Below, piece after piece: positions 1-64,000 of a DNA stretch of 64,000 nucleotides. Under the pieces are notes generated by a model that searched no databases, had not been told where the DNA came from, and saw only the letters and a program-made list of their open reading frames with translations. Numbering within the stretch: position 1 is the stretch's first letter; each line of letters opens with the position of its first letter. This DNA is from Actinomycetes bacterium (GTDB taxonomy: Bacteria > Actinomycetota > Acidimicrobiia > Acidimicrobiales > RAAP-2): contig JAKBNL010000002.1 of assembly GCA_021831035.1 (NCBI GenBank), positions 1 to 64,000 on the forward strand. The letters are read 5' to 3'. The position numbers and the translations under genes were made by a program.

Positions 1-402
1 TCTGGTGGGGATCTGGTCACGGATCTTGGCGAACAGCGGCGCGAGGGTGGCGTCGACGATGACCACCTTGTCGGCCGCGTGGTTGACGATGTAGGCGAGC
101 TGGTCGGGGAAGAGGCGGATGTTCAGGGTGTGCAGGACGGCGCCCATCGAGGGCACCGCCAGGTAGGCCTCGACGTGGGCCTGGTTGTTCCACATGAACG
201 TGCCCACCCGGTCGCCCGGACCCACGCCCAGTCGCCGCAGGGCGGCCGCGAGCCGCTCGGCCCGCTGGGCCACCTGGTGGAAGGTCCCCTCGTCGACGCC
301 CTCGGGCGTGACGGTGAAGATCTTCTTATCCGCGTACAGGTACTCGCCGTGTCGGATGATGCCGCTGATCAGCAGTGGCGCCTCTTGCATGGTGCTCTTC
401 AT
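1..402 (-). CDS. Acyl-CoA synthetase (AMP-forming), N-terminal part, runs off the window
   Basis: The first 134 residues of an ANL-superfamily fatty-acyl-CoA ligase, which activates a carboxylic acid with ATP and CoA. The fragment reads MKSTMQEAPLLISGIIRHGE and continues through the family's N-terminal pattern (LGVGPGDRVGTFMWNN, HVEAYLAVPSMGAVLHTLN), typical of long- or medium-chain acyl-CoA synthetases. The catalytic P-loop and C-terminal domain lie outside. The ATG at 402 is chosen because GAGGGGGAA sits a few bases upstream; a second ATG at 390 is possible. The gene follows gltD by 40 bp but has its own candidate -10 box. Substrate cannot be told from this part. Confidence 0.85.
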   Translation of the reverse strand, partial: MKSTMQEAPLLISGIIRHGEYLYADKKIFTVTPEGVDEGTFHQVAQRAERLAAALRRLGVGPGDRVGTFMWNNQAHVEAYLAVPSMGAVLHTLNIRLFPDQLAYIVNHAADKVVIVDATLAPLFAKIRDQIPTR

Positions 403-420
403 CGGTTCCCCCTCGTCTCG

Positions 421-426
421 ATAGTA
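421..426 (-). promoter_or_regulatory. -10 box TACTAT for the acyl-CoA synthetase
   Basis: TACTAT on the minus strand, followed after 18 bases by the ATG with a GAGGGGGAA ribosome site between. It suggests the ligase is transcribed apart from gltBD. Sequence match only. Confidence 0.4.
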
Positions 427-442
427 CCGAGCGGTCCGCCGT

Positions 443-1862
<1,420 letters not shown>

Positions 1863-1870
<8 letters not shown>

Positions 1871-4800
1871 TGCGCGCCCCGTCCCGGGCCCGCTGGTACT
1901 CCGAGGTCTCCACCCTCACGAAGTCGAGCCGGGTCCGGCGCCAGTCGGCGAGCAGCGCCGCCGCCCGGGTCGAGCCCGTCTCGTCGCGGTAGCGCTCGAG
2001 CAGGGCGCGCACCAGGGCGTCGTCGTCGGCCTCGAGTGGGTCGAGCTCGTAGACCCCGGCCGCGAGGTGGTCGTGGACGGTCCCCTCGGGGTCGTAGAGG
2101 TAGAGCGTGCCGCCGGACATGCCGGCCGCCAGGTTGCGGCCCGTGGGCCCGAGGATCACCACGACCCCTCCGGTCATGTACTCACAGGCGTGGTCCCCCG
2201 TGCCCTCGACGACCAGGGTGGCCCCGGAGTTGCGCACCCCGAGGCGCTCGCCCACGATCCCGCTGACGAAGACCTCCCCGGCCGTGGCGCCGTAGGCGAT
2301 GACGTTGCCGGCGATGACGTGGGACTCCGCGGGGAAGGGCGCGCGCGGGTCGGGACGCACGACGACCCGTCCGCCCGAGAGACCCTTGGCCACGTAGTCG
2401 TTGGCGTCGCCCGTGAGCCGCAGCGTGAGCCCGGCGGGGATGAACGCTCCGAGGCTCTGGCCGGCCGAACCGGTGAGCTCGACGACGACGTGGTCGTCGT
2501 CGAGGGTCCGGGCGCCCAGCGCGCGGGTGAGAGCGCTGCCGGTCAGGGTGCCGACGGCCCGGTCGACGTTGCGCACCTCGAGCGCGAGTCGCACCGGCGT
2601 GCCCGACAGGGCCGCGTCCACCGCCGTCGAGAGGAACCGCCAGTCGAGGGCGCCGTCGAGGCCGTGGTCCTGCTTCAGGCTCTGACGGCGCTGGTCGGGG
2701 TCGACCGCGACGAGCAGCGCCGACAGGTCGAGGTCGACGGTGGGGTCGGCCGGGGGGCGTGCGCGTAGTCGCGCCACGTCCCCGATCACCTCGTCCAGGG
2801 TCCGCGCGCCGAGCGCTGCCAGGTGCTCGCGCACCTCCTCGGCGATGAACTCGAAGAAGGTCTCGACGAACTCGGGTCGACCGGTGAAGCGCTCGCGCAG
2901 GACCGGGTTCTGGGTCGCGATGCCCACCGGGCAGGTGTCGAGGTGGCAGACCCGCATCATCACGCAGCCCGAGACGACCAGCGGCGCGGTGGCGAAGCCG
3001 AACTCCTCGGCGCCGAGCAGGGCCGCGACCACGACGTCGCGGCCGGTCTTCAGCTGGCCGTCGACCTGCAGGACGACGCGACTGCGCAGGCCGTTGGTCG
3101 CGAGCGTCTGGTGGGCCTCGGCGAGCCCGAGCTCCCAGGGCGTGCCGGCGTGCTTGAGCGAGGTCAGCGGGGCCGCCCCGGTGCCCCCGTCGTGACCGGA
3201 GATCAAGATGACGTCCGCGTGGGCCTTGGCGACGCCGGCGGCGATGGTGCCGACCCCCTGCTCACTGACGAGCTTGACGTGGATGCGCGCCTCGTCGTTG
3301 GCGCACTTCAGGTCGTAGATGAGCTGGGCGAGGTCCTCGATGGAGTAGATGTCGTGGTGCGGCGGGGGCGAGATGAGCCCGACCCCGGGCGTCGAGTGAC
3401 GGGTGCGGGCGATCCAGGGGTAGACCTTGGCCCCGGGGAGCTGGCCGCCTTCGCCGGGCTTCGCCCCCTGGGCCATCTTGATCTGGATGTCGTCGGCGTT
3501 GACGAGGTAGCGGCTCGTCACCCCGAAGCGGCCCGAGGCAACCTGCTTGATGGCCGAGCGGGTGTTGTGGCGGGGGTCGGCGACCGCGAAGCGCTCCTCG
3601 TCCTCACCGCCCTCGCCGGTGTTGGACCGCGCCCCCAGGCGGTTCATGGCGACGGCGAGCGTCTCGTGCGCCTCTTGGGAGATCGAGCCGTAGGACATCG
3701 CCCCGGTGGAGAAGCGCGCGAGGATCGCGGACACGCTCTCGACCTCCTCGAGCGGCACGGGGGTGGCGCTCGGCTCGAGCTCGAGCAGCCCGCGCAGCGT
3801 GAGCTGGTCACGGCTCTGTTCGTCGACGAGTCGGGTATACTCCTTGAAGATGTCGTAGCGCCTGGCGCGCGTCGCGTGCTGGAGGCGCTGGACCGTGCGG
3901 GGGTTGAACAGGTGCAGCTCGCCGTCGCGGCGCCACTGGTATTCGCCGTTGTGGGCGAGCGGCTGGTCAACCGGGACGTCGAAGGCCGAGGCGTGGGTCG
4001 CGAGCACGGCGCGCGCCAGGTGCTCGAGCGTCGCTCCGCCGACCCGTGAGGGCAGTCCCGGGAAGTAGCGGTCGAGGAGCTCGGCCGAGAGGCCGACCGG
4101 CTCGAAGAGCTGCGCGCCGACGTAACTCGTGACCGTGGAGACGCCCATCTTGGACATCACCTTGACGACGCCCTTGGTGAGGGCCTTGGCGTAGCGGTAG
4201 CGGGCGTCGCGGGCCTCGAGGGCGTCAAGCTCGCCCGCGGCGACGAGCGCGTCGATCGACTCGTAGGCCAGGTACGGGCAGACGGCCGACGCCCCGAAGC
4301 CGAGCAGGAGGGCGACGTGGTGCACCTCGCGCACATCGCCGGCCTCGAGCACGAGGGCCGCGGAGGTGCGCAGCCGCTCGTCGACGAGCCGGTGGTGCAC
4401 CGCCGAGGCCAGCAGCAGGCTCGGGATGGCGGCCTGTTCGGCGTTGGTGCCCCGGTCCGAGAGCAGCAGGACGGTCGCCCCGGCGTGCACCTGGGCGACG
4501 GCCTCGTCGCAGACCCGCTCGAGAGCCGTCGCGAGGCGATCGGCGGCGCTGGCCGCGCCCCGGGCCGGGAAGAGCCCGTCGAGGGGGACGGTGCGCATGT
4601 CGCGCGCCCGGGGGTGGCGTTCGATGTAGCGGATCTTCTCGAGCTCCTCGCTCGACAGGACCGGGGAGGCCAACACGATCTGGTGGCAGTGGGCCGGCGA
4701 CTCGGCGAGGAGGTTGCCCTCGCCGCCGATGACCACGCGCGTCGAGGTCACGAGCTCTTCGCGGATCGCGTCGAGGGGCGGATTGGTCACCTGAGCGAAG

Positions 4801-6302
4801 AGCTGGGTGAAGTAGTCGAAGAGACCCCGGGGGCGCGTCGAGAGCACCGGAAGACGGGTGTCGGAACCCATCGAGCCGATCGGCTCCTCGCCCACCTGGG
4901 CCATGTGGCGCACGATGAGGCGCAGGTCCTCCTCGGAGTAGCCGAAGGAGCGCTGGAGCTGTCGCACCGAGTCGAAGCTCGGGGTCAGCGTGGGGCCCGG
5001 CGCGACCTCGTCCAAGGAGACCTGTTCGCGTTCGAGCCATTCCCCGTAGGGCGCGCGAGCGGCGAGCTCGGCCTTGATCTCCTCGTCCTCAACCACTCGA
5101 CCGTGCTCGAGGTCGACGAGGAACATCCGCCCGGGCCGGAGCCGGCCCTTGGCGACGACCTCCCCGGGGTCGATCGGCAGGACCCCGACCTCGCTCGCGA
5201 AGATCACCCGAGCGTCGCGGGTGATCCAGTAGCGCGCCGGTCGCAGGCCGTTGCGGTCGAGCACCGCCCCGGCGACCCGCCCGTCACTGAAGGTGATCGA
5301 GGCCGGCCCGTCCCAGGGTTCCATGAGACCCGCGTGGAACCGGTAGAAGTCGCGACGGGCCGGCTCCATGGCGCTGTGGCGCTCCCAGGCCTCGGGGATC
5401 ATCATCAACACGGCGTGCGGCAGGCTCCGCCCGGCGCGCACGAGGAGCTCGACCACCTCGTCGAAGGAGGCGGAGTCGCTCATGTTCTCGCTGACGATCG
5501 GCGTGAGCTCGTCCAGCGGGAGGGGCAGCGTGGCGCACGCGAGGGTGGACTCGCGCGCGCGCATCCAGTTGCGGTTGCCCCGCACCGTGTTGATCTCGCC
5601 GTTGTGGGCGATGAGCCGGAAGGGTTGGGCCAGGTCCCAGCGGGGCAGGACGTTGGTGGAGAACCGGCTGTGGACGATGGCGACGCCCGTCTCGAGCCGC
5701 TCGTCGGACAGGTCCGCGAAGTAGGCGCGCAGCTGGGGGGCCGAGAGCATGCCCTTGTAGATCACGACGGTCGAGGAGCACGACGCGGCGTAGACCCCGT
5801 GACGGCGCTCGATCGCCCGCCGGGCGCAGTACAGGGCGCCCTCGAGGTCGGCCCCGGGTCGGTCGCGCCAGGCGAGCAGCTGCTGGACGAAGCGGGGTTC
5901 GCTGGCCGCCGAGGTCGCCCCGAGGATCGTGGAGTCGACGGGGACGTCGCGCCAGGCGAGCGGGCGCAGCCCGGCCCGGGCGAGGTCGGTCTCCATCGCG
6001 TCGAGCAGCTCGCCGAGCGACGCGGTGCGCGGGACCATCCACTGGGCGACGCCGTAAGCGCCGCGCTCGGGGACGGCGTCACCGAAGGCGGCCCGCACGA
6101 ACCCGTCGGGCATCTGGAGGAGGATTCCCGCGCCGTCGCCCGAGCCGACGTCCGAGCCCGTCGCCCCGCGGTGCTCGAGGTTCTCCAGGATGGTCAGGGC
6201 GTCCGCGACCGTCTGGTGGCGCGCGCGACCGCTGAGTTCGGCGACCATCCCGACGCCGCAGGCGTCGTGGTCGAAGCGCGAGTCGTAGAGTCCTGGGGCC
6301 AT
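1863..6302 (-). CDS. gltB: Glutamate synthase (NADPH) large subunit
   Basis: Alpha subunit, 1479 aa, converting glutamine and 2-oxoglutarate to two glutamates. Order: class II glutamine amidotransferase, central domain, FMN-binding synthase domain, C-terminal GXGXG domain. The catalytic cysteine is Cys15 in DHDACGVG, implying that a 14-residue propeptide is removed, as in other GltB proteins. The 3Fe-4S motif CHLDTCPVG is near residue 1115 and the FMN domain contains ISGHDGGTGAAP. The frame stays open upstream, but the ATG at 6302 gives the family's normal N-terminus; an extension would run into the divergent thiO. No good ribosome site is seen before this ATG. Confidence 0.97.
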
Positions 6303-6335
6303 GGCGTCGTCTCGGGGCAACGCTGACCCGCCGTC

Positions 6336-6341
6336 ATCATA
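6336..6341 (-). promoter_or_regulatory. -10 box TATGAT for gltB
   Basis: TATGAT on the minus strand lies 33 bases before the gltB ATG and predicts a leader of about 27 nt. It is back-to-back with the thiO -10 box, with 31 bp between the two hexamers. Confidence 0.5.
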
Positions 6342-6372
6342 GCGAGCGTCCGGCGCCCGCCCGCGAGGGTCG

Positions 6373-6378
6373 TACGCT
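6373..6378 (+). promoter_or_regulatory. Leaderless promoter -10 box of thiO
   Basis: TACGCT, then TGGGGT, then the GTG start of thiO at 6385. Six bases between the hexamer and the start codon put the expected transcription start on the G of GTG. No ribosome site is present. Confidence 0.6.
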
Positions 6379-6384
6379 TGGGGT

Positions 6385-7452
6385 GTGACCAGTCCGTCGC
6401 GACGCGCCGTCGTGGTCGGGGGTGGCGTCATCGGACAGGTGAGCGCCCTCGCGCTGGCGCGCGCGCGCTGGCGCGTCACGGTCGTCGACCCCGCCCCCGG
6501 TCGCGGGGCGACCGCGGCGGCGGCCGGAATGCTCGCCCCCGGGGGCGAAGCCGCACCGGGCGAGGAGGAGAACCACCGCCTGCACCAGGCGGCGCTCGAC
6601 GCGTGGCGCGACCTCGTCGAGGAGGTCGCGGAGACGACGGGCGAGGCCATCGCGCTGCACCGGGTCGGCACGCTGGTCGTCGGTCTTGACGCCGGGGACC
6701 GTCGGCTCGTCGAGCAGTACGCCGGCGTGGCCCGCGGCTACGGCGTCGCCCTGCGCACGCTGGCGCGTCGCGACGAACCCGCGCCCTTCGAGGGGCTGAG
6801 CGCGCGGGTGACCCAGGGCGTCCTCGCGGAGGGTGACGCCTGGGTCGACCCCGACGAGGTGATGGCCCGGGTGCGCGCCGCCAACGAGGCTCTCGGGGTC
6901 GAGTACCGCGCCTCGAGCGTGCGGCGCTGCTCCCGGGTCGTCTCGCGGGTCGTCGTGGAGGCTGACGACGGCTCCCTCGAGGGCGACCTGGGACTCGTCG
7001 CGACGGGCTCGACGGGGCTCCCGACGGGCCTCGAGGCGCCCCCGGCGACCTCGGTGCGCCCCGTGCGGGGGATGACGCTGCGGGTGGTCGGTCCGGACCG
7101 CTACCACCTGCCGATGGTGCGGGCCTACGTCCACGGGCGACCTTTCTACGCCGTCGGCCGGGCCGAGCGCTATAACGTGCTCGGCGCGAGCTCCGAGGAG
7201 TCGCCGGTGCGCGCGGTCGAGCTGGGCGAGCTCCAGCGGCTGGTGCGTGACGGCCTCGAGGTCATCCCCGAACTCGAGACGGCCGACCTGCTCGAGACGC
7301 GCGTCGGGTTGCGCCCGGCGAGCGGCGACCTGCGCCCCTTCCTGGCTGACCTCGGCGGGGGCTGGTGGTGGTCGTCGGGCCACTACCGCCACGGCGTGAC
7401 CCTGGCCCCGGTGGCGGCGCGGCGTCTGATCGACGCGGTCGGCTCGGCGTGA
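6385..7452 (+). CDS. thiO: Glycine oxidase / FAD-dependent amine oxidase ThiO
   Basis: 355-aa member of the DAO family. ThiO oxidises glycine to iminoglycine for the thiazole half of thiamine. The FAD loop VVVGGGVIGQVSALALARAR is at residues 9-28, followed by the family's ATAAAAGMLAPGGEA segment that contacts the flavin. The C-terminus has GLRPASGDLRPF and GHYRHGVTLAP, the second nucleotide-contact block of ThiO proteins. The thiO role rests on thiS overlapping its stop codon. The mRNA is predicted to be leaderless, so a TPP riboswitch in the 5' leader is excluded if that start is right. thiG does not follow. Confidence 0.9.
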   Translation: MTSPSRRAVVVGGGVIGQVSALALARARWRVTVVDPAPGRGATAAAAGMLAPGGEAAPGEEENHRLHQAALDAWRDLVEEVAETTGEAIALHRVGTLVVGLDAGDRRLVEQYAGVARGYGVALRTLARRDEPAPFEGLSARVTQGVLAEGDAWVDPDEVMARVRAANEALGVEYRASSVRRCSRVVSRVVVEADDGSLEGDLGLVATGSTGLPTGLEAPPATSVRPVRGMTLRVVGPDRYHLPMVRAYVHGRPFYAVGRAERYNVLGASSEESPVRAVELGELQRLVRDGLEVIPELETADLLETRVGLRPASGDLRPFLADLGGGWWWSSGHYRHGVTLAPVAARRLIDAVGSA

Positions 7453-7643
7453 TACGGGTCAACGGGGCGGAGCGACCGTGGCCGGGGGGCACGGTGAGCG
7501 ACCTCGTGACCGAGCTCGGCCTATCGCCGCGGGGTATCGCGGTGGCGTTGGACGGGGACGTCGTCGCGCGTTCACTCTGGCCCACGACGCCGGTCGACGA
7601 GGGTGCCGTCGTCGAGGTCGTGACCGCCGCCGCCGGCGGCTGA
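7449..7643 (+). CDS. thiS: Sulfur carrier protein ThiS
   Basis: 64-aa ubiquitin-fold sulfur carrier. The C-terminus ends in Gly-Gly (VTAAAGG), the site that is adenylated and converted to thiocarboxylate. The N-terminal strand MIRVNGAERPWPGG is typical. GTG start at 7449 overlaps the thiO stop as GTGA, indicating translational coupling. The partner thiazole synthase gene (thiG) is not adjacent and is expected elsewhere in the genome. Confidence 0.92.
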   Translation: MIRVNGAERPWPGGTVSDLVTELGLSPRGIAVALDGDVVARSLWPTTPVDEGAVVEVVTAAAGG

Positions 7644-7653
7644 GGGGAGGACC

Positions 7654-7809
7654 ATGTCGGTGAGCGAGATCGTCGAGGCGCTGGACCGTCGCATCCTCGA
7701 CGCGATCGAGGCGAAGGCGACGGGCGAGACCCTCGCCTACCTCTGTGAGGCGAGGGCCTGGCTGACCCACCCCGACCAGCCCCACGGGGCCCACCGCTCG
7801 GCCCCCTAG
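7654..7809 (+). CDS. Small hypothetical protein, 51 aa
   Basis: Starts at the ATG at 7654 behind a strong ribosome site (GGGGAGG, spacing 3), 10 bp after thiS, so it probably belongs to the thiO-thiS transcript. The sequence MSVSEIVEALDRRILDAIEA is predicted to be helical and is followed by TGETLAYLCEARAWLTHPDQ; there is no signal peptide and only one cysteine. I do not recognise the family. Its position is where thiG often stands, but it is far too short to be ThiG. Real translation is supported by the ribosome site and operon position only. Confidence 0.6.
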   Translation: MSVSEIVEALDRRILDAIEAKATGETLAYLCEARAWLTHPDQPHGAHRSAP

Positions 7810-7833
7810 CCAGCGAGTAAAATCATCCGGCTA

Positions 7834-7909
7834 CGGGCTGTGGCTTAGTTTGGTCTAGAGCGCTCGGCTGGGGGCCGAGAGATCGGGAGTTCGAATCTCC
7901 CCAGCCCGA
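7834..7909 (+). tRNA. tRNA-Pro (anticodon GGG)
   Basis: A complete cloverleaf. Acceptor arms CGGGCTG/CAGCCCG pair fully, the anticodon stem CTCGG/CCGAG encloses loop CTGGGGG (anticodon GGG), and T-arm GGGAG/CTCCC encloses TTCGAAT. The discriminator is A, and CCA is not encoded. A -10-like TAAAAT at 7818-7823 ends ten bases before the 5' end. It reads CCC (and CCU by wobble) codons. Confidence 0.95.
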
Positions 7910-7910
7910 C

Positions 7911-8603
7911 TCAGGGGGCCGCGTGGAGCGGCCACTCGTAGCGACCCTCCTCGACGGGGCCCTCACCGCGGCGCTCGAGGTAGGCGCTGAAGCCCCGGAG
8001 CCACTCCCGGTGCCACCCGGCCAGGGTCTCGGTGAGCCGCGCGGGGGGCGTGGCGGCGATCTCGGGGTAGCGCTCGAGGAGCCGCTCGAAGAGCACCAGG
8101 CTGGCCGCGGCGTCCTCGTCGGCGCTGTGGGCCCCCGCGAGGGCCACCCCGTAGTGGGCGCACAGGTCGGCCAGGGTCCGCTTGCCCCGGCGGTAGCGGT
8201 CCAGGTGGCGGTCGAGAACGAGCACGTCGGCCACCGCCCCGACGCCGCGCTCGCTCAGGCGCGCGCGGCCGAGACGGCCCAGTTGGGCGTCGACCATCGT
8301 GAGGTCGTAGGCGACGTTCATGCCGACCACGACCCCGCCGTCGCGCCAGATCGCCTCGAGTCGCTCCGCGAGGGCCGGGACGACCGTCGCGAGGCCCGGC
8401 GCATCGGCGACCATGGCGTCGGTGATGCCGTGCACGCGGGTGGCGCCGGCGGGGATGGGCCGGCCGGGGTCGACGAGACCGGTCTCGGCGGTCACCTCTC
8501 CCGCGCCGTCGCGCCAGGCGAAGGCGAACGAGACCGGGGCGTCACTGAAGGGGTCCACGCCGGTCGTCTCGAGGTCGAAGGCGACCGGGCCGACCCCGCT
8601 CAC
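7911..8603 (-). CDS. DnaQ-like 3'-5' exonuclease domain protein
   Basis: 230 aa. The N-terminus VAFDLETTGVDP carries the exonuclease I DxE motif of the DEDD superfamily (epsilon subunit, RNase T, PolA exonuclease). GMNVAYDLTMVDAQLGRL fits Exo II, and the C-terminal part has ALAGAHSADEDAAASLVLFE, the HxAxxD of the DEDDh branch. It probably degrades single-stranded DNA or RNA from the 3' end; the substrate is unknown. GTG at 8603 is the only sensible start, since an extension would consist of unconserved proline/arginine-rich sequence. It ends one base after tRNA-Pro on the opposite strand. Confidence 0.85.
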   Translation of the reverse strand: MSGVGPVAFDLETTGVDPFSDAPVSFAFAWRDGAGEVTAETGLVDPGRPIPAGATRVHGITDAMVADAPGLATVVPALAERLEAIWRDGGVVVGMNVAYDLTMVDAQLGRLGRARLSERGVGAVADVLVLDRHLDRYRRGKRTLADLCAHYGVALAGAHSADEDAAASLVLFERLLERYPEIAATPPARLTETLAGWHREWLRGFSAYLERRGEGPVEEGRYEWPLHAAP

Positions 8604-8683
8604 GCGGTCCGTCCGGCGTCGGGACGGCTCCCACCGTGGGCGGGTCCTGGGGGTGGGGTCGACGTGGTCATCCGGGCCAGCGC

Positions 8684-8689
8684 AGTGTA
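8684..8689 (-). promoter_or_regulatory. -10 box TACACT, probably for the exonuclease gene
   Basis: TACACT on the minus strand, about 80 bases before the exonuclease GTG; it would give a leader of roughly 75 nt. It faces away from the TAGGCT at 8731, so the two genes share this intergenic stretch. Confidence 0.35.
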
Positions 8690-8730
8690 CGCCCGCGCCG
8701 CGAGAGCCCGAGTGGCCCGGTCGGGCCCGG

Positions 8731-8736
8731 TAGGCT
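8731..8736 (+). promoter_or_regulatory. -10 box TAGGCT for the FAD oxidoreductase
   Basis: TAGGCT, the hexamer used by several other genes in this window, lies 98 bases before the ATG at 8835 and predicts a leader of about 90 nt. Confidence 0.4.
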
Positions 8737-8815
8737 GGAGGGGCAAGAGGCCGGCCTGACCACCGGCGTTCGACGGGCTCCGAGCCCGCGAAAGACGTGT
8801 CGAGAGTGGGTGATT

Positions 8816-8830
8816 CCAACCTCCGGTTGG
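8816..8830 (+). other. Hairpin just upstream of an SD-less start codon
   Basis: CCAAC and GTTGG form a five-pair stem with loop CTCCG, ending four bases before the ATG at 8835. There is no Shine-Dalgarno sequence between or before. In mRNA it could control initiation; it may also be chance. Confidence 0.35.
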
Positions 8831-8834
8831 ACGT

Positions 8835-10247
8835 ATGCAGAAGAAGGACCCCTTCGTCCTCCGCCATCTCAGCGATGTCCAGCCGCTCCTCTGGTGGCTC
8901 GACGAGGACCCCCTGGAGCCCGAGTCGCGACCCGCTCTCATCGGCGAGGTCGGGGCCGACCTGTGCGTGGTCGGAGCCGGCTACACCGGACTGTGGACGG
9001 CGCTGCTGGCCAAGGAGCGTGACCCCGAGCGCGAGGTCGTGGTCGTCGAGCAGTACGAGACCGGCGCCGGGGCCTCCGGGCGCAACGGGGGCTTCTGCTC
9101 GGCCTCGCTCACCCACGGCTTCTTCAACGGCCTGCGCCGCTTCCCGCGCGAGATGGAGACCATCGAGCGCCTCGCGCGCGAGAACCTCGACGAGATCGAG
9201 CGCACCATCGAGCGCTACGGCATCCAGTGCGACTGGGAGCGCACCGGGGAACTCACCGTCGCGGTCGCCCCGTGGCAGATGCGTGAGCTCGAGGAGCAGG
9301 CCCGGCTGCGCAACCAGATGGGCGACAGCGTGGTCGTGCTCGACGCCGAGGCGGTGCGCCAACGCATCCACTCTCCCTCTTACCTCGGGGGCCTCTACGA
9401 CCACGACGGGACGGCCCTGGTGGACCCGGCGCGCCTCGTCTGGGGGCTCGAGCGGGCCTGCATCTCACTGGGGGTGCACATCTACGAGAACTCCCGGGTC
9501 GAGTGGCTCGAGGACGTCGACGAGGCCGTGCGGGTGCACACCCCCTTCGGGGCGGTCACCGCGGCCAAGGTCGCGCTCGCGACCAACGTCTTCCCCTCGC
9601 TCGTTCGTGCGGCGCGCAAGTACGTCGTCCCGGTCTACGACTACGCCATGGTCACCGAGCCCCTGACCCCCGAGCAGCTGGCGAGCATCGGCTGGGAGGG
9701 TCGCGAGGGCGTGAGCGACGCGGGCAACCAGTTCCACTACTACCGGCTCACCAAGGACAACTCGATCCTCTGGGGCGGCTACGACGCGATCTACCGCTTC
9801 CGGGGCAAGGCCCAGCGGGAGTTCGAGTTCAACCCTGAGACCTACTACCGGCTGGTGCGCCACTTCCTGACGACGTTCCCCCAGCTCGCCGGGATCAAGT
9901 TCACCCACTCCTGGGGCGGCTCGATCGACACGTGCACGCGCTACTCCCCCTTCTGGGGCACCGCGCACGCCGGCAAGGTGGCCTACGTCATGGGCTTCAC
10001 CGGGCTCGGGGTCGCCTCGACGCGCTTCGGGGCCGCCACGATGCTCGACCTGCTCGACGACCTCGACACCGAGCGCACGCGGCTCTCGATGGTGCGCAAG
10101 AAGCCCTGGCCGTTCCCGCCCGAACCGTTGCGCTGGGTGTTCATCCGCCTCACCCAGCGCGCCATCCGACGCGCTGACGAGAACGCCGGGCGGCGCAACC
10201 TGTGGCTGCGCCTGCTCGACGCGCTCAAGATGGGCTTCGACTCCTAG
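8835..10247 (+). CDS. FAD-dependent oxidoreductase, DadA/PuuB-like
   Basis: 470-aa flavoprotein of the DAO family, closest in layout to gamma-glutamylputrescine oxidase. The FAD loop DLCVVGAGYTGLWTALLAKE is at residues 42-61, followed by GAGASGRNGGFCSASL, the conserved flavin-contact segment. The C-terminal flavin loop is VMGFTGLGVASTRFGAATML. A short extension (MQKKDPFVLRHL, QPLLWWLDED) precedes the flavin domain, as in PuuB-like enzymes. The likely reaction is oxidation of a secondary or primary amine with O2; the substrate is not readable from sequence. It stands alone, convergent with acs. Confidence 0.85.
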   Translation: MQKKDPFVLRHLSDVQPLLWWLDEDPLEPESRPALIGEVGADLCVVGAGYTGLWTALLAKERDPEREVVVVEQYETGAGASGRNGGFCSASLTHGFFNGLRRFPREMETIERLARENLDEIERTIERYGIQCDWERTGELTVAVAPWQMRELEEQARLRNQMGDSVVVLDAEAVRQRIHSPSYLGGLYDHDGTALVDPARLVWGLERACISLGVHIYENSRVEWLEDVDEAVRVHTPFGAVTAAKVALATNVFPSLVRAARKYVVPVYDYAMVTEPLTPEQLASIGWEGREGVSDAGNQFHYYRLTKDNSILWGGYDAIYRFRGKAQREFEFNPETYYRLVRHFLTTFPQLAGIKFTHSWGGSIDTCTRYSPFWGTAHAGKVAYVMGFTGLGVASTRFGAATMLDLLDDLDTERTRLSMVRKKPWPFPPEPLRWVFIRLTQRAIRRADENAGRRNLWLRLLDALKMGFDS

Positions 10248-10252
10248 GTCGA

Positions 10253-12217
10253 CTACTCCTCGACCCCCTGGGACATGAGGTCGGCGATCGAGTTCACGAC
10301 CGAGGGGTCGGTGAGGGTGGTCACGTCGCCCAGCGGGCGGTTCTCGGCCACGTCACGCAGCAGGCGGCGCATGATCTTGCCCGAACGGGTCTTGGGCAGC
10401 TCGGGCGTGAGGATGATCTGGCGGGGCTTGGCGATCGGGCTGATCACCTTGGCCACGTGATCGCGCAGGTCGCTTATGACCCCGGCCTGGTCCCGCTGGG
10501 CCTCGTCGGCCGAGAGCTTCAGGGTCACGAAGGCGACGATGGCCTGACCGGTGGTGGCGTCGCTCGCGCCCACGACGGCGGCCTCGGCGACGAGCGGGTA
10601 GCCCACCAGGGCGTGCTCGACCTCGGTCGTCGACAGGCGGTGGCCGGAGATGTTCATCACGTCGTCCACGCGTCCGAGCAGCCACAGGTCGCCGTCGTCG
10701 TCCTTCTTCGCACCGTCACCGGCGAAGTAGACCCCCGGGAACCGCTTCCAGTAGACGTCCTTGAACCGCTCGGGGTCGCCGTAGATGCCGCGGGTCATCG
10801 AGGGCCACGGCTGGGTCACCACCAGGTAACCGCCCTCGCCGTTGCCCACGGCGTGGCCCTCGTTGTCCACGACGTCGATCGAGACCCCGGGGATCGCGTG
10901 CATCGCGGCGCCGGGTTTGGTGGCGGTGATGCCCGGCAGCGGCGAGGCCAGGATCGCCCCGGTCTCGGTCTGCCACCACGTGTCCACGATCGGACACCGG
11001 TTGCCCCCCACGTGCTCGCGGTACCACATCCAGGCCTCGGGGTTGATCGGCTCGCCCACCGTTCCGAGGAGGCGCAGGCTCGACAGGTCGTGACCCTCGG
11101 GGTGCTCATGCCCCCACTTCATCAGTGTGCGGATGGTCGTGGGCGCGGTGTAGAGGATCGAAACCTTGAACTGCTCGATGATCTTCCACCAACGGTCGCG
11201 CCCGCCCGAGTCGGGTAGGCCCTCGTAGAGGACCTGGGTCACCCCGTTGACCAGGGGGCCGTAGACGATGTAGCTGTGGCCGGTGATCCAACCGATGTCG
11301 GCGGCGGTCCAGCACACGTCGGTGTCGGGCTTGACGTCGAAGATCTGCCAGTGGGTGGTCGCGCACTGGGTGAGGTAGCCGCCCGTGGTGTGGTAGATGC
11401 CCTTGGGCTTCGCGGTCGTGCCCGAGGTGTACATGATGAGCAGCGTCTGCTCGGCCGGGAAGGACTGGCACTCGTGGGTCGTGCTCTGGCGCTCGACGAG
11501 CTCGTGCCACCAGTGGTCCCGGCCCTCGACCCAGTCGACGTCGCCGCCGGTGCGCCGCACGACGAGCACCGCGCGCACGTTGGGACAGCTCTTCAGCGCG
11601 TCGTCGACGGCCGGCTTGAGCGGGCTCGCCGCACCGCGCCGGAAGGCGCCGTCGGCGGTGACGACCACCTGGCAGTCGGAGTCGAGGATGCGGCTCGAGA
11701 GCGCTTCGGCCGAGAAGCCGGCGAAGACAACCGAGTGGGCCGCGCCCAGCCGAGCGCAGGCCAGCATGGTCACGACCGCTTCGGGGATCATCGGCATGTA
11801 GATCGCGACCCGGTCGCCGGCCTTCACTCCGAGCTCGGTCAGGGCGTGGGCCGCCTGGGCCACCATCTTCTGCAGGTCCGCGTAGGTGATGGTGCGGGTC
11901 TCGCCTTCGGCGTCGGCCACCCAGTGGTAGGCGACCTTGTCACCCCGGCCGGCCTCGACGTGGCGGTCGACGCAGTTGTAGGAGGCGTTGAGCTCGCCGT
12001 CGCTGAACCACGTGGCGAAGGGCAGGTCCCACTCGAGGGTGACCGTCGGCTCCTTCGTCCAGGTCAAACGGTCGGCCTGGCGGCGCCAGTAGGTGACCGG
12101 GTCGGCGTCGGCCTCGGCGTAGATCTCGGGGCCCACGTTGGCCTGGGCGGTGAACTCCGAGCTCGGTGCGAAGCTTCTCGTCTCGGCGAGCCACGCTTCC
12201 AGTCGTGCTTCGGTCAT
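10253..12217 (-). CDS. acs: Acetyl-CoA synthetase (acetate-CoA ligase, AMP-forming)
   Basis: 654 aa, full length for Acs. It makes acetyl-AMP and then acetyl-CoA from acetate, ATP and CoA. Visible motifs are the P-loop-like LIMYTSGTTAKPKG near residue 265, the TWWQTETGAI motif that sets the acetate pocket (Trp), and DVMNISGHRLSTTEVEHAL at the domain hinge. The C-terminal PKTRSGKIMRRLLR contains the lysine that is acetylated and inactivated in Acs proteins. ATG at 12217 has AGGGGGAACG ahead of it. Downstream of the acetate permease gene on the same strand, it forms an acetate uptake and activation pair with it. Confidence 0.97.
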   Translation of the reverse strand: MTEARLEAWLAETRSFAPSSEFTAQANVGPEIYAEADADPVTYWRRQADRLTWTKEPTVTLEWDLPFATWFSDGELNASYNCVDRHVEAGRGDKVAYHWVADAEGETRTITYADLQKMVAQAAHALTELGVKAGDRVAIYMPMIPEAVVTMLACARLGAAHSVVFAGFSAEALSSRILDSDCQVVVTADGAFRRGAASPLKPAVDDALKSCPNVRAVLVVRRTGGDVDWVEGRDHWWHELVERQSTTHECQSFPAEQTLLIMYTSGTTAKPKGIYHTTGGYLTQCATTHWQIFDVKPDTDVCWTAADIGWITGHSYIVYGPLVNGVTQVLYEGLPDSGGRDRWWKIIEQFKVSILYTAPTTIRTLMKWGHEHPEGHDLSSLRLLGTVGEPINPEAWMWYREHVGGNRCPIVDTWWQTETGAILASPLPGITATKPGAAMHAIPGVSIDVVDNEGHAVGNGEGGYLVVTQPWPSMTRGIYGDPERFKDVYWKRFPGVYFAGDGAKKDDDGDLWLLGRVDDVMNISGHRLSTTEVEHALVGYPLVAEAAVVGASDATTGQAIVAFVTLKLSADEAQRDQAGVISDLRDHVAKVISPIAKPRQIILTPELPKTRSGKIMRRLLRDVAENRPLGDVTTLTDPSVVNSIADLMSQGVEE

Positions 12218-12300
12218 CGTTCCCCCTACTCGTGCGTATCCCTCTCGACCGACCCTCGTCGGCGACTTTCCTGACAGTACCCCTCATTCGCCCGGAGATG

Positions 12301-12339
12301 CCAACAGCGCCCGACTCCTCGCGGAGCGGGCGCTGTTGG
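12301..12339 (-). terminator. Long GC-rich hairpin between satP and acs
   Basis: Thirteen perfect pairs (CCAACAGCGCCCG with CGGGCGCTGTTGG), then one bulged A, then four more pairs (CTCC with GGAG) closed by the loop TCGC. It lies 39 bp after the satP stop and 84 bp before the acs start. There is no U-tract on either strand, so it may be an actinobacterial U-less terminator, a partial terminator that sets the satP:acs ratio, or an mRNA-stabilising stem. Confidence 0.7.
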
Positions 12340-12377
12340 CGGTTGGGTCCGGTGGCAAGCCACCAGTGACCCCTAGG

Positions 12378-12938
12378 TTAGCCGCGCCGACCGACCGGGA
12401 AAAGGACTTTTCCGTGAGTCTCGTTAACGACGCCGGCCATCGACGTGTACCAGGCCGCGACGGCCGTGGCGAGCCCGAACCAGCCACCGGCGTGGACCAG
12501 GCCCGAGTGGCCCGCTCCCCAGTTCCCGATGGTGAGCAGGACGAAGGTCACCAACAGCAGGATGAACACGACGAAGATCGCCGTGTTCGTCTTGGCCGCC
12601 GCGATGGTCATGTACGCCGTGAAGATCGTCCAACCCAGCAGGAAAATCCCTACCGTGTCCGTGCCGCCGCCGGCCAGGTGGAACTGGACGATGGCGTAGA
12701 ACGCCAGCCAGAACGCACCGTACGACGAGAACGCGAGAGCCCCGAAGGTGTTCTTCCGGACGAACTCCCACATGCCGGCAAAGAGCTGGACGATTCCCCC
12801 GTAGAAGAGGGCCAGGCTGAGTGCTGCCTCAAGTCCAGCGCCGTGCCAGAGGTTGGCATTCCAGCTGCTGAGGCAGAACGTTGTCATGGCGAAACCCGCT
12901 AGCCCTAGTGGGCCGGGGTCCGCGACTTTGTGTTCCAT
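12378..12938 (-). CDS. satP: Acetate/succinate permease, GPR1/FUN34/SatP family
   Basis: 186-aa integral membrane protein with six hydrophobic segments, the SatP (YaaH) size. The N-terminus has ADPGPLGLAGFAMTTFCLS, matching the family's NPxPLGL...T signature at the start of helix 1, then FYGGIVQLFAGMWEF and FSSYGAFWLAF. It imports monocarboxylates such as acetate, probably by proton symport in the inner membrane. ATG at 12938 has a GGGGGATTGA ribosome site. Upstream of acs on the same strand, hence the acetate assignment rather than succinate. Confidence 0.93.
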   Translation of the reverse strand: MEHKVADPGPLGLAGFAMTTFCLSSWNANLWHGAGLEAALSLALFYGGIVQLFAGMWEFVRKNTFGALAFSSYGAFWLAFYAIVQFHLAGGGTDTVGIFLLGWTIFTAYMTIAAAKTNTAIFVVFILLLVTFVLLTIGNWGAGHSGLVHAGGWFGLATAVAAWYTSMAGVVNETHGKVLFPVGRRG

Positions 12939-12947
12939 TCAATCCCC

Positions 12948-12997
12948 CACACGTGTGTCAACGGGCCGCCGGGGTGACGACCCACTGTGATTACACA
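12948..12997 (-). promoter_or_regulatory. satP promoter region with two palindromic elements
   Basis: CACACGTGTG (12948-12957) is a perfect palindrome just upstream of the satP ribosome site. TGTG-N4-CACA (12986-12997) resembles a CRP/FNR-family half-site pair with a short spacer. It overlaps TGTAAT on the minus strand (12995-12990), which could be the -10 box of satP. A regulator bound here would sit on the promoter. Confidence 0.45.
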
Positions 12998-13066
12998 CCA
13001 TCGGGGACCCGTCGCGCGGGATGGCCGATTCCGGGACGTCACGGCGAGCACCCTGCGGCGCCGCGC

Positions 13067-13084
13067 TAGGGACCAAAGTCCCTA
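13067..13084 (-). terminator. Short hairpin at the end of trpA
   Basis: TAGGGAC and GTCCCTA pair perfectly over a four-base loop; one arm contains the trpA stop codon. It is followed by a GC-only palindrome (GCGGCGCCGC, 13055-13064) and no U-tract. It is a possible end of the trpCF-trpB-trpA transcript before satP. Confidence 0.4.
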
Positions 13085-13851
13085 CGTGGCGTCGATCTCC
13101 CGGCGCAGGTCGCGCACGAAGGACTCGACCTCCTCCGGGCTCGCCCCGTCGAGGACCCGGCGCACCAGGGCCGAGCCGACGATGACCCCGTCGGCCCGCT
13201 CCGCGGCCGCCCGGGCCTGCGCGGGGCTCGCGATGCCGATGCCGACGTAGGCCGGCATCGTCGAGGTCGCGCGGACCCGCTCGAGGACGGCCGCTCCGTC
13301 ACCGAGTCCCTCGGCGGTCCCGGTGACCGCCATGCGCGCCGCGGCGTAGACGAAGCCCCTGGAGCGCGCCGTGAGGCGCGCGACCCGCGCGGGCGGCGTC
13401 GAGGGCGCGACCATGAGCACGGTGGCGAGGTCCCCGGCGTCGCACACCGCCGCCCACTCGCCGAGCTCCTCGAGGGCGAGGTCGGGCAGGATCACCCCGA
13501 GCACCCCCGCGTCGCGGAGCCGGCCCGCGGCCCGCTCGAGGCCGTAGTGGTAGACGACGTTGCAGTAGGTCATCGCGACGAGCGGCACCCCGAGGTCCAG
13601 CGCGCCGAGCTCGGCGCAGACCGAGTCGAGGGTGGTGCCGGCGGCGAGTGCCGCGAGGGCGGCCTCTTGGATGACCGGGCCGTCCATCATCGGGTCCGAG
13701 AAGGGCAGACCGACCTCGAGGACGTCGGCCCCGCCGGCCACGGCCGCCTGGAGCAGGCGCGTCCAGTCCGGGCGGGCCCCCGCCATCAGGTAGGGCACCA
13801 GCGCGCGCCGGCCCCCGTCGCGCACGCCGACCAGGCGCTCGTCCAGGGTGG

Positions 13852-13855
<4 letters not shown>
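13082..13855 (-). CDS. trpA: Tryptophan synthase alpha chain
   Basis: 257-aa TIM barrel that splits indole-3-glycerol phosphate to indole and G3P. It contains [20 protein letters not shown] with the catalytic Glu and the family's PFSDP..DGPVIQ motif, PDLALEE with the second catalytic acidic residue, and [12 protein letters not shown] and [11 protein letters not shown] for phosphate binding. GTG start at 13855 overlaps the trpB stop as GTGA, so alpha and beta subunits are made in a coupled way. Translating further upstream would read trpB out of frame. Confidence 0.96.
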
Positions 13856-15020
<1,165 letters not shown>

Positions 15021-15024
<4 letters not shown>

Positions 15025-16436
15025 CGCCCCCGCCCCGCTCGCGCGAGCGCGACGCGCGCGGCCGCGACGAAGTCCCGGACCTTGGTCGGATCCTTGCGTC
15101 CGGGGGTGGACTCCACCCCGGTGGCGCAGTCCACGCCGTCGGCGCCGGTCACCTCGACCACCTCGGCGACGTTGGCCGCGTCGAGCCCGCCGGCGACGAT
15201 CACGGGCACCGCGAAGGGACGCTCGGCCCGTCCCGCGTAGCCGTGTCGGCGACCGGACCCGGGGACGGCCCCGTCGACGAGCACGGCGTCCACCTGACGC
15301 TCGTCGTAGCTCGACCACTCCCCCTCGTCCACGCTGAGGGCCTTGATCACCCGGATCCCCCGCCCGCGCAGCTCGTCGCGCAGTCGCGCCTCGAGGGGAC
15401 CGTGCACCTGGACGGCGTCGACCGCCAGCCCGCAGAGCGCGGCGCGGATCGCCTCGCCCGACTGGTCCTTGAACACGGCGACCCGGGTCGCCCGGCCCTC
15501 GAGCGCCGCGGCGATGGCCCGGGCCCGCTCGGGGGCCACCCGTCGCGGCGAGTCGGCGAGGATCAGCCCGATCGCGTCGGCGCCGGCCTCGGCGCACACC
15601 AGCGCGTCCTCGACGCTCGTCACCCCGCAGATCTTGACCGACCCGGTCAGCGACCGGCGCGAGGCGACCCCGGCGAAGGCGCGCACCGCCTCGACCGGGT
15701 CGGCGGCGGTGACGAAGGCCTCACCCACGAGCACCGCGTCGAAGCCCGCCTCCGCCGCCCGGCGCACGTCGGCCGGCGTGGTGAGCCCCGACTCGCACAC
15801 CCGCACGCACGCCACCGGGAGCGACGCCGCGACGCGGGCGGCCCGCTCGGGGTCGACGCTGAAGGTGCGCAGATCACGTTGGTTCACCCCGATCAGGGTC
15901 GCCCCTAGGTCGCGCGCGCGCGCCGCCTCGGCCTCGTCGTGGACCTCGACGAGGGCGTCGAGTCCGACGCGACGGGCGAGCGCGTGGTAGCGCCCGAGCT
16001 CGTCGTCGCTGAGGGCCGCCACGATGAGCAGCACGGCCGCCGCCCCGGCGTCGCGAGCGTCGAGGACGTCGTTCTCCGAGACCGTGAAGTCCTTGCGCAA
16101 GAGGGGGACGCGCACGGCGGCGCGCACGGCCGCCAGGTCGTCCAAGGAACCGCCGAAGTGGGGCTCGTCGGTGAGCACCGACACCATCGCGGCCCCCCCG
16201 GCGACGTAGTCGCGGGCCCGCTCGCCCGCGTCGAGGTCGACCCGGAGGACGCCGCGCGACGGGGAGCGGCGCTTCACTTCGGCGATGACGCGGACGCGCG
16301 GCCCCCCCGCGAGGGCCGCCCGGGCCGAGGGCCCGTCGTAGGCGGGCCCGTCGAGGCGGGCGCGCCAGTCACGACCGTCGTTCGCGGCGCGACGCCGGTG
16401 CCACGCGACGATGTCGTCGAGGTACGTGGCGCGCAT
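15021..16436 (-). CDS. trpCF: Fused indole-3-glycerol-phosphate synthase and phosphoribosylanthranilate isomerase
   Basis: 471 aa with two TIM barrels in one chain. Residues 1 to about 255 are TrpC, with the catalytic Lys in [18 protein letters not shown], and VNQRDLRTF before the CESGL strand. From about 260 on it is TrpF, with [13 protein letters not shown] (catalytic Cys), [19 protein letters not shown] (catalytic Asp) and [20 protein letters not shown]. It catalyses two successive steps, PRA to CdRP to IGP. Many actinobacteria lack TrpF and use PriA, so the fusion is of note. ATG at 16436 is six bases after TACCAT, a predicted leaderless start with no ribosome site. Confidence 0.95.
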
Positions 16437-16442
16437 CTCGGC

Positions 16443-16448
16443 ATGGTA
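16443..16448 (-). promoter_or_regulatory. Leaderless promoter -10 box of trpCF-trpB-trpA
   Basis: TACCAT, then GCCGAG, then ATG of trpCF on the minus strand. The hexamer is 29 bp from the divergent trpD -10 box, so the two promoters must share their -35 regions. Confidence 0.6.
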
Positions 16449-16479
16449 CCCGGGTCGGTCGGCGGTCCGACCACGGGTA
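16447..16479. promoter_or_regulatory. Nested inverted repeats between the divergent trp promoters
   Basis: Inner dyad GGTCGG-N4-CCGACC (16457-16472), flanked by TACCCG (16447-16452) and CGGGTA (16474-16479), which are also inverse complements; the two centres differ by 1.5 bp. The dyad covers the expected -35 regions of both promoters, so one repressor or activator could control both. No trp repressor gene is seen nearby. Confidence 0.45.
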
Positions 16480-16483
16480 TCGT
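16478..16483 (+). promoter_or_regulatory. -10 box upstream of trpD and its 7-codon leader ORF
   Basis: TATCGT, then TGCGAG, then an ATG at 16490. The same six-base spacing as in the leaderless genes predicts that transcription starts at the A of this ATG, 20 bases before the trpD start. Confidence 0.55.
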
Positions 16484-16489
16484 TGCGAG

Positions 16490-16513
16490 ATGCTGCGTGA
16501 GGCCCGCGCGTGA
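16490..16513 (+). CDS. Putative 7-aa leader ORF overlapping trpD
   Basis: ATG-started frame coding for MLREARA and ending TGA, where the TGA overlaps the trpD GTG start as GTGA. No tryptophan codon is present, so it is not a classical trp attenuator peptide. It may couple trpD translation to a leaderless start. It may equally be incidental, since GAGG at 16499-16502 can act as a ribosome site for trpD. Confidence 0.4.
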   Translation: MLREARA

Positions 16514-17529
16514 TCGCGTCGTTCGCCCTCGAGGTGTTGAACCCCCTCGTGCGCGGTACCGACATGGAGCGATCGGCGGCCCGCGACGCGCTCGCCGAGA
16601 TCCTGGCCGGCCGAGTCGAGGGCGTCCAGATCGCCAGCTTCCTGACGGCCCTCACCGTCAAGGGCGAGACGGTCGAGGAGATGACCGGCTTCGTGGACGC
16701 CATGATCGATGCCGCGACGACCTTCGACGTCGGCCCGGCCGCCATCGACATCGTGGGCACCGGGGGCGACCAGCTCCACTCGGTGAACGTCTCGACCATG
16801 GCCGCCCTCGCGGTCGCCGGGTGCGGGGTGCCCGTCGCCAAGCACGGCAACCGCGCCGCCTCCTCCTCGGTGGGCGCCGCCGACGTGCTCGAGGCGCTCG
16901 GGGTCCGCCTCGACGTGCCGGCCGAGGTGGTCGCGACCTGCGTCGCCGAGGCCGGGATCGGCTTCCTCTTCGCCCCCGCCTACCACCAGGGCCTGGGCTA
17001 CCTCGGCCCCATCCGACGGGCCCTCAACTTCCGCACGGTCTTTAACGTCCTCGGCCCGCTCGCCAACCCGGCGCTCGTGCGCCGCGCGCTGATCGGGGTC
17101 GCCCACGAGCCCCAGCTCGAGCGCATGGCGCGGGTCCTTCACGCGCGCGGCACGGACCACTCGATCCTGGTCCACGGCGGTGACGGCCTCGACGAGCTCA
17201 CCCTGGCCGCGCCCTCGCGGCTCATGGTCGTGACGCCCCTGTCCGTCGCCCCCGAGACGCTCGACGCCCCCGCCGAGCTCGGCCTGCGCCACGAGACCGA
17301 GGCGATCCGCGGTGGCGACCTCGCCCACAACGTCGCGGTGGTGCGGTCCTTCCTCGAGGGCCGTCAGGGCCCCGTCTTTGACGTCGTGTGCGCCAACGCC
17401 GCCCTGGCGCTGCGGGTCGCGGGTCGCGTCGAGTCCCTCGTCCAGGGGTTCGCGCTCGCGAGCGCCGCCGTCGTCGAGGGCCACGCCGCGCGCGCCCTCG
17501 AGCGACTCGCCGCGATCACCACCGCCTAG
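16510..17529 (+). CDS. trpD: Anthranilate phosphoribosyltransferase
   Basis: 339 aa; transfers phosphoribose from PRPP to anthranilate. The PRPP loop is GTGGDQLHSVNVSTMAALAV, followed by KHGNRAASSSVGAADVLEALG, the anthranilate-binding segment; both are intact. The N-terminal helix FALEVLNPLVRGTDMERSAA fits the family when the GTG at 16510 is used. It is transcribed away from trpCF-trpB-trpA. trpE and trpG are not in the window. The 3' end overlaps the convergent carbonic-anhydrase-like gene at CTAG. Confidence 0.95.
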   Translation: MIASFALEVLNPLVRGTDMERSAARDALAEILAGRVEGVQIASFLTALTVKGETVEEMTGFVDAMIDAATTFDVGPAAIDIVGTGGDQLHSVNVSTMAALAVAGCGVPVAKHGNRAASSSVGAADVLEALGVRLDVPAEVVATCVAEAGIGFLFAPAYHQGLGYLGPIRRALNFRTVFNVLGPLANPALVRRALIGVAHEPQLERMARVLHARGTDHSILVHGGDGLDELTLAAPSRLMVVTPLSVAPETLDAPAELGLRHETEAIRGGDLAHNVAVVRSFLEGRQGPVFDVVCANAALALRVAGRVESLVQGFALASAAVVEGHAARALERLAAITTA

Positions 17530-18041
17530 AGGCGACGGAGCTCCTCGCGGTAGCGCCGGGCGTTGCCCACGTAGAGCTCGGCCGAGCGCCGGATGAGCTC
17601 GACGTCGCTCGCTCCCTCGCGCACCGTCGCGGGGACGCCCACCGCGAGCGCGCCCTCGGGCACGTCGGTGCGGTTGCGCACCACCGCACCCGCCGCGACG
17701 GTCGCTCCCGAGTGGACGGTCGCCTGGTGCAGGACGATCGAGCCACTGCCCACGAGGGCGCCGTCGTCGATCACGCAGCCCTCGAGGTGGGCGAGGTGGC
17801 CGATCACGCAGTCGCTGCCGACCACGGTCGGGAACTCGGCGACCGCGTGCACGACGGTCCCGTCCTGGATAGAGGTCCGCTCGCCGACGATGACCGTCCC
17901 GTAGTCGCCGCGCAAGACGGCCCCCGGCCACACCGAGGACTCGGCGCCGATGCGCACGTCGCCGATCACCACGGCGTCGGGGTGGACGAAGGCCTCGGGG
18001 TGGATGGTCGGGGTGCGCTCACCCAGGGCGTAGATCGGCAC
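17526..18041 (-). CDS. Gamma-class carbonic anhydrase family protein
   Basis: 171 aa made of hexapeptide repeats that form a left-handed beta helix. The metal ligands are probably the His in TVVHAV and the two in IGHLAHLEG, matching the three-histidine site of gamma carbonic anhydrases; YrdA/PaaY-like proteins share it. Activity as carbonic anhydrase is therefore likely but not certain. GTG at 18041 has the best ribosome site of the neighbourhood (AAGGAGG, spacing 4). The gene lies 37 bp after the der-zinc-ribbon operon on the same strand and has its own -10-like TAGTGT ahead. Confidence 0.88.
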   Translation of the reverse strand: MPIYALGERTPTIHPEAFVHPDAVVIGDVRIGAESSVWPGAVLRGDYGTVIVGERTSIQDGTVVHAVAEFPTVVGSDCVIGHLAHLEGCVIDDGALVGSGSIVLHQATVHSGATVAAGAVVRNRTDVPEGALAVGVPATVREGASDVELIRRSAELYVGNARRYREELRRL

Positions 18042-18077
18042 GGAGCCTCCTTAGAACGCAGGCCACACTACTCAGGG

Positions 18078-18260
18078 TCAGTGGGCGAGCCAGTGAATCA
18101 GCTGGTAGACGCGGTACCCGAGGTAGATCACCGTGGCGACGATGAAGAGTCGCCAACGCCACGGGACGGGCTCGTGCGTGCTCTCGGGGACCGGCTCGCC
18201 GCAGACCTCGCACACCTCGCCCTCGACCGGGCGGTCGCACGTCTCGCACCACCGCTCCAC
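18078..18260 (-). CDS. Small zinc-ribbon membrane protein, 60 aa
   Basis: An N-terminal zinc ribbon with two CxxC pairs (WCETCDRP and CEVCGEP, residues 5-21) is followed by a single transmembrane helix (about 37-57, FIVATVIYLGYRVYQLI). The GTG start shares one base with the der stop codon (TAGTG), so it is coupled to der. I do not know a named family; the layout suits a small membrane-bound zinc protein with the ribbon in the cytoplasm. The gene is too regular and too well placed to be chance. Confidence 0.7.
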   Translation of the reverse strand: MERWCETCDRPVEGEVCEVCGEPVPESTHEPVPWRWRLFIVATVIYLGYRVYQLIHWLAH

Positions 18261-19567
18261 TACTCGGTGCGCACCCTCACGCGGATGGGGGACGTCCCCA
18301 GCTCGAAGCGCTCCCGCAGGCTGCGCTCGACGTAGCGCAGGTAGGTCGCGGGGAGCCGTCCGGCCACGAAGAGCGTGAAGGTGGGGGGCTCACTGGCGCC
18401 CTGGACGGCGTAGCGGATCTTGCCCGTGGGAGCCGGCTGACGCTGCTGGAGGTCGCGGATCGCCCGGTTGAGGGCGCCGGTGGGCACGCGCTTGGCGTAG
18501 TCCTCGGCCGCCGTCACGAGGGCCGGCCACAGCCGGTGCACACCGCGCCCGGAGGTGGCCGTCGTCTTGAGCACCGGCGCGTCCCCCAAGAAGGCGAGCC
18601 GCTCGCCCACCGAGGCGAGCACGCCCGGCCGGGCCTCGGTCGAGACCAGCTCCCACTTGTTGAGCACCACCACCGCCGGACAGCCGGCCCCGGCGATCCT
18701 CTCGGCCAGGCGCTGGTCCTGGCCGGTGGCCCCCTCGGTGGCGTCGATGACCAGGATCGCGAGGTCGGCGCCGTCGAGGGCCCGCAGGCTGCGCAGGGTG
18801 GCGTAGGTGTCGACCCCGGCCTCGGTCCTCGCGCGCCGGCGCAGTCCCGCGGTGTCGATGAAGCGCACCGGGCCGTCCGCGGTCGCCACCACCGTGTCCA
18901 CCGCGTCGCGCGTCGTGCCGGGTAGGTCGTGCACGACCGAGCGCTCCTCGCCGATCAGCCGGTTGAAGAGGGTCGACTTACCGACGTTGGGCCGTCCGAC
19001 GATCGCCACGCGCAGCTCCTCGCCCGGCGCGGGGGACGCCTCGGGGTCCTCGGCGGGCGGGTCGTCGGTGGTCGCGGGGAGCCGCTCGACGATCGCGTCG
19101 AGGAGCTCCCCGGCGCCACGACCGTGCAGGGCGCTCACCGCGTAGGGGTCGCCGAGGCCGAGGCCCACGAACTCCCAGGCCGCCGCCTCGCGGGTCGCGT
19201 CGTCGGCCTTGTTGGCCACGAGCAGCACCGGACGGTGGCTGCGCCGGATCCAGCGCGCGGCGCGCGAGTCCTCCTCGACCGGCCCGGTCTCGGCGTCGAC
19301 GACGAAGAGCACCAGATCGGCCCCCGCGACGGCGGCCTCGGCCTGGCGCGAGACCTTCTCCTCGAGGGCGTCGCCGGCCTCGAGCCAGCCGCCGGTGTCC
19401 ACCACGTCAAAAGAGCGCCCGGCCCACTCGGCCTCGACGCTGGTGCGGTCACGGGTCACGCCGCGCTGGTGCTCGACGACGGCGACGCGACGGGCGGCCA
19501 GTCGGTTCACGAGGGAGCTCTTGCCGACGTTCGGCCGGCCCACGACGGCGACCTGGGGACGGCTCAC
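18260..19567 (-). CDS. der: Ribosome-assembly GTPase Der (EngA)
   Basis: 435 aa with two tandem GTPase domains and a C-terminal KH-like domain; it helps mature the 50S subunit. The first P-loop is VGRPNVGKSSLVNRL near residue 8 and the second VGRPNVGKSTLFNRL near residue 177. DTGGW and DTAGL are the two G3 motifs; NKAD and NKWE the two G4 motifs. The region between the GTPase domains is acidic and proline-rich (DPPAEDPEASPAP). GTG at 19567 overlaps the DUF512 gene's stop as GTGA; upstream reading would be out of frame. Confidence 0.96.
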   Translation of the reverse strand: MSRPQVAVVGRPNVGKSSLVNRLAARRVAVVEHQRGVTRDRTSVEAEWAGRSFDVVDTGGWLEAGDALEEKVSRQAEAAVAGADLVLFVVDAETGPVEEDSRAARWIRRSHRPVLLVANKADDATREAAAWEFVGLGLGDPYAVSALHGRGAGELLDAIVERLPATTDDPPAEDPEASPAPGEELRVAIVGRPNVGKSTLFNRLIGEERSVVHDLPGTTRDAVDTVVATADGPVRFIDTAGLRRRARTEAGVDTYATLRSLRALDGADLAILVIDATEGATGQDQRLAERIAGAGCPAVVVLNKWELVSTEARPGVLASVGERLAFLGDAPVLKTTATSGRGVHRLWPALVTAAEDYAKRVPTGALNRAIRDLQQRQPAPTGKIRYAVQGASEPPTFTLFVAGRLPATYLRYVERSLRERFELGTSPIRVRVRTE

Positions 19568-20946
19568 GCGGGCACGAGCGGGCTGAGGGCGGCGTCGAGC
19601 GCCCGGCGCAGGTCGACCCCGGTCGTGGCGACCGGGATCACGGGTCGCACGAGGTCCTCGAGGGTCGACCCGTCGAGGAAGCGCCCCTCGTTGAGACAGA
19701 CGTCGGGCAGCAGGCAGATCCGTCCGGGAGCCACCTCGGCCAGGGCCCGGTTGAGGTCGGGGGCGGTGAGCAGGCCCGCCACCTTGATGTTGCCGCCGAA
19801 GTAGCGATTCTCGACGACCTCGACCTCGACCTCCCCGTAGCCGTGGCCGTCGAGGAGGTCGCGCAGGATCGGTCCGGCGTAGGCGCCCGTGAGAACCGTC
19901 ACACCGCCGGCGGGCTCGGCGCCGCGCGCGGCCGGTCCCGTCGCGCGCGGCGCGCGGTAGCCGAGCGCCGGCGCCCCGTCGACGGACTGGAAGAAACCCG
20001 AGCCCAGGCGCGCCATCGGAGCGCGCTCGGCGAAGCTCTGGCGGAACGAGGCGACCATGCCCACACCGTTCTCGGCCTCGTCGAGGCTGGCGAAGGCGGA
20101 CGGACCCGGCGGCTCGCGCCCGGCCACGAGGTAGAACTCGTCGCTCGCGAAGACCCGGGCGGAGCCGAAGAGCTCGCGGGTGAGGCTCTGGTAGCGCTCG
20201 GCGAGCTCGACGACGGCGAGGGCCTCGCGGGCCGTGTGGGGGCGCATCGTCTCCTCGCGCGAGAGGTCGCTCACCCCCACGGGCACCAGGGAGAGCGACG
20301 CGAGTTCGGGGTAGAGGGTCACGACGTCGTCGAGTGTGCGCACCAGCTCGTCGCCGTCGTTCACCCCCGGGCAGACGACGACCTGGCCGTGGACGCACAC
20401 CCCGGCCGCGAGCAGCTCGCGCAGCCACCGCAGGCTGGTGGCGCCCCGCGGGTTACGCAGCATCGCCGCGCGCAGCTCGGGGTTGGTCGCGTGGATCGAG
20501 ACGTAGATCGGCGAGAGGCGCTCCTCGAGCACCCGCTCGAGGTCGAGCTCGGTGAAGCGGGTGAGGGTCGTGTAGTTCCCGTAGAGGAACGAGAGGCGGT
20601 AGTCGTCGTCTTTCACGTAGAGGGACCGGCGCAGCCCCTTGGGCAACTGGTAGATGAAGCAGAACGCGCAGTGGTTGTCGCACGTGCGGATCCGATCAAA
20701 GACGGCCGAGTCGATCGCCAGGCCCACCGGCTCGCCGGCGGCCTTGGCGACGACGACCTTACGGGCGAGGAGCTCTCCGGGGCGACGCACGACGACGGTC
20801 GGCGAGGGACCGTCGATGAGCTGCTGGTAGGCGATGACGTCGGTCGGGGCGACCCCCTCGACGCTGAGCAGCTCGTCGCCGACCGCGAGGTCGCTGCGCG
20901 AGGCCGGTGAGTCCGGCGAAATGGACGAAATGCGGGCGCCGGGCAC
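19564..20946 (-). CDS. DUF512 radical SAM protein with N-terminal PDZ-like domain
   Basis: 460 aa. Residues 1-60 are PDZ-like (ISPDSPASRSDLAVGDELLS). The middle carries a compact radical-SAM cluster motif, CDNHCAFCFIYQLPKGLRRS (C-x3-C-x2-C), followed by YVKDDDYRLSFLYGNYTTLT, which is diagnostic for DUF512. The C-terminal DUF512 part ends in GRICLLPDVCLNEGRFLDGS. The reaction is unknown. The GTGA overlap with der, also found as a neighbourhood in Firmicutes from memory, hints at a role in ribosome or translation biology. GTG at 20946 is six bases after TAGGCT, so a leaderless mRNA is predicted. Confidence 0.9.
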   Translation of the reverse strand: MPGARISSISPDSPASRSDLAVGDELLSVEGVAPTDVIAYQQLIDGPSPTVVVRRPGELLARKVVVAKAAGEPVGLAIDSAVFDRIRTCDNHCAFCFIYQLPKGLRRSLYVKDDDYRLSFLYGNYTTLTRFTELDLERVLEERLSPIYVSIHATNPELRAAMLRNPRGATSLRWLRELLAAGVCVHGQVVVCPGVNDGDELVRTLDDVVTLYPELASLSLVPVGVSDLSREETMRPHTAREALAVVELAERYQSLTRELFGSARVFASDEFYLVAGREPPGPSAFASLDEAENGVGMVASFRQSFAERAPMARLGSGFFQSVDGAPALGYRAPRATGPAARGAEPAGGVTVLTGAYAGPILRDLLDGHGYGEVEVEVVENRYFGGNIKVAGLLTAPDLNRALAEVAPGRICLLPDVCLNEGRFLDGSTLEDLVRPVIPVATTGVDLRRALDAALSPLVPA

Positions 20947-20952
20947 CCCGAC

Positions 20953-20958
20953 AGCCTA
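20953..20958 (-). promoter_or_regulatory. Leaderless promoter -10 box of the DUF512-der operon
   Basis: TAGGCT, then GTCGGG, then GTG on the minus strand. It mirrors the ispH promoter, with 24 bp between the two hexamers. Confidence 0.6.
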
Positions 20959-20982
20959 GGAGGCCGCTCGGGAGGGCGAAAC

Positions 20983-20988
20983 TAGGCT
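20983..20988 (+). promoter_or_regulatory. Leaderless promoter -10 box of ispH
   Basis: TAGGCT, then GGGCCC, then the GTG of ispH at 20995. The same hexamer and spacing as the divergent DUF512 gene; each -35 region must overlap the partner's -10 box. Confidence 0.6.
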
Positions 20989-20994
20989 GGGCCC

Positions 20995-22038
20995 GTGGAC
21001 GTCGACAAGGTGGTGCTCGCGGCCCCCCGGGGCTTCTGCGCCGGGGTCGAGAAGGCGATCAAGGCCCTCGACTGGATGACCCGGGTCTTCGAGCCGCCGG
21101 TCTACTGCTACCACGAGATCGTCCACAACCGCGTGGTGGTCGAGCACTTCCGACGCCGGGGCGTCGTCTTCGTCGACGACGTGGCCCTCGTCCCCCCCGG
21201 GGCGCCGATCATGCTCAGCGCCCACGGCTCACCGCCCGAGGTGGTCGAGCGGGCCCGGGCCCGCGGGGGCACCGTCGTCGACGCGGTCTGTCCCCTGGTG
21301 ACCAAGGTGCACCACGAGCTCAAGGTGCGCGCGTCCAAGGGCTACACCGTGCTCTACGTCGGCCACGAGGGACACGAGGAGGCGGTGGGCACGATGGCCG
21401 TCGCGCCCGGGGCGGTCCGTCTCGTCGAGCGACCCGCCGACGTCGACGCGCTCGCCGGCCTCGAGGGACCGGTGGCGCTGTTGAACCAGACCACGCTCAG
21501 CCTCGACGAGTGGCGCGACGTGCGCGAACGGGTCGCCGAGGTCTTCCCCGAGGTCTGGACCCCGTCGCGCAGCGACCTGTGCTTCGCGACCACCAACCGT
21601 CAGGCGGCGTTGCGCGAGGCGGCCGCCGACGCCGACGCCGTGGTGGTGATCGGCTCGGCCAACTCCTCCAATACGGTGGCCCTCGCCAAGGTCGCGGCGA
21701 CGGTCTGCGCCGGGCCGGTGCTGCGGGTGAACGGGGCGGACGAACTGCCCGAGGGGCTCTCGGGCGTCGTCGCGGTGACGGCCGGGGCCTCGGCCCCCGA
21801 GTCGCTCGTCGACGAGGTGCTCGCGCGGCTCGCGCCGCGCGACGGGGTCGAGGTCCGCGCCACGACCGTCGAGGAGGAGTACTTCCCCCCGCCGCCCGAG
21901 TTGCGTGAGTTGCTGCGCGCCCTCACCGGCGTGCTCGACGCGGCGCTGGGCGCCCACGGCGACCCGGCAGAGCCCGCGGACCGCGACTTCGGCGCGGCGG
22001 AGGTGCTCGCCGCCGCCCCCGAGGGCCAAAACCCCTAA
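20995..22038 (+). CDS. ispH: 4-hydroxy-3-methylbut-2-enyl diphosphate reductase
   Basis: 347 aa; the last MEP-pathway enzyme, turning HMBPP into IPP and DMAPP with a 4Fe-4S cluster. The three cluster cysteines are in APRGFCAGVEKAI (residue 14), VDAVCPLVTKVH and DLCFATTNRQ. YHEIVHNRVVVEHF, LSAHGSPPEV and GSANSSNTVAL hold substrate-binding His, Ser and Asn residues. A C-terminal tail of about 45 residues beyond the core is poorly conserved. GTG start, no ribosome site, predicted leaderless. Confidence 0.96.
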   Translation: MDVDKVVLAAPRGFCAGVEKAIKALDWMTRVFEPPVYCYHEIVHNRVVVEHFRRRGVVFVDDVALVPPGAPIMLSAHGSPPEVVERARARGGTVVDAVCPLVTKVHHELKVRASKGYTVLYVGHEGHEEAVGTMAVAPGAVRLVERPADVDALAGLEGPVALLNQTTLSLDEWRDVRERVAEVFPEVWTPSRSDLCFATTNRQAALREAAADADAVVVIGSANSSNTVALAKVAATVCAGPVLRVNGADELPEGLSGVVAVTAGASAPESLVDEVLARLAPRDGVEVRATTVEEEYFPPPPELRELLRALTGVLDAALGAHGDPAEPADRDFGAAEVLAAAPEGQNP

Positions 22039-22043
22039 CGGGA

Positions 22044-22049
22044 TAGTAT
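22044..22049 (+). promoter_or_regulatory. -10 box TAGTAT upstream of a 42-codon leader ORF
   Basis: TAGTAT, then TTCCCG, then GTG at 22056. It is the best -10 match in this stretch and has the six-base spacing seen elsewhere. It is the likely promoter of the glycosyltransferase transcript. Confidence 0.5.
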
Positions 22050-22055
22050 TTCCCG

Positions 22056-22184
22056 GTGAGATTCATCCGCCTGGACACCCCCGCGCGCACGCCGTGGGTT
22101 CACAGCGCGGCGCCGGCCGTCGGCGCCCTATCCCCCGCGCCCGGCGGGCCGGCGGAGCGCGACGCACGCGTCCCCTCCCTCTAG
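22056..22184 (+). CDS. Putative 42-aa leader ORF before the glycosyltransferase
   Basis: GTG-started frame (MRFIRLDTPARTPWVHSAAP and so on, rich in Pro, Ala and Arg), ending in TAG 17 bases before the glycosyltransferase ATG. Its start has the leaderless promoter geometry. No homology is recognised and the composition is that of non-coding GC-rich DNA. Translation would be a by-product of a transcript beginning with GTG, or a leader that tunes the gene downstream. Confidence 0.3.
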   Translation: MRFIRLDTPARTPWVHSAAPAVGALSPAPGGPAERDARVPSL

Positions 22185-22201
22185 CGACCCACAGGAGACA
22201 C

Positions 22202-23002
22202 ATGGCCACGTTCGACCTGGAGAAGCGCCGGCTGGCGCGACTGCGCGAGTACGCGATCGCCCAGGCGCTCGAGCGCTTCGAGGGTGACTATCCGGACTTC
22301 ACGCCCGAGTCCATCGTGGCGTCGCTGTGCGCCTACGAGGAGGAGGGCAACATTGGCGACGTCCTCGCCAAGATGCCCGAGTCGATCGACGGTCGGCCCT
22401 ACACGGTCCTCGTGGTCGTCGACGGCGGCGAGGACCGCACGGCCGAAATCGCCCGCACCTTCCCGGCGGCGCGCGTGATCGAGTTCCCGGTCAACCTGGG
22501 TCACGGGGTGGCCCTGCAGGTGACGTACCGCTTCTGCATCGACCACGGGGTGAAGTTCGTCGTCACCCTCGACGCCGACGGCCAGAACGACCCGGCGGAG
22601 ATGGGCCAGATCCTCAAGCCCCTCCTCGACGACGAGGCCGACTTCGTGGTGGCGAGCCGGGTCCTCGGTGTCGACAAGACGACCGACGTCGTGCGAAAGA
22701 CCGGCGTGCGCTTCTTCTCGTTCGTGATGAACCGCATGACCGGGGCCGACCTCACCGATACCTCCACGGGCTACCGGGGACTGCGCGTGACGATGCTCGC
22801 CGACGTCCTCGACCGGCTGACCCAAGAGCAGTATCAGACGGCCGAGCTACTGATCACCTGCCTCAAGCGGGGCTGGCGGGCGAGTGAGGTCCCGACCGTC
22901 TGGTATCCGCGCGCCTCGGGCACGACGAAGAAGGGCAAGAACTGGCTCTTCGGCTTCCGCTACGCCCGAGTCGTCTTTGGCACCTGGTGGCGTGAGCGCT
23001 GA
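22202..23002 (+). CDS. Family 2 glycosyltransferase
   Basis: 266 aa, GT-A fold. The nucleotide-sugar site appears as VLVVVDGGEDRT, and the metal-binding DxD is in TLDADGQNDPAEM near residue 125. A conserved DTSTGYRGLRVTML follows, as in dolichyl-phosphate-mannose-synthase-like enzymes. About 60 residues precede the first strand. No transmembrane segment is seen at the C-terminus (FGFRYARVVFGTWWRER). It may make a polyprenyl-linked sugar or a cell-surface glycan; donor and acceptor unknown. ATG at 22202 has AGGAGA upstream, unlike its leaderless neighbours. Confidence 0.87.
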   Translation: MATFDLEKRRLARLREYAIAQALERFEGDYPDFTPESIVASLCAYEEEGNIGDVLAKMPESIDGRPYTVLVVVDGGEDRTAEIARTFPAARVIEFPVNLGHGVALQVTYRFCIDHGVKFVVTLDADGQNDPAEMGQILKPLLDDEADFVVASRVLGVDKTTDVVRKTGVRFFSFVMNRMTGADLTDTSTGYRGLRVTMLADVLDRLTQEQYQTAELLITCLKRGWRASEVPTVWYPRASGTTKKGKNWLFGFRYARVVFGTWWRER

Positions 23003-23039
23003 GTCCGGCGCCGCGTCGGACCCCGTGGCCCGGTCGGAC

Positions 23040-23045
23040 TAGCCT
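23040..23045 (+). promoter_or_regulatory. -10 box TAGCCT for ctaA
   Basis: TAGCCT 64 bases before the ctaA start; predicts a leader of nearly 60 nt that carries the AAGGAGG ribosome site. Confidence 0.4.
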
Positions 23046-23108
23046 GACGGCCGACTCGCCGACGGACGCCCCGGCGCCCCCGGCGGGCGGGTGCAAGGAG
23101 GCATCGCC

Positions 23109-24056
23109 GTGGTCGAGTCGAGTCCGTCGCCGTCCCGCCTGCTCGGGTCCACCCCGGAGAGGCTGGTCCCCGCCGAGGCCGACCGCGCGAGCACCGTCGC
23201 TCTCGTCCTCGCCCTGGTCACGGCGGGGGCGACGTACGCGCTGGTCGTGCTCGGTAGCACCGTACGGGTCACCAACTCGGGGATGGGCTGCCCGAGCTGG
23301 CCCCTCTGCTACGGCCGACTAGGGCCGATCGACCGGTTCCACGCCCTGCTCGAGCAGTCGCACCGCTACCTGGTGGTCGTGGTGACCGTGTGCGCCGTCG
23401 CCACGGCCCTCGCCGCCTGGCGCGCCCGGCACCGCCACGCGGTCCTGGTCCCGGCGAGCGTGGCGGTGGGGCTCGTCGTCGTCCAGGCCGCCCTGGGGGC
23501 GCTCACCGTGCTCGCGAAGAACGCTCCCTGGACGGTGGCGGTCCACCTCGTGGTGGGGCTGGTCTTCCTCGGTGCGACCACGGTGAGCGCCGTCGTCGCG
23601 CTCTGGGGCCCGGGGCGCACCCGCTCCCTGGCCGCGCTCGGGCGTTCCGGCTGGGCCCTCCTCACCGCGACCCTCGCGACGGTCGTGGGCGGGACCCTGG
23701 TCGTCGCCCAGGGCGCGGGGCGGGCCTGCGCGGGCTGGCCCCTCTGCCCGGCGGGTGCACCCGGTCTCGCCGACTGGCAGCTCCTGCACCGCTCCCTGGC
23801 CGGGCTCTTGGCCGTCTCGCTCGGGGCCTTCGTCGTCGCGCACTGGACCACCGGATCCACCCGCTGGCGCACGAGCGCCCTGGTCGCGTCGGGCCTCTTC
23901 GCGCTCGTGGCGGCGATGGGCGCCGTCAGCGCCCTCACCCGGGCCGCCGCCACGTGGCAGGACGTCCACCTGGCGGTGGTGGCCCTGCTGTGGGTGAGCG
24001 TCGTGGCGAGCGCCTCGCTCGCCGCGATGGTCGAGGCGCCGGCGCGACGCGTCTAG
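23109..24056 (+). CDS. ctaA: Heme A synthase (CtaA/COX15)
   Basis: 315-aa membrane protein with eight hydrophobic segments in two similar halves. It oxidises the C8 methyl of heme O to give heme A for aa3-type oxidase. Each half has the Gram-positive type cysteine pair, CPSWPLC and CAGWPLC, plus heme-ligand histidines in EQSHRYL, VAVHLVVG, LLHRSLAG and DVHLAVV. The VRVTNSGMGCPSWPLCYGR signature is intact. GTG at 23109 is chosen over one 18 bases upstream because AAGGAGG lies seven bases before it. It shows the host has aerobic respiration with a heme-A oxidase. Ends in a CTAG overlap with plsC. Confidence 0.93.
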   Translation: MVESSPSPSRLLGSTPERLVPAEADRASTVALVLALVTAGATYALVVLGSTVRVTNSGMGCPSWPLCYGRLGPIDRFHALLEQSHRYLVVVVTVCAVATALAAWRARHRHAVLVPASVAVGLVVVQAALGALTVLAKNAPWTVAVHLVVGLVFLGATTVSAVVALWGPGRTRSLAALGRSGWALLTATLATVVGGTLVVAQGAGRACAGWPLCPAGAPGLADWQLLHRSLAGLLAVSLGAFVVAHWTTGSTRWRTSALVASGLFALVAAMGAVSALTRAAATWQDVHLAVVALLWVSVVASASLAAMVEAPARRV

Positions 24057-24724
24057 CGGGCGCGTCGCTCCAGCGCGTCGTGGTACACGCCCTCCAGGCG
24101 CCGGCGCAGCTCCTCCGAGGCGGCCGCCACCTCGGAGCGCTTCACGCGTCCGTCGGGCCCGGGGCGCGGTGGCGGCATCGGCTCACCCACCACCACGACC
24201 ACCTTGGAGGGACGCGGTAGCCACGCGCCCACCGGCATCGCCTCGTCCGAGCCGGCGATGCCCACCGGCACCACCGTGGCCCCGGTGCGCGCGGCCACGA
24301 ACATCGCCCCGTCGTGCAGGGGCTTGACGTGGTAGCCCTCCTCGCGCGTGCCCTCGGGGAAGACGATCAGGGCCAGACCCTCGCCCAGGGCGCGCTCGGA
24401 CAGGCGCATCGCCTCGCGGTCGGTCGAGCCGCGCTCGACCTTGAACGCACCGAGTTCGCGCAGCACCCACGAGAACCAGCGCGTCGAGAAGATCCCCTCC
24501 TTGGCCATGAAGTACACCTTGCGGGGTGAGAGGAAGATGGTGAAGACGAAGTCGACGTTGGAGCGGTGAATCGGCGCGATCAGCACCGGGCCGGTCGGCG
24601 GGATGTGCTCGGCGCCGATCACCGTGGGACGAAAGAGCAGGCGCGCGAGCCCCCCGAGGAGCGCGCGGGCGAATCGGTAGACGGGCGTCCAGCCCCGGCT
24701 CAGTGCGGTCTCGTCCTCAGCCAC
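24053..24724 (-). CDS. plsC: 1-acyl-sn-glycerol-3-phosphate acyltransferase
   Basis: 223 aa, PlsC-type acyltransferase that makes phosphatidic acid from lysophosphatidate. The catalytic H-x4-D box is HRSNVD near residue 53 and the glycerol-phosphate box FPEGTR near residue 121. A hydrophobic N-terminus (FARALLGGLARLLF) could anchor it to the membrane. GTG at 24724 overlaps the cmk end by 25 bases. The cmk-plsC order is common in actinobacteria, where der often follows; here der lies 4 kb away. Confidence 0.9.
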   Translation of the reverse strand: MAEDETALSRGWTPVYRFARALLGGLARLLFRPTVIGAEHIPPTGPVLIAPIHRSNVDFVFTIFLSPRKVYFMAKEGIFSTRWFSWVLRELGAFKVERGSTDREAMRLSERALGEGLALIVFPEGTREEGYHVKPLHDGAMFVAARTGATVVPVGIAGSDEAMPVGAWLPRPSKVVVVVGEPMPPPRPGPDGRVKRSEVAAASEELRRRLEGVYHDALERRAR

Positions 24725-25326
24725 GCGCGGATCTCCTCGACGACCTCCCCCACGGAGCGCCCCGTCGTGTCTAGCACGAGGGCGTCGGGCGCCTGGCGCA
24801 GCGGCGAGGCCTCCCGCGAGGCGTCCGCCTGGTCACGGCGCGCGACGGAAGCCGCGCCCTCCTCGCCGCGGCGACGGGCCCGCTCCTCGAGCGACGCGGT
24901 GAGAAAGACCTTGACCGTCGCGTTCGGGAAGACGACCGTGGTGATGTCGCGACCCTCGACGACGGTGCCCTCGGGCTGGCGGTCCGCGAACGCCCGCTGG
25001 CGCGCGACCATCTGGGCGCGTACCTCGGGGTTGGCCGCGACGACCGAGACGGCCTCGTTCACCCGCTCGGTACGGATCTCGTCTTCGACGTCGCGCCCGT
25101 CGATCACGACCCGCGGGAGGGTCTCGATGGCGGCCGCGCGCGCGAGCGCGGCGACGGCCGCGGCGTCGGCCGGCGCCACCCCCCGGTCGAGGGCGGCCAC
25201 CGTCACGGCCCGGTACATGGCGCCCGTGTCGAGGAACGACCAGCCGAGCGCGTCGGCCAGGGCCCGCGCGACGCTGGACTTGCCCGAGCCGGCCGGGCCG
25301 TCGATGGCGATGACCCGCTCGCTCAC
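24700..25326 (-). CDS. cmk: Cytidylate kinase
   Basis: 208 aa; phosphorylates CMP and dCMP. P-loop GPAGSGKSSVARALA at residues 10-24, then FLDTGAMYRAVTVAAL for substrate binding, VVIDGRDVEDEIRTE, and VVEGRDITTVVFPNATVKVF near the catalytic arginines. GTG at 25326 overlaps the aroA stop as GTGA. Confidence 0.95.
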   Translation of the reverse strand: MSERVIAIDGPAGSGKSSVARALADALGWSFLDTGAMYRAVTVAALDRGVAPADAAAVAALARAAAIETLPRVVIDGRDVEDEIRTERVNEAVSVVAANPEVRAQMVARQRAFADRQPEGTVVEGRDITTVVFPNATVKVFLTASLEERARRRGEEGAASVARRDQADASREASPLRQAPDALVLDTTGRSVGEVVEEIRAWLRTRPH

Positions 25327-26594
25327 GCGAGCAATGCTAAGTCGCGGAAGAAGTGGGGGTAGCTGGTGGCGACCGTGTCGGCGCCCTGGATCGCGCAGCC
25401 TCGCCCGGCGGCGCCGGCGATTGCCGCGGCCATGACCATGCGGTGGTCGAGCCCCGCGTCCAGGCGGAACGGCGCGAAGCGCCGCGCGGCGCCGAGGCCC
25501 TCGACGAAGAAGTCGTCGCCCTCGGCCCAGGCCCTCGCCCCGAGGCGCCCGGCGAGCTCGAGCGAACCGGCGAAGCGGTCCGACTCCTTGACCCGCAGCT
25601 CCCCCATGGCCCGGAAGGCGCTCACCCCCTCGGCCGCACAGGCCGCGACGGTGAGGATCGGCACCTCGTCCACCGAGGGGATCTCGTGGCTGTGCACCTC
25701 GGTGGCGACGAGCGCCGAGGAGAGGGCCGAGAGTGAGTGGAACCCCCCGTGGTCGTGGAGCGCAACGCGTGCGCCCATGCGCGCGAGGACCCCCACGAAG
25801 CCGACCCGTTCGGGAGCGGCGTCGAGGCTGACGACCTCGAGGGACGCGTCCTCGTGGATGGCGCCGAGCACCGCGAAGAAGGCGGCCTGGGACGGGTCAC
25901 CCGGGACGAACCACGAGCGCGCGCTCGGTCGACCGGGGCTCAGGGTGACGCGCCGCCCGGCGCCCTCGGGCGCGACCGCGAGGTCGAGTCCGGCCGCGCG
26001 CAGCGCGTCCTCGGTGGTGGTTCGGGTGCGCACCGACTCCACAACGGTCGTCGGCCCGGCGGCGCTCAGTCCGGCGAGCAAGACGGCCGACTTCACCTGA
26101 GCGCTCGGCACCGGGACGTGGTACGCGATGCCGCTGAGCGGCCCGCCCTCGACGACGAGGGGCGCGTGGAGGGTCGGCCCCTCCCCGTGCACCCGGGCGC
26201 CCATCAGCCGCAGCGGCGTCGCGACCCGGTCCATCGGCCGGCGCGACAGCGACGCGTCCCCGACCAGCCGATGGGAGCCGGCGACGGCGGCCACCACCCC
26301 ACAGAGCAAGCGCATCGTGGTCCCGGAGTTGGCGCACTCGAGCGGCTCGGCGCTCGGGCGAAGACCGCCCCCGGGCCCGTGCACCGCCACGCGGTCCCCG
26401 TCACGCTCGACGCGCGCCCCGAGGCGGGCCACGGCGTCGAGGGTCGCCGCGACGTCGGCCCCGGGCGAGAGCCCGCTGAGGGTGCTGCGGCCCCGAGCGA
26501 GGGCCGAGAGCAGGACGGCCCGGTGGGAGTAGCTCTTGTCGCCCGGGACCCGGACCGCACCGCGCACCCGCGCGAGTGGCGCGACGTCGGTCAC
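25323..26594 (-). CDS. aroA: 3-phosphoshikimate 1-carboxyvinyltransferase (EPSP synthase)
   Basis: 423 aa, two inverse alpha/beta domains; joins shikimate-3-phosphate and PEP. Visible motifs are VPGDKSYSHRAVLLSAL with the PEP-binding Lys, ECANSGTTMRLLCGV for the LxNSGTTxR signature, SLSRRPMDRVATPL, SAQVKSAVLLAGL and RVKESDRFAG. It begins GTG ACC GAC at 26594 and overlaps tyrA by GTGA. The PEP-site loop reads ANSGTTMRLL; by eye the Gly-Ala-type changes of glyphosate-tolerant class II enzymes cannot be judged. Confidence 0.96.
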   Translation of the reverse strand: MTDVAPLARVRGAVRVPGDKSYSHRAVLLSALARGRSTLSGLSPGADVAATLDAVARLGARVERDGDRVAVHGPGGGLRPSAEPLECANSGTTMRLLCGVVAAVAGSHRLVGDASLSRRPMDRVATPLRLMGARVHGEGPTLHAPLVVEGGPLSGIAYHVPVPSAQVKSAVLLAGLSAAGPTTVVESVRTRTTTEDALRAAGLDLAVAPEGAGRRVTLSPGRPSARSWFVPGDPSQAAFFAVLGAIHEDASLEVVSLDAAPERVGFVGVLARMGARVALHDHGGFHSLSALSSALVATEVHSHEIPSVDEVPILTVAACAAEGVSAFRAMGELRVKESDRFAGSLELAGRLGARAWAEGDDFFVEGLGAARRFAPFRLDAGLDHRMVMAAAIAGAAGRGCAIQGADTVATSYPHFFRDLALLA

Positions 26595-27658
26595 TCCCGG
26601 CCCACCCCGAAGCCTCGCGCCACGAGGGCGGTGACGAGCTCCTCGGCCCGCGCGGCGTCGACCGCGAGCAGCAGGGTCCCGCCCGTGCCCTCGATGCCGT
26701 GAGCGATCTCGATGTCGTAGATGTTGACCAGGGCCTCCGAGGCGGTGCGGGTCACCGCGGCCAGTACCCCGGGCTCGTCGCTCACCGCGACGCGCAGGTA
26801 CGCGAGCTCCTCGGGGTGCAGGGCCCGCCCCGGCAGCCGCCGGCGCGCGACCGAGGCGCTCTGCAGGTCCCGCGAGAGCGCGGGGCGGTCCCCCGCCTCG
26901 AGGGCGAGGCGCCACCGGGTGAGGCGGCCCTCGAGCGCGGCGAGCGACGCGCTGACCGCCCCGCGGTTCTCGAAGAGCACGTCGGGCCAGATGGAGGGGT
27001 CACCGGCCGCCACCCGGGTCATGTCACGGAACCCGCCGGCGGCCAGTTGGAGGAGCACCGCGTCCTGTTCGGCCGCGTCGGCCGCCTCGTTCATGAGCGC
27101 CACGGCGAGCAGGTGGGGCACGTGGCTCGCCACCGCGACGAGCCGGTCGTGATCGGCGGCCGGCACCGCGATCACGTTGGCGCCCAGCTCACGCCACACC
27201 CCGTGCAAGAAGCCGTAGGTCGCCGGGGCGGTCGTCTCGGTCGGGGTGAGCACCCAGGTGCAGCCCCCGAAGAGGTCGGCCCGCGCGCCCTCGAGGCCGC
27301 GCCGCTCCGAGCCGGCCATGGGGTGACCGCCGACGAAACGCGGGTCGTCCAGTGCGAGGACGATCGAGGCCTTCACCCCCGCGACGTCGGTCACGACGAG
27401 CCGGTCCGACCCCCGGGCGAGCGCGGCGCGGGCCGCGTCGATGACCGCGCCGGCCGGGGTGGCCACGACGCAGAGGACCACGCCGGCGTCGAGGTCGCCC
27501 TCGACGACGACCCCGGTGTCGCGGGCGCGGGCGACGACGCGGGCGTCGGCGTCCTCACCGGTGACGGACCAGCCGTGCTCGGCCAGGGCGAGGGCCACCG
27601 ACGCGCCGATGAGCCCGAGGCCAACGACGTGGGCCCGGCGCTCAGCTGGGGAGGTCAT
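26591..27658 (-). CDS. tyrA: Prephenate dehydrogenase with C-terminal ACT domain
   Basis: 355 aa. The N-terminal NAD(P) fold starts with VVGLGLIGASVALALAEHGW. GGHPMAGSERRGLEGARADL holds the prephenate-binding His and Arg. The helical dimerisation domain contains HDRLVAVASHVPHLLAVAL. The last 65 residues (LRVAVSDEPGVLAAVTRTAS, NIYDIEIAHG) form an ACT domain, so feedback inhibition by tyrosine is likely. It overlaps the aroH end by 17 bases and lies directly before aroA. Confidence 0.94.
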   Translation of the reverse strand: MTSPAERRAHVVGLGLIGASVALALAEHGWSVTGEDADARVVARARDTGVVVEGDLDAGVVLCVVATPAGAVIDAARAALARGSDRLVVTDVAGVKASIVLALDDPRFVGGHPMAGSERRGLEGARADLFGGCTWVLTPTETTAPATYGFLHGVWRELGANVIAVPAADHDRLVAVASHVPHLLAVALMNEAADAAEQDAVLLQLAAGGFRDMTRVAAGDPSIWPDVLFENRGAVSASLAALEGRLTRWRLALEAGDRPALSRDLQSASVARRRLPGRALHPEELAYLRVAVSDEPGVLAAVTRTASEALVNIYDIEIAHGIEGTGGTLLLAVDAARAEELVTALVARGFGVGRE

Positions 27659-28013
27659 CGCGAAGCGAGACGGCCTTTCTCAGGTAGACGTGGTGCAGCT
27701 CGGCCCGCGAGCGTGTCGTGTAGAGGTGCATCAGCACGCGCACGCAGCGGGCCATCGCGCCCGGCACGGCGATCTCGCTGGCGCACAGGAGGGGCACGTC
27801 GCCGAAGCCGACCTCGCGCGCCGCGGTCGCCGGGAACACGGCGATCAGGTCCGGGGTCGTCGTGAACATCACGCTCACCACGTCGTCGTGCTCGACGCCG
27901 TTGCGCGCCATCATCTCGCCGAGCAGCTCGACGGTCGCTTCGGTGATGGCCTGGGCGGTGTCGACCCCGCACGTCGTCGCGCCCCGGAGGGCCCGCAGCG
28001 TCGGAGTCGTCAT
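27642..28013 (-). CDS. aroH: Chorismate mutase, AroH type
   Basis: 123 aa, the trimeric AroH fold as in Bacillus, not the all-helical AroQ. Active-site segments are RALRGATTCGVDTAQAI at the N-terminus, SVMFTTTPDLIAVFPA, RCVRVLMHLYT with the key Arg, and HHVYLRKAVSLRDDL. It converts chorismate to prephenate, feeding TyrA encoded right after. ATG at 28013 overlaps rluB's stop as ATGA. Confidence 0.94.
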   Translation of the reverse strand: MTTPTLRALRGATTCGVDTAQAITEATVELLGEMMARNGVEHDDVVSVMFTTTPDLIAVFPATAAREVGFGDVPLLCASEIAVPGAMARCVRVLMHLYTTRSRAELHHVYLRKAVSLRDDLPS

Positions 28014-28753
28014 TGCGAAATGGTAGTGGAGGCGACGTCGGACGCGCGACCGACGGCCTCGTACAGACGGCGCACCTCGGCGAGCGTGAGGGGACGCGCG
28101 CCACCCGGTGCCAGGGTGGGGTCGCTGAGGGGCCCGATCCGGGTGCGCACGAGACGGGTCACCTCGTGGCCGACGGCCGCGCACATCCGTCGGACCTGGC
28201 GGTTGCGCCCCTCGTGGATCACGATCCGGATCAGCCCCTCGCTCACCCGGCTCACCTGGGCCGGTGCGGTCACCCCGTCGTCGAGCTCGACCCCCTCGCG
28301 CAGCCGTCGCAGGTCGCCCGGGGCGGGGTCGCCCTCGACGCGGGCGAGGTACTCCTTGGGCACCCCCGAGCTCGGGTGCGTGAGCAGGTGCGCGAGACGA
28401 CCGTCGTTGGTCACGAGCAGGAGGCCCTCGGTGTTCATGTCGAGGCGGCCCACCGGGAAGACCCGCACCGGGGCGTTGACGAGGTCGAGGACCGTCGTGC
28501 GACCCTGGGGGTCCGACGCGGTCGTCACCACCCCGGCGGGCTTGTTGACCAGGTAGTAGACGGTGGTCGGAGAGGTCGGGGCGATAACCCCGTCGACGCG
28601 GATCTCCTGGGCCTCGGGGTCGACGCGATTGCCGAGCACGGCGACGCGTCCGTCCACGGTGACCCGCCCGGCGCTGATCAGCAGCTCGCAGGTCCGTCGG
28701 GACCCGTAGCCGGCGCGGGCCAGCGTCTTTTGCAGCCGCTCGCCCCCGTCCAC
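28010..28753 (-). CDS. rluB: 23S rRNA pseudouridine synthase, RluB/RsuA family
   Basis: 247 aa. The N-terminal S4 RNA-binding domain (RLQKTLARAGYGSRRTCELL) is followed by a pseudouridine synthase domain with the catalytic Asp in GRLDMNTEGLLLVTNDG. KEYLARVEG and HEGRNRQVRRMCAAVGHEV are the other family blocks. The standard scpA-scpB-rluB arrangement supports RluB rather than RsuA. GTG at 28753 directly follows the scpB stop. Confidence 0.94.
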   Translation of the reverse strand: MDGGERLQKTLARAGYGSRRTCELLISAGRVTVDGRVAVLGNRVDPEAQEIRVDGVIAPTSPTTVYYLVNKPAGVVTTASDPQGRTTVLDLVNAPVRVFPVGRLDMNTEGLLLVTNDGRLAHLLTHPSSGVPKEYLARVEGDPAPGDLRRLREGVELDDGVTAPAQVSRVSEGLIRIVIHEGRNRQVRRMCAAVGHEVTRLVRTRIGPLSDPTLAPGGARPLTLAEVRRLYEAVGRASDVASTTISQ

Positions 28754-29347
28754 CTAGGACGCCTCGGGGCCGGCCTCGTCGAGCTCGACGGCCATCTCCT
28801 CAGAGATCGCCCGGGCCTCCTCGACGGGCGTCAGGAACTCCTCGATCGGCGGCAGCTCGTCGAGCGAGGCGAGGCCCAGCCGGTCCAAGAAGAGGTCGGT
28901 CGTTCCGTAGAGGATCGGCTGACCCGGGGCCTGGGCTCGACCGCGCTCTTCGATGTAGCCGCGCTGCTCGAGCAGGCGAACGACCCCGTCCACGTTCACC
29001 CCGCGCAGTGCGCTGATCTGGGCGCGCGAGATCGGTTGACGGTAGGCGACGATGGCGAGCGTCTCGAGGGCCGCGGAGCTGAGCCGGTGGCTCACGTCAC
29101 GGTTGGCGAAGCGCGTGACCCAGGCCGCGACCTCGGGCGCGGACTGCATGACCCAGCCGCTGGCGAGCTCGGCCAACTCGAAGCCGCGTCGCTCGGCGTG
29201 GAACTCCTCGCGCAGGGCCCGCAGCGCCCCGGTCACCACCGAGCCGTCGGCCTCGACCGCGTCGGCCAGCTCCTCGGCCGAGATCGGCTCCAGGGCCACG
29301 GTGAGCAGGGCCTCGAGCTTCTGCTCGAGCGAGAGCTCATCCCTCAT
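28754..29347 (-). CDS. scpB: Segregation and condensation protein B
   Basis: 197 aa; two winged-helix domains that bind the ScpA-SMC complex for chromosome segregation. The central LSSAALETLAIVAYRQPISR and the following RGVNVDGVVRLLEQRGYIEE are diagnostic. ATG at 29347 overlaps the scpA end by 11 bases. Confidence 0.95.
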   Translation of the reverse strand: MRDELSLEQKLEALLTVALEPISAEELADAVEADGSVVTGALRALREEFHAERRGFELAELASGWVMQSAPEVAAWVTRFANRDVSHRLSSAALETLAIVAYRQPISRAQISALRGVNVDGVVRLLEQRGYIEERGRAQAPGQPILYGTTDLFLDRLGLASLDELPPIEEFLTPVEEARAISEEMAVELDEAGPEAS

Positions 29348-30113
29348 ACAGGTCCACCCCTCCGACGTCGACCCCGCGATCGGAGTCGATCCAGGCCACC
29401 TGGACGTCCCCGAAAGTCCGACCCTGACCGAGTTCGACGTGGCCCAACTTGCACAGCTCCAAGAGCGCGAGGAAGTGGACGATGACCTCGATCCGGGTCT
29501 CCAGACCCGCGGTCAACTCGCGGAAGGTGACCCGACCGAGGCTCGGGAGGCGCTGGGCCAGCGTGACCACGGTCTCGGCGACGGTCACCGCGTCGACGGT
29601 CACGTGGTCGAGGCGCACCACCGGGACGGGCTTCTCCTCGATCCCGCGCAGGTACGCCAGCGCGACCTGGGCGGGGGTGATCCCCGTGAGCAGGTCCGGG
29701 GGCTCGACGACGAACCCCTCGTTCACCCCGCGCAGGCGGGGGAAGCTCCGACTCGCGCGCTCGAAGAGCGACGCGAACGCGTCGGCCAGCCCGGCGTAGG
29801 TGCGCAACTCGAGCAGCCGGGCGAGCAGCACGTCGCGCTCCTCCCAGCCCACGAACTCCTCGTCCGGTTCCCCGTCGTCGGGCTCGGGCAGGAGCCGCTG
29901 GCTCTTCATCTCGACCAGGATCGCCCCGATCAGGAGGAACTCGGAGAGCTCCTCCAGGGTGACGGTGTCGGCGGCCTCGCGCAGGTGGGCCACGAAGCCG
30001 TCGATGACCGGTGCGAGGGGCACCTCGAGGACGTCGACCTCGTGGGTGGAGATCAGCTGGACCAGGAGTTCCACGGGTCCCGAGAAGGCCGGCGTCGTCA
30101 CGACGAAGGTCAC
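29337..30113 (-). CDS. scpA: Segregation and condensation protein A
   Basis: 258-aa kleisin of the SMC complex. FSGPVELLVQLISTHEVDVLE is the N-terminal SMC-neck-binding part, EFLLIGAILVEMKSQRLLP the conserved helix, and FLALLELCKLGHVELGQ the C-terminal winged helix that binds the SMC head. GTG at 30113 lies six bases after TAGAGT, so the mRNA for this eight-gene operon (scpA to plsC) is predicted to be leaderless. Confidence 0.95.
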   Translation of the reverse strand: MTFVVTTPAFSGPVELLVQLISTHEVDVLEVPLAPVIDGFVAHLREAADTVTLEELSEFLLIGAILVEMKSQRLLPEPDDGEPDEEFVGWEERDVLLARLLELRTYAGLADAFASLFERASRSFPRLRGVNEGFVVEPPDLLTGITPAQVALAYLRGIEEKPVPVVRLDHVTVDAVTVAETVVTLAQRLPSLGRVTFRELTAGLETRIEVIVHFLALLELCKLGHVELGQGRTFGDVQVAWIDSDRGVDVGGVDLYEG

Positions 30114-30119
30114 CGCGCA

Positions 30120-30125
30120 ACTCTA
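30120..30125 (-). promoter_or_regulatory. Leaderless promoter -10 box of the scpA operon
   Basis: TAGAGT, then TGCGCG, then the GTG of scpA on the minus strand; 27 bp from the divergent trpS hexamer. Confidence 0.6.
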
Positions 30126-30152
30126 CAGCGTGGTACGCGCGCCGCCCTCTCG

Positions 30153-30158
30153 TAGCAT
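30153..30158 (+). promoter_or_regulatory. Leaderless promoter -10 box of trpS
   Basis: TAGCAT, then TGGCCG, then the ATG of trpS at 30165. With no leader there is no room for a T-box riboswitch. Confidence 0.6.
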
Positions 30159-30164
30159 TGGCCG

Positions 30165-31133
30165 ATGCGGATCTTCTCGGGCATGCAACCTTCCGGCGAC
30201 CTGCACCTGGGCAACTACCTGGGGGCGCTGCGCCAGTGGGTGACCTCCCAGAACCCCGACGCGTTCTACTGTGTCGTCGACCTGCACGCCCTCACCCTGC
30301 CCATCGATCCGGCGGTCCTCGCCCGCCAACGCCGCGAGCTCTTCGCGACCTTCGTCGCCGCCGGTCTCGACCCCGCCGTGTCGACGATTTTCTTCCAGAG
30401 CGACGTCGCCTCCCACGCTCGACTGAACTGGCTGCTGGAGTGCGTGGCGAGCTTCGGCGAACTGGGCCGGATGACGGCCTTCAAGGAGAAGGCCGAGCGT
30501 GGCGAGGGCTACCGAGTCGGCCTGTTCACCTACCCGGTCCTCATGGCGGGGGACATCCTGCTCTACGAGACCGAGGAGGTCCCGGTCGGCGACGACCAGC
30601 GTCAGCACCTCGAACTGTGTCGCGATCTCGCCCAGCGCTTCAACCACCGTTACGGCGAGACCTTCCGGGTGCCGCGTGCGGTCGTCCCGTCGGTCGCCGC
30701 CCGCGTCATGGACCTCCAGGAACCGACCCGCAAGATGAGCAAGTCCCTCTCGAGTTCCCTGGGGTCGATCTTCATCGTCGACGCGCCCGAGGCTATCGCC
30801 CGCAAGATCGCGCGAGCCGTTACCGACACCGACGGCGAGGTCCGTCCCGACTGGGAGCGCAAGCCGGGCCTCACGAACCTGCTCGAGATCTTCGCCAGCT
30901 TCGAGGGTTCGTCGGTCGAGGCGGTGGCGGCCCGCTACACCCGCTACGGCGACCTCAAGCGCGACCTCTCCGAACTGGTCGTGAGCTCGCTCGCGCCGAT
31001 CCGCGAGCGCTACGGCGAGCTCCTGGCGGCGCCCGAGCACCTGGCCGACCTAGCCGCTCGCGGGGCCGCCGCGGCCTCCACCGTCGCCGAGCCCGTCTAC
31101 GAGCGCGCGGCACGCGCGATGGGCCTCGGTTAG
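30165..31133 (+). CDS. trpS: Tryptophanyl-tRNA synthetase
   Basis: 322-aa class I synthetase. The HIGH-type motif is SGMQPSGDLHLGNYLGALRQ near residue 4-23, and the KMSKS loop is KMSKSLSSSLGS near residue 190. VPVGDDQRQHLELCRDLAQ binds the adenylate and is typical of TrpS. It charges tRNA-Trp in the cytoplasm. Its stop overlaps the M50 protease stop on the other strand by three bases. Confidence 0.96.
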   Translation: MRIFSGMQPSGDLHLGNYLGALRQWVTSQNPDAFYCVVDLHALTLPIDPAVLARQRRELFATFVAAGLDPAVSTIFFQSDVASHARLNWLLECVASFGELGRMTAFKEKAERGEGYRVGLFTYPVLMAGDILLYETEEVPVGDDQRQHLELCRDLAQRFNHRYGETFRVPRAVVPSVAARVMDLQEPTRKMSKSLSSSLGSIFIVDAPEAIARKIARAVTDTDGEVRPDWERKPGLTNLLEIFASFEGSSVEAVAARYTRYGDLKRDLSELVVSSLAPIRERYGELLAAPEHLADLAARGAAAASTVAEPVYERAARAMGLG

Positions 31134-31753
31134 CGCAACAGCGAGATCCACCAGGTCTCGAGGTCGCCCAGCCACGTCGTACCGACGTGGAAGACGGCGT
31201 AGTCGAGGAAGATCAGGATCAGCAGGTAGGGCAGGAGCCGGGCCCGCCAGTGGTAGTAGCGCGGCAGGGAGCGCACCGGGAGGAATCGTTCGATGATCGC
31301 CGAGCCGTCGAGCGGGGGGATCGGGATCATGTTGAATACGGCGAGCACCAGGTTCGAGAGTCCCACCGCGATCCCGAAGAGCCAGAGGTGGTAGCTGTTG
31401 TTGACGTGCATCGCGAACTCGCACACCCCGTAGCCCACCGCCGAGAGCACCACGTTGGTGGCCGGTCCGGCGAGCCCCACCCAGAGGGCCTGCTGGCGCG
31501 GACGGCGCAGGCGCCCCACGTTCACCGGCACGGGCTTGGCGTAGCCGAAGGCGGGCAGGCCCGAGAGCACGAGCAGGGCCGGCAGCAACAGGGTCCCGAA
31601 GAGGTCGACGTGGCGCAGGGGGTTGAGCGAGAGACGGTGCGCGTCGCGGGCCGTGGGGTCCCCGAAGAGGTACGCGACGTAGCCGTGGCTCACCTCGTGC
31701 AGCACGATCGAGGGCACGAGGGCGATGAAGAAGTAGATCTCGAAGGTGTTCAC
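31130..31753 (-). CDS. Site-2 protease family membrane metallopeptidase (M50)
   Basis: 207 aa with six hydrophobic stretches. The zinc site is HEVSHG (HExxH) at residue 19 and the third ligand is in NMIPIPPLDGS near residue 138, both inside the membrane as expected for S2P. NPLRHVDLFGT is also conserved. The protein lacks PDZ or CBS domains, so it belongs to the small, substrate-unknown group next to scpA, trpS or xerD in many genomes. GTG at 31753, six bases after the xerD stop. Confidence 0.9.
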   Translation of the reverse strand: MNTFEIYFFIALVPSIVLHEVSHGYVAYLFGDPTARDAHRLSLNPLRHVDLFGTLLLPALLVLSGLPAFGYAKPVPVNVGRLRRPRQQALWVGLAGPATNVVLSAVGYGVCEFAMHVNNSYHLWLFGIAVGLSNLVLAVFNMIPIPPLDGSAIIERFLPVRSLPRYYHWRARLLPYLLILIFLDYAVFHVGTTWLGDLETWWISLLR

Positions 31754-31759
31754 GCGCTC

Positions 31760-32645
31760 TCAGTCGTGGGCTCGGGGGTGTGCATCACGGTACTCGCGCT
31801 GGAGTGTCGTGACGGCGACGGCCGTATAGACCTGGGTCGTCGCGATCGAGGCGTGGCCCAGGAGCTCTTGGACGGTACGCACGTCGGCACCGTGGGCGAG
31901 CATGTGCGTGGCGCAGCTGTGGCGGAAGGCGTGGGCGCTCACGCCCCGAGCCGGCACCCCCACCGCGAGGGCCCGGCGCCGGACCACCAGGTCCACTCCC
32001 TGGCGGCTGAGCGGATCGCCCCGGGCGTTCACGAAGAGCCGGTCCGTGCGGCCGCCGGCGAGCAGCGCGGCGCGTCCCCCGGGCGCGAGGTAGGCGTCGA
32101 GGGCCCGGCGCAGGCTCCGGCCCACCGGGACCAGGCGCTGCTTGTTGCCCTTTCCGGTCACCCGGAGCACCTCCTCGTCGAGGTCGAGGTCGGCGAGGCC
32201 GATCCCACAGACCTCGCTCACCCGGGCCCCGGTGCCGTAGAGGGTCTCGAGCAGGGCCCGATCGCGACGGTCGAGTGGACCCTCGTCGGGCACGCCGTCG
32301 ATGATGGCGAAGACGACCTCCTCCGAGAGCGGCTTGGGTAGGCTGCGGCCCCGGCGCGATGGCGCGAGCCGAGCCGTCGGATCCTCGACGAGCACGCGCT
32401 CCTCGACGAGGAAGCCGTACCAGCCCCGGATGGCCGCCAGGGCGCGCGCGACGCTCGCCGCCGCCTGGGTCGAGCGCAGCGCGTTGGCGTAGCGCTCGAA
32501 CTCCTCGGGTGTCAGTGCGAGGGGGTCGCGGTCCCTCTCGTCGGCCCAGGCCACGAGGCGGCGCAGGTCACGTCGATAGGCCTCGAGCGTGGCGCGCGAG
32601 CGGCCCCGCTCGACCGCCAGCCACTGCAGGTACTCCTCGAGGGGC

Positions 32646-32668
<23 letters not shown>
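31760..32668 (-). CDS. xerD: Tyrosine recombinase XerD/XerC
   Basis: 302 aa. The SAM-like N-terminal core-binding domain (LEEYLQWLAVERGRSRATLE) is followed by a catalytic domain with the full set: Arg in GTGARVSEV, Lys in GKGNKQR, H-x2-R in HAFRHSCATHML, His in LGHASI and the nucleophile in TTQVYTAV. It resolves chromosome dimers at dif. The chromosomal setting beside pyrG and nudix, common for actinobacterial xerD, argues against a phage integrase. Start is either GTG 32668 or ATG 32656; the first overlaps the nudix end by 23 bases. Confidence 0.92.
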
Positions 32669-36481
<3,813 letters not shown>

Positions 36482-36489
<8 letters not shown>

Positions 36490-37321
36490 GTCCCTCGCGC
36501 AGGCTCCGCCGCAGGCGCGAGGCCAGGCCGAAGTTGCGCGTGGCCACGACCCGCACCGGTCGCGCGTTACGCCGCACGACGACCGAGCCACCGGGCTCGA
36601 GCGTCGCGACGCGCTGTCCGTCGCCCACCACCACCGCGGGCTTGTCGAGCACCTCGAGGCGCACGACGGCGTCGGCGGGGACGATGATCGAGCGGTCGAT
36701 CGTGAAGTGGGGGGCCACCGGGGTGATCACGAGCAGCCCCATCGAGGGGTCGACCACCGGTCCCCCGGCCGACAGGCTGTAGCCCGTGCTGCCGGTCGGC
36801 GTGGACACCATGGCGCCGTCGGCGGTGTAGGTGAGGTACTCCTCGTCGTCGACGTAGGTGCGCACCTTGACCATGTGCCCCGCCGCGGGACGCTCGACCA
36901 CGACCTCGTTCAGCGCGAACTCGTCCTCGACGACGCCGTCGACGTCGATGCGCAGTGCCAGTCGCTCGACCACCGGCGCCCCCTCCAGCGCCCCCACGAC
37001 GGTGGAGGCCACCTCGGTCGAGGGCACGTCGAGCAAGAACCCGACCTGGCCCAGGTTCACCGCCACGATCCGGGCGCCGGCGCGGTGGGTCAGGCGGGCG
37101 GCCCGCAGGAACGTGCCGTCCCCCCCGAGGCTGACGACGACGGTCTTCGGTCCGACCGGAGGGTCGACCGCGGCGTCGAGCAGGTGCAGCGACGAGTCGA
37201 CGCCGAGCGCCCCGAGCTCGGCCCCGACCGCCGCGGCGAGCTCGAGGGCGTCGGTCCGGTTCGAGAACGCGGTGAAGAGCAGGTCGGACAGGATCGACCT
37301 CGTGGGGGGATTCGGGGGCAA
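36482..37321 (-). CDS. nadK: NAD kinase
   Basis: 279 aa; phosphorylates NAD to NADP. The catalytic SLGGDGTFLRAAR motif is near residue 62, NLGQVGFL follows, and STPTGSTGYSLSAGGP is the conserved NAD-binding block. No ATG or GTG fits: the first usable start is TTG at 37321 (MPPNPPTRSILSDLL). The frame is identical with that of the preceding PEBP gene, whose TAG stop lies six codons upstream of this TTG. No ribosome site is seen, so nadK probably depends on translation of the upstream gene. Confidence 0.92.
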
Positions 37322-37339
37322 CGGTCGTCGCGTCGCGGG

Positions 37340-37867
37340 CTAGCGCTGCTCGTAGGTGGCGACGATCATCCCTCGGGCGAGGGTGTGCATGAAGAGGTTG
37401 AACCCCAGGTAGGCCGGGGTGGCCCCGTCGGGCAGGTCCAGGCTGGCGACGTCGAGCGCGTGGACCACGAAGTAGTAGTGGTGCGGCCCGTGGCCGGCCG
37501 GCGGCGCGGCCCCGATGAAGCGGTGCAGGCCGGCGTCGTTGGCCAGCGTGATCGCCCCCTCGGGCAGTCCCCCGTGGCCGTCCCCCGCTCCCGCCGGGAG
37601 CGAGGTGACACCCTTGGGCAGGTCGTAGACGGCCCAGTGCCAGAAACCCGAGGCGGTGGGGGCGTCGGGGTCGTAGCAGGTCACCGCGAAACTCTCGGTC
37701 TCTCTCGGGAAGCCCCGCCAGGAGAGCTGCGGGGAGGTGTCGGTGCCGCCGGCGCCCATGAGGCCGCTCACCTGGGCCCGGGGAAGCTCGGCGCCCTCGT
37801 CGATGTCCTCCGAGGTGACCTCGAAGGAGGGGACGGCCGGGAGCTCGGCGTAGGGGTTACGGGACAT
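37340..37867 (-). CDS. YbhB/YbcL family (PEBP, Raf kinase inhibitor-like) protein
   Basis: 175 aa, phosphatidylethanolamine-binding-protein fold. The ligand pocket is marked by [20 protein letters not shown] near residue 64 and by [13 protein letters not shown]. Bacterial members are cytoplasmic with poorly known function. ATG at 37867 has AAGGAGGCAGCG upstream, a strong ribosome site. It is the first gene of PEBP-nadK-recN. Confidence 0.9.
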
Positions 37868-37897
37868 CGCTGCCTCCTTGTCGAGAGCGTCACGGTG

Positions 37898-37903
37898 ACT
37901 CTA
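37898..37903 (-). promoter_or_regulatory. -10 box TAGAGT of the PEBP-nadK-recN operon
   Basis: TAGAGT on the minus strand, 30 bases before the PEBP ATG, giving a leader of about 24 nt with the AAGGAGG site. A small dyad GTCAC-N-GTGAC (37889-37899) overlaps the hexamer by two bases and could be an operator. Confidence 0.45.
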
Positions 37904-37941
37904 GCGAGGCCCCTTGACCGGCGCACCCCTCGCCCGGCTCC

Positions 37942-37947
37942 TACACT
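37942..37947 (+). promoter_or_regulatory. -10 box TACACT for the DMFase-like gene
   Basis: TACACT lies 30 bases before the GTG at 37978, with a GGAGGAG ribosome site in between. Confidence 0.4.
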
Positions 37948-37977
37948 CTCCCGACGGGCACGACGCCGGAGGAGACC

Positions 37978-39615
37978 GTGAAGAGCCGCCGCACACTCGT
38001 CGTGGGTCTCGCGGCCCTCGCGTCGAGCCTTACCCCCCTCGTGGCCGCCTCGGCGACGTCGACCACCACGACCACGTCACCCTCGGGCGGCACCACGACG
38101 ACCACGGCCGTGGCCCGCACCTACCTCGGTCCCGACGGCGTCGTGTCGTCGGCCATCGTCGCCGAGAACAAGCGACGCGGCACCACCTCGTGGCGAATCG
38201 GGCCCAACACCTCGGTCACGGCTATCCAGGGTTTCGCCAACACGACCTACGCGGCGATCGGTCAGAGCGTGACCCTGCGGGTGTCGACCGACCTCCCGCG
38301 GTACCGCGTCGTCGCGTACCGGATGGGGTACTACCAGGGCCTCGGCGCGCGCGAAGTCTGGAGCTCGGGCCAACTCATCGGACAACGCCAACCAGCCTGC
38401 CCGCTCGACCCGTCGACGAACATGGTCAGTTGCGCCAACTGGACGCCGTCGCTCAGCTTCCCCGTCACCTCGGCGTTCGTGCCCGGTGACTACCTGTTGA
38501 AACTCGTGGCCGGTCCCCGCGCCGCGAGCTACGTCCCACTCACGATCTGGGATCCGCACAGTCGCGCGACCTACGTCATCATGAACCGCTCGCTGGTTGA
38601 GCAGGGCTGGAACACCTACGGCGGATTTTCCTACTACGCCGGGGTCGGGCCGTGCATCCTGGACACGAGCTCCTACCCGCCGTGCAACCGCGCTCGGGTG
38701 GTCTCCTTCGACCGTCCCTACGACACCGGGGCGGGTTCGTCGGACTTCCTGACCAACGAGTACCCCCTCGTGCGCCTGGCCGAGAAGGAGGGGCTCGACG
38801 TCACCTACATCACCGACATCACCCTCGACGAGCACCCGTCGCTCCTGCTCGCCCACAAGGCGCTGCTCACCCTCGATCACGACGAGACCTGGACCTACCA
38901 GGAGCGTCTCGCGGTCCTGCGCGCCACCGCGCGGGGGGTGAACGTCGTCTACTTCGGCGCCGCGGCGATGGTGCGCCACGCGCGGCTGGAGCCCTCCGCC
39001 CTCGGCCCCGACCGCCAGGAGGTCGACTACCGCAACGGCGCCGAGGACCCGCTCTTCGGCCACGGCCCCCCCGAGCAGGTGACGGGCAACACCTGGGAGG
39101 ACCCGCCGGCCGACTGGTCGCCGGTGCCCCAGATCGGCGAGGAGTACGTCGGCTACCTGGCCCCGGGGCAGAGCGCGCCGATGGTCGTGACCGACGCCGG
39201 CTCCTGGCTGTACCGCGGCACGGGGCTGCACAACGGCTCGACGATCCCCGGGGTCATCGCCTCGGACATCGACCGGGTCATCCCCTCGGCGGCCAACCCC
39301 GCCAACCTCGAGATCCTCTCGCACTCGCCCATCCCGACCTCGACCGGGACGTTCAGCTCGACGACCTGGGCCGGCTACACCTACGCCGACTTCGTCTACT
39401 TCACCGATCCGCATAGCCTGGCCGGCGTCGTCGACACCGGCAACAACGTGTGGATCGGTGACCTGCGGCCCTGTCCGCGCAGCGACCCGGGCTGTCCGAC
39501 GCCGCTGATGACGGCGATGACCAACAACATCTTGCGCCTGGTCGGTCGGGGCCCCGCCGGTCGGTACGAACCGTCCCACAACAACCTGGCCTCCGTCGCG
39601 CCCGCCGGTTCCTGA
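37978..39615 (+). CDS. Exported protein with N,N-dimethylformamidase beta-subunit-like domain
   Basis: 545 aa. A signal peptide (KSRRTLVVGLAALASSLTPL, cleavage near ASA at residue 26) is followed by a Thr-rich linker (residues 28-46). The remainder resembles the C-terminal domain of the N,N-dimethylformamidase large subunit: RVVAYRMGYYQGLGAREVW, then TYVIMNRSLVEQGWNTYGGF and LDVTYITDITLDEHP, an amidotransferase-like fold. It is found in many actinobacteria as a secreted protein without known substrate; actual DMFase activity is not implied. GTG at 37978 has GGAGGAGACC before it. Confidence 0.8.
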   Translation: MKSRRTLVVGLAALASSLTPLVAASATSTTTTTSPSGGTTTTTAVARTYLGPDGVVSSAIVAENKRRGTTSWRIGPNTSVTAIQGFANTTYAAIGQSVTLRVSTDLPRYRVVAYRMGYYQGLGAREVWSSGQLIGQRQPACPLDPSTNMVSCANWTPSLSFPVTSAFVPGDYLLKLVAGPRAASYVPLTIWDPHSRATYVIMNRSLVEQGWNTYGGFSYYAGVGPCILDTSSYPPCNRARVVSFDRPYDTGAGSSDFLTNEYPLVRLAEKEGLDVTYITDITLDEHPSLLLAHKALLTLDHDETWTYQERLAVLRATARGVNVVYFGAAAMVRHARLEPSALGPDRQEVDYRNGAEDPLFGHGPPEQVTGNTWEDPPADWSPVPQIGEEYVGYLAPGQSAPMVVTDAGSWLYRGTGLHNGSTIPGVIASDIDRVIPSAANPANLEILSHSPIPTSTGTFSSTTWAGYTYADFVYFTDPHSLAGVVDTGNNVWIGDLRPCPRSDPGCPTPLMTAMTNNILRLVGRGPAGRYEPSHNNLASVAPAGS

Positions 39616-39634
39616 CGCACGCCGCGCGTCTCGG

Positions 39635-39640
39635 TAGTCT
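39635..39640 (+). promoter_or_regulatory. -10 box TAGTCT for the deazaflavin-dependent reductase gene
   Basis: TAGTCT lies 13 bases before the ATG at 39654; the predicted leader is only about 7-8 nt, so the mRNA would be nearly leaderless. Confidence 0.4.
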
Positions 39641-39653
39641 GAGGCGAGAGACC

Positions 39654-40091
39654 ATGACCGACACCCCGACCCGACCCGAGCCCAACGCCTTCAACCGTCA
39701 GGTGATCGACGCCCTGCGCGCGAGCGGGGGCGTGCTCACCGAGGGACCCTTCGCCGGCGCGCCCCTGCTCGTCCTGCACACCCGCGGTCGGCGATCGGGA
39801 CGGACCTACGAGAACCCGATGATGTACCTCGAACTCGACGGGCACGTCTACGTCTTCGCGTCGCGGGCCGGCCACCCCGATCACCCCGACTGGTACCTCA
39901 ACCTCGTCGCCGACCCCGCGGTCACCGTCGAGCGCGGCGGCGAGCGCTACCCGGCGCGGGCGGAGGTGCTCGACGAGGGCGACCGGGCGCGCGTGTACCG
40001 TCTCCAGAGCGAGGCCTTCCCCCAGTTCGCCGAGTACCAGCGTCAGACGACTCGGGTGATCCCGGTGGTCGAGCTGGTCCGCGCCGGTTGA
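39654..40091 (+). CDS. F420-dependent (DDN-type) nitroreductase-family protein
   Basis: 145 aa, split beta-barrel fold of deazaflavin-dependent reductases. LLVLHTRGRRSGRTYENPMM binds the F420 phosphate (TxGRxSG-x-R), followed by YVFASRAGHPDHPDWYLNL with the SxxGxxxxPxWYxNL block. AFPQFAEYQRQTTRVIPVV ends the family pattern. It reduces unsaturated or quinone-like compounds with F420H2 in related proteins; the substrate here is unknown. It implies that the host makes F420. Confidence 0.92.
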   Translation: MTDTPTRPEPNAFNRQVIDALRASGGVLTEGPFAGAPLLVLHTRGRRSGRTYENPMMYLELDGHVYVFASRAGHPDHPDWYLNLVADPAVTVERGGERYPARAEVLDEGDRARVYRLQSEAFPQFAEYQRQTTRVIPVVELVRAG

Positions 40092-40097
40092 CCGCAC

Positions 40098-40640
40098 GTG
40101 GGCGTCGCCGACGAGCTCGCCCGCCTGATCGCCCACCGCGACGCCGGCGAACTCACCGATGAGGAGTTCCAGGCGGCCAAGGCCGACCTTCTCTCGCACC
40201 CTGAGCGAGCCCGGATCGAGACCGCCGGCGTCGAGGTCGAGGGGATCTCCCCGGTGCGCAGGCGCAACCGCCGCCGGGCGCTCGTCGCGGCCACGGTGAT
40301 CGTGCTCGCGCTGGTGGGCTGGGTTGTGGTGAGTGAGGCGATGATCGGCGGGGCCCGGCTCGAGGTGCGCGTGACCTCGGTCACGGCGGTCAACGCCGAC
40401 GTCGTCGAGATCCACGCTACGTTCACCAACGTCGGTGGCCGCGCCAGTCTCGGGCTCTGCCAGGTCACGGTGAGCCTGCCGGGCTCGAGCGGCTCCTCAC
40501 CCCTCCAGACGCCCCCGGAGCCTCTCACCACGGCCCCGGTTCCCCCCGGCGGCACGGCCTCGGGCCGGGCCGAGGTCGTCGTGGTCGCGGGTGACGCCCG
40601 GCGGGTCACCACGCGCGACCTCTCCTTCGCCTGCCAGTAG
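40098..40640 (+). CDS. SHOCT-domain membrane protein
   Basis: 180 aa. Residues 3-33 (ADELARLIAHRDAGELTDEE and following) form a SHOCT-type short C-terminal-like domain, here at the N-terminus. One transmembrane helix (about 59-80, RALVAATVIVLALVGWVVVS) leads into an exported beta-rich domain (ARLEVRVTSVTAVNADVVEI) with two cysteines (SLGLCQVTV and LSFACQ) that may form a disulfide. Function unknown. The GTG starts seven bases after the reductase stop, so the two are probably co-transcribed. Confidence 0.7.
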   Translation: MGVADELARLIAHRDAGELTDEEFQAAKADLLSHPERARIETAGVEVEGISPVRRRNRRRALVAATVIVLALVGWVVVSEAMIGGARLEVRVTSVTAVNADVVEIHATFTNVGGRASLGLCQVTVSLPGSSGSSPLQTPPEPLTTAPVPPGGTASGRAEVVVVAGDARRVTTRDLSFACQ

Positions 40641-40641
40641 G

Positions 40642-42177
40642 TCAGCCCACCCGCAGTGCTACCACCTGTGGGTGACCCTCAGTCGAGCGCTGCCCCGTGG
40701 GCGGTCCCCCGTCGAGCACGATCACGTAGGGGCCCGCGACGGCGAGGGGGGCGTTGGTCGACGTCGGCAGTGCCCGGTCGAGCACGGTCCGACCCGTCGC
40801 ACGCGAGAGGGCGAGTAGGCGGCCGTCGTACAGCGTGGTAAGCACGAGGTCGTTCACGACGGTCATCGCACCCAGGGGGAGGCTCTTTACCGCGACCGTC
40901 CACTCGACCCTCCCCGTCGTGAGGTCGAGTGCCTCGATGGCGCCCCCCTCGTGGGTAGCGGCGGTGGCGACGCCGGTCACCTGGGAGGCCGCGGTGTAGC
41001 TCAACGCCAGGTTGAGTGTCTCGACGTAGACGCTCGAGCCCGCGACGGCGAGGTTGGCGAGTACGCCCCCGAGCGACCCCGGCAGGTAGGTGAAGGGCAA
41101 CGGGGGCATCGGACGGTGGCGCAGCGCGTTGCGCGAGTCGCCGTCGTGGCCGTTGTGCCGTCCGACGAGCGTAGCCCAGAGCAGGTGACCGTTGCGTGCG
41201 TCCAACGCGTAGACGATGCCCATCTTGCCGCTCGCGATCACCACCGGCCGTCCCCCGGCCGACGCGAGCACCGGCGACGTCTGCAGGTCGTAGTCCTTGA
41301 AGTCGTCCGGGACGGCTTGGTAGTACCAGACGAGGCGACCCGTGGACGCCTCGAGGGTCACGGCGCTGTCGGTGTAGAGCTGGCGGGAGGGTGCGGCGTA
41401 CGCCGACCCGATCGACTGGTACGGGTTGCCGGTCCCGTAGGTGACCGTGCCGTCGGGGTTGACGAGCGGCGTCTCCCAGGCTCCCCCCGAGCCCGCGCCG
41501 ACCGCCCGCACGCCGGGCGACTCGCGCCGCGTGGTGTGGAACCGCCAGAGACACGCACCGTCTCTCGCGCGCAGCGCCATGAGGACGCCCCCGCCACGAC
41601 TCAGTCCGTACTGGCTCGCGATGTAGACCCGGCCGTCGGCGACCGCGGGCTGCATCCCGAACGTCCCCTCCCCCTTGTTGAGCAGGTGGCGGTCCAGCCA
41701 CACGATCCGGCCGGTGCGCCTCGAGAGGGCGAACGCGTCGTGGGGCGTGAGGCCGTAGACGCGATCGGCCGACACCGCCACGCCGTTGGGACCCGGCCCG
41801 CTCAGGAGTTTCTCGTTGAAGCGCCGCTCCCAGAGCAGCCGTCCACTCGAGAGCTCGAGCGCGTAGACGTTCGAGTAGATGTCCTGGACGTACACGACCC
41901 CGCCGACGACGATCGGGTTCGCCACGAGGGAGCCGGTGTGCTCCAGCCCGTGGCTCGCGCGACCACGGAGGTGGTACGCCCACACCACCCGCAGACCGCC
42001 GACGGTGGCCGCGGTGATCGGCGAGTCGAGCGCGACCCGCGTGTTGAGAAGGTTGCCGTTGGGAGCGGGTCACGAACCCGTCGTCCCCCCCGTCGCCGCG
42101 CCCGCGGGCACAGCGAGGCTCACCGCGAGGAGGCTCGCCCCCACCACGGCGATCCATCGGGTCGACCTAGTGCGCAC
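40642..42177 (-). pseudogene. Exported PQQ-type beta-propeller protein interrupted by one in-frame TGA
   Basis: From GTG 42177 the frame gives a clear signal peptide (RWIAVVGASLLAVSLAVPAG, then AATGGTTGS) and meets TGA at 42072-42070. The same frame then continues without break as PAPNGNLLNTRVALDSPI, AATVGGLRVVWAYHLRG and a 448-residue quinoprotein propeller (GVVYVQDIYSNVYALELSSG, YGTGNPYQSIGSAY, DDFKDYDLQTSPVL) to 40642. The NLLNTR..ITAATVGGLRVVWAY stretch is the usual N-terminus of PQQ-dependent alcohol-dehydrogenase-like proteins. A single base would restore a 511-aa exported enzyme. It may be a recent nonsense mutation, a base-call error or read-through. The remaining propeller, if made from an internal GTG, would lack an export signal. 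Confidence 0.8.
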
Positions 42178-42227
42178 GCGTCCCCCTCGGCCGTCCGAGG
42201 GTCCCGGGCGGCTCGGGCGACCTTCTG

Positions 42228-42237
42228 ACCCTAGGCT
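42228..42237. promoter_or_regulatory. Overlapping divergent -10 boxes sharing CCTAGG
   Basis: On the plus strand TAGGCT (42232-42237), then CCCGGG, then GTG of the LigT gene: a leaderless promoter. On the minus strand TAGGGT (42233-42228) can serve the propeller gene with a leader of about 44 nt. The two hexamers share two base pairs, so both promoters cannot be occupied at once. Confidence 0.5.
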
Positions 42238-42243
42238 CCCGGG

Positions 42244-42768
42244 GTGGCCGCGCGCGTGCTCTCCGCGACCCCGACGCCGCGCTACCTCGCGCTCCAGCCG
42301 CCGCACGGGGTCCGTCGAGAACTCGCGACGGTCATGGCCGGCCTGGGGATGCGGGACGCCGTTCCCCACGTGACCGTGGTCGCCCCGCCCGAGCTCCCCG
42401 CCGACGACACCTGGTTCGACGCGGTGCGGGCGGTCGCGAGCGCGACGGCCCCGTTCCCCGTCCGCCTCGGGACGGTGGCCTCGTTCGGCGAGCGCGTCCG
42501 GTACCTCCGCGTCGACGGGGAGGGCGTCGACGCGCTTCGTGCCGCGCTCGAGGTGGCCCTCGGGCTCGCCCCGCGCGCGCAGCCCTTCGTCGCCCACCTC
42601 ACCCTGGCCGTGGCCCGTCGCGGGGCGCTCCCCGGGGTCGCCGCCGGAGCGATCCCCGAGTCCGTGCGCCGACCCTTCCTCGCCACCGCCCTCGCGCTGT
42701 TCGCCCGCCCGACGGCCGCGGCGCCCTACGCGCGAGTGCGGACCTTCCCGTTCGCCGGCGAGCCGTGA
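42244..42768 (+). CDS. 2'-5' RNA ligase / RNA 2',3'-cyclic phosphodiesterase family (LigT-like)
   Basis: 174 aa, 2H phosphoesterase fold. Both HxT motifs are there: PHVTVV near residue 41 and AHLTLAV near residue 119. The N-terminus has RYLALQPPHGVRRELATVMA. Members open 2',3'-cyclic phosphates of RNA or nucleotides. GTG at 42244 lies six bases after TAGGCT, with no ribosome site. Confidence 0.85.
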   Translation: MAARVLSATPTPRYLALQPPHGVRRELATVMAGLGMRDAVPHVTVVAPPELPADDTWFDAVRAVASATAPFPVRLGTVASFGERVRYLRVDGEGVDALRAALEVALGLAPRAQPFVAHLTLAVARRGALPGVAAGAIPESVRRPFLATALALFARPTAAAPYARVRTFPFAGEP

Positions 42769-42792
42769 TCGGGGCGTGCTAGGCCAGAGGGC

Positions 42793-43086
42793 GTGTCGAC
42801 CTTCCTCGTCACCCGCCACCGCACGGGTCCCTCGTGGGCCCCGACGCGCCCGATGGAGGCGCAGTCCGGCTGGTCGGAGCACGCGCGCGTCATGGACGAT
42901 CTGGTGGCGCGCGGCACCATCGTCCTCGGCGGACCCGTCGGCGACGGCGAGCGGGTGGTGCTGGTCTGCGAGGCGGCCTCCGCGGAGGCGCTCACCGACG
43001 CGCTCGCCGACGACCCCTGGACCGACAGCCACCTGATCGACGTGGTCGAGCCCCTCTGCCTTCGCCTCGACGCGCGACGCCCGTGA
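42793..43086 (+). CDS. YCII-related domain protein
   Basis: 97 aa, YciI/ferredoxin-like fold (FLVTRHRTGPSWAPTRPMEA, EHARVMDDLVARGTIVLGGP). The catalytic-type His of YciI appears as EHARVMD. Function of the group is largely unknown. GTG at 42793 has AGAGGG five bases upstream at best; TAGGCC further upstream may be a degenerate -10. It overlaps the next gene by GTGA. Confidence 0.82.
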   Translation: MSTFLVTRHRTGPSWAPTRPMEAQSGWSEHARVMDDLVARGTIVLGGPVGDGERVVLVCEAASAEALTDALADDPWTDSHLIDVVEPLCLRLDARRP

Positions 43087-43529
43087 GGGGTCCGCGCGAG
43101 GCCGGCGTGTCGGTCGTCTCCGCCCTCGCCGGCGTCGTCATCGTGCTCGTCCTGGGCTCGATCGTCCTCTCCCAGACCCTCGGGGGAAGCCCCGCGCACC
43201 ACGGCGCCCCCGCGTCCCAGCCGGGCCGACCCGCGACGGCGCCCGCCCTGGCCAGCGCGCCGCCGGCCGCCGTTCACGCGGCGTGCGTGACCGACGTGGC
43301 GGCGATCGAGTCGGCGGTCGCCGCGTACGAGACCCTCCACGGGTCCCTCCCGCCGGCCGGGACGGCCTGGGCCACGGGGGTCGGGGGTCCCCTGGCCGGG
43401 CAGCGCTGGCCCTCGGGGGACGCGTCGTTCACCCTGGAGTGGACCGGGACGAGCGTCGGCGTGCGACCCCTGCGCGGTCCCCACGCCCGTCAGGTCATCC
43501 TCGGCGCGGCCGGCTGCGCCGACCTGTAG
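43083..43529 (+). CDS. Pilin-like exported protein, 148 aa
   Basis: A short charged N-terminus (RGPREAG) is followed by one hydrophobic helix (VSVVSALAGVVIVLVLGSIV) and an exported Ala/Pro-rich stretch. The C-terminus (CVTDVAAIESAVAAYETLHG, then GPLAGQRWPSGDASFTLEWT) resembles actinobacterial type IV pilin-like proteins that have a Cys-D-x2-(A/T)-(V/I)-E..A-V-x-A-Y helix and a WPS motif. The class III cleavage pattern (G then hydrophobic helix) is partly there but the usual Glu5 is absent. GTG start overlaps the YCII gene's stop (GTGA). Minor pseudopilin or plain secreted protein; uncertain. Confidence 0.6.
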   Translation: MRGPREAGVSVVSALAGVVIVLVLGSIVLSQTLGGSPAHHGAPASQPGRPATAPALASAPPAAVHAACVTDVAAIESAVAAYETLHGSLPPAGTAWATGVGGPLAGQRWPSGDASFTLEWTGTSVGVRPLRGPHARQVILGAAGCADL

Positions 43530-44549
43530 TCACCGTGGGACGATCGTGACCCGCTCGGTGTTCGAGAGCAGCTCGACCCAGGTTTGACCCGGGGCGAGCT
43601 CGATGACCTTGCCCTGGTCGTTGGTGAAGACGGTGCGGTGGTAGAGGTTCGCGCGGTGCCAGTGGCCGTGCTGGACGACCCCGCCGGTGAAGACCTCGAC
43701 CGGGCCCGAGCCGACCAACTGCGCGTAGGAGTCGATCACGCCCACGCCGCCCACGTAGTTGACCGACATCACGATCACGTTCTTCGGGGCGAGCTGGACG
43801 CCGTTGGCCGACTTCTCGAGCGAGCCGAAGAGTGAACGGTCCCAGCGGCGCGTCGTCGGGTTCCAGGTATAGGTCACGGCGTAGCCGGCCTCGAAGCCCA
43901 CCGTGAAGGCGTGCACCGCGGGACCGTGCGCGAACTGGCCCGGGGCGAGGTAGGTGAACAGGGGTCGGGTCGGACGGGGCACGCCGCCCGTTCCCATCAG
44001 GAGCTGCGCGTTCGCGAAGAGGTTGTGGGGCACGGGACGAGAGGGATCACGGAACATCGCGGCGCCGGCGTTCGCCTCGTCGACCAGCTTCACGGGGGCC
44101 GTCGCGATGCTGCGCAGGGCGTACTGCGCCCCACCGCTGAAGGCGAAGATCCCCCCGATGGGAAAGACGATCTCGCGATCGGTGCGCCGCACCGAGCGAA
44201 CCGGTCCGACCACCGTGGGCAGCTGGGAGTCGAAGATCGCGGCCAGACGCGTGATGCCGCCCTCGACGATCTCCTCGTAGACGACGTCGGCGTCCTGCAC
44301 GCCGTACTGGGGCATGGCCTGGGGGGTGTTATCGATCTTGATCGTGAGGGCCGAGCGGTGCTGGGTGAGATGGTGCGGGTCGGGTAGGCCCGTCAGGGGG
44401 TCGACGTAGACGCGCGGGGGTGCCGTCGTGGAGGTCGCCCCGCCGCTCGCCGGCGAGGTCGTGGTCGTGGTGTCCGAGGCCCGAGCCGGCCCCGCGAGGA
44501 CGGCCACCAGGGCGAGGGCGAGGGCGAGGGGGGTCAGGGCGCGGCGCAC
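43530..44549 (-). CDS. DUF3048 (YerB-like) exported protein
   Basis: 339 aa. Signal peptide MRRALTPLALALALVAVLAG, cleavage near ARA-SD, then a Thr-rich linker (DTTTTTSPASGGATSTT). The two DUF3048 blocks follow: VYVDPLTGLPDP, KIDNTPQAMPQYGVQDADVV, GGITRLAAIFDS and VGPVRSVRRTDREI, and after residue 250 the C-terminal block (PKNVIVMSVNY, LAPGQTWVELLSNTERVTIV). The family is exported in Firmicutes and actinobacteria with unknown function. GTG at 44549 is chosen because TAGTTT lies seven bases ahead; a TTG at 44567 would add six residues. Confidence 0.88.
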   Translation of the reverse strand: MRRALTPLALALALVAVLAGPARASDTTTTTSPASGGATSTTAPPRVYVDPLTGLPDPHHLTQHRSALTIKIDNTPQAMPQYGVQDADVVYEEIVEGGITRLAAIFDSQLPTVVGPVRSVRRTDREIVFPIGGIFAFSGGAQYALRSIATAPVKLVDEANAGAAMFRDPSRPVPHNLFANAQLLMGTGGVPRPTRPLFTYLAPGQFAHGPAVHAFTVGFEAGYAVTYTWNPTTRRWDRSLFGSLEKSANGVQLAPKNVIVMSVNYVGGVGVIDSYAQLVGSGPVEVFTGGVVQHGHWHRANLYHRTVFTNDQGKVIELAPGQTWVELLSNTERVTIVPR

Positions 44550-44556
44550 GACGGCC

Positions 44557-44562
44557 AAACTA
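44557..44562 (-). promoter_or_regulatory. -10 box TAGTTT, near-leaderless promoter of the DUF3048 gene
   Basis: TAGTTT, then GGCCGTC, then GTG at 44549 on the minus strand. Seven bases separate hexamer and start, one more than in the other cases. Confidence 0.45.
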
Positions 44563-44651
44563 GCCAAGGCCCCGCGCCGCCGGTCCGCAGCGGCGCGCCG
44601 CAGCGGTCACCGGACCGGACCGGCCGCTACGCCCGGGCACCGAGGGGGACG

Positions 44652-45329
44652 GTGACGACACTCGACGTGGCGCTGGAGGTCGGGCGCAAGGGTCGTCGGG
44701 TGGGCGACGCGGTGGCCGCGGCTCGAGCGCGGGGGCGCGAGCCCCGAGGAGGCGGTGGCGTGACTGGCGGCCTACCGGGACCGCTGCGCGCCGGGGGCGC
44801 GGCCGGCGGGTCGGGGGCCCAGTTCTCCTCGACCGCGCGGCCCCGGGTCGTCGTGACCTATCCCGGAGTCGGCGCCACCGACGTCTGGGGCATCTCCTTC
44901 GCGTCGTGCGGGCTCGACGAGGCCCCCCTCGGCACCGCGGCGTTCGCGTGCCAGCTCGAACTGCTCGCGGCTGCGTGGCGGTTCTTCGACCGGGCGCGCG
45001 AGCGTCTCCGCCGAAGTGCGCACCGACCCGCGCGGCGCCGGGCGGGACCGCGGGGCGATCGCCGGTCACCTGCGGCGCGGTCAGCAGGACGGGGCCCGCA
45101 CGGTCGGGGTCGCGCCGGTCGAGGAACCGCTCGACGATCCCTCGGCCCTCGGCCGCCACCGCGAGGAGTTCCTCCGAGCACTCGCCGCCCACCACGCCGA
45201 AGGTCGCCGGGCGCGGACCTGGACGCTGCCCTCCTCGTGCGACACAGCGCCTTCCACGTGCTCGACCACGCCTGGGAGATGCGAGATGGGGACCTCCGCG
45301 CGAGCGGCGACGCTTTCGGTTCGACCTAG
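44652..45329 (+). pseudogene. Decayed member of an actinobacterial conserved-hypothetical family
   Basis: Family fragments appear in alternating frames. TTLDVALEVGRKGRRV is read from GTG 44652 (ribosome site GAGGGGGAC). Then RGGASPEEAVA, a TGA at 44761 and LAAYRDRCAPGARPAG are read one frame over. Back in the first frame come RVVVTYPGVGATDVW and ELLAAAWRFFDRAR; then shifted again ASVSAEVRTDPRGAGRDRGA and EPLDDPSALGRHREEFLRAL; and finally the first frame with VRHSAFHVLDHAWEMRDGDL. From memory this is the layout of a 200-odd-residue actinobacterial protein that ends in the signature HVLDHAWE. At least four frame changes plus one stop make a functional product impossible. The function of the intact family is unknown to me. 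Confidence 0.75.
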
Positions 45330-45396
45330 GGTCGCGCGCGGCCCCCCTGCGCGACACCCGCGAGAACGGCGACGCCGCCGCTCGGCGAACGCTCGC

Positions 45397-45633
45397 TCAG
45401 GCCACCCGGTTGCGCTGGGTCGGCGCGGCGCACTCCCGACACAGGATCACCGACGGCGGGAACTCCCGGTCGGGTTGGGGCGAGCGGAAGATCCGCACGA
45501 CCCCCGTCGAACGGCATCGCGTGTGGTGCCAGCAGGAGCGCCGCGAGCACCCGCACGGGCCCGTCGCCGGCTGGCGGGTGCGGCCCGTTCGTTCAGCCCA
45601 GTGGGCCGACACCGCCGCCTGAAGATCGCCCAT
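45397..45633 (-). CDS. Small Cys-rich hypothetical protein, 78 aa
   Basis: ATG at 45633 (a second ATG directly before it) follows GGAGG by five bases, a good ribosome site in a region otherwise poor in them. The protein begins MGDLQAAVSAHWAERTGRTR and has a middle cluster CGCSRRSCWHHTRC and a final CREC, seven cysteines and three histidines that could hold zinc. No signal peptide. I do not recognise a family. It sits between a pseudogene and the MMPL transporter. Coding status rests on the ribosome site and the Cys/His pattern. Confidence 0.45.
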   Translation of the reverse strand: MGDLQAAVSAHWAERTGRTRQPATGPCGCSRRSCWHHTRCRSTGVVRIFRSPQPDREFPPSVILCRECAAPTQRNRVA

Positions 45634-45752
45634 CATGACCTCCGGAACTACCCTTCCACCAGGGTATCGAGGACCGGTCCGCACACGGTGGATGGTCGCC
45701 TCGAGTCGCCCGGTGGGTCTTGGGTCCCCCTCGCCGGGGACGGACCACTCTG

Positions 45753-45758
45753 TACACT
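45753..45758 (+). promoter_or_regulatory. Leaderless promoter -10 box of the MMPL gene
   Basis: TACACT, then GCGCCG, then the GTG at 45765. It fixes the transporter's start 45 bases inside the longest possible frame. Confidence 0.6.
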
Positions 45759-45764
45759 GCGCCG

Positions 45765-47891
45765 GTGTCCGAGGGCTGGGTCCGCGCCGTGGTGCGCGCA
45801 CGGGCGGTCGTCCTCGTGCTCTGGGCCGTGGTCGCGACCCTCGGGATCGTCGGCGCCGGCCCGCTCTCGAGCCGGCTCTCCACCTCGCTCGACGTCCCAG
45901 GAACGGGCTCGGCCGCCGCCAACGCGACCCTGGCGCGGGCCTTCCACGAGAACGCGGACGGGTCGTTCACCGTCGTGGTGGCCCGTCGGCACCTCGGCCC
46001 GGCACGTGAGCGCGCGCTGCGCGCCGAGCTCGCGCGCGCGCTCGGCGGCGCGGTACCCGCCCGGATCGTCGACAGTCGAGCCGTCGGCGGAGTCTGGTAC
46101 GCGGTGGTGAGCACCCCGCTCGGCCTCGCCCGGGCCGCCGCCCTCACCGGGGTGCTGCGCCACCGCCTGGCCGTCAACGGTCCCGTCGGGGCACTCCTCA
46201 CCGGGCCGCCGGCCCTACAGAGCGACCTCGGCCCGGTCCTGCGCGTCGACCTCGCCCGGGGGCTCGCCGTCGCCCTCGTCGCGGCCCTCGTCGTGCTCGC
46301 CCTCACGCTCGGCGTGGGCGCCGCGTTGCTGGTGCCGCTGATCATCGCCCTGGCCACCGTCGGGGCTTCCCTGGCGGTCCTCGAGCTGCTCGCGCACCGG
46401 GTCACGATCTCGCTCTACGCGCCGAACCTCGTCGAGCTCGTCGGGCTCGGCCTCGCCGTCGACTACGCCCTGCTCCTCGTCCACCGGCTGCGCGAGGAGG
46501 CCGGGCGCGCGAGTGATCCCACCGCCGCCGTCGTGGCCACGATGGCCAGCGCGGGGCGCACGGTCGTCACCTCGGGCCTCGTGGTGGCCGTCGGGCTCGC
46601 CGCCCTCCTGGTGGAACCGGTGGCCTTCGTCCGCTCGCTGGGTCTCGCCGGGCTCGTGGTGGCCCTGGTCGCCGTGGCCTCGGCGCTCACCCTCGCCCCG
46701 ACGGTCCTCTCATTGCTCGGGCCCCGGGCGCGGCGCTCGCGCGCGCGGCGCGTGGGCCGGGACGCCTGGGGTCGGCTCGCCCGCACGGTGCTCGCCCGTC
46801 GCCGCCTCGCCCTCGCGGGATCGCTCGGCGTGCTCCTCGCGCTCGCGAGCCCCCTCCTGGCGCTGCGCCTCACGCCCCTGACCCTGGCCTCGCTGCCCCG
46901 GTCCATGGCCTCGGTGCGCGCCCTCGACCTGGTGAGCGCCCGGCTCGGTCCCGGTGTCGCCACCCCCCTCACCGTGGTGATCGACACGCATCGGGTGGGC
47001 GGCGACGCCGCGCCGGGCGAGTCCGCCGCGCGCCTGCGCCTCGCGACCGCGCTCTCGCGCGACCGCGAGGTCGAGATCGCGGCCGTCGGCACCTCCCCGC
47101 CCTTCGTCGCGGGGTCCGGGCGCTTCGCCCAGATCGACGTCGTCGCCCGCGAGGCGTTCGGCTCGCCCGCGGTCCAGGCGCTGGTGGCACGGGTGCGCGC
47201 GGATCTCGTGCCGTCCGCCCGTTTCCCGGCGGGCACCACCGTCGAGGTCGGCGGGGCGCCCGCCCAGGGCGTCGACTTCCTCGCACGCGTCTACTCCGCC
47301 GCTCCCCTCGTCGCCGTGGCGGCGCTGGCGGCGACCTCCCTGCTGGTCGGCCTGGCCCTCGCCTCGTGGCCCCTCGCCCTCCTCTCGGGGGCCCTCGCCC
47401 TCGCCAGCCAGGCGGCCGCCCTCGGGGTCACGGTCGCGACGGTCCGCCTAGGGCTCCTCACCACGCCGACCACGGGTCAGGTCGAGGGGTGGGTGCCCGT
47501 CTTCCTCTTCGCGCTCCTGCTCGGGCTCTCCACCGACTACCAGGTCTTCATCCTCGCGCGCGCCCGCGAGGCGTTCGCCCGCCACCACGACCCCGCCCTC
47601 GCCATCGAGGAGGCCCTGGCGCGCACCGGCGCGGTGGTCAGTGCGGCGGCGCTCGTGATGGTCGGGGCGCTCGCCGGTCTCGCGCTCGGGCGGGTGGCCG
47701 GTCTCGACGAACTCGGCGTCGGCCTCGCCGCGGGGGTGCTGATCGACGTCGTCGTGGTGCGCGGGGTCCTGCTACCCAGCGCCGTCGGGCTGCTCGGGCG
47801 ACGCACGTTCGGGCGACCCCGCGTGCCCGACCCCGCACCGGCCCCGGGGATGGAGGGTGGGCGCGGGGTCGGGCGAGGATCGGCTACTTGA
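45765..47891 (+). CDS. MMPL-family RND transporter
   Basis: 708 aa with the two-fold RND layout: helix 1 (ARAVVLVLWAVVATLGIVGA), a periplasmic domain, helices 2-6, a second exported loop (near residues 385-520) and helices 8-12. The MMPL signature appears as FLFALLLGLSTDYQVFILAR near residue 580-600, and the first-half equivalent is VELVGLGLAVDYALLLVHRL. The paired Asp-Tyr residues are the proton relay of MmpL3-type proteins. Substrates in relatives are lipids or lipopeptides. No MmpS partner is adjacent. It converges with a large exported protein. Confidence 0.9.
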   Translation: MSEGWVRAVVRARAVVLVLWAVVATLGIVGAGPLSSRLSTSLDVPGTGSAAANATLARAFHENADGSFTVVVARRHLGPARERALRAELARALGGAVPARIVDSRAVGGVWYAVVSTPLGLARAAALTGVLRHRLAVNGPVGALLTGPPALQSDLGPVLRVDLARGLAVALVAALVVLALTLGVGAALLVPLIIALATVGASLAVLELLAHRVTISLYAPNLVELVGLGLAVDYALLLVHRLREEAGRASDPTAAVVATMASAGRTVVTSGLVVAVGLAALLVEPVAFVRSLGLAGLVVALVAVASALTLAPTVLSLLGPRARRSRARRVGRDAWGRLARTVLARRRLALAGSLGVLLALASPLLALRLTPLTLASLPRSMASVRALDLVSARLGPGVATPLTVVIDTHRVGGDAAPGESAARLRLATALSRDREVEIAAVGTSPPFVAGSGRFAQIDVVAREAFGSPAVQALVARVRADLVPSARFPAGTTVEVGGAPAQGVDFLARVYSAAPLVAVAALAATSLLVGLALASWPLALLSGALALASQAAALGVTVATVRLGLLTTPTTGQVEGWVPVFLFALLLGLSTDYQVFILARAREAFARHHDPALAIEEALARTGAVVSAAALVMVGALAGLALGRVAGLDELGVGLAAGVLIDVVVVRGVLLPSAVGLLGRRTFGRPRVPDPAPAPGMEGGRGVGRGSAT

Positions 47892-49680
47892 CGATCCGGA
47901 TCGCGAAGCGGAACGCCGGCACCTGGTAGCCCAGGGCGAGCCCCGGGAAGTCGCGGGCGTAGGAGAGCACCGGGAGCATCCCGTAGGCCGTCGTCGCGTA
48001 GTTCGGGTTCAGGGTGTACAGCTCGGGGTAGAGGTCGATCAGGTGCACGCCCGGGCCGCCGGTCGCGTAGAGGTGGATGGCGGTGTAGCCGTTCGAGTTG
48101 AAGCCGCAGCCGTACCCAACCAGACTGTTGTCGTAGTCGACCGCGAGGGTGTTGTCGATCTCGGTCCAGCCGACGCCGTCCAGGGCAATGGTGAACTCCT
48201 CGCCCTCTTTGAACGTGTAGGTGGGCCGTCCCACCCCGGCCACCTGCGTCAGCGACGGGCTCGTGACGTCGGTGGGCACCGGCGCGGCCGCCGCGACGCC
48301 CTCGGAGAGGACCCGACCGCCCGCGCCGCGGTAGATCACCACGCTCTCTTTCACGTAGTACGGCGCCTGGGCCTCGAGGGTCGAACCGTTGACCACCTGG
48401 ATCTCGTGCCACCCGCCGAGCCCGGCGCCGGGCTCACCCGCGGTCGTGACCGGGATGGTGACGTTCGCGCGTAGCTGGCCGTTGCTGACCGCGGCGGAGC
48501 CGAGCGGGGTGCTGGCGTAGGCCCAGCACGAGGTCGCGCCGTTGGGGCAGTTCACCCGGCTGCCCACGACCGACGACCACACGAGTTGATCGGGACCGGA
48601 GCCCGAGAGACCGGTGACGGTGACCGTCACCTTCGAGCCGACCGGGCCACGGCTGGCCGAGAGCGTCGCGGTCGCGGTGCTCCCGGGGTCGACGCCGGAC
48701 GAGTCGGCCGTGGTGAACTGGCTGACGGTCGGGGTGACCGAGGCCGGCCAGTCGACCTGGGTCGCGGGCAGGGTCCCGCCCGGAGTCGTCGTGAAGTAGG
48801 CCTTGAGGAGGTTGGCGTAGGGGATCGGCGACTGGTCGGAGTTCATGTAGAGGGTGCCGACGGCGGCCCCGGTCTCGAGCACGTGGCGTCCGACCGGGCC
48901 GGCGGCGCGGATGTCGAAGGACGCGGTGCCGCGCGTCCAGGCGGCCTGGAACTCACCAACGAAGTGGTTGTCCCAGTCGAGGGCCGAGCCGAGGGTGTAG
49001 GCGGTCGCTCCGAGCCCGGTGTAGGTCACGTGGATCATCGTGCCGATCGGGCCGTGCGTGGGTGAGATCGTGAAGGTGCGCATCGTGGTGAACCCACCCT
49101 GGGCGACCTCCTGGCCGCGGACGACCGCGTAGATCGTGTGCTGGCCCCCGAAGTCCACCGGGACGGTCGTCGAGTAGCTGAACGAGCCGGCGCCGTCGGT
49201 CGTCGCGGTCCCCAGGGTCACGTTGAAGTTCTTCACCGCGGTGCCCAAGTAGTTGACCGTCGCCGGCTCGACGTCGGTGACCCACGTTTCGTTCGCGGTC
49301 GACCACTCGATCGAGACGGTCGCGTGGGCCGGGAGCTTCGTGCCGGAGATGGTGAGGGGTTGGCCCTCAGTGCCCGAGCCCGAGACCCCGTACTGGGTTC
49401 CCGTGGACCTCGTGGTCAGCACCCCGAGCGAGCTGCCCAGGCTGAAGCTCGGGCTCACCGGACCCGGGAGCGCCGGCACGCCGGGGAGGTTGGCCGGCGC
49501 GGTGAGGGCGTCGGCGCTCTGCGCCTCGGCGACCTGGGCCGGCGACGCCTGGGGGGCCGTCAGCGACGTGGGGGCGGCCCCCGTCGGTCCGGCCGTCGCC
49601 AGGAGGGCGAGGGGCAGTGAGAGGGCGCTGAGCGCGGCGAGCGCTCGGCCCCGCCGCGTCGACCCGTGGACGATCTTCAT
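47884..49680 (-). CDS. Large exported beta-rich protein with two TIG-like repeats
   Basis: 598 aa. Signal peptide RGRALAALSALSLPLALLAT, cleavage near GAA-PT at residue 36. Two internal repeats of IPT/TIG type are visible: FTISPTHGPIGTMIHVTYTG (residues 203-222) and ATLSASRGPVGSKVTVTVTG (338-357). An earlier related strand pair is GVSGSGTEGQPLTISGTKLP (98-117). The C-terminal 120 residues carry TFKEGEEFTIALDGVGWTEI and conserved Tyr/Gly positions. No transmembrane anchor. Probably a surface or secreted structural protein; function unknown. ATG at 49680 has AAGGAGAG upstream. Third gene of a leftward row of three exported proteins. Confidence 0.8.
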   Translation of the reverse strand: MKIVHGSTRRGRALAALSALSLPLALLATAGPTGAAPTSLTAPQASPAQVAEAQSADALTAPANLPGVPALPGPVSPSFSLGSSLGVLTTRSTGTQYGVSGSGTEGQPLTISGTKLPAHATVSIEWSTANETWVTDVEPATVNYLGTAVKNFNVTLGTATTDGAGSFSYSTTVPVDFGGQHTIYAVVRGQEVAQGGFTTMRTFTISPTHGPIGTMIHVTYTGLGATAYTLGSALDWDNHFVGEFQAAWTRGTASFDIRAAGPVGRHVLETGAAVGTLYMNSDQSPIPYANLLKAYFTTTPGGTLPATQVDWPASVTPTVSQFTTADSSGVDPGSTATATLSASRGPVGSKVTVTVTGLSGSGPDQLVWSSVVGSRVNCPNGATSCWAYASTPLGSAAVSNGQLRANVTIPVTTAGEPGAGLGGWHEIQVVNGSTLEAQAPYYVKESVVIYRGAGGRVLSEGVAAAAPVPTDVTSPSLTQVAGVGRPTYTFKEGEEFTIALDGVGWTEIDNTLAVDYDNSLVGYGCGFNSNGYTAIHLYATGGPGVHLIDLYPELYTLNPNYATTAYGMLPVLSYARDFPGLALGYQVPAFRFAIRIVK

Positions 49681-49806
49681 GGTTCTCTCCTTGTGGGGTA
49701 CGCCACCGGACGGGCGGGGGTGTCGCGCCCGCCGGGACCGGGGCCGGGAGCCGTCGAGGACGGTCCGGACCCGGTCACGGCGCTTGCGAACAGCCGATAC
49801 CGCGGA

Positions 49807-50463
49807 CTAGACGGACTGCTGGATCGTGAGCTGGGACGACGCGGCCTGGCCGCTCTGGGTGAAGGTGTAGGTCGCCGCGGGCACCTGGGCCGAGACGAGG
49901 ACCTTGACCGTCTTGCGCAGAACCTTGGTCACGCCGTTGACCTTGGCCCGGTACGTGACGTGCACCGTCTTGTAGAGCGCGCCGATCGGGTTGAGGGTCA
50001 CCACGACCTTGAAGGGCACGACGCCGATCGGCGTTGAGGACGAGGTCTTCCAGCCGTAGGTCCAGTACCCGTCGCGTGGCGCGTAGGCCATGGCCGGGGG
50101 CGTGGAGACGCCGGGCAGGTCCTGGATCACGACGCTCTTCACGTTCGAGGCGACGAGCGGCTGTCCGGTGGCGTTGGCGATCCCCCACATGCGGAAGACC
50201 ACGGTCGCCCCCTGGCCGAAGACGTTCTCGAGCCCGCACCCGCCCGAGGTCACGGACCCCGTCGGGCTGCCCGAGCCAACCACCGTGTCCACGTTGACCG
50301 ACAGGTACTTGTTGCCGCTCACGTAGGGGGCGGCCGTCGTCGTGGTGGTCGGGGTGGTCGTGGTCGTGGTCGTGCCCTGGGCGCTGGCCGTGCCCGCCCC
50401 CACGAGCACCACCGATCCCAGGCAGAAGACGCCCGCGAGCGCGCTACCTATGACTCTCCTCAT
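49807..50463 (-). CDS. Exported protein with Thr-rich linker, 218 aa
   Basis: Signal peptide MRRVIGSALAGVFCLGSVVL, cleavage near ASA-QG, then a run of threonines (residues 31-43). The main part is beta-rich (GATVVFRMWGIANATGQPLV, then YWTYGWKTSSSTPIGVVPFK), in the manner of an Ig-like domain with Trp/Tyr core residues. Two starts are possible. ATG 50463 has AAGG six bases ahead and is taken here. GTG 50493 would add ten residues and overlap the upstream gene as GTGA. No family is recognised. Confidence 0.7.
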   Translation of the reverse strand: MRRVIGSALAGVFCLGSVVLVGAGTASAQGTTTTTTTPTTTTTAAPYVSGNKYLSVNVDTVVGSGSPTGSVTSGGCGLENVFGQGATVVFRMWGIANATGQPLVASNVKSVVIQDLPGVSTPPAMAYAPRDGYWTYGWKTSSSTPIGVVPFKVVVTLNPIGALYKTVHVTYRAKVNGVTKVLRKTVKVLVSAQVPAATYTFTQSGQAASSQLTIQQSV

Positions 50464-50489
50464 TGTGTGCCTTTCTCTTTCCACCGTCG

Positions 50490-51068
50490 TCACTTGACGG
50501 TGAGCTTGCCGACGAGGGTCGCGGTGAACTGGTCGCTCTCCTTGGAGCCCGCGGCCGTGGACTGGATGGAGAACGACCCGCTGATCGCGAGGTTCCCCTT
50601 GGCGGCGAGGTAGATCCCTCGTCCGGTGAGGACCGTGGCCACGCCCTTGACGCTGACCGTCGTCGGGGCCGCGCTCCCCGACGCGCAGGCCGACTGCTTG
50701 GCCGACGAGACGACCCGCAGGACGAGCGCGCCCTTGGCGGCGGTGATCGAGCCCGAGCCCGAGAATGGGTCACAGGTGCTCGACGGGGAGGAGATGCCCG
50801 TCCCCCGGAGGGTGCTCGCGCCCACGCCGGGGATCGACCCGGTGCCCACGAGCGAGGTCACCTTAACCGACGAGCTGCTCCACAGCAGTGACATCGTGCC
50901 GTGGTAGGTCGCCCGGAACGCGATGACGTGGGGCGTGGCGAGGGCCATCGGCGCCCCGCTCGGACGGGCGGGCGGTGTCACGGCGGCGCCGGCGCCGGCC
51001 GCGACGAGGCCCACGGAGCCCACGAGGGCGGCGGCGGCGAGGAGCTTGCGGGCTGGGGGGGCTTTCAT
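50490..51068 (-). CDS. Exported hypothetical protein, 192 aa
   Basis: Signal peptide (ARKLLAAAALVGSVGLVAAG, cleavage near AGA-AV), followed by a Ser/Thr/Gly-rich beta domain: HVIAFRATYHGTMSLLWSSS, GTGSIPGVGASTLRGTGISS, and GRGIYLAAKGNLAISGSFSI. Two cysteines (STCDPFSG and SACASG) may form a disulfide. The repeated G-x-(G/I)-x-S pattern suggests a small beta barrel or lipocalin-like sheet. ATG at 51068 has GAGGAA upstream. First gene of the exported trio; function unknown. Confidence 0.72.
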   Translation of the reverse strand: MKAPPARKLLAAAALVGSVGLVAAGAGAAVTPPARPSGAPMALATPHVIAFRATYHGTMSLLWSSSSVKVTSLVGTGSIPGVGASTLRGTGISSPSSTCDPFSGSGSITAAKGALVLRVVSSAKQSACASGSAAPTTVSVKGVATVLTGRGIYLAAKGNLAISGSFSIQSTAAGSKESDQFTATLVGKLTVK

Positions 51069-51383
51069 GGTCTGCTTTCCTCACTTATCTGGCTCTTACG
51101 TTTCGGGCCGTGGTCAGTCTCACGTCGACCCCCTTCAGTCCCGTAGGGATAAAGGTCAGATGTTGGACGGACGTCGCGTGCGCGAGCGAACTCGTGACTT
51201 AGGTCCCGTCGACGCACGCGAGCGCTCGGACCGCGTCGACCCGGGTTGGGAGCAACTCGTCTCGGGACCACCCGAACCACCCCTGGGGTTCGTCCGTACC
51301 GGTGCGGGCACCCCGCACGGCAACCGGCGACACGCGGGCCCTCCGCGGCGTCGTGCCGCCGCGTCGGGCTCCGCGCGACGGGG
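51069..51383. other. 315-bp intergenic stretch upstream of the exported trio
   Basis: No convincing gene on either strand. It holds a branched hairpin-like segment (51127-51157) in which TCCC-GTA-GGGA lies inside outer arms GACC/GGTC, and a short hairpin GTGCGGG-CAC-CCCGCAC (51302-51318), which could end the ATP-grasp gene's transcript read leftward. A promoter for the exported trio must be here; I cannot pick a clear -10 box. Confidence 0.4.
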
Positions 51384-52472
51384 CTAGTGCGCGCGAGGGC
51401 GAATGGCCATCGCGTCACGCGTGCGCGCGAGGGCGGCGCGCGCCACGGCCTCGACCGCCGCGGCCGGGAAGGGCCACACGGCGCTGGCGTTGATCTCGCA
51501 GAGGACGTAGGTGTCCTCGCCCTCGGGTGTCGGGGGGCCGAAGAGGAAGTCGGCGTCCCAGATGACCGGCAGCGCCTCGCGCTCGAGACCGAGGATCGCG
51601 GTCATCGCGGGAACCCACTCGGTCTCGCAGCGCTCGCGCAGGGCCCGGAATCCAGCGAGTTCGGGCCCGGCCATCGCGGTGGGGGGCACCGCCCCCCGGC
51701 GGGCGCGCGCCTCGGGATCGAGCAGGCCCTTGGGGTACTGGCGCGCGAAGCCCACGACCTGGTCGTGGGTGAGGTAGCAGCGCACCATGCCCTCGGCCAG
51801 TCGCTCCTGGTAGACCTGGTCGATCAGCGTCCCCGACCACGCGCCGTACTCCTCGCACCGGGCGAGGAACGCGGCGAGGTCCATCTCCTCGGCCGCCGCG
51901 TCGGGTGACCTCGCTTCGAGTACGCGCACGAGGGTCCCCGCGTCGGGCCCCGCGTCCCCCGCCCCGACCCTCTCCACCAGCCACACGCCCAGGCCGCCGT
52001 TTCCGCGTGCCTGCTTGAGCACCAGACGACCGTGCGCGGCCAACCGGGCGGGGAAGTCGACAGCCAGTTCGCGGACCGAGCCGTAGAGGTGGCTGTCACT
52101 GCCCCACCCCAGAGCTCGGGTGCGGTGCACCACCTCCTTCGTCCCGAGGCGGGCGACGACGTCGGGGTGGGCCGACACGTACACCCCGCGCGACGCGACG
52201 TCGCCCAGCACGGGGTCGAGAGTCTCGCGCGTCGCCCCGTCCTGGATGGGATTCACCCAGACGAGCACGCCGTCACAGTCGAGGAGCTCCTCGCGGACCT
52301 CGTCCGCGGCGTCGTCGGCGTACGGGGTGAGCACGACCGTAGCGCCGCCTCGAGCGAGGGCCGCGAAGAGCGGCTCGAGCTGGCGGTCCGACCGGGGTGC
52401 GGCGGCGACGTCGCCCCGGTCGCCTCGCCAGAGGATCGCGATCCGTGGGCTCGGGTCGTGCGTCGTCGCCAT
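51384..52472 (-). CDS. Cj0069-family ATP-grasp-like protein
   Basis: 362 aa. The N-terminus [20 protein letters not shown] and [20 protein letters not shown] match the Cj0069 family. Later segments look like an ATP-grasp core: [32 protein letters not shown] and [15 protein letters not shown] (metal-binding E-x-N). It may ligate small carboxylates and amines or act on a peptide; no substrate is known to me. ATG at 52472 with GAGAGG seven bases before. It stands alone between exported-protein genes and a DUF4345 gene transcribed divergently. Confidence 0.82.
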
Positions 52473-52610
52473 CGCCCACCTCTCTGTCGCGTCGCCGAGG
52501 CTACTGGTCCCGGGGCGAGACCGTGAAGGGGCCCGCACGGGGGGCTGACGTCGGGCGCCCCGTCCTCGTGCGTCGGCTCGGGAGACTCGTTCGAGTCGGC
52601 GCCCGAGACA

Positions 52611-52638
52611 TCGCACGGTGTCCCTCGCCACCGTGCGA
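52611..52638. promoter_or_regulatory. Perfect 10-bp inverted repeat before the DUF4345 gene
   Basis: TCGCACGGTG and CACCGTGCGA are exact inverse complements with an eight-base spacer (TCCCTCGC). It ends 10 bp before the GTG at 52649 and lies in the 176-bp gap between two divergent genes. Either an operator or a hairpin covering the start; no U-tract, so a terminator is less likely. Confidence 0.5.
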
Positions 52639-52648
52639 CGATGTCAGT

Positions 52649-53062
52649 GTGCCCATGCCCGGTGACCGCGAGCGACGTCGGCTGCAGTTCGCCCTCGCAG
52701 CGCTGGCGCTCATCCCGTTCTGCTCGGGCATCGCGTCGTTCCTCAAGGGACCGGCGGGGCTCCCCGGGGACGTCGGGGACGTCGCGGCGACCCTTGACAG
52801 CGAGTACCGCTTCCTCAACACCTTCTGGTTCGCGGTCGCCTTCATCGTCTGGCGGAGCCTCCCGAGGGTGCAGAGCGAGGGCCCTCGTCTGGGTGCCGTG
52901 CTAGCGGCGGCCTTCTTCGGCGGCGTCGCGCGCCTGGTCTCGTGGAAGAGGGTCGGACGGCCTCACCCGATCTTCGTTGCGGCCCTCGTGCTGGAGCTCG
53001 CGGGCATGCCGGCCCTCGCCCTGTGGCAGCGTCGGGTCGCGCGCCTGGTCGTCGAGACCTGA
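52649..53062 (+). CDS. DUF4345 membrane protein
   Basis: About 137 aa with four hydrophobic helices: [53 protein letters not shown] and [19 protein letters not shown]. The signature [12 protein letters not shown] and the GRPHP loop mark DUF4345. Function unknown. Start is GTG 52649 or ATG 52655; neither has a good ribosome site, and a perfect inverted repeat lies directly upstream. Confidence 0.82.
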
Positions 53063-53092
53063 GTCTGCTCACCCACGCGCCCGCGGGGGCCG

Positions 53093-53683
53093 CTAGGGAG
53101 CGCCCACCGCCCCGCGTGGCAGCTGCTGGCGGATTACCACGGAGAGGATCGCCGCGCTCGAGACCCGCCGATAGACCCGGGGACGGGAACGGGTCGCGAG
53201 GAGCGAGGTCCCTCGGCCCAGGGTGACCGAGACGACGTTCAGGTTCAGCACGTCGACCAGGTCGTGCCTCACCAGCGGCTCGGCGAGCCGGAAGCCTCCG
53301 TGGGCGAGGATCTCGCCCTCCACCTCGCCCTTCGGGACAACGACCTCGTCGACGACGTCACCACGTGCGATCCGGGTCTCGGGCCCGTCCGCCCGGGTGA
53401 GAGTGCGTGCGCAGACGACCTTGGGCGCCCGGTTCATCACGTCGGCCACCGGTCCGCTCAGGGACGGGGCGTGCCGCGACATCCCCTCGTGGGCCACGCG
53501 GCCCACGAAGTGGACGCTCGCCCGCTCCAGGTCCTCGACGACACGCTCGTCGACGCCAGGGTCGACGACCCCCTGCGCGTGGGCCCGGAACGCGGCGTCG
53601 TCCTCGCGACTGAACCCGTCCAGGAACACCGCGTGCTGCCGTTGGACCAGCCTCCCCCACCGCACCCACGGTCGTAGTGGCAC
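53093..53683 (-). CDS. Dihydrofolate-reductase-like (RibD C-terminal domain) protein
   Basis: 196 aa. The N-terminus WGRLVQRQHAVFLDGFSRED fits the first strand and the S/F-LDG motif of the YyaP/YwjB-type DHFR-like family. HFVGRVAHEGM matches GRxTYE, MNRAPKVVCARTL matches the MNxxPKxVxSxTL block, and EGEILAHGGFRLAEPLVRHD matches the G-SxxL...L--LVDE block. The last 45 residues differ from relatives. Likely an NADPH-dependent reductase with unknown substrate. Start is uncertain: GTG 53683 or GTG 53665. Confidence 0.7.
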   Translation of the reverse strand: MPLRPWVRWGRLVQRQHAVFLDGFSREDDAAFRAHAQGVVDPGVDERVVEDLERASVHFVGRVAHEGMSRHAPSLSGPVADVMNRAPKVVCARTLTRADGPETRIARGDVVDEVVVPKGEVEGEILAHGGFRLAEPLVRHDLVDVLNLNVVSVTLGRGTSLLATRSRPRVYRRVSSAAILSVVIRQQLPRGAVGAP

Positions 53684-53748
53684 CGCTGCGCTTCCCGGTG
53701 CTCCGTCGTGCGCCGGCAGGGGCCGCTGAGTGCGAGTGCGAACGTGCC

Positions 53749-54543
53749 TCAGGGGCCGACGGAACCCTGCATCGCCACTCGGCCCTCGAGTTCCTCGAGC
53801 ACCGCGAGCACCACCGGCCAGTCACGCGAGGTGACGTCGGCCACCGAGAAGTGGTCCTGGGCCGCCTCGATGAGTTCGGCGTCCATCGAGACCGCGCGGG
53901 CGCGCGCGACGTAGGTCTCACTCTGGGTGAAGGGCACGCGGTCGTCGGCGCGCGCGTGCACGCAGCGCACGGCGGCCGCGAGGGGAATGCGCGCGAGGGG
54001 GTCGGCGACCTCGAGGAGCTCCCCGCGTCTTTCCAGGGTCCCCCCGAGGAACTCGGCCGCCGCCCCGCCCCCGATGCCCTGGCGAACCGCCTCGGCGAGG
54101 TCGAGGACCCCGGCGAGGCTGACGACGGCGTCCACCTCGACCTCGGGGGCCGACCACCGTCCGGCGACCGCCAGCTGTCGGCGGCCCGCCGCCCAGGTCG
54201 CGAGGTGTCCCCCGGCGCTGTGGCCCACGGCGACGACCCACTGCGTGTCGGCGTCGGGCACGCTCGCGAGTCGATCGAACGCCGCCGACACGTCGGCGAG
54301 CGTCTCCCTCCCGCCCCCGCCGTTGCCCACGCGGCGGTACTCCACGTTCCAGACGGTCCACCCCCGGCGCGAGAGGTCTGCGGCAACCCCGGCCAGGTGG
54401 TCCGCCCCGAAGGCTGCCCTCCAGAACCCTCCGTGAACCAAGACCAGCGTCCCGCGACGGGCCGCACCGTCGGGTCGGTACAGGTCGGCGTACTGCGCCG
54501 GGTCCACGCCGTAGGCGTAGCGCTCAATCCCCGGATTCCCCAC
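53749..54543 (-). CDS. Alpha/beta hydrolase, kynurenine-formamidase-like
   Basis: 264 aa. The oxyanion-hole segment LVLVHGGFWRAAFGADHLAG and the nucleophile elbow VVAVGHSAGGHLATWAAG are of the HGGxW / GHSAGG type seen in arylformamidases. The acid and His are probably in ARADDRVPFTQSE and AAQDHFSVAD. YRRVGNGGGGRETLADVSAA supports the same subfamily. Acts on small amide or ester substrates; kynurenine itself is a guess. GTG at 54543 lies nine bases after AGGAGG. No other kynurenine-pathway gene is near. Confidence 0.85.
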   Translation of the reverse strand: MGNPGIERYAYGVDPAQYADLYRPDGAARRGTLVLVHGGFWRAAFGADHLAGVAADLSRRGWTVWNVEYRRVGNGGGGRETLADVSAAFDRLASVPDADTQWVVAVGHSAGGHLATWAAGRRQLAVAGRWSAPEVEVDAVVSLAGVLDLAEAVRQGIGGGAAAEFLGGTLERRGELLEVADPLARIPLAAAVRCVHARADDRVPFTQSETYVARARAVSMDAELIEAAQDHFSVADVTSRDWPVVLAVLEELEGRVAMQGSVGP

Positions 54544-54661
54544 GGCCCGCAACCTCCTCCTCCCTTGGGTCAACGAGCCAGTGAACCACAGCCGAGGTCC
54601 CGCGCGGGCGGAGGGTGCGGAGCGGTGCCCGGGCACCCGTCTCGCGGTCGACGGGACCGCT

Positions 54662-55180
54662 CTAGCGCGCGGGCGCGAAGACCGACCCGTAGCCGATCCG
54701 ACCTCCGCGGGCGTTAACGGTGGGAATCGCGCCATCGAAGCGGTGCAGATCGTGGCGCACGGCGGCGATCGCCGCGGCCGGCGATGATGCGGACGGCGAG
54801 GCCGTCATCGAAACGCACGCGTCGAACGCCCGGGCGTCGAGTTCCAGAGCCGTGCGGTACGCGCGACGGAACCCTCGGTTCGGCGAGGGGGCGTGGCTCA
54901 GGATCCGCGCGAGGTCTCGTGCGCCGATCTGGCAGTCGAAGTGCAGGGCCACCGCCGATAGTCCCGGGCCGCTCGAGAGGACCCCCGCGATGACCTGGTT
55001 GTCCTGGTTAACAACCGCCGCGTCCGACGATCCGAACTCCGCCCACCATCGGCCCGCGCGCGTAGTCCGGTGCGTGAGCACCACGCCGGCCGAGACCGCG
55101 ACCGCTGCCACCACGACGGCCACGATGGCCCACCGCGTCGCGAGGGCACGGCCACGACTCGCCCCGAGCGACGTTGACAC
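54662..55180 (-). CDS. Membrane-anchored hypothetical protein, 172 aa
   Basis: One N-terminal transmembrane helix or signal anchor (ATRWAIVAVVVAAVAVSAGV) and an exported domain. The domain has two cysteines (LHFDCQIGARD and AFDACVSMTASP) and the segments RWWAEFGSSDAAVVNQDNQV and ALHFDCQIGARDLARILSHA. No family recognised. GTG at 55180 follows GGGGGG. Isolated gene in an accessory stretch. Confidence 0.6.
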   Translation of the reverse strand: MSTSLGASRGRALATRWAIVAVVVAAVAVSAGVVLTHRTTRAGRWWAEFGSSDAAVVNQDNQVIAGVLSSGPGLSAVALHFDCQIGARDLARILSHAPSPNRGFRRAYRTALELDARAFDACVSMTASPSASSPAAAIAAVRHDLHRFDGAIPTVNARGGRIGYGSVFAPAR

Positions 55181-55339
55181 TGACCCCCCACGCGTTCACC
55201 GCCCGGTCACTTCGCGCGGGCCGACGCCGGGAACGTTACCGGCACGGATCGACCCGGCGGCGTCGCTCGAGCTCGACGCCCACCCCGAGACCCGCCCCGC
55301 CCGGGTTCCCGCGCGCTCGCGCCACCGTGTTGGAGTCCA

Positions 55340-55933
55340 CTACGTGGACGTACCTGGTCCCTGGGGGTGGAGGGTCTCGCCACGACCCAGCATCTCGACG
55401 AACTGCTCGATCCGTCGGGCACGGGTCTCGGCCCGTTTGGCGCGTTCCACCCGATAGAGGAGGGAGTATCGGTTAGCACTCTCGAGGGTGTCGAACGTCG
55501 CACGGGCGCGGGGGTCGGCAGCCAGCGCCCGTGCCAGGTCCTCGGGGAGCTCGGCGTCACGCGAGCCGGCGTAGGCGGCTCCCCAACGCCCATCCGCCCT
55601 CGCTCGGAGAACCTGCGCCTCACCCGACGGGTGCATTCGCCCGGAGCGCCGCAGCCTCTCGGCGATGGCGACGTTCCGCTGGGACCACGCGCTACGAGCG
55701 CTACGCGGCGTGAACCGCCGGAGGAACGTCGTGGCGTCCCGGCGCGTCAGTTGCCCGTCAATCCACCCGTACCCGATCGCCTCGTCCAGCGCCTCGTCGT
55801 AACCGAGCGACGTCGGGTGTGTCACGCCCTTCTTCGCCAGGACCAAGCGCACACCGGGCGAGGTGTCGTGGTTGTCCGCCAGCCAGTTCCGCCACGCGCC
55901 GGCGTCGCGTACGAGAAACTCCGGAAGCTCCAC
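55340..55933 (-). CDS. YdeI/OmpD-associated family protein
   Basis: 197 aa. The N-terminus RDAGAWRNWLADNHDTSPGV and LAKKGVTHPTSLGYDEALDE with AIGYGWIDGQLTRRDATTFL are characteristic of YdeI-like proteins (bacteriocin-resistance-associated family). RRFTPRSARSAWSQRNVAIA follows. The biochemical role is unclear; YdeI of Bacillus and Salmonella is linked to antimicrobial-peptide resistance. GTG at 55933 is six bases after TACCGT, a predicted leaderless start. Confidence 0.88.
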   Translation of the reverse strand: MELPEFLVRDAGAWRNWLADNHDTSPGVRLVLAKKGVTHPTSLGYDEALDEAIGYGWIDGQLTRRDATTFLRRFTPRSARSAWSQRNVAIAERLRRSGRMHPSGEAQVLRARADGRWGAAYAGSRDAELPEDLARALAADPRARATFDTLESANRYSLLYRVERAKRAETRARRIEQFVEMLGRGETLHPQGPGTST

Positions 55934-55939
55934 CGCCTC

Positions 55940-55945
55940 ACGGTA
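55940..55945 (-). promoter_or_regulatory. Leaderless promoter -10 box of the YdeI-like gene
   Basis: TACCGT, then GAGGCG, then GTG at 55933 on the minus strand. Confidence 0.55.
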
Positions 55946-56254
55946 CCGCCGGCACGCCGGCGACCCCTGCCATCCGGTACGGGCTCCGGGGTCTGGCGGA
56001 TGGGCGCCACGGTGTCGCGATCCGGACGTGGGCGGGGAGCTCTTCGAGCGCATCGCACACGTGTCGACGCCGACGGAGCACTGTGGCCGAGTTCAGGTGT
56101 CGTGGTGGCGACGGCCCCGACTCGGCGTGGGGTGTCGGACTGACGGGACTGGTACTGACCAGCAAGGACCTGGGAGTCACCTCGGCCGGGTGTCGTGGAT
56201 CTGAGTTGAGGAGTCGACAGTCCAGCGCCGGCGCCCCACCGTCTGGCTCGGGGT
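55946..56254. other. 309-bp stretch without a recognised gene
   Basis: It lies downstream of tRNA-Leu and upstream of the YdeI-like promoter. Open frames cross it on both strands but have no ribosome site, leaderless start or recognisable protein sequence. Only a minor dyad (CTGGT-N4-ACCAG, 56149-56162) stands out. Confidence 0.4.
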
Positions 56255-56341
56255 TGGTGTCGGAGACGGGACTTGAACCCACACGCCCTTTCGGGCACCA
56301 GCCCCTCAAGCTGGCGCGTCTGCCTATTCCGCCACTCCGAC
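56255..56341 (-). tRNA. tRNA-Leu (anticodon GAG)
   Basis: Class II tRNA with a long variable arm. Acceptor GTCGGAG pairs with CTCCGAC; anticodon stem CCAGC/GCTGG encloses loop TTGAGGG (anticodon GAG, reads CUC/CUU). The variable arm is TGCCCGAAAGGGCGTG, and the T-loop is GGTTCAAGTCC-like. CCA is encoded (56257-56255). A -10 box TAGAAT lies at 56357-56352, ten bases before the 5' end. Confidence 0.95.
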
Positions 56342-56370
56342 GTGGGAACCCATTCTAGCCGCCAGAGCGT

Positions 56371-58035
56371 CTACGAGCCGATCGTCGTCGGCGGTAGGAC
56401 CGTCCAGGTGGGAATCTGGTCGAGGAAACTCGGTGCGCTGAAGGTCGGCGCCACGACCGAGAGCTGATTGGACCAGACCTCGAGTGAGGGCGGGGTGAAC
56501 AGCGGCCGCACCCAGAACAGGCTCATCACGTCACGATCCAGGTTGAGCCAGGACGCCGTGGCCGTGGCGGGGTTGAAATTCGCGATGGCCGTGTCGAAGA
56601 GATCGATGACCCCCGCGAGTCGCACCCCCGAGGGGTACGAGTCGGGATAGGCCGGGCCGACGAAGGAGCGCGCGGTGTACGACGGGCCCTCGATCGTCGG
56701 GCGCACGAGGACCCCGGCGTCGGCCCGACCGGCCGCCACGGTCTCGGCGGTGGCAATCTCGGTGGACTCGGGCACCGAGGTCGTGGGGATCCCGAGGCGA
56801 GCCCACGCCCGTTCGATCAGGTAGGCGACGGTGTGGTCGAGGTGGCTCGGGCCGATCGCCAATCGCACGGCGAGGCGCCGACCCTGGGGGGTGAACCAGC
56901 CGTGGGCGCCCTGGGCGTAGCCGTTGGCCGAGAGCACCTGGACCGCACACGCCGGACAGTCGTGCAGGCCGTTGGTCGTCGCGTCGGGGATGGTGGTGGT
57001 GGTCGTGGTGTTCGAGGGGTTCGTACCCCCAAAGCCCGGGTACTGGGCCTGGCCCTGGGAGTAGAGGGCCGACTGGGCGGCCGCCGGCTCGTAGGTGTAG
57101 GACCCGTAGATCGTGTTGATCAGTCCCTGGCGCTCGATCGCCCAGCTGAGCGCCTCGCGCACCGCGATCGGGGCCGTCACCGTGCTGCGCGGCGAGAGGG
57201 TCAGCTCCTCGATGCCCGAAGCCGAGCCGATCCGGCTCGAGACGGCCGGGTCCGAGGTCGTGGCGAGCACCTCGGACTGGTTGACGGTCGTCGAGAAGCC
57301 GGCGTAGAGGGTCGCGGCGTTCTTGGGCAGGACTCGTGAGGTGGTGACGATCACACGCCCGAACCGGTTGGGATCGAGGGGCCAGTGGGGGTTCATCACG
57401 AGCACGACCCGAGTGGCGCCGGCGCTCGCCACCTCGTAGGGCCCGAGCGTCGGGCGCGCGGCGAAGGCGGTGATCGAACAGCCGGCGCTCGCCGTGGGGG
57501 CCTCGACGTCGCGGAACAGCAGCGTCCAGGTCGCGTAGGGATGGGCGAAGACCGCCGTCGCACTGAGCCCATGGTCCGAGATCCGCATCGAGGCGATGGC
57601 CCGATAGCCGTCGCTCGTGACGCTCGAGAGCTGGCGGGCGCGTCGCCACCACGCGACCAGGTCCCGGGCGCTGAAGGGCCGCCCGTCGCTCCAGCGCTGG
57701 TGGGGGGCGACGCTGTAGCGCACGGTCTCGGGCGAGAGGGAGGTCAGCTCGGCCGAGGCGATCGGCCCGCCTTCGCCCACGAGCACCCCGGTCGGCAGGG
57801 TCGTGAAGGCCGACGGCGTCACGAGGTCGTTCAACGCGTCGTCGCTCGCGGTGGCGGCCTGGTCGAGGTACGTGCAGCCCGAGAACGGGCCCGGGAGCGA
57901 GACGAACAGCGTCTGGCCGTTCTCGTTGACGCCTCCGGGGGTGCGGGCCGCGTCGCTCGTGAGCGCGGGGTAGGCCAGGGACACGAGGGCCAGCGCCGCG
58001 ACGAGGAGCGTCCGGCGCTCGAGCCGTCGACCCAC
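56371..58035 (-). CDS. Family 5 (peptide/nickel-type) ABC substrate-binding protein
   Basis: 554 aa. An N-terminal signal sequence (RRTLLVAALALVSLAYPALT) lacks a lipobox cysteine, so the protein is secreted or membrane-anchored by the helix. The SBP_bac_5 features are VRYSVAPHQRWSDGRPFSAR (the WSDG-x-PFSA-x-D block), AVREALSWAIERQGLINTIY, and a Thr-rich insertion (NTTTTTTIPDATT) with CPAC nearby. No permease or ATPase gene is adjacent; it follows secG by five bases. Either an orphan receptor or a protein that has lost transport. Substrate unknown. Confidence 0.82.
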   Translation of the reverse strand: MGRRLERRTLLVAALALVSLAYPALTSDAARTPGGVNENGQTLFVSLPGPFSGCTYLDQAATASDDALNDLVTPSAFTTLPTGVLVGEGGPIASAELTSLSPETVRYSVAPHQRWSDGRPFSARDLVAWWRRARQLSSVTSDGYRAIASMRISDHGLSATAVFAHPYATWTLLFRDVEAPTASAGCSITAFAARPTLGPYEVASAGATRVVLVMNPHWPLDPNRFGRVIVTTSRVLPKNAATLYAGFSTTVNQSEVLATTSDPAVSSRIGSASGIEELTLSPRSTVTAPIAVREALSWAIERQGLINTIYGSYTYEPAAAQSALYSQGQAQYPGFGGTNPSNTTTTTTIPDATTNGLHDCPACAVQVLSANGYAQGAHGWFTPQGRRLAVRLAIGPSHLDHTVAYLIERAWARLGIPTTSVPESTEIATAETVAAGRADAGVLVRPTIEGPSYTARSFVGPAYPDSYPSGVRLAGVIDLFDTAIANFNPATATASWLNLDRDVMSLFWVRPLFTPPSLEVWSNQLSVVAPTFSAPSFLDQIPTWTVLPPTTIGS

Positions 58036-58040
58036 GACGG

Positions 58041-58271
58041 CTACTGGAGTCGCAGGTCCAGCGCCAGCGTGGCGAAGGTGAAGACCAGGGCGACGGCGAT
58101 GGTGATGCGGTCGAGGTTCTTCTCGACCGCGGTCGAGCCCGAGGCGGCCGTCGTCACCGACCCGCCCATCAGGTCCGAGATCCCCCCGCCGCGGCCGGAG
58201 TGCAAGAGGACGAGGAAGACCAGGGCGACGGCCATGATCGCCTCGATCGCGATGATCAGCGCCGTCAGCAT
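58041..58271 (-). CDS. secG: Preprotein translocase subunit SecG
   Basis: 76 aa; two transmembrane helices (LIIAIEAIMAVALVFLVLLH and ITIAVALVFTFATLALDLRL) joined by the glycine-rich SGRGGGISDLMGGSV loop, the SecG signature. It assists SecYE-mediated export. ATG at 58271 has GGAGGG five bases upstream. Follows tpiA, the usual order. Confidence 0.93.
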   Translation of the reverse strand: MLTALIIAIEAIMAVALVFLVLLHSGRGGGISDLMGGSVTTAASGSTAVEKNLDRITIAVALVFTFATLALDLRLQ

Positions 58272-58287
58272 GATTCCCTCCGATAAT

Positions 58288-59061
58288 TCAGCGGGTAGAA
58301 GCGTACCAGTCGTCGAGCGCCCGGCCGACCGCATGGAAGGTCTCGGCCCGCAGACTGGCCCCTCCGACCAAGAAGCCGTCCAGCGCCCCCTCGCGGGCCA
58401 GTTCGGCGGCGTTCTCCGCGTTCACCGAGCCCCCGTAGAGGACGGGGGCCTCGAGACCCAGCGCGCTCAGGGTCGCGCGGATCGAGCGGTTCAGGGTGGC
58501 CACCTGGGTCGCCTCGGCGACCACCCCGGTCCCGATGGCCCACAGCGGCTCGTAGGCGACCGTGACGTTCGCCCGGGCGTCCTCGGCCAGCCCCGCGAGC
58601 GCCGCCCGCAGCTGCTCGGCCACGAAGGCCGCCTCCCCACCGGCCCGGCGCACCTCGAGGTCCTCGCCCACACACAGGATCGCCCGCAGGCCGGCCCCCG
58701 CGACCCGGGCGAGGGTGCGGGCGACGACGGCGTCGTCCATCCCGTAGAGGCGACGGCGCTCGGAGTGGCCGACGATCACCGCGCGCACCCCGAGGCGCTC
58801 GAGCATCGCGAGCGACACCTCCCCGGTGTGGGCCCCCGACTCGTGCTCGTTCACGTGCTGGGCGCACAGCACGAGCCCCAGGCGGTCGGCCTCGATGACT
58901 GAGCCGACGCTGCGCAGGTCGACGAAGGGTGGGGCGACGCCCACCTCCACGTGCTCGAGGGGCGACCGACGCAGCAGCACGCCCAGTTGCTGGGTGAGGT
59001 GGATCGCCTCGACGTGGTCGAGGTTCATCTTCCAGTTGCCGTAGACGGCGGGTGCGACCAT
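58288..59061 (-). CDS. tpiA: Triosephosphate isomerase
   Basis: 257 aa. Catalytic residues are all in place: Lys in YGNWKMN (residue 11), His in IVGHSERRRLYG, Glu in VAYEPLWAIGTG, and the phosphate loop LYGGSVNAENAAEL. Interconverts DHAP and G3P. ATG at 59061 shares one base with the pgk stop (TGATG), so translation is coupled. Confidence 0.97.
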   Translation of the reverse strand: MVAPAVYGNWKMNLDHVEAIHLTQQLGVLLRRSPLEHVEVGVAPPFVDLRSVGSVIEADRLGLVLCAQHVNEHESGAHTGEVSLAMLERLGVRAVIVGHSERRRLYGMDDAVVARTLARVAGAGLRAILCVGEDLEVRRAGGEAAFVAEQLRAALAGLAEDARANVTVAYEPLWAIGTGVVAEATQVATLNRSIRATLSALGLEAPVLYGGSVNAENAAELAREGALDGFLVGGASLRAETFHAVGRALDDWYASTR

Positions 59062-60197
59062 CAGTCGAAGGGGCTCTCGCGCAACGCCCGCAGCCCCGGC
59101 AGGTCGCCCTCTTCGACCAGACGCAGCGTCGCGCCCCCGCCGGTCGAGACGAAGGTCACCGCCTCGCGCAGCCCCAGGGCGTCGAGGGCGGCCGCCGAGT
59201 CGCCCCCACCCACGACGCTCACGGCCCCGCTGGCGGCGACGGCCCGGGCGACCGCCTCGGTGCCGGCCATGAAGCGCGGGTCCTCGAAGACCCCCATGGG
59301 GCCGTTCCAGAGCACCGAGCCCGCCCCCGCGATGGCCGCGCCGAAGAGCGCCGCCGTCTGAGGGCCGATGTCGAGGGCGGTGAAGCCGTCGGGGACGTCG
59401 CGCGCGAAGTCGACGGCGGGGGCCTCGCCCCCGCCCGTCCCGAAGGGCGCCCCGCTGGGCAGGCCCCGGGCGTCGAGCGGGATCACGACCGTGCCGGACT
59501 TGAGCAGCGTCCGGCACTCCTCGACCCAACCGAGGTCGACCAGGCTGTCGCCGACTCGGCGTCCGTCGGCCAGCGCGAAAGTGTGGGCCATCCCCCCGCC
59601 CACGAGCACCAGGTCGGCTCGTTCGGCGAGGACGCGCACCAGGCCGATCTTGTCCTTGACCTTGGCCCCACCGACGACGGCCACGAGGGGCCGCGGGGGT
59701 TCCTCGAGCAGGGTGAGGATCGTCTCGGCCTCGTGGGCCAGGTTGGGCCCGGCCGCGCTCGGCACCAGGCGGGGCGGCACGACGATCGACGCGTGGGCGC
59801 GGTGAGAGGCGCCGAAGGCCTCGTTGACGTAGTAGTCGACGCCCTCGACGAGTGAGGCGCCGAAGGCCGGGTCGCCGGCCTCCTCGCCGGGATCGAAGCG
59901 GAGGTTCTCCATCAGCTCGACGCCCGGGCAGAGCGCGTCGAGGGCTCGGCGCACCGGGTCGAGCGAGTAGCGCGCGTCGACGCGTCCCTCGGGCCGGCCG
60001 AAGTGGGTGCAGGCCACCACGCTCGCCCCGCGGCCGAGGAGGTCGCCGAGCAGCGGCAGGGCCGCGCGCAGCCGGAAGTCGTCGGTCACCACGACCTCGC
60101 CGTCGCGCTCGGCGACGGGCACGTTGAAGTCGACCCGCACCAGCACGCGCTTGCCGGTCAGGTCACCCCAGCGCGCCGGCGAGGGCAGGGGCCTCAC
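59061..60197 (-). CDS. pgk: Phosphoglycerate kinase
   Basis: 378 aa, about 15 shorter than the usual enzyme; the shortening is in the N-terminal domain around CPGVELMENLRFDPGEEAGD, where relatives have a longer loop. RVLVRVDFNVPV, THFGRPEG, ENLRFDPGEE and YYVNEAFGASHRAHAS are present. The nucleotide domain has VGGAKVKDKIGLV, LWNGPMGVFEDPRF and GGGDSAAAL. GTG at 60197 overlaps the gap stop as GTGA. Confidence 0.96.
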   Translation of the reverse strand: MRPLPSPARWGDLTGKRVLVRVDFNVPVAERDGEVVVTDDFRLRAALPLLGDLLGRGASVVACTHFGRPEGRVDARYSLDPVRRALDALCPGVELMENLRFDPGEEAGDPAFGASLVEGVDYYVNEAFGASHRAHASIVVPPRLVPSAAGPNLAHEAETILTLLEEPPRPLVAVVGGAKVKDKIGLVRVLAERADLVLVGGGMAHTFALADGRRVGDSLVDLGWVEECRTLLKSGTVVIPLDARGLPSGAPFGTGGGEAPAVDFARDVPDGFTALDIGPQTAALFGAAIAGAGSVLWNGPMGVFEDPRFMAGTEAVARAVAASGAVSVVGGGDSAAALDALGLREAVTFVSTGGGATLRLVEEGDLPGLRALRESPFD

Positions 60198-61204
60198 CGC
60201 GCTCCGACGCGCTCGGCCAGGTCGACCAGGCGGTTGGCGTAGCCCCACTCGTTGTCGTACCAGCCGAAGACCTTGACGAGCGCGCTGTCCCCGTCGAGGG
60301 GCTGGACCATCGTCATCAAGGAGTCGAAGGTGCACGACGCCGGGCTGCCCACGATGTCGCTCGAGACGATCGGCTCGTCGCAGTAGACGAGCACCCCGGC
60401 GAGACCCCGCTCGCTCGCCGCCTTGAAGGCGCCGTTGACGGCCTCGACGGAGGTGACACCCACCACGGCCGTGAAGTCGGTGATCGAGCCGGCCGGCACC
60501 GGCACCCGCAACGAGGTCCCGTCCAGGCGACCCTTCATCGCCTCCAGCACGAGGCTGGTGGCCCGGGCGGCGCCGGTCGAGGAGGGCACGATGTTCACCG
60601 CGGCCGCGCGCGCCCGTCGCAGGTCCTTGTGGGCGAGGTCGAGCAGGTTCTGGTCGTTGGTGTACGCGTGCACGGTCGTCATGAGCCCGCCGCGCACGCC
60701 GAAGGCGTCGTCGAGAACCTTGACCATGGGCACGAAGCAGTTGGTCGTGCACGAGGCGTTCGAGACCACGACGTGGCGCTCGGGGTCGAAGGTGTCGTCG
60801 TTCACCCCCACCACGAAGGAGGCGTCGGCGTCGGGTGAGGGGGCCGAGATCACGACCCGTCGGGCCCCGCCCGCGAGGTGGGCCGCCGCCTTCTCCCGGG
60901 TGGTGAAGAGCCCCGTCGACTCGATGACGACGTCCACCCCGTGGGTCCCCCAGGGCACCGCCCCGGGGTCGCGCTCGGCGTAGACGGCGATCTCGGCGCC
61001 GCCCACCGCGAGTCCGGTCTCGGTCACCGCTACCTCGACCCCGAGGGGCCCCTGGGTCGAGTCGTACTTGAGTAGGTGCGCGTTGGTCGCCGGGGCCACC
61101 AGGTCGTTCACCGCCACCACCTCGAGCCCCTCGCGGCCCAGTGCCGCGCGTAGGAAGTTGCGCCCGATGCGGCCGAAGCCGTTGATGCCCACCCGAATCG
61201 CCAC
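60194..61204 (-). CDS. gap: Glyceraldehyde-3-phosphate dehydrogenase, type I
   Basis: 336 aa. The NAD fold begins IRVGINGFGRIGRNFLRA; the catalytic cysteine is in VVSNASCTTNCFVPM near residue 155, and the C-terminal WYDNEWGYANRLVDLA is intact. GTG 61204 is preferred over GTG 61210 because GGAG lies five bases before it. Next upstream is yvcK, 12 bp away. Confidence 0.96.
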   Translation of the reverse strand: MAIRVGINGFGRIGRNFLRAALGREGLEVVAVNDLVAPATNAHLLKYDSTQGPLGVEVAVTETGLAVGGAEIAVYAERDPGAVPWGTHGVDVVIESTGLFTTREKAAAHLAGGARRVVISAPSPDADASFVVGVNDDTFDPERHVVVSNASCTTNCFVPMVKVLDDAFGVRGGLMTTVHAYTNDQNLLDLAHKDLRRARAAAVNIVPSSTGAARATSLVLEAMKGRLDGTSLRVPVPAGSITDFTAVVGVTSVEAVNGAFKAASERGLAGVLVYCDEPIVSSDIVGSPASCTFDSLMTMVQPLDGDSALVKVFGWYDNEWGYANRLVDLAERVGAR

Positions 61205-61216
61205 CGCCACTCCGAT

Positions 61217-62086
61217 CTACGCTGCGCGGCCCCCGACGAGGTTCGCGACGGCCGACGCCAATTTTTGCACATCGTGTACGAGGCCCCGGTCGTCGGCGAG
61301 GTCGGCGCGCACCACCGGCCGGGCGCACCCCTGGCCGGCGAAGGGGCCCCGGCCGTCGACGAGCACCGCGTCGGGCACCACGCCGTGGCGCTCGAGTGCC
61401 TCGACGTGGTCGGCCAGGCTGAACCCCTCGGTCTCGGGCACCTGGGGGTGGAGGTTGGCGACGTAGAGCCGCTGGGCTCGCGTGGCGGCCAGGGCCTGGG
61501 TCACCCCGGGCACGACGCAGGCGGCCAGCACGCTGGTGAAGAGCGACCCCGGCCCCACGAGCACGAGATCGGCCCGCTCGATCGCCTCGACCGCGGCGAT
61601 GGGCGCGGCGGCCAGGCGCGGCTCCAGCCGAATCCGCTCGATCGCCCCGGTGCGGGCGACCTCGCTCTGGCCCCGGGTGGCACCGTGGCGCGTGGTGGCG
61701 ACCAGCTCGACGCCCTCGGTGCTCGCCGGCACGATCGCCCCGGTCACCCCCATCACCTCGGCGAGGGCGCGCACCGACTCCTCGAGGTCACCGGTCGCGT
61801 CGATCAGCCCGACGAGCAGCAGGTTGCCGACGGCGTGGCCCGCGAGCTCGCCCACGGCGAAGCGGTGCTCGAAGGAGCGCGTCAACGGGTTCTCCGGGTC
61901 GGCCAGGGCGACCAGGCACTTGCGCAGGTCGCCCACGGCGGCCACGTTCAGCAGGGCCCGTAGCCGACCCGTCGAGCCGCCGTCGTCGGCCACCGAGACG
62001 ACGCCGGTGACCTCGGGGGTGAGTGCCTTGAGGGCTCGCAGCGACACCGCCGTGCCGTGGCCGCCTCCGACGGCGACGGCCCTCAT
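61217..62086 (-). CDS. yvcK: YvcK/CofD-like gluconeogenesis factor
   Basis: 289 aa. GGGHGTAVSLRALK at the N-terminus, VSVADDGGSTGRLR, and GPGSLFTSVLAACVVPGV are the YvcK blocks; the fold is that of the F420 enzyme CofD. YvcK affects carbon metabolism and cell-wall synthesis and binds UDP-sugars in Bacillus. ATG at 62086 overlaps the rapZ stop as ATGA. In most actinobacteria whiA follows; here gap follows directly. Confidence 0.94.
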   Translation of the reverse strand: MRAVAVGGGHGTAVSLRALKALTPEVTGVVSVADDGGSTGRLRALLNVAAVGDLRKCLVALADPENPLTRSFEHRFAVGELAGHAVGNLLLVGLIDATGDLEESVRALAEVMGVTGAIVPASTEGVELVATTRHGATRGQSEVARTGAIERIRLEPRLAAAPIAAVEAIERADLVLVGPGSLFTSVLAACVVPGVTQALAATRAQRLYVANLHPQVPETEGFSLADHVEALERHGVVPDAVLVDGRGPFAGQGCARPVVRADLADDRGLVHDVQKLASAVANLVGGRAA

Positions 62087-62928
62087 CGGGTGATGTCGCG
62101 GTGGAAGGGCGGGTTCTCCAGGCCCAGGCGTCGGGCGATCTCCTCGGCCACCGCCACGCTGCGGTGACGTCCGCCGGTGCAGCCCACGGCGATCGAGAGG
62201 TAGGACTTGCCCTCCTTGGCGAAGGCCGGGATCTGCCACTCGAGCAGTCCCACCACCTCGTCGATGAGCCGACGGGCCCCCTCCTGGGCCAGCACGTACT
62301 GGGCGACGGGGGCGTCGAGGCCCGTCAGGGGGCGTAGCTCCTCGACCCAGTGGGGATTGGGTAGGAACCGGCAGTCGAAGACCAGGTCGACGTCGCGCGG
62401 GATCCCGAAGGCGAAGCCGAAGCTGACCATCGAGACCCGCATGGCCCGACCGTCGCCGGGGGCGGCCACGCTCTCGATGACCCGGCGGCGCAGCTGATTG
62501 ACGTTGAGCCCGCCGGTGTCGATCACCAGGTCGGCCGCGTCGCGGATCGGGGCGAGGAGGGCCCGCTCGGCGGCGATCGACTCGGCCAGGGTGGGCGCGT
62601 CGATGGGGTGGCGCCGGCGGTTGCCCTCGAAGCGGGCGATCAGCACGTCGTCGGGCGCGTCGAGGAAGAGGATCCGCAGGGCGCCGTGTCGCTCGCGTAG
62701 CTCGCGGGCCACCTCGAGCAGGGCGGCCGAGTCGAGGTCCGCCGAACGGCCCACCACGAAGGCCACCCCGGCGTCGCGGGCGCTGCGCGTGCGGGCGAGC
62801 TCGCCCACCCGCACCGCCAGTTCCACGGGGAGGTTGTCGATCACGAACCAGCCGAGGTCCTCGAGGGCCGCCGAGGCCGTGGAGCGCCCGGCGCCCGACA
62901 TCCCGGTGACCAGCAGGACCTCGCTCAT
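62083..62928 (-). CDS. rapZ: RNase adapter RapZ family nucleotide-binding protein
   Basis: 281 aa. P-loop TGMSGAGRSTASAAL at the N-terminus, with Arg where most ATPases have Lys, a known actinobacterial variant. DLGWFVIDNLPVEL, FLDAPDDVLIARFEGNRRRHP and GCTGGRHRSVAVAEEIA are the family blocks. In E. coli it adapts GlmY/GlmZ RNAs to RNase E; in actinobacteria its partner is unknown. ATG at 62928 follows AGAGGTGAG, one base after the uvrC stop. Confidence 0.94.
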   Translation of the reverse strand: MSEVLLVTGMSGAGRSTASAALEDLGWFVIDNLPVELAVRVGELARTRSARDAGVAFVVGRSADLDSAALLEVARELRERHGALRILFLDAPDDVLIARFEGNRRRHPIDAPTLAESIAAERALLAPIRDAADLVIDTGGLNVNQLRRRVIESVAAPGDGRAMRVSMVSFGFAFGIPRDVDLVFDCRFLPNPHWVEELRPLTGLDAPVAQYVLAQEGARRLIDEVVGLLEWQIPAFAKEGKSYLSIAVGCTGGRHRSVAVAEEIARRLGLENPPFHRDITR

Positions 62929-62929
62929 C

Positions 62930-64000
62930 TCACCTCTTCTCGGGCCGGAGCGCCGCCGGCGCGTGCAGGTGATCGTAGAGGCTGGCCGCCACGCTGTCCG
63001 GTAGCCACGACAGGGCCTCGAGCTCCTCGAGGCGGGCGGCGCGCAACGCCTCGAGCGAGCCGAAGTGGCCCATCAACCGCTCCCGGCGGGCCGGACCGAG
63101 CCCCTCGACGCCCTCCAGGGTTGAGGCGACCATCGAGCGGCCCCGTTTGGAGCGGTGGAAGGTGATCGCAAAGCGGTGAGCCTCGTCGCGCACCCGTTGG
63201 ACGAGGTAGAGGGCCTCGCTCCCGCGCTCGAGCGCGATCGGCGTCGCTCGACCCGGTCGGTAGAGGAGCTCCTCGCGCTTGGCCAGCGCCGCGAACTCGA
63301 CGCGCCCCGCCAGGCCCCGCTCGGCGGCGGCCGCCTCGGCGGCGTGCAGCTGGGGCAGGCCCCCGTCGATGATGATCAGGTCGGCCCGCGCGAAGCGCGA
63401 CCCCTCCCCCTCGTCCCAGTGGGCCAGGCGCCGACGCACGACCTCGGCCATGGCGCCGGCGTCGTCGTTGCCGAGCACCTCGCGCACGTTGAAGTGGCGG
63501 TACTCGCCCTTGGCCGCCAGCGCGTCCTCGAAGACGACCATCGAGCCCACGTAGTTCGTCCCCTGCAGGTGGCTCATGTCGAAGCACTCGATCCGGTACG
63601 GCGGGGCGGCGAGGCCCAGCGCCTGACCGAGCTCGAGCAGGGCCCGACTGCGGACGTTGTGGTCGGCCTGACGGCGCAGGCTGTCGCGGGCGACCACCGC
63701 CGCCGCGTCGGTCCGGGCCAGCTCGACCACCCGGCGGCGCTTGCCCCGCCGGGGCGCCACGAGCTCGACCGGCCGGCCCCGCCGGGCGCCGAGGAAAGCG
63801 GCCGCGAGCGCACTCGCCCACCCCGCCCGCTCGACCACCACCACCGGCGGCACCGGCTCGCCCTCGGCGTAGAGGTCGGCCAGCACGTCCTCGAAGAGCT
63901 CCTCGTCGTCCTCGTCCAACGTGCGATCGATGAGGTGCGCCGTGCGCCCGACGATCCGTCCAAAGCGCACCCTGAAGCGCACCAGGGCGGTGCGCGATCC
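62930..64000 (-). CDS. uvrC: Excinuclease ABC subunit C, C-terminal 357 residues, cut by the window edge
   Basis: The frame is open to base 64000 (GSRTALVRFRVRFGRIVGRT at the edge). It contains the RNase H-like endonuclease domain (CFDMSHLQGTNYVGSMVVFE, where the acidic residue starts the 5'-incision site, and DLIIIDGGLPQLHAAE), then FHRSKRGRSM, and the two helix-hairpin-helix motifs at the end (EGVEGLGPARRERLMGHFGS). The GIY-YIG and UVR parts lie outside. Makes both incisions in nucleotide excision repair with UvrB. First of the uvrC-rapZ-yvcK-gap-pgk-tpiA-secG row. Confidence 0.95.
   Translation of the reverse strand, partial: GSRTALVRFRVRFGRIVGRTAHLIDRTLDEDDEELFEDVLADLYAEGEPVPPVVVVERAGWASALAAAFLGARRGRPVELVAPRRGKRRRVVELARTDAAAVVARDSLRRQADHNVRSRALLELGQALGLAAPPYRIECFDMSHLQGTNYVGSMVVFEDALAAKGEYRHFNVREVLGNDDAGAMAEVVRRRLAHWDEGEGSRFARADLIIIDGGLPQLHAAEAAAAERGLAGRVEFAALAKREELLYRPGRATPIALERGSEALYLVQRVRDEAHRFAITFHRSKRGRSMVASTLEGVEGLGPARRERLMGHFGSLEALRAARLEELEALSWLPDSVAASLYDHLHAPAALRPEKR

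What the first reader, a model, noticed from the sequence alone, without database searches (positions are those of the whole stretch)
40642..42177. Single in-frame TGA between the signal peptide and the mature part of a quinoprotein
The frame from GTG 42177 codes for a textbook signal peptide, hits TGA (42072-42070), and continues in the same frame as the normal N-terminus of a PQQ-type propeller with no other defect. Everything else, including the ribosome site GAGGGGGA, is intact. The stop lies in the unconserved linker just after the expected cleavage site. A very recent nonsense mutation, a base error, or regulated read-through would all fit.
Basis: seen in the sequence. Interest (0 to 1): 0.6.

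Follow-up and report, generated by a model that had tools for sequence, protein, structure and literature searches.

The report
Freshly broken secreted quinoprotein gene
A bacterial gene for a secreted enzyme-like protein carries one premature stop signal exactly where the relatives compared have the amino acid tryptophan, which is best read as an ordinary, very recent mutation (or a base error) that has switched the gene off.

Summary
In detail: the minus-strand frame from GTG 42177 meets one TGA (42072-42070) and is then open for 475 codons to its own TGA at 40642. One detail is wrong. The stop is not in an unconserved linker but on the first residue of the PQQ propeller domain, a Trp coded TGG in 25 of 25 relatives assessed, including the syntenic copy of a same-genus MAG. 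The rest of the gene looks selected: dN/dS 0.17-0.21, neighbours' median 0.19.

Nothing supports recoding. TGA is the commonest stop in the genome sample, RF2 is intact, no SelA was found, and none of 43 tRNAs has a UCA anticodon. The one tRNA-Trp(CCA) lacks the known suppressor features. Among genomes compared, the stop is seen in this one only. Landing on Trp is expected: 20 of the gene's 31 one-step transition routes to a stop start at Trp codons.

Best explanation: a young nonsense allele of a dispensable gene. A consensus error remains possible. Known leakage of TGA to Trp could give traces of the normal protein.

The parts
40642..42177 (-). Interrupted gene for a secreted PQQ-type propeller protein (511 residues if the TGA is read)
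42073..42177 (-). Signal-peptide-like first 35 codons, from GTG; the only part made if the stop works
   Evidence: judged by eye
42070..42072 (-). In-frame TGA at the place of an invariant Trp (TGG in 25 of 25 relatives assessed)
40645..42069 (-). 475 intact codons of the propeller domain downstream of the stop
40642..40644 (-). The gene's own terminator, also TGA
42181..42188 (-). Ribosome-binding-site-like GAGGGGGA; the same eight letters stand directly before the aligned GTG of the syntenic relative
   Evidence: inferred from sequence
44652..45326 (+). Neighbouring broken gene with several frame changes, whole in the same-genus relative; context for gene decay here

Best explanation
A recent nonsense mutation, most simply one transition at the third base of a Trp codon, has inactivated an accessory secreted quinoprotein gene in this lineage. 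Ribosomes start at GTG 42177, make the 35-residue signal peptide and stop at the TGA with RF2; the propeller is not made, apart from traces if TGA is now and then misread as Trp. Shown: the stop, its place, the intact remainder, the Trp in relatives, release-factor genes over cut-off, the ordinary tRNA set, and the patchy presence in the genus. Inferred: that the base is real in the organism, that the gene is off, and that read-through is only at background level.
For: TGG in 25 of 25 relatives assessed, including the syntenic same-genus copy. Of 14 of 99 genus genomes with a match at E <= 1e-20, only the window's own shows a stop inside. Coding constraint until recently: dN/dS 0.168 from the Trp codon on (the TGA column itself is left out), 0.207 over the whole gene against a median of 0.19 over 33 of 35 rows; 15 derived differences in the window copy against 14 in the relative, and 130 against 132 of 136 outgroup-invariant residues kept (the read-through Trp is counted as kept). 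Dispensable: 13 of 98 other genus genomes match. TGA is a working stop: it ends 120 of 230 long coding-like ORFs in the 463-kb sample; prfB and prfA are over cut-off. The position needs no special cause: 20 of 31 one-step transition routes to a stop in this gene start from Trp codons. Another gene 2.5 kb away is plainly broken in this lineage.
Against: No second lesion and no rise in dN/dS, so neutral decay itself is not shown; the same picture is expected if the base is wrong or if the protein is still made by read-through. No reads and no second genome of the species were available.
Confidence: 0.72

Rival explanations
1. Base error in the draft assembly, or a minor strain's base taken into the consensus; the organism's gene has TGG and is normal.
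For: One base is all that is wrong; the gene is otherwise as constrained as its neighbours; the genome is a 20-contig assembly, 94.21% complete with 1.2% contamination, so a single wrong base cannot be excluded.
Against: The sequence does not look error-rich: of 32 distinct window targets of the relative's ORFs (window about 0.4-19.7 kb and 31.5-51 kb), 29 show no stop in the best aligned stretch, one stop (18053-18051) lies ahead of a likely true start, and the only other broken gene has several lesions clustered in it rather than scattered.
Confidence: 0.2
2. Functional read-through: TGA is decoded as Trp by tRNA-Trp(CCA) often enough that the stop acts as a throttle on a still-used secreted protein.
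For: Trp is the residue most often found at read-through TGA in E. coli (PMC11126739, passages seen: 5 of 10 cases; TGA reporter means 5.58, 1.11, 0.89 and 0.52% at 18, 25, 37 and 42 degrees in minimal medium, and about 80% at one position at 18 degrees). The next base is C (that this context is leaky in E. coli is recalled, not from a call). Frame intact and constrained. A 5-bp tRNA-Trp(CCA) stem does not by itself exclude TGA decoding: PMC13092985 lists some TGA=Trp bacteria with that form.
Against: None of the 25 relatives assessed shares the stop. The only tRNA-Trp found has a 5-bp anticodon stem, G9 and G24, not the 4-bp stem or the A9C/G24A forms named in PMC13092985. No UCA tRNA among 43. 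The 10-bp helix over the TGA is not significant (z -1.39, 17 of 200 shuffles fold as well) and is not formed in the relative (z +0.86). Trp codons are the commonest single-transition route to a stop in this gene anyway. The E. coli leak may not carry over: the passages seen suggest that an inefficient RF2 of K-12 raises it.
Confidence: 0.05
3. Translation restarts after the stop and gives a shorter, unexported propeller protein (first start codon GTG 41988).
For: An in-frame GTG at 41988 gives 448 aa.
Against: It lacks the signal peptide and the invariant N-terminal residues W36, N40, L43, N45, R47, is the 28th codon after the stop, and has no good ribosome site by eye; the relatives assessed continue in frame through the Trp.
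Confidence: 0.02
4. TGA is reassigned to Trp, or is selenocysteine, in this organism.
For: A TGA at an invariant Trp is what reassignment would look like in one gene.
Against: TGA ends 120 of 230 long coding-like ORFs in the sample and the gene itself; the 3 TGA candidates among 27 stops flanked by coding-like codons look by eye like the end of one gene before the start of the next; RF2 over cut-off; no SelA found; no tRNA-Sec over cut-off; no UCA anticodon among 43 tRNAs.
Confidence: 0.01

Closest known systems
Young bacterial pseudogenes with one nonsense substitution (general knowledge, no single source)
   Same: One in-frame stop in an otherwise intact gene, stop seen in one genome, gene patchy among relatives.
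   Different: Nothing observed; the base itself is not verified by reads.
In-frame stop codons in constrained prokaryotic genes proposed as read-through cases (Belinky et al. 2021, PMC7918605; abstract and first part of the results read)
   Same: In-frame stop with dN/dS below 1 in the gene.
   Different: [quoted passage not shown] here the stop is seen in one genome only.
TGA-to-Trp decoding by altered tRNA-Trp(CCA) (PMC13092985; abstract and one results section read)
   Same: TGA where Trp is expected; only a CCA tRNA-Trp was found.
   Different: 5-bp anticodon stem, G9 and G24, RF2 present, TGA is the commonest stop in the sample.
PQQ-type dehydrogenase propellers (Pfam PF01011; quinohemoprotein alcohol dehydrogenases such as 1kv9)
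   Same: Domain match from residue 36 on; best fold matches 1kv9 and 1yiq; best sequence match in the PDB is PedH, 6zcw.
   Different: Shorter (511 residues); the part after the stop reaches no NCBIfam cut-off, best TIGR04528 with 139.4 of 650 bits; cofactor use not tested.

Membership tests
Nonsense-inactivated gene (pseudogene) | In-frame stop early in a gene that is whole in relatives | tested here: met
Nonsense-inactivated gene (pseudogene) | Stop derived, not shared by relatives | tested here: met
   25 of 25 relatives assessed have TGG; 1 of 14 genus matches has a stop inside, the window's own
Nonsense-inactivated gene (pseudogene) | Relaxed constraint after the lesion | tested here: inconclusive
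   dN/dS 0.207, median 0.19; 15 against 14 derived changes: too recent to show, or never relaxed
Nonsense-inactivated gene (pseudogene) | No functional product | not testable with these tools
   needs proteomics or a reporter
Selenoprotein | SelA and tRNA-Sec in the genome | tested here: not met
Selenoprotein | Cys at the place in non-seleno homologues | tested here: not met
   Trp in 25 of 25 assessed
[quoted passage not shown]
   criteria, which also lists some TGA=Trp bacteria with the 5-bp form
TGA=Trp genetic code or suppressor | RF2 lost or TGA avoided as a stop | tested here: not met
Programmed stop read-through | Stop and its context conserved in relatives | tested here: not met
   stop not shared; helix not formed in the nearest relative
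PQQ-type propeller protein | PQQ domain over gathering score | tested here: met
   119.4 bits against 26.7
PQQ-type propeller protein | Uses PQQ or is a dehydrogenase | not tested
   A PqqC search of the genome found nothing, but its control rang nowhere, so it says nothing

The most novel reading that the evidence does not exclude
The TGA is a real, population-level throttle: Trp-inserting leak at a Trp site gives a low, condition-dependent supply of exactly the normal secreted quinoprotein, so that the gene is down-regulated without being lost.
Probability: 0.04. Interest if true: 0.55.

Novelty: new member of a known kind. Interest (0 to 1): 0.13.

Why it matters
As an ordinary nonsense allele it matters mainly for annotation: a 448-aa gene call from GTG 41988 would be a mis-start, and the gene should be marked as interrupted. 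It is a reminder that in G+C-rich genes a stop that falls on a conserved Trp is the expected result of a single transition and is no sign of recoding. If read-through were shown, it would be a natural case in which leakage restores the wild-type residue.

Tried and rejected
Selenocysteine, TGA=Trp reassignment, suppressor tRNA and programmed read-through were tested and found without support. A first coding-potential scan was trained on ORFs that included antisense shadow frames and gave 97 candidates that I discarded; it was redone with a G+C-by-codon-position filter, which still left 29 overlapping pairs in its training set. Even that scan would miss stops right behind a signal peptide: the 35 codons before this TGA score -0.06, under its threshold of 0.1. 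So it speaks against genome-wide reassignment but not against rare cases like this one. A second single stop seen in the comparison (18053-18051) proved to lie just ahead of a likely true GTG start behind AAGGAGG. The AlphaFold model (mean pLDDT 71.6) is under 50 over residues 1-44, so it says nothing on the packing of W36. A PqqC search is uninformative because its control rang nowhere. Three literature searches aimed at read-through in general; I did not search for reports on this gene or organism.

Full report
What is there. On the minus strand the frame that starts at GTG 42177, behind GAGGGGGA (42188-42181), codes for a signal-peptide-like stretch of 35 residues, meets TGA at 42072-42070, and then runs open for 475 codons to a TGA at 40644-40642. 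The downstream part alone matches Pfam PQQ (PF01011, 1.7e-33). Read through with TGA as Trp, the match begins at residue 36, the TGA itself, at profile position 1 (2.5e-34). Fold and sequence comparisons put it among quinoprotein alcohol dehydrogenases (1kv9, 1yiq, PedH). The downstream part reaches no NCBIfam cut-off.

Where the stop lies. One scan of the genome collection gave 10 relatives at 53-85% identity, and all 10 have TGG at this codon. With the relatives added, 25 of 25 relatives whose match begins within 8 residues of the site have TGG; in those that began a few residues in, the codon was found by counting back without gaps. Thirteen further rows begin too far inside the protein to be assessed, and one row is the window's own copy. 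Twenty-one of the 25 are distinct by DNA sequence over the whole downstream part; before that count I dropped one partial copy (L114, also TGG) and removed duplicates.

State of the gene. The nearest relative is a same-genus MAG (JA4.bin50, L002; its copy in G121, L102, is the same DNA), which holds the gene in a colinear block, 84% identical over 12.3 kb and 83% over a further 5.8 kb. dN/dS between the two copies is 0.168 from the Trp codon on and 0.207 over the whole gene, against a median of 0.19 over 33 of 35 rows. The two rows left out of that median are both the multi-lesion gene, at 46% identity; the 33 include this gene itself and two pairs of overlapping rows. With 18 outgroups, 15 differences are derived in the window copy and 14 in the relative, and 130 against 132 of 136 outgroup-invariant residues are kept, the read-through Trp being counted as kept. 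The third-position G+C is somewhat lower than in the relative (0.908 against 0.943), a drop that a few neighbours also show. The gene has therefore not been decaying for long, if at all. It is accessory: 14 of 99 genus genomes, the own one included, have a match at E <= 1e-20, and only the window's own shows a stop inside.

Is TGA special in this organism? In 463,101 of 1,896,294 bases (window plus 20 stretches), 230 long coding-like ORFs end in TGA 120, TAG 94 and TAA 16 times; 29 overlapping pairs were left in that set. RF2 and RF1 are over their cut-offs. SelA was not found in this 94.21% complete genome. tRNA-Sec gave 9 matches, none over cut-off, all at places of ordinary tRNAs. All 43 tRNA genes found by Rfam were typed and none has a UCA anticodon. 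The one tRNA-Trp(CCA) has a 5-bp anticodon stem (CCGGT/ACCGG), G9 and G24, so it lacks the 4-bp stem and the A9C/G24A changes that PMC13092985 names for TGA decoding; the same section lists some TGA=Trp bacteria with the 5-bp form, so the stem alone does not settle it. No Rfam family matches within 41800-42400. A 10-bp helix that includes the TGA scores z -1.39, with 17 of 200 shuffles folding as well, and is not formed in the relative (z +0.86).

Why the stop on a Trp means little. In this gene, with the relatives' Trp codon at that place, 119 single substitutions make a stop. Thirty-one of these are transitions, and 20 of the 31 start from Trp codons, half of them giving TGA. A chance nonsense transition in such a G+C-rich gene therefore falls on a Trp most of the time.

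Error or real? No reads were available. The draft looks sound around here. I called 39 ORFs in the relative's syntenic blocks, which face about 0.4-19.7 kb and 31.5-51 kb of the window; 35 hit the window, at 32 distinct places, and 4 did not hit. Of the 32, 29 show no stop in the best aligned stretch, one stop (18053-18051) lies just ahead of a likely true start behind AAGGAGG, one is this gene, and one (44652-45326) has several frame changes and at least one stop. That last gene shows that a gene has been lost in this stretch in this lineage. A single wrong base remains possible.

How it most likely works. The ribosome makes the signal peptide and terminates; the propeller is not made, apart from background leakage. 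In E. coli, TGA is the leakiest stop and is preferentially misread as Trp: 5 of 10 identified cases, reporter means 0.52-5.58% over four temperatures in minimal medium, up to about 80% at one position in the cold (PMC11126739, passages seen; they suggest that an inefficient RF2 of strain K-12 contributes). Any Trp leak here would give exactly the normal protein, so the allele may be leaky rather than null; that is inference. [quoted passage not shown] That condition is not met here, since the stop is seen in one genome only.

Verdict. Observation confirmed, interpretation partly supported. The best reading is a very recent nonsense allele (0.72), then a base error or minor variant (0.2), with functional read-through a small remainder. 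Ordinary; low interest.

Noticed in passing
window 44652-45326 (+): Gene with several frame changes and at least one stop in the window; the homologue in the same-genus relative (L115:1504-2190, minus strand, 229 aa) is whole. No Pfam match at 0.001.
   Followed up: partly
window 40098-47888: Stretch in which several genes are only 56-77% identical to the syntenic relative, while 22 of 24 rows outside it are 82-98% identical.
   Followed up: no
window 42074-42031 (-): A 10-bp RNA helix (one G-U pair) with a 24-base loop takes in the TGA; not significant against shuffles and not formed in the relative.
   Followed up: yes
window 18053-18051 (-): In-frame TAA ahead of a gene whose homologue is a hexapeptide-repeat protein; it overlaps an AAGGAGG ribosome site before the likely true GTG start, so it is probably no lesion.
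   Followed up: yes
window 37978-39612 (+): Protein with a signal-peptide-like start and a DMFA2_C domain (N,N-dimethylformamidase beta-subunit-like, Pfam 7e-86), third gene along from the quinoprotein's 3' end, on the other strand.
   Followed up: no
L003-L011: Relatives of this quinoprotein at 53-59% identity occur in MAGs whose titles name Solirubrobacterales, Acidimicrobiaceae, Actinomycetes and Dormiibacterota, while 14 of 99 genomes of the own genus have a match: a patchy spread.
   Followed up: no
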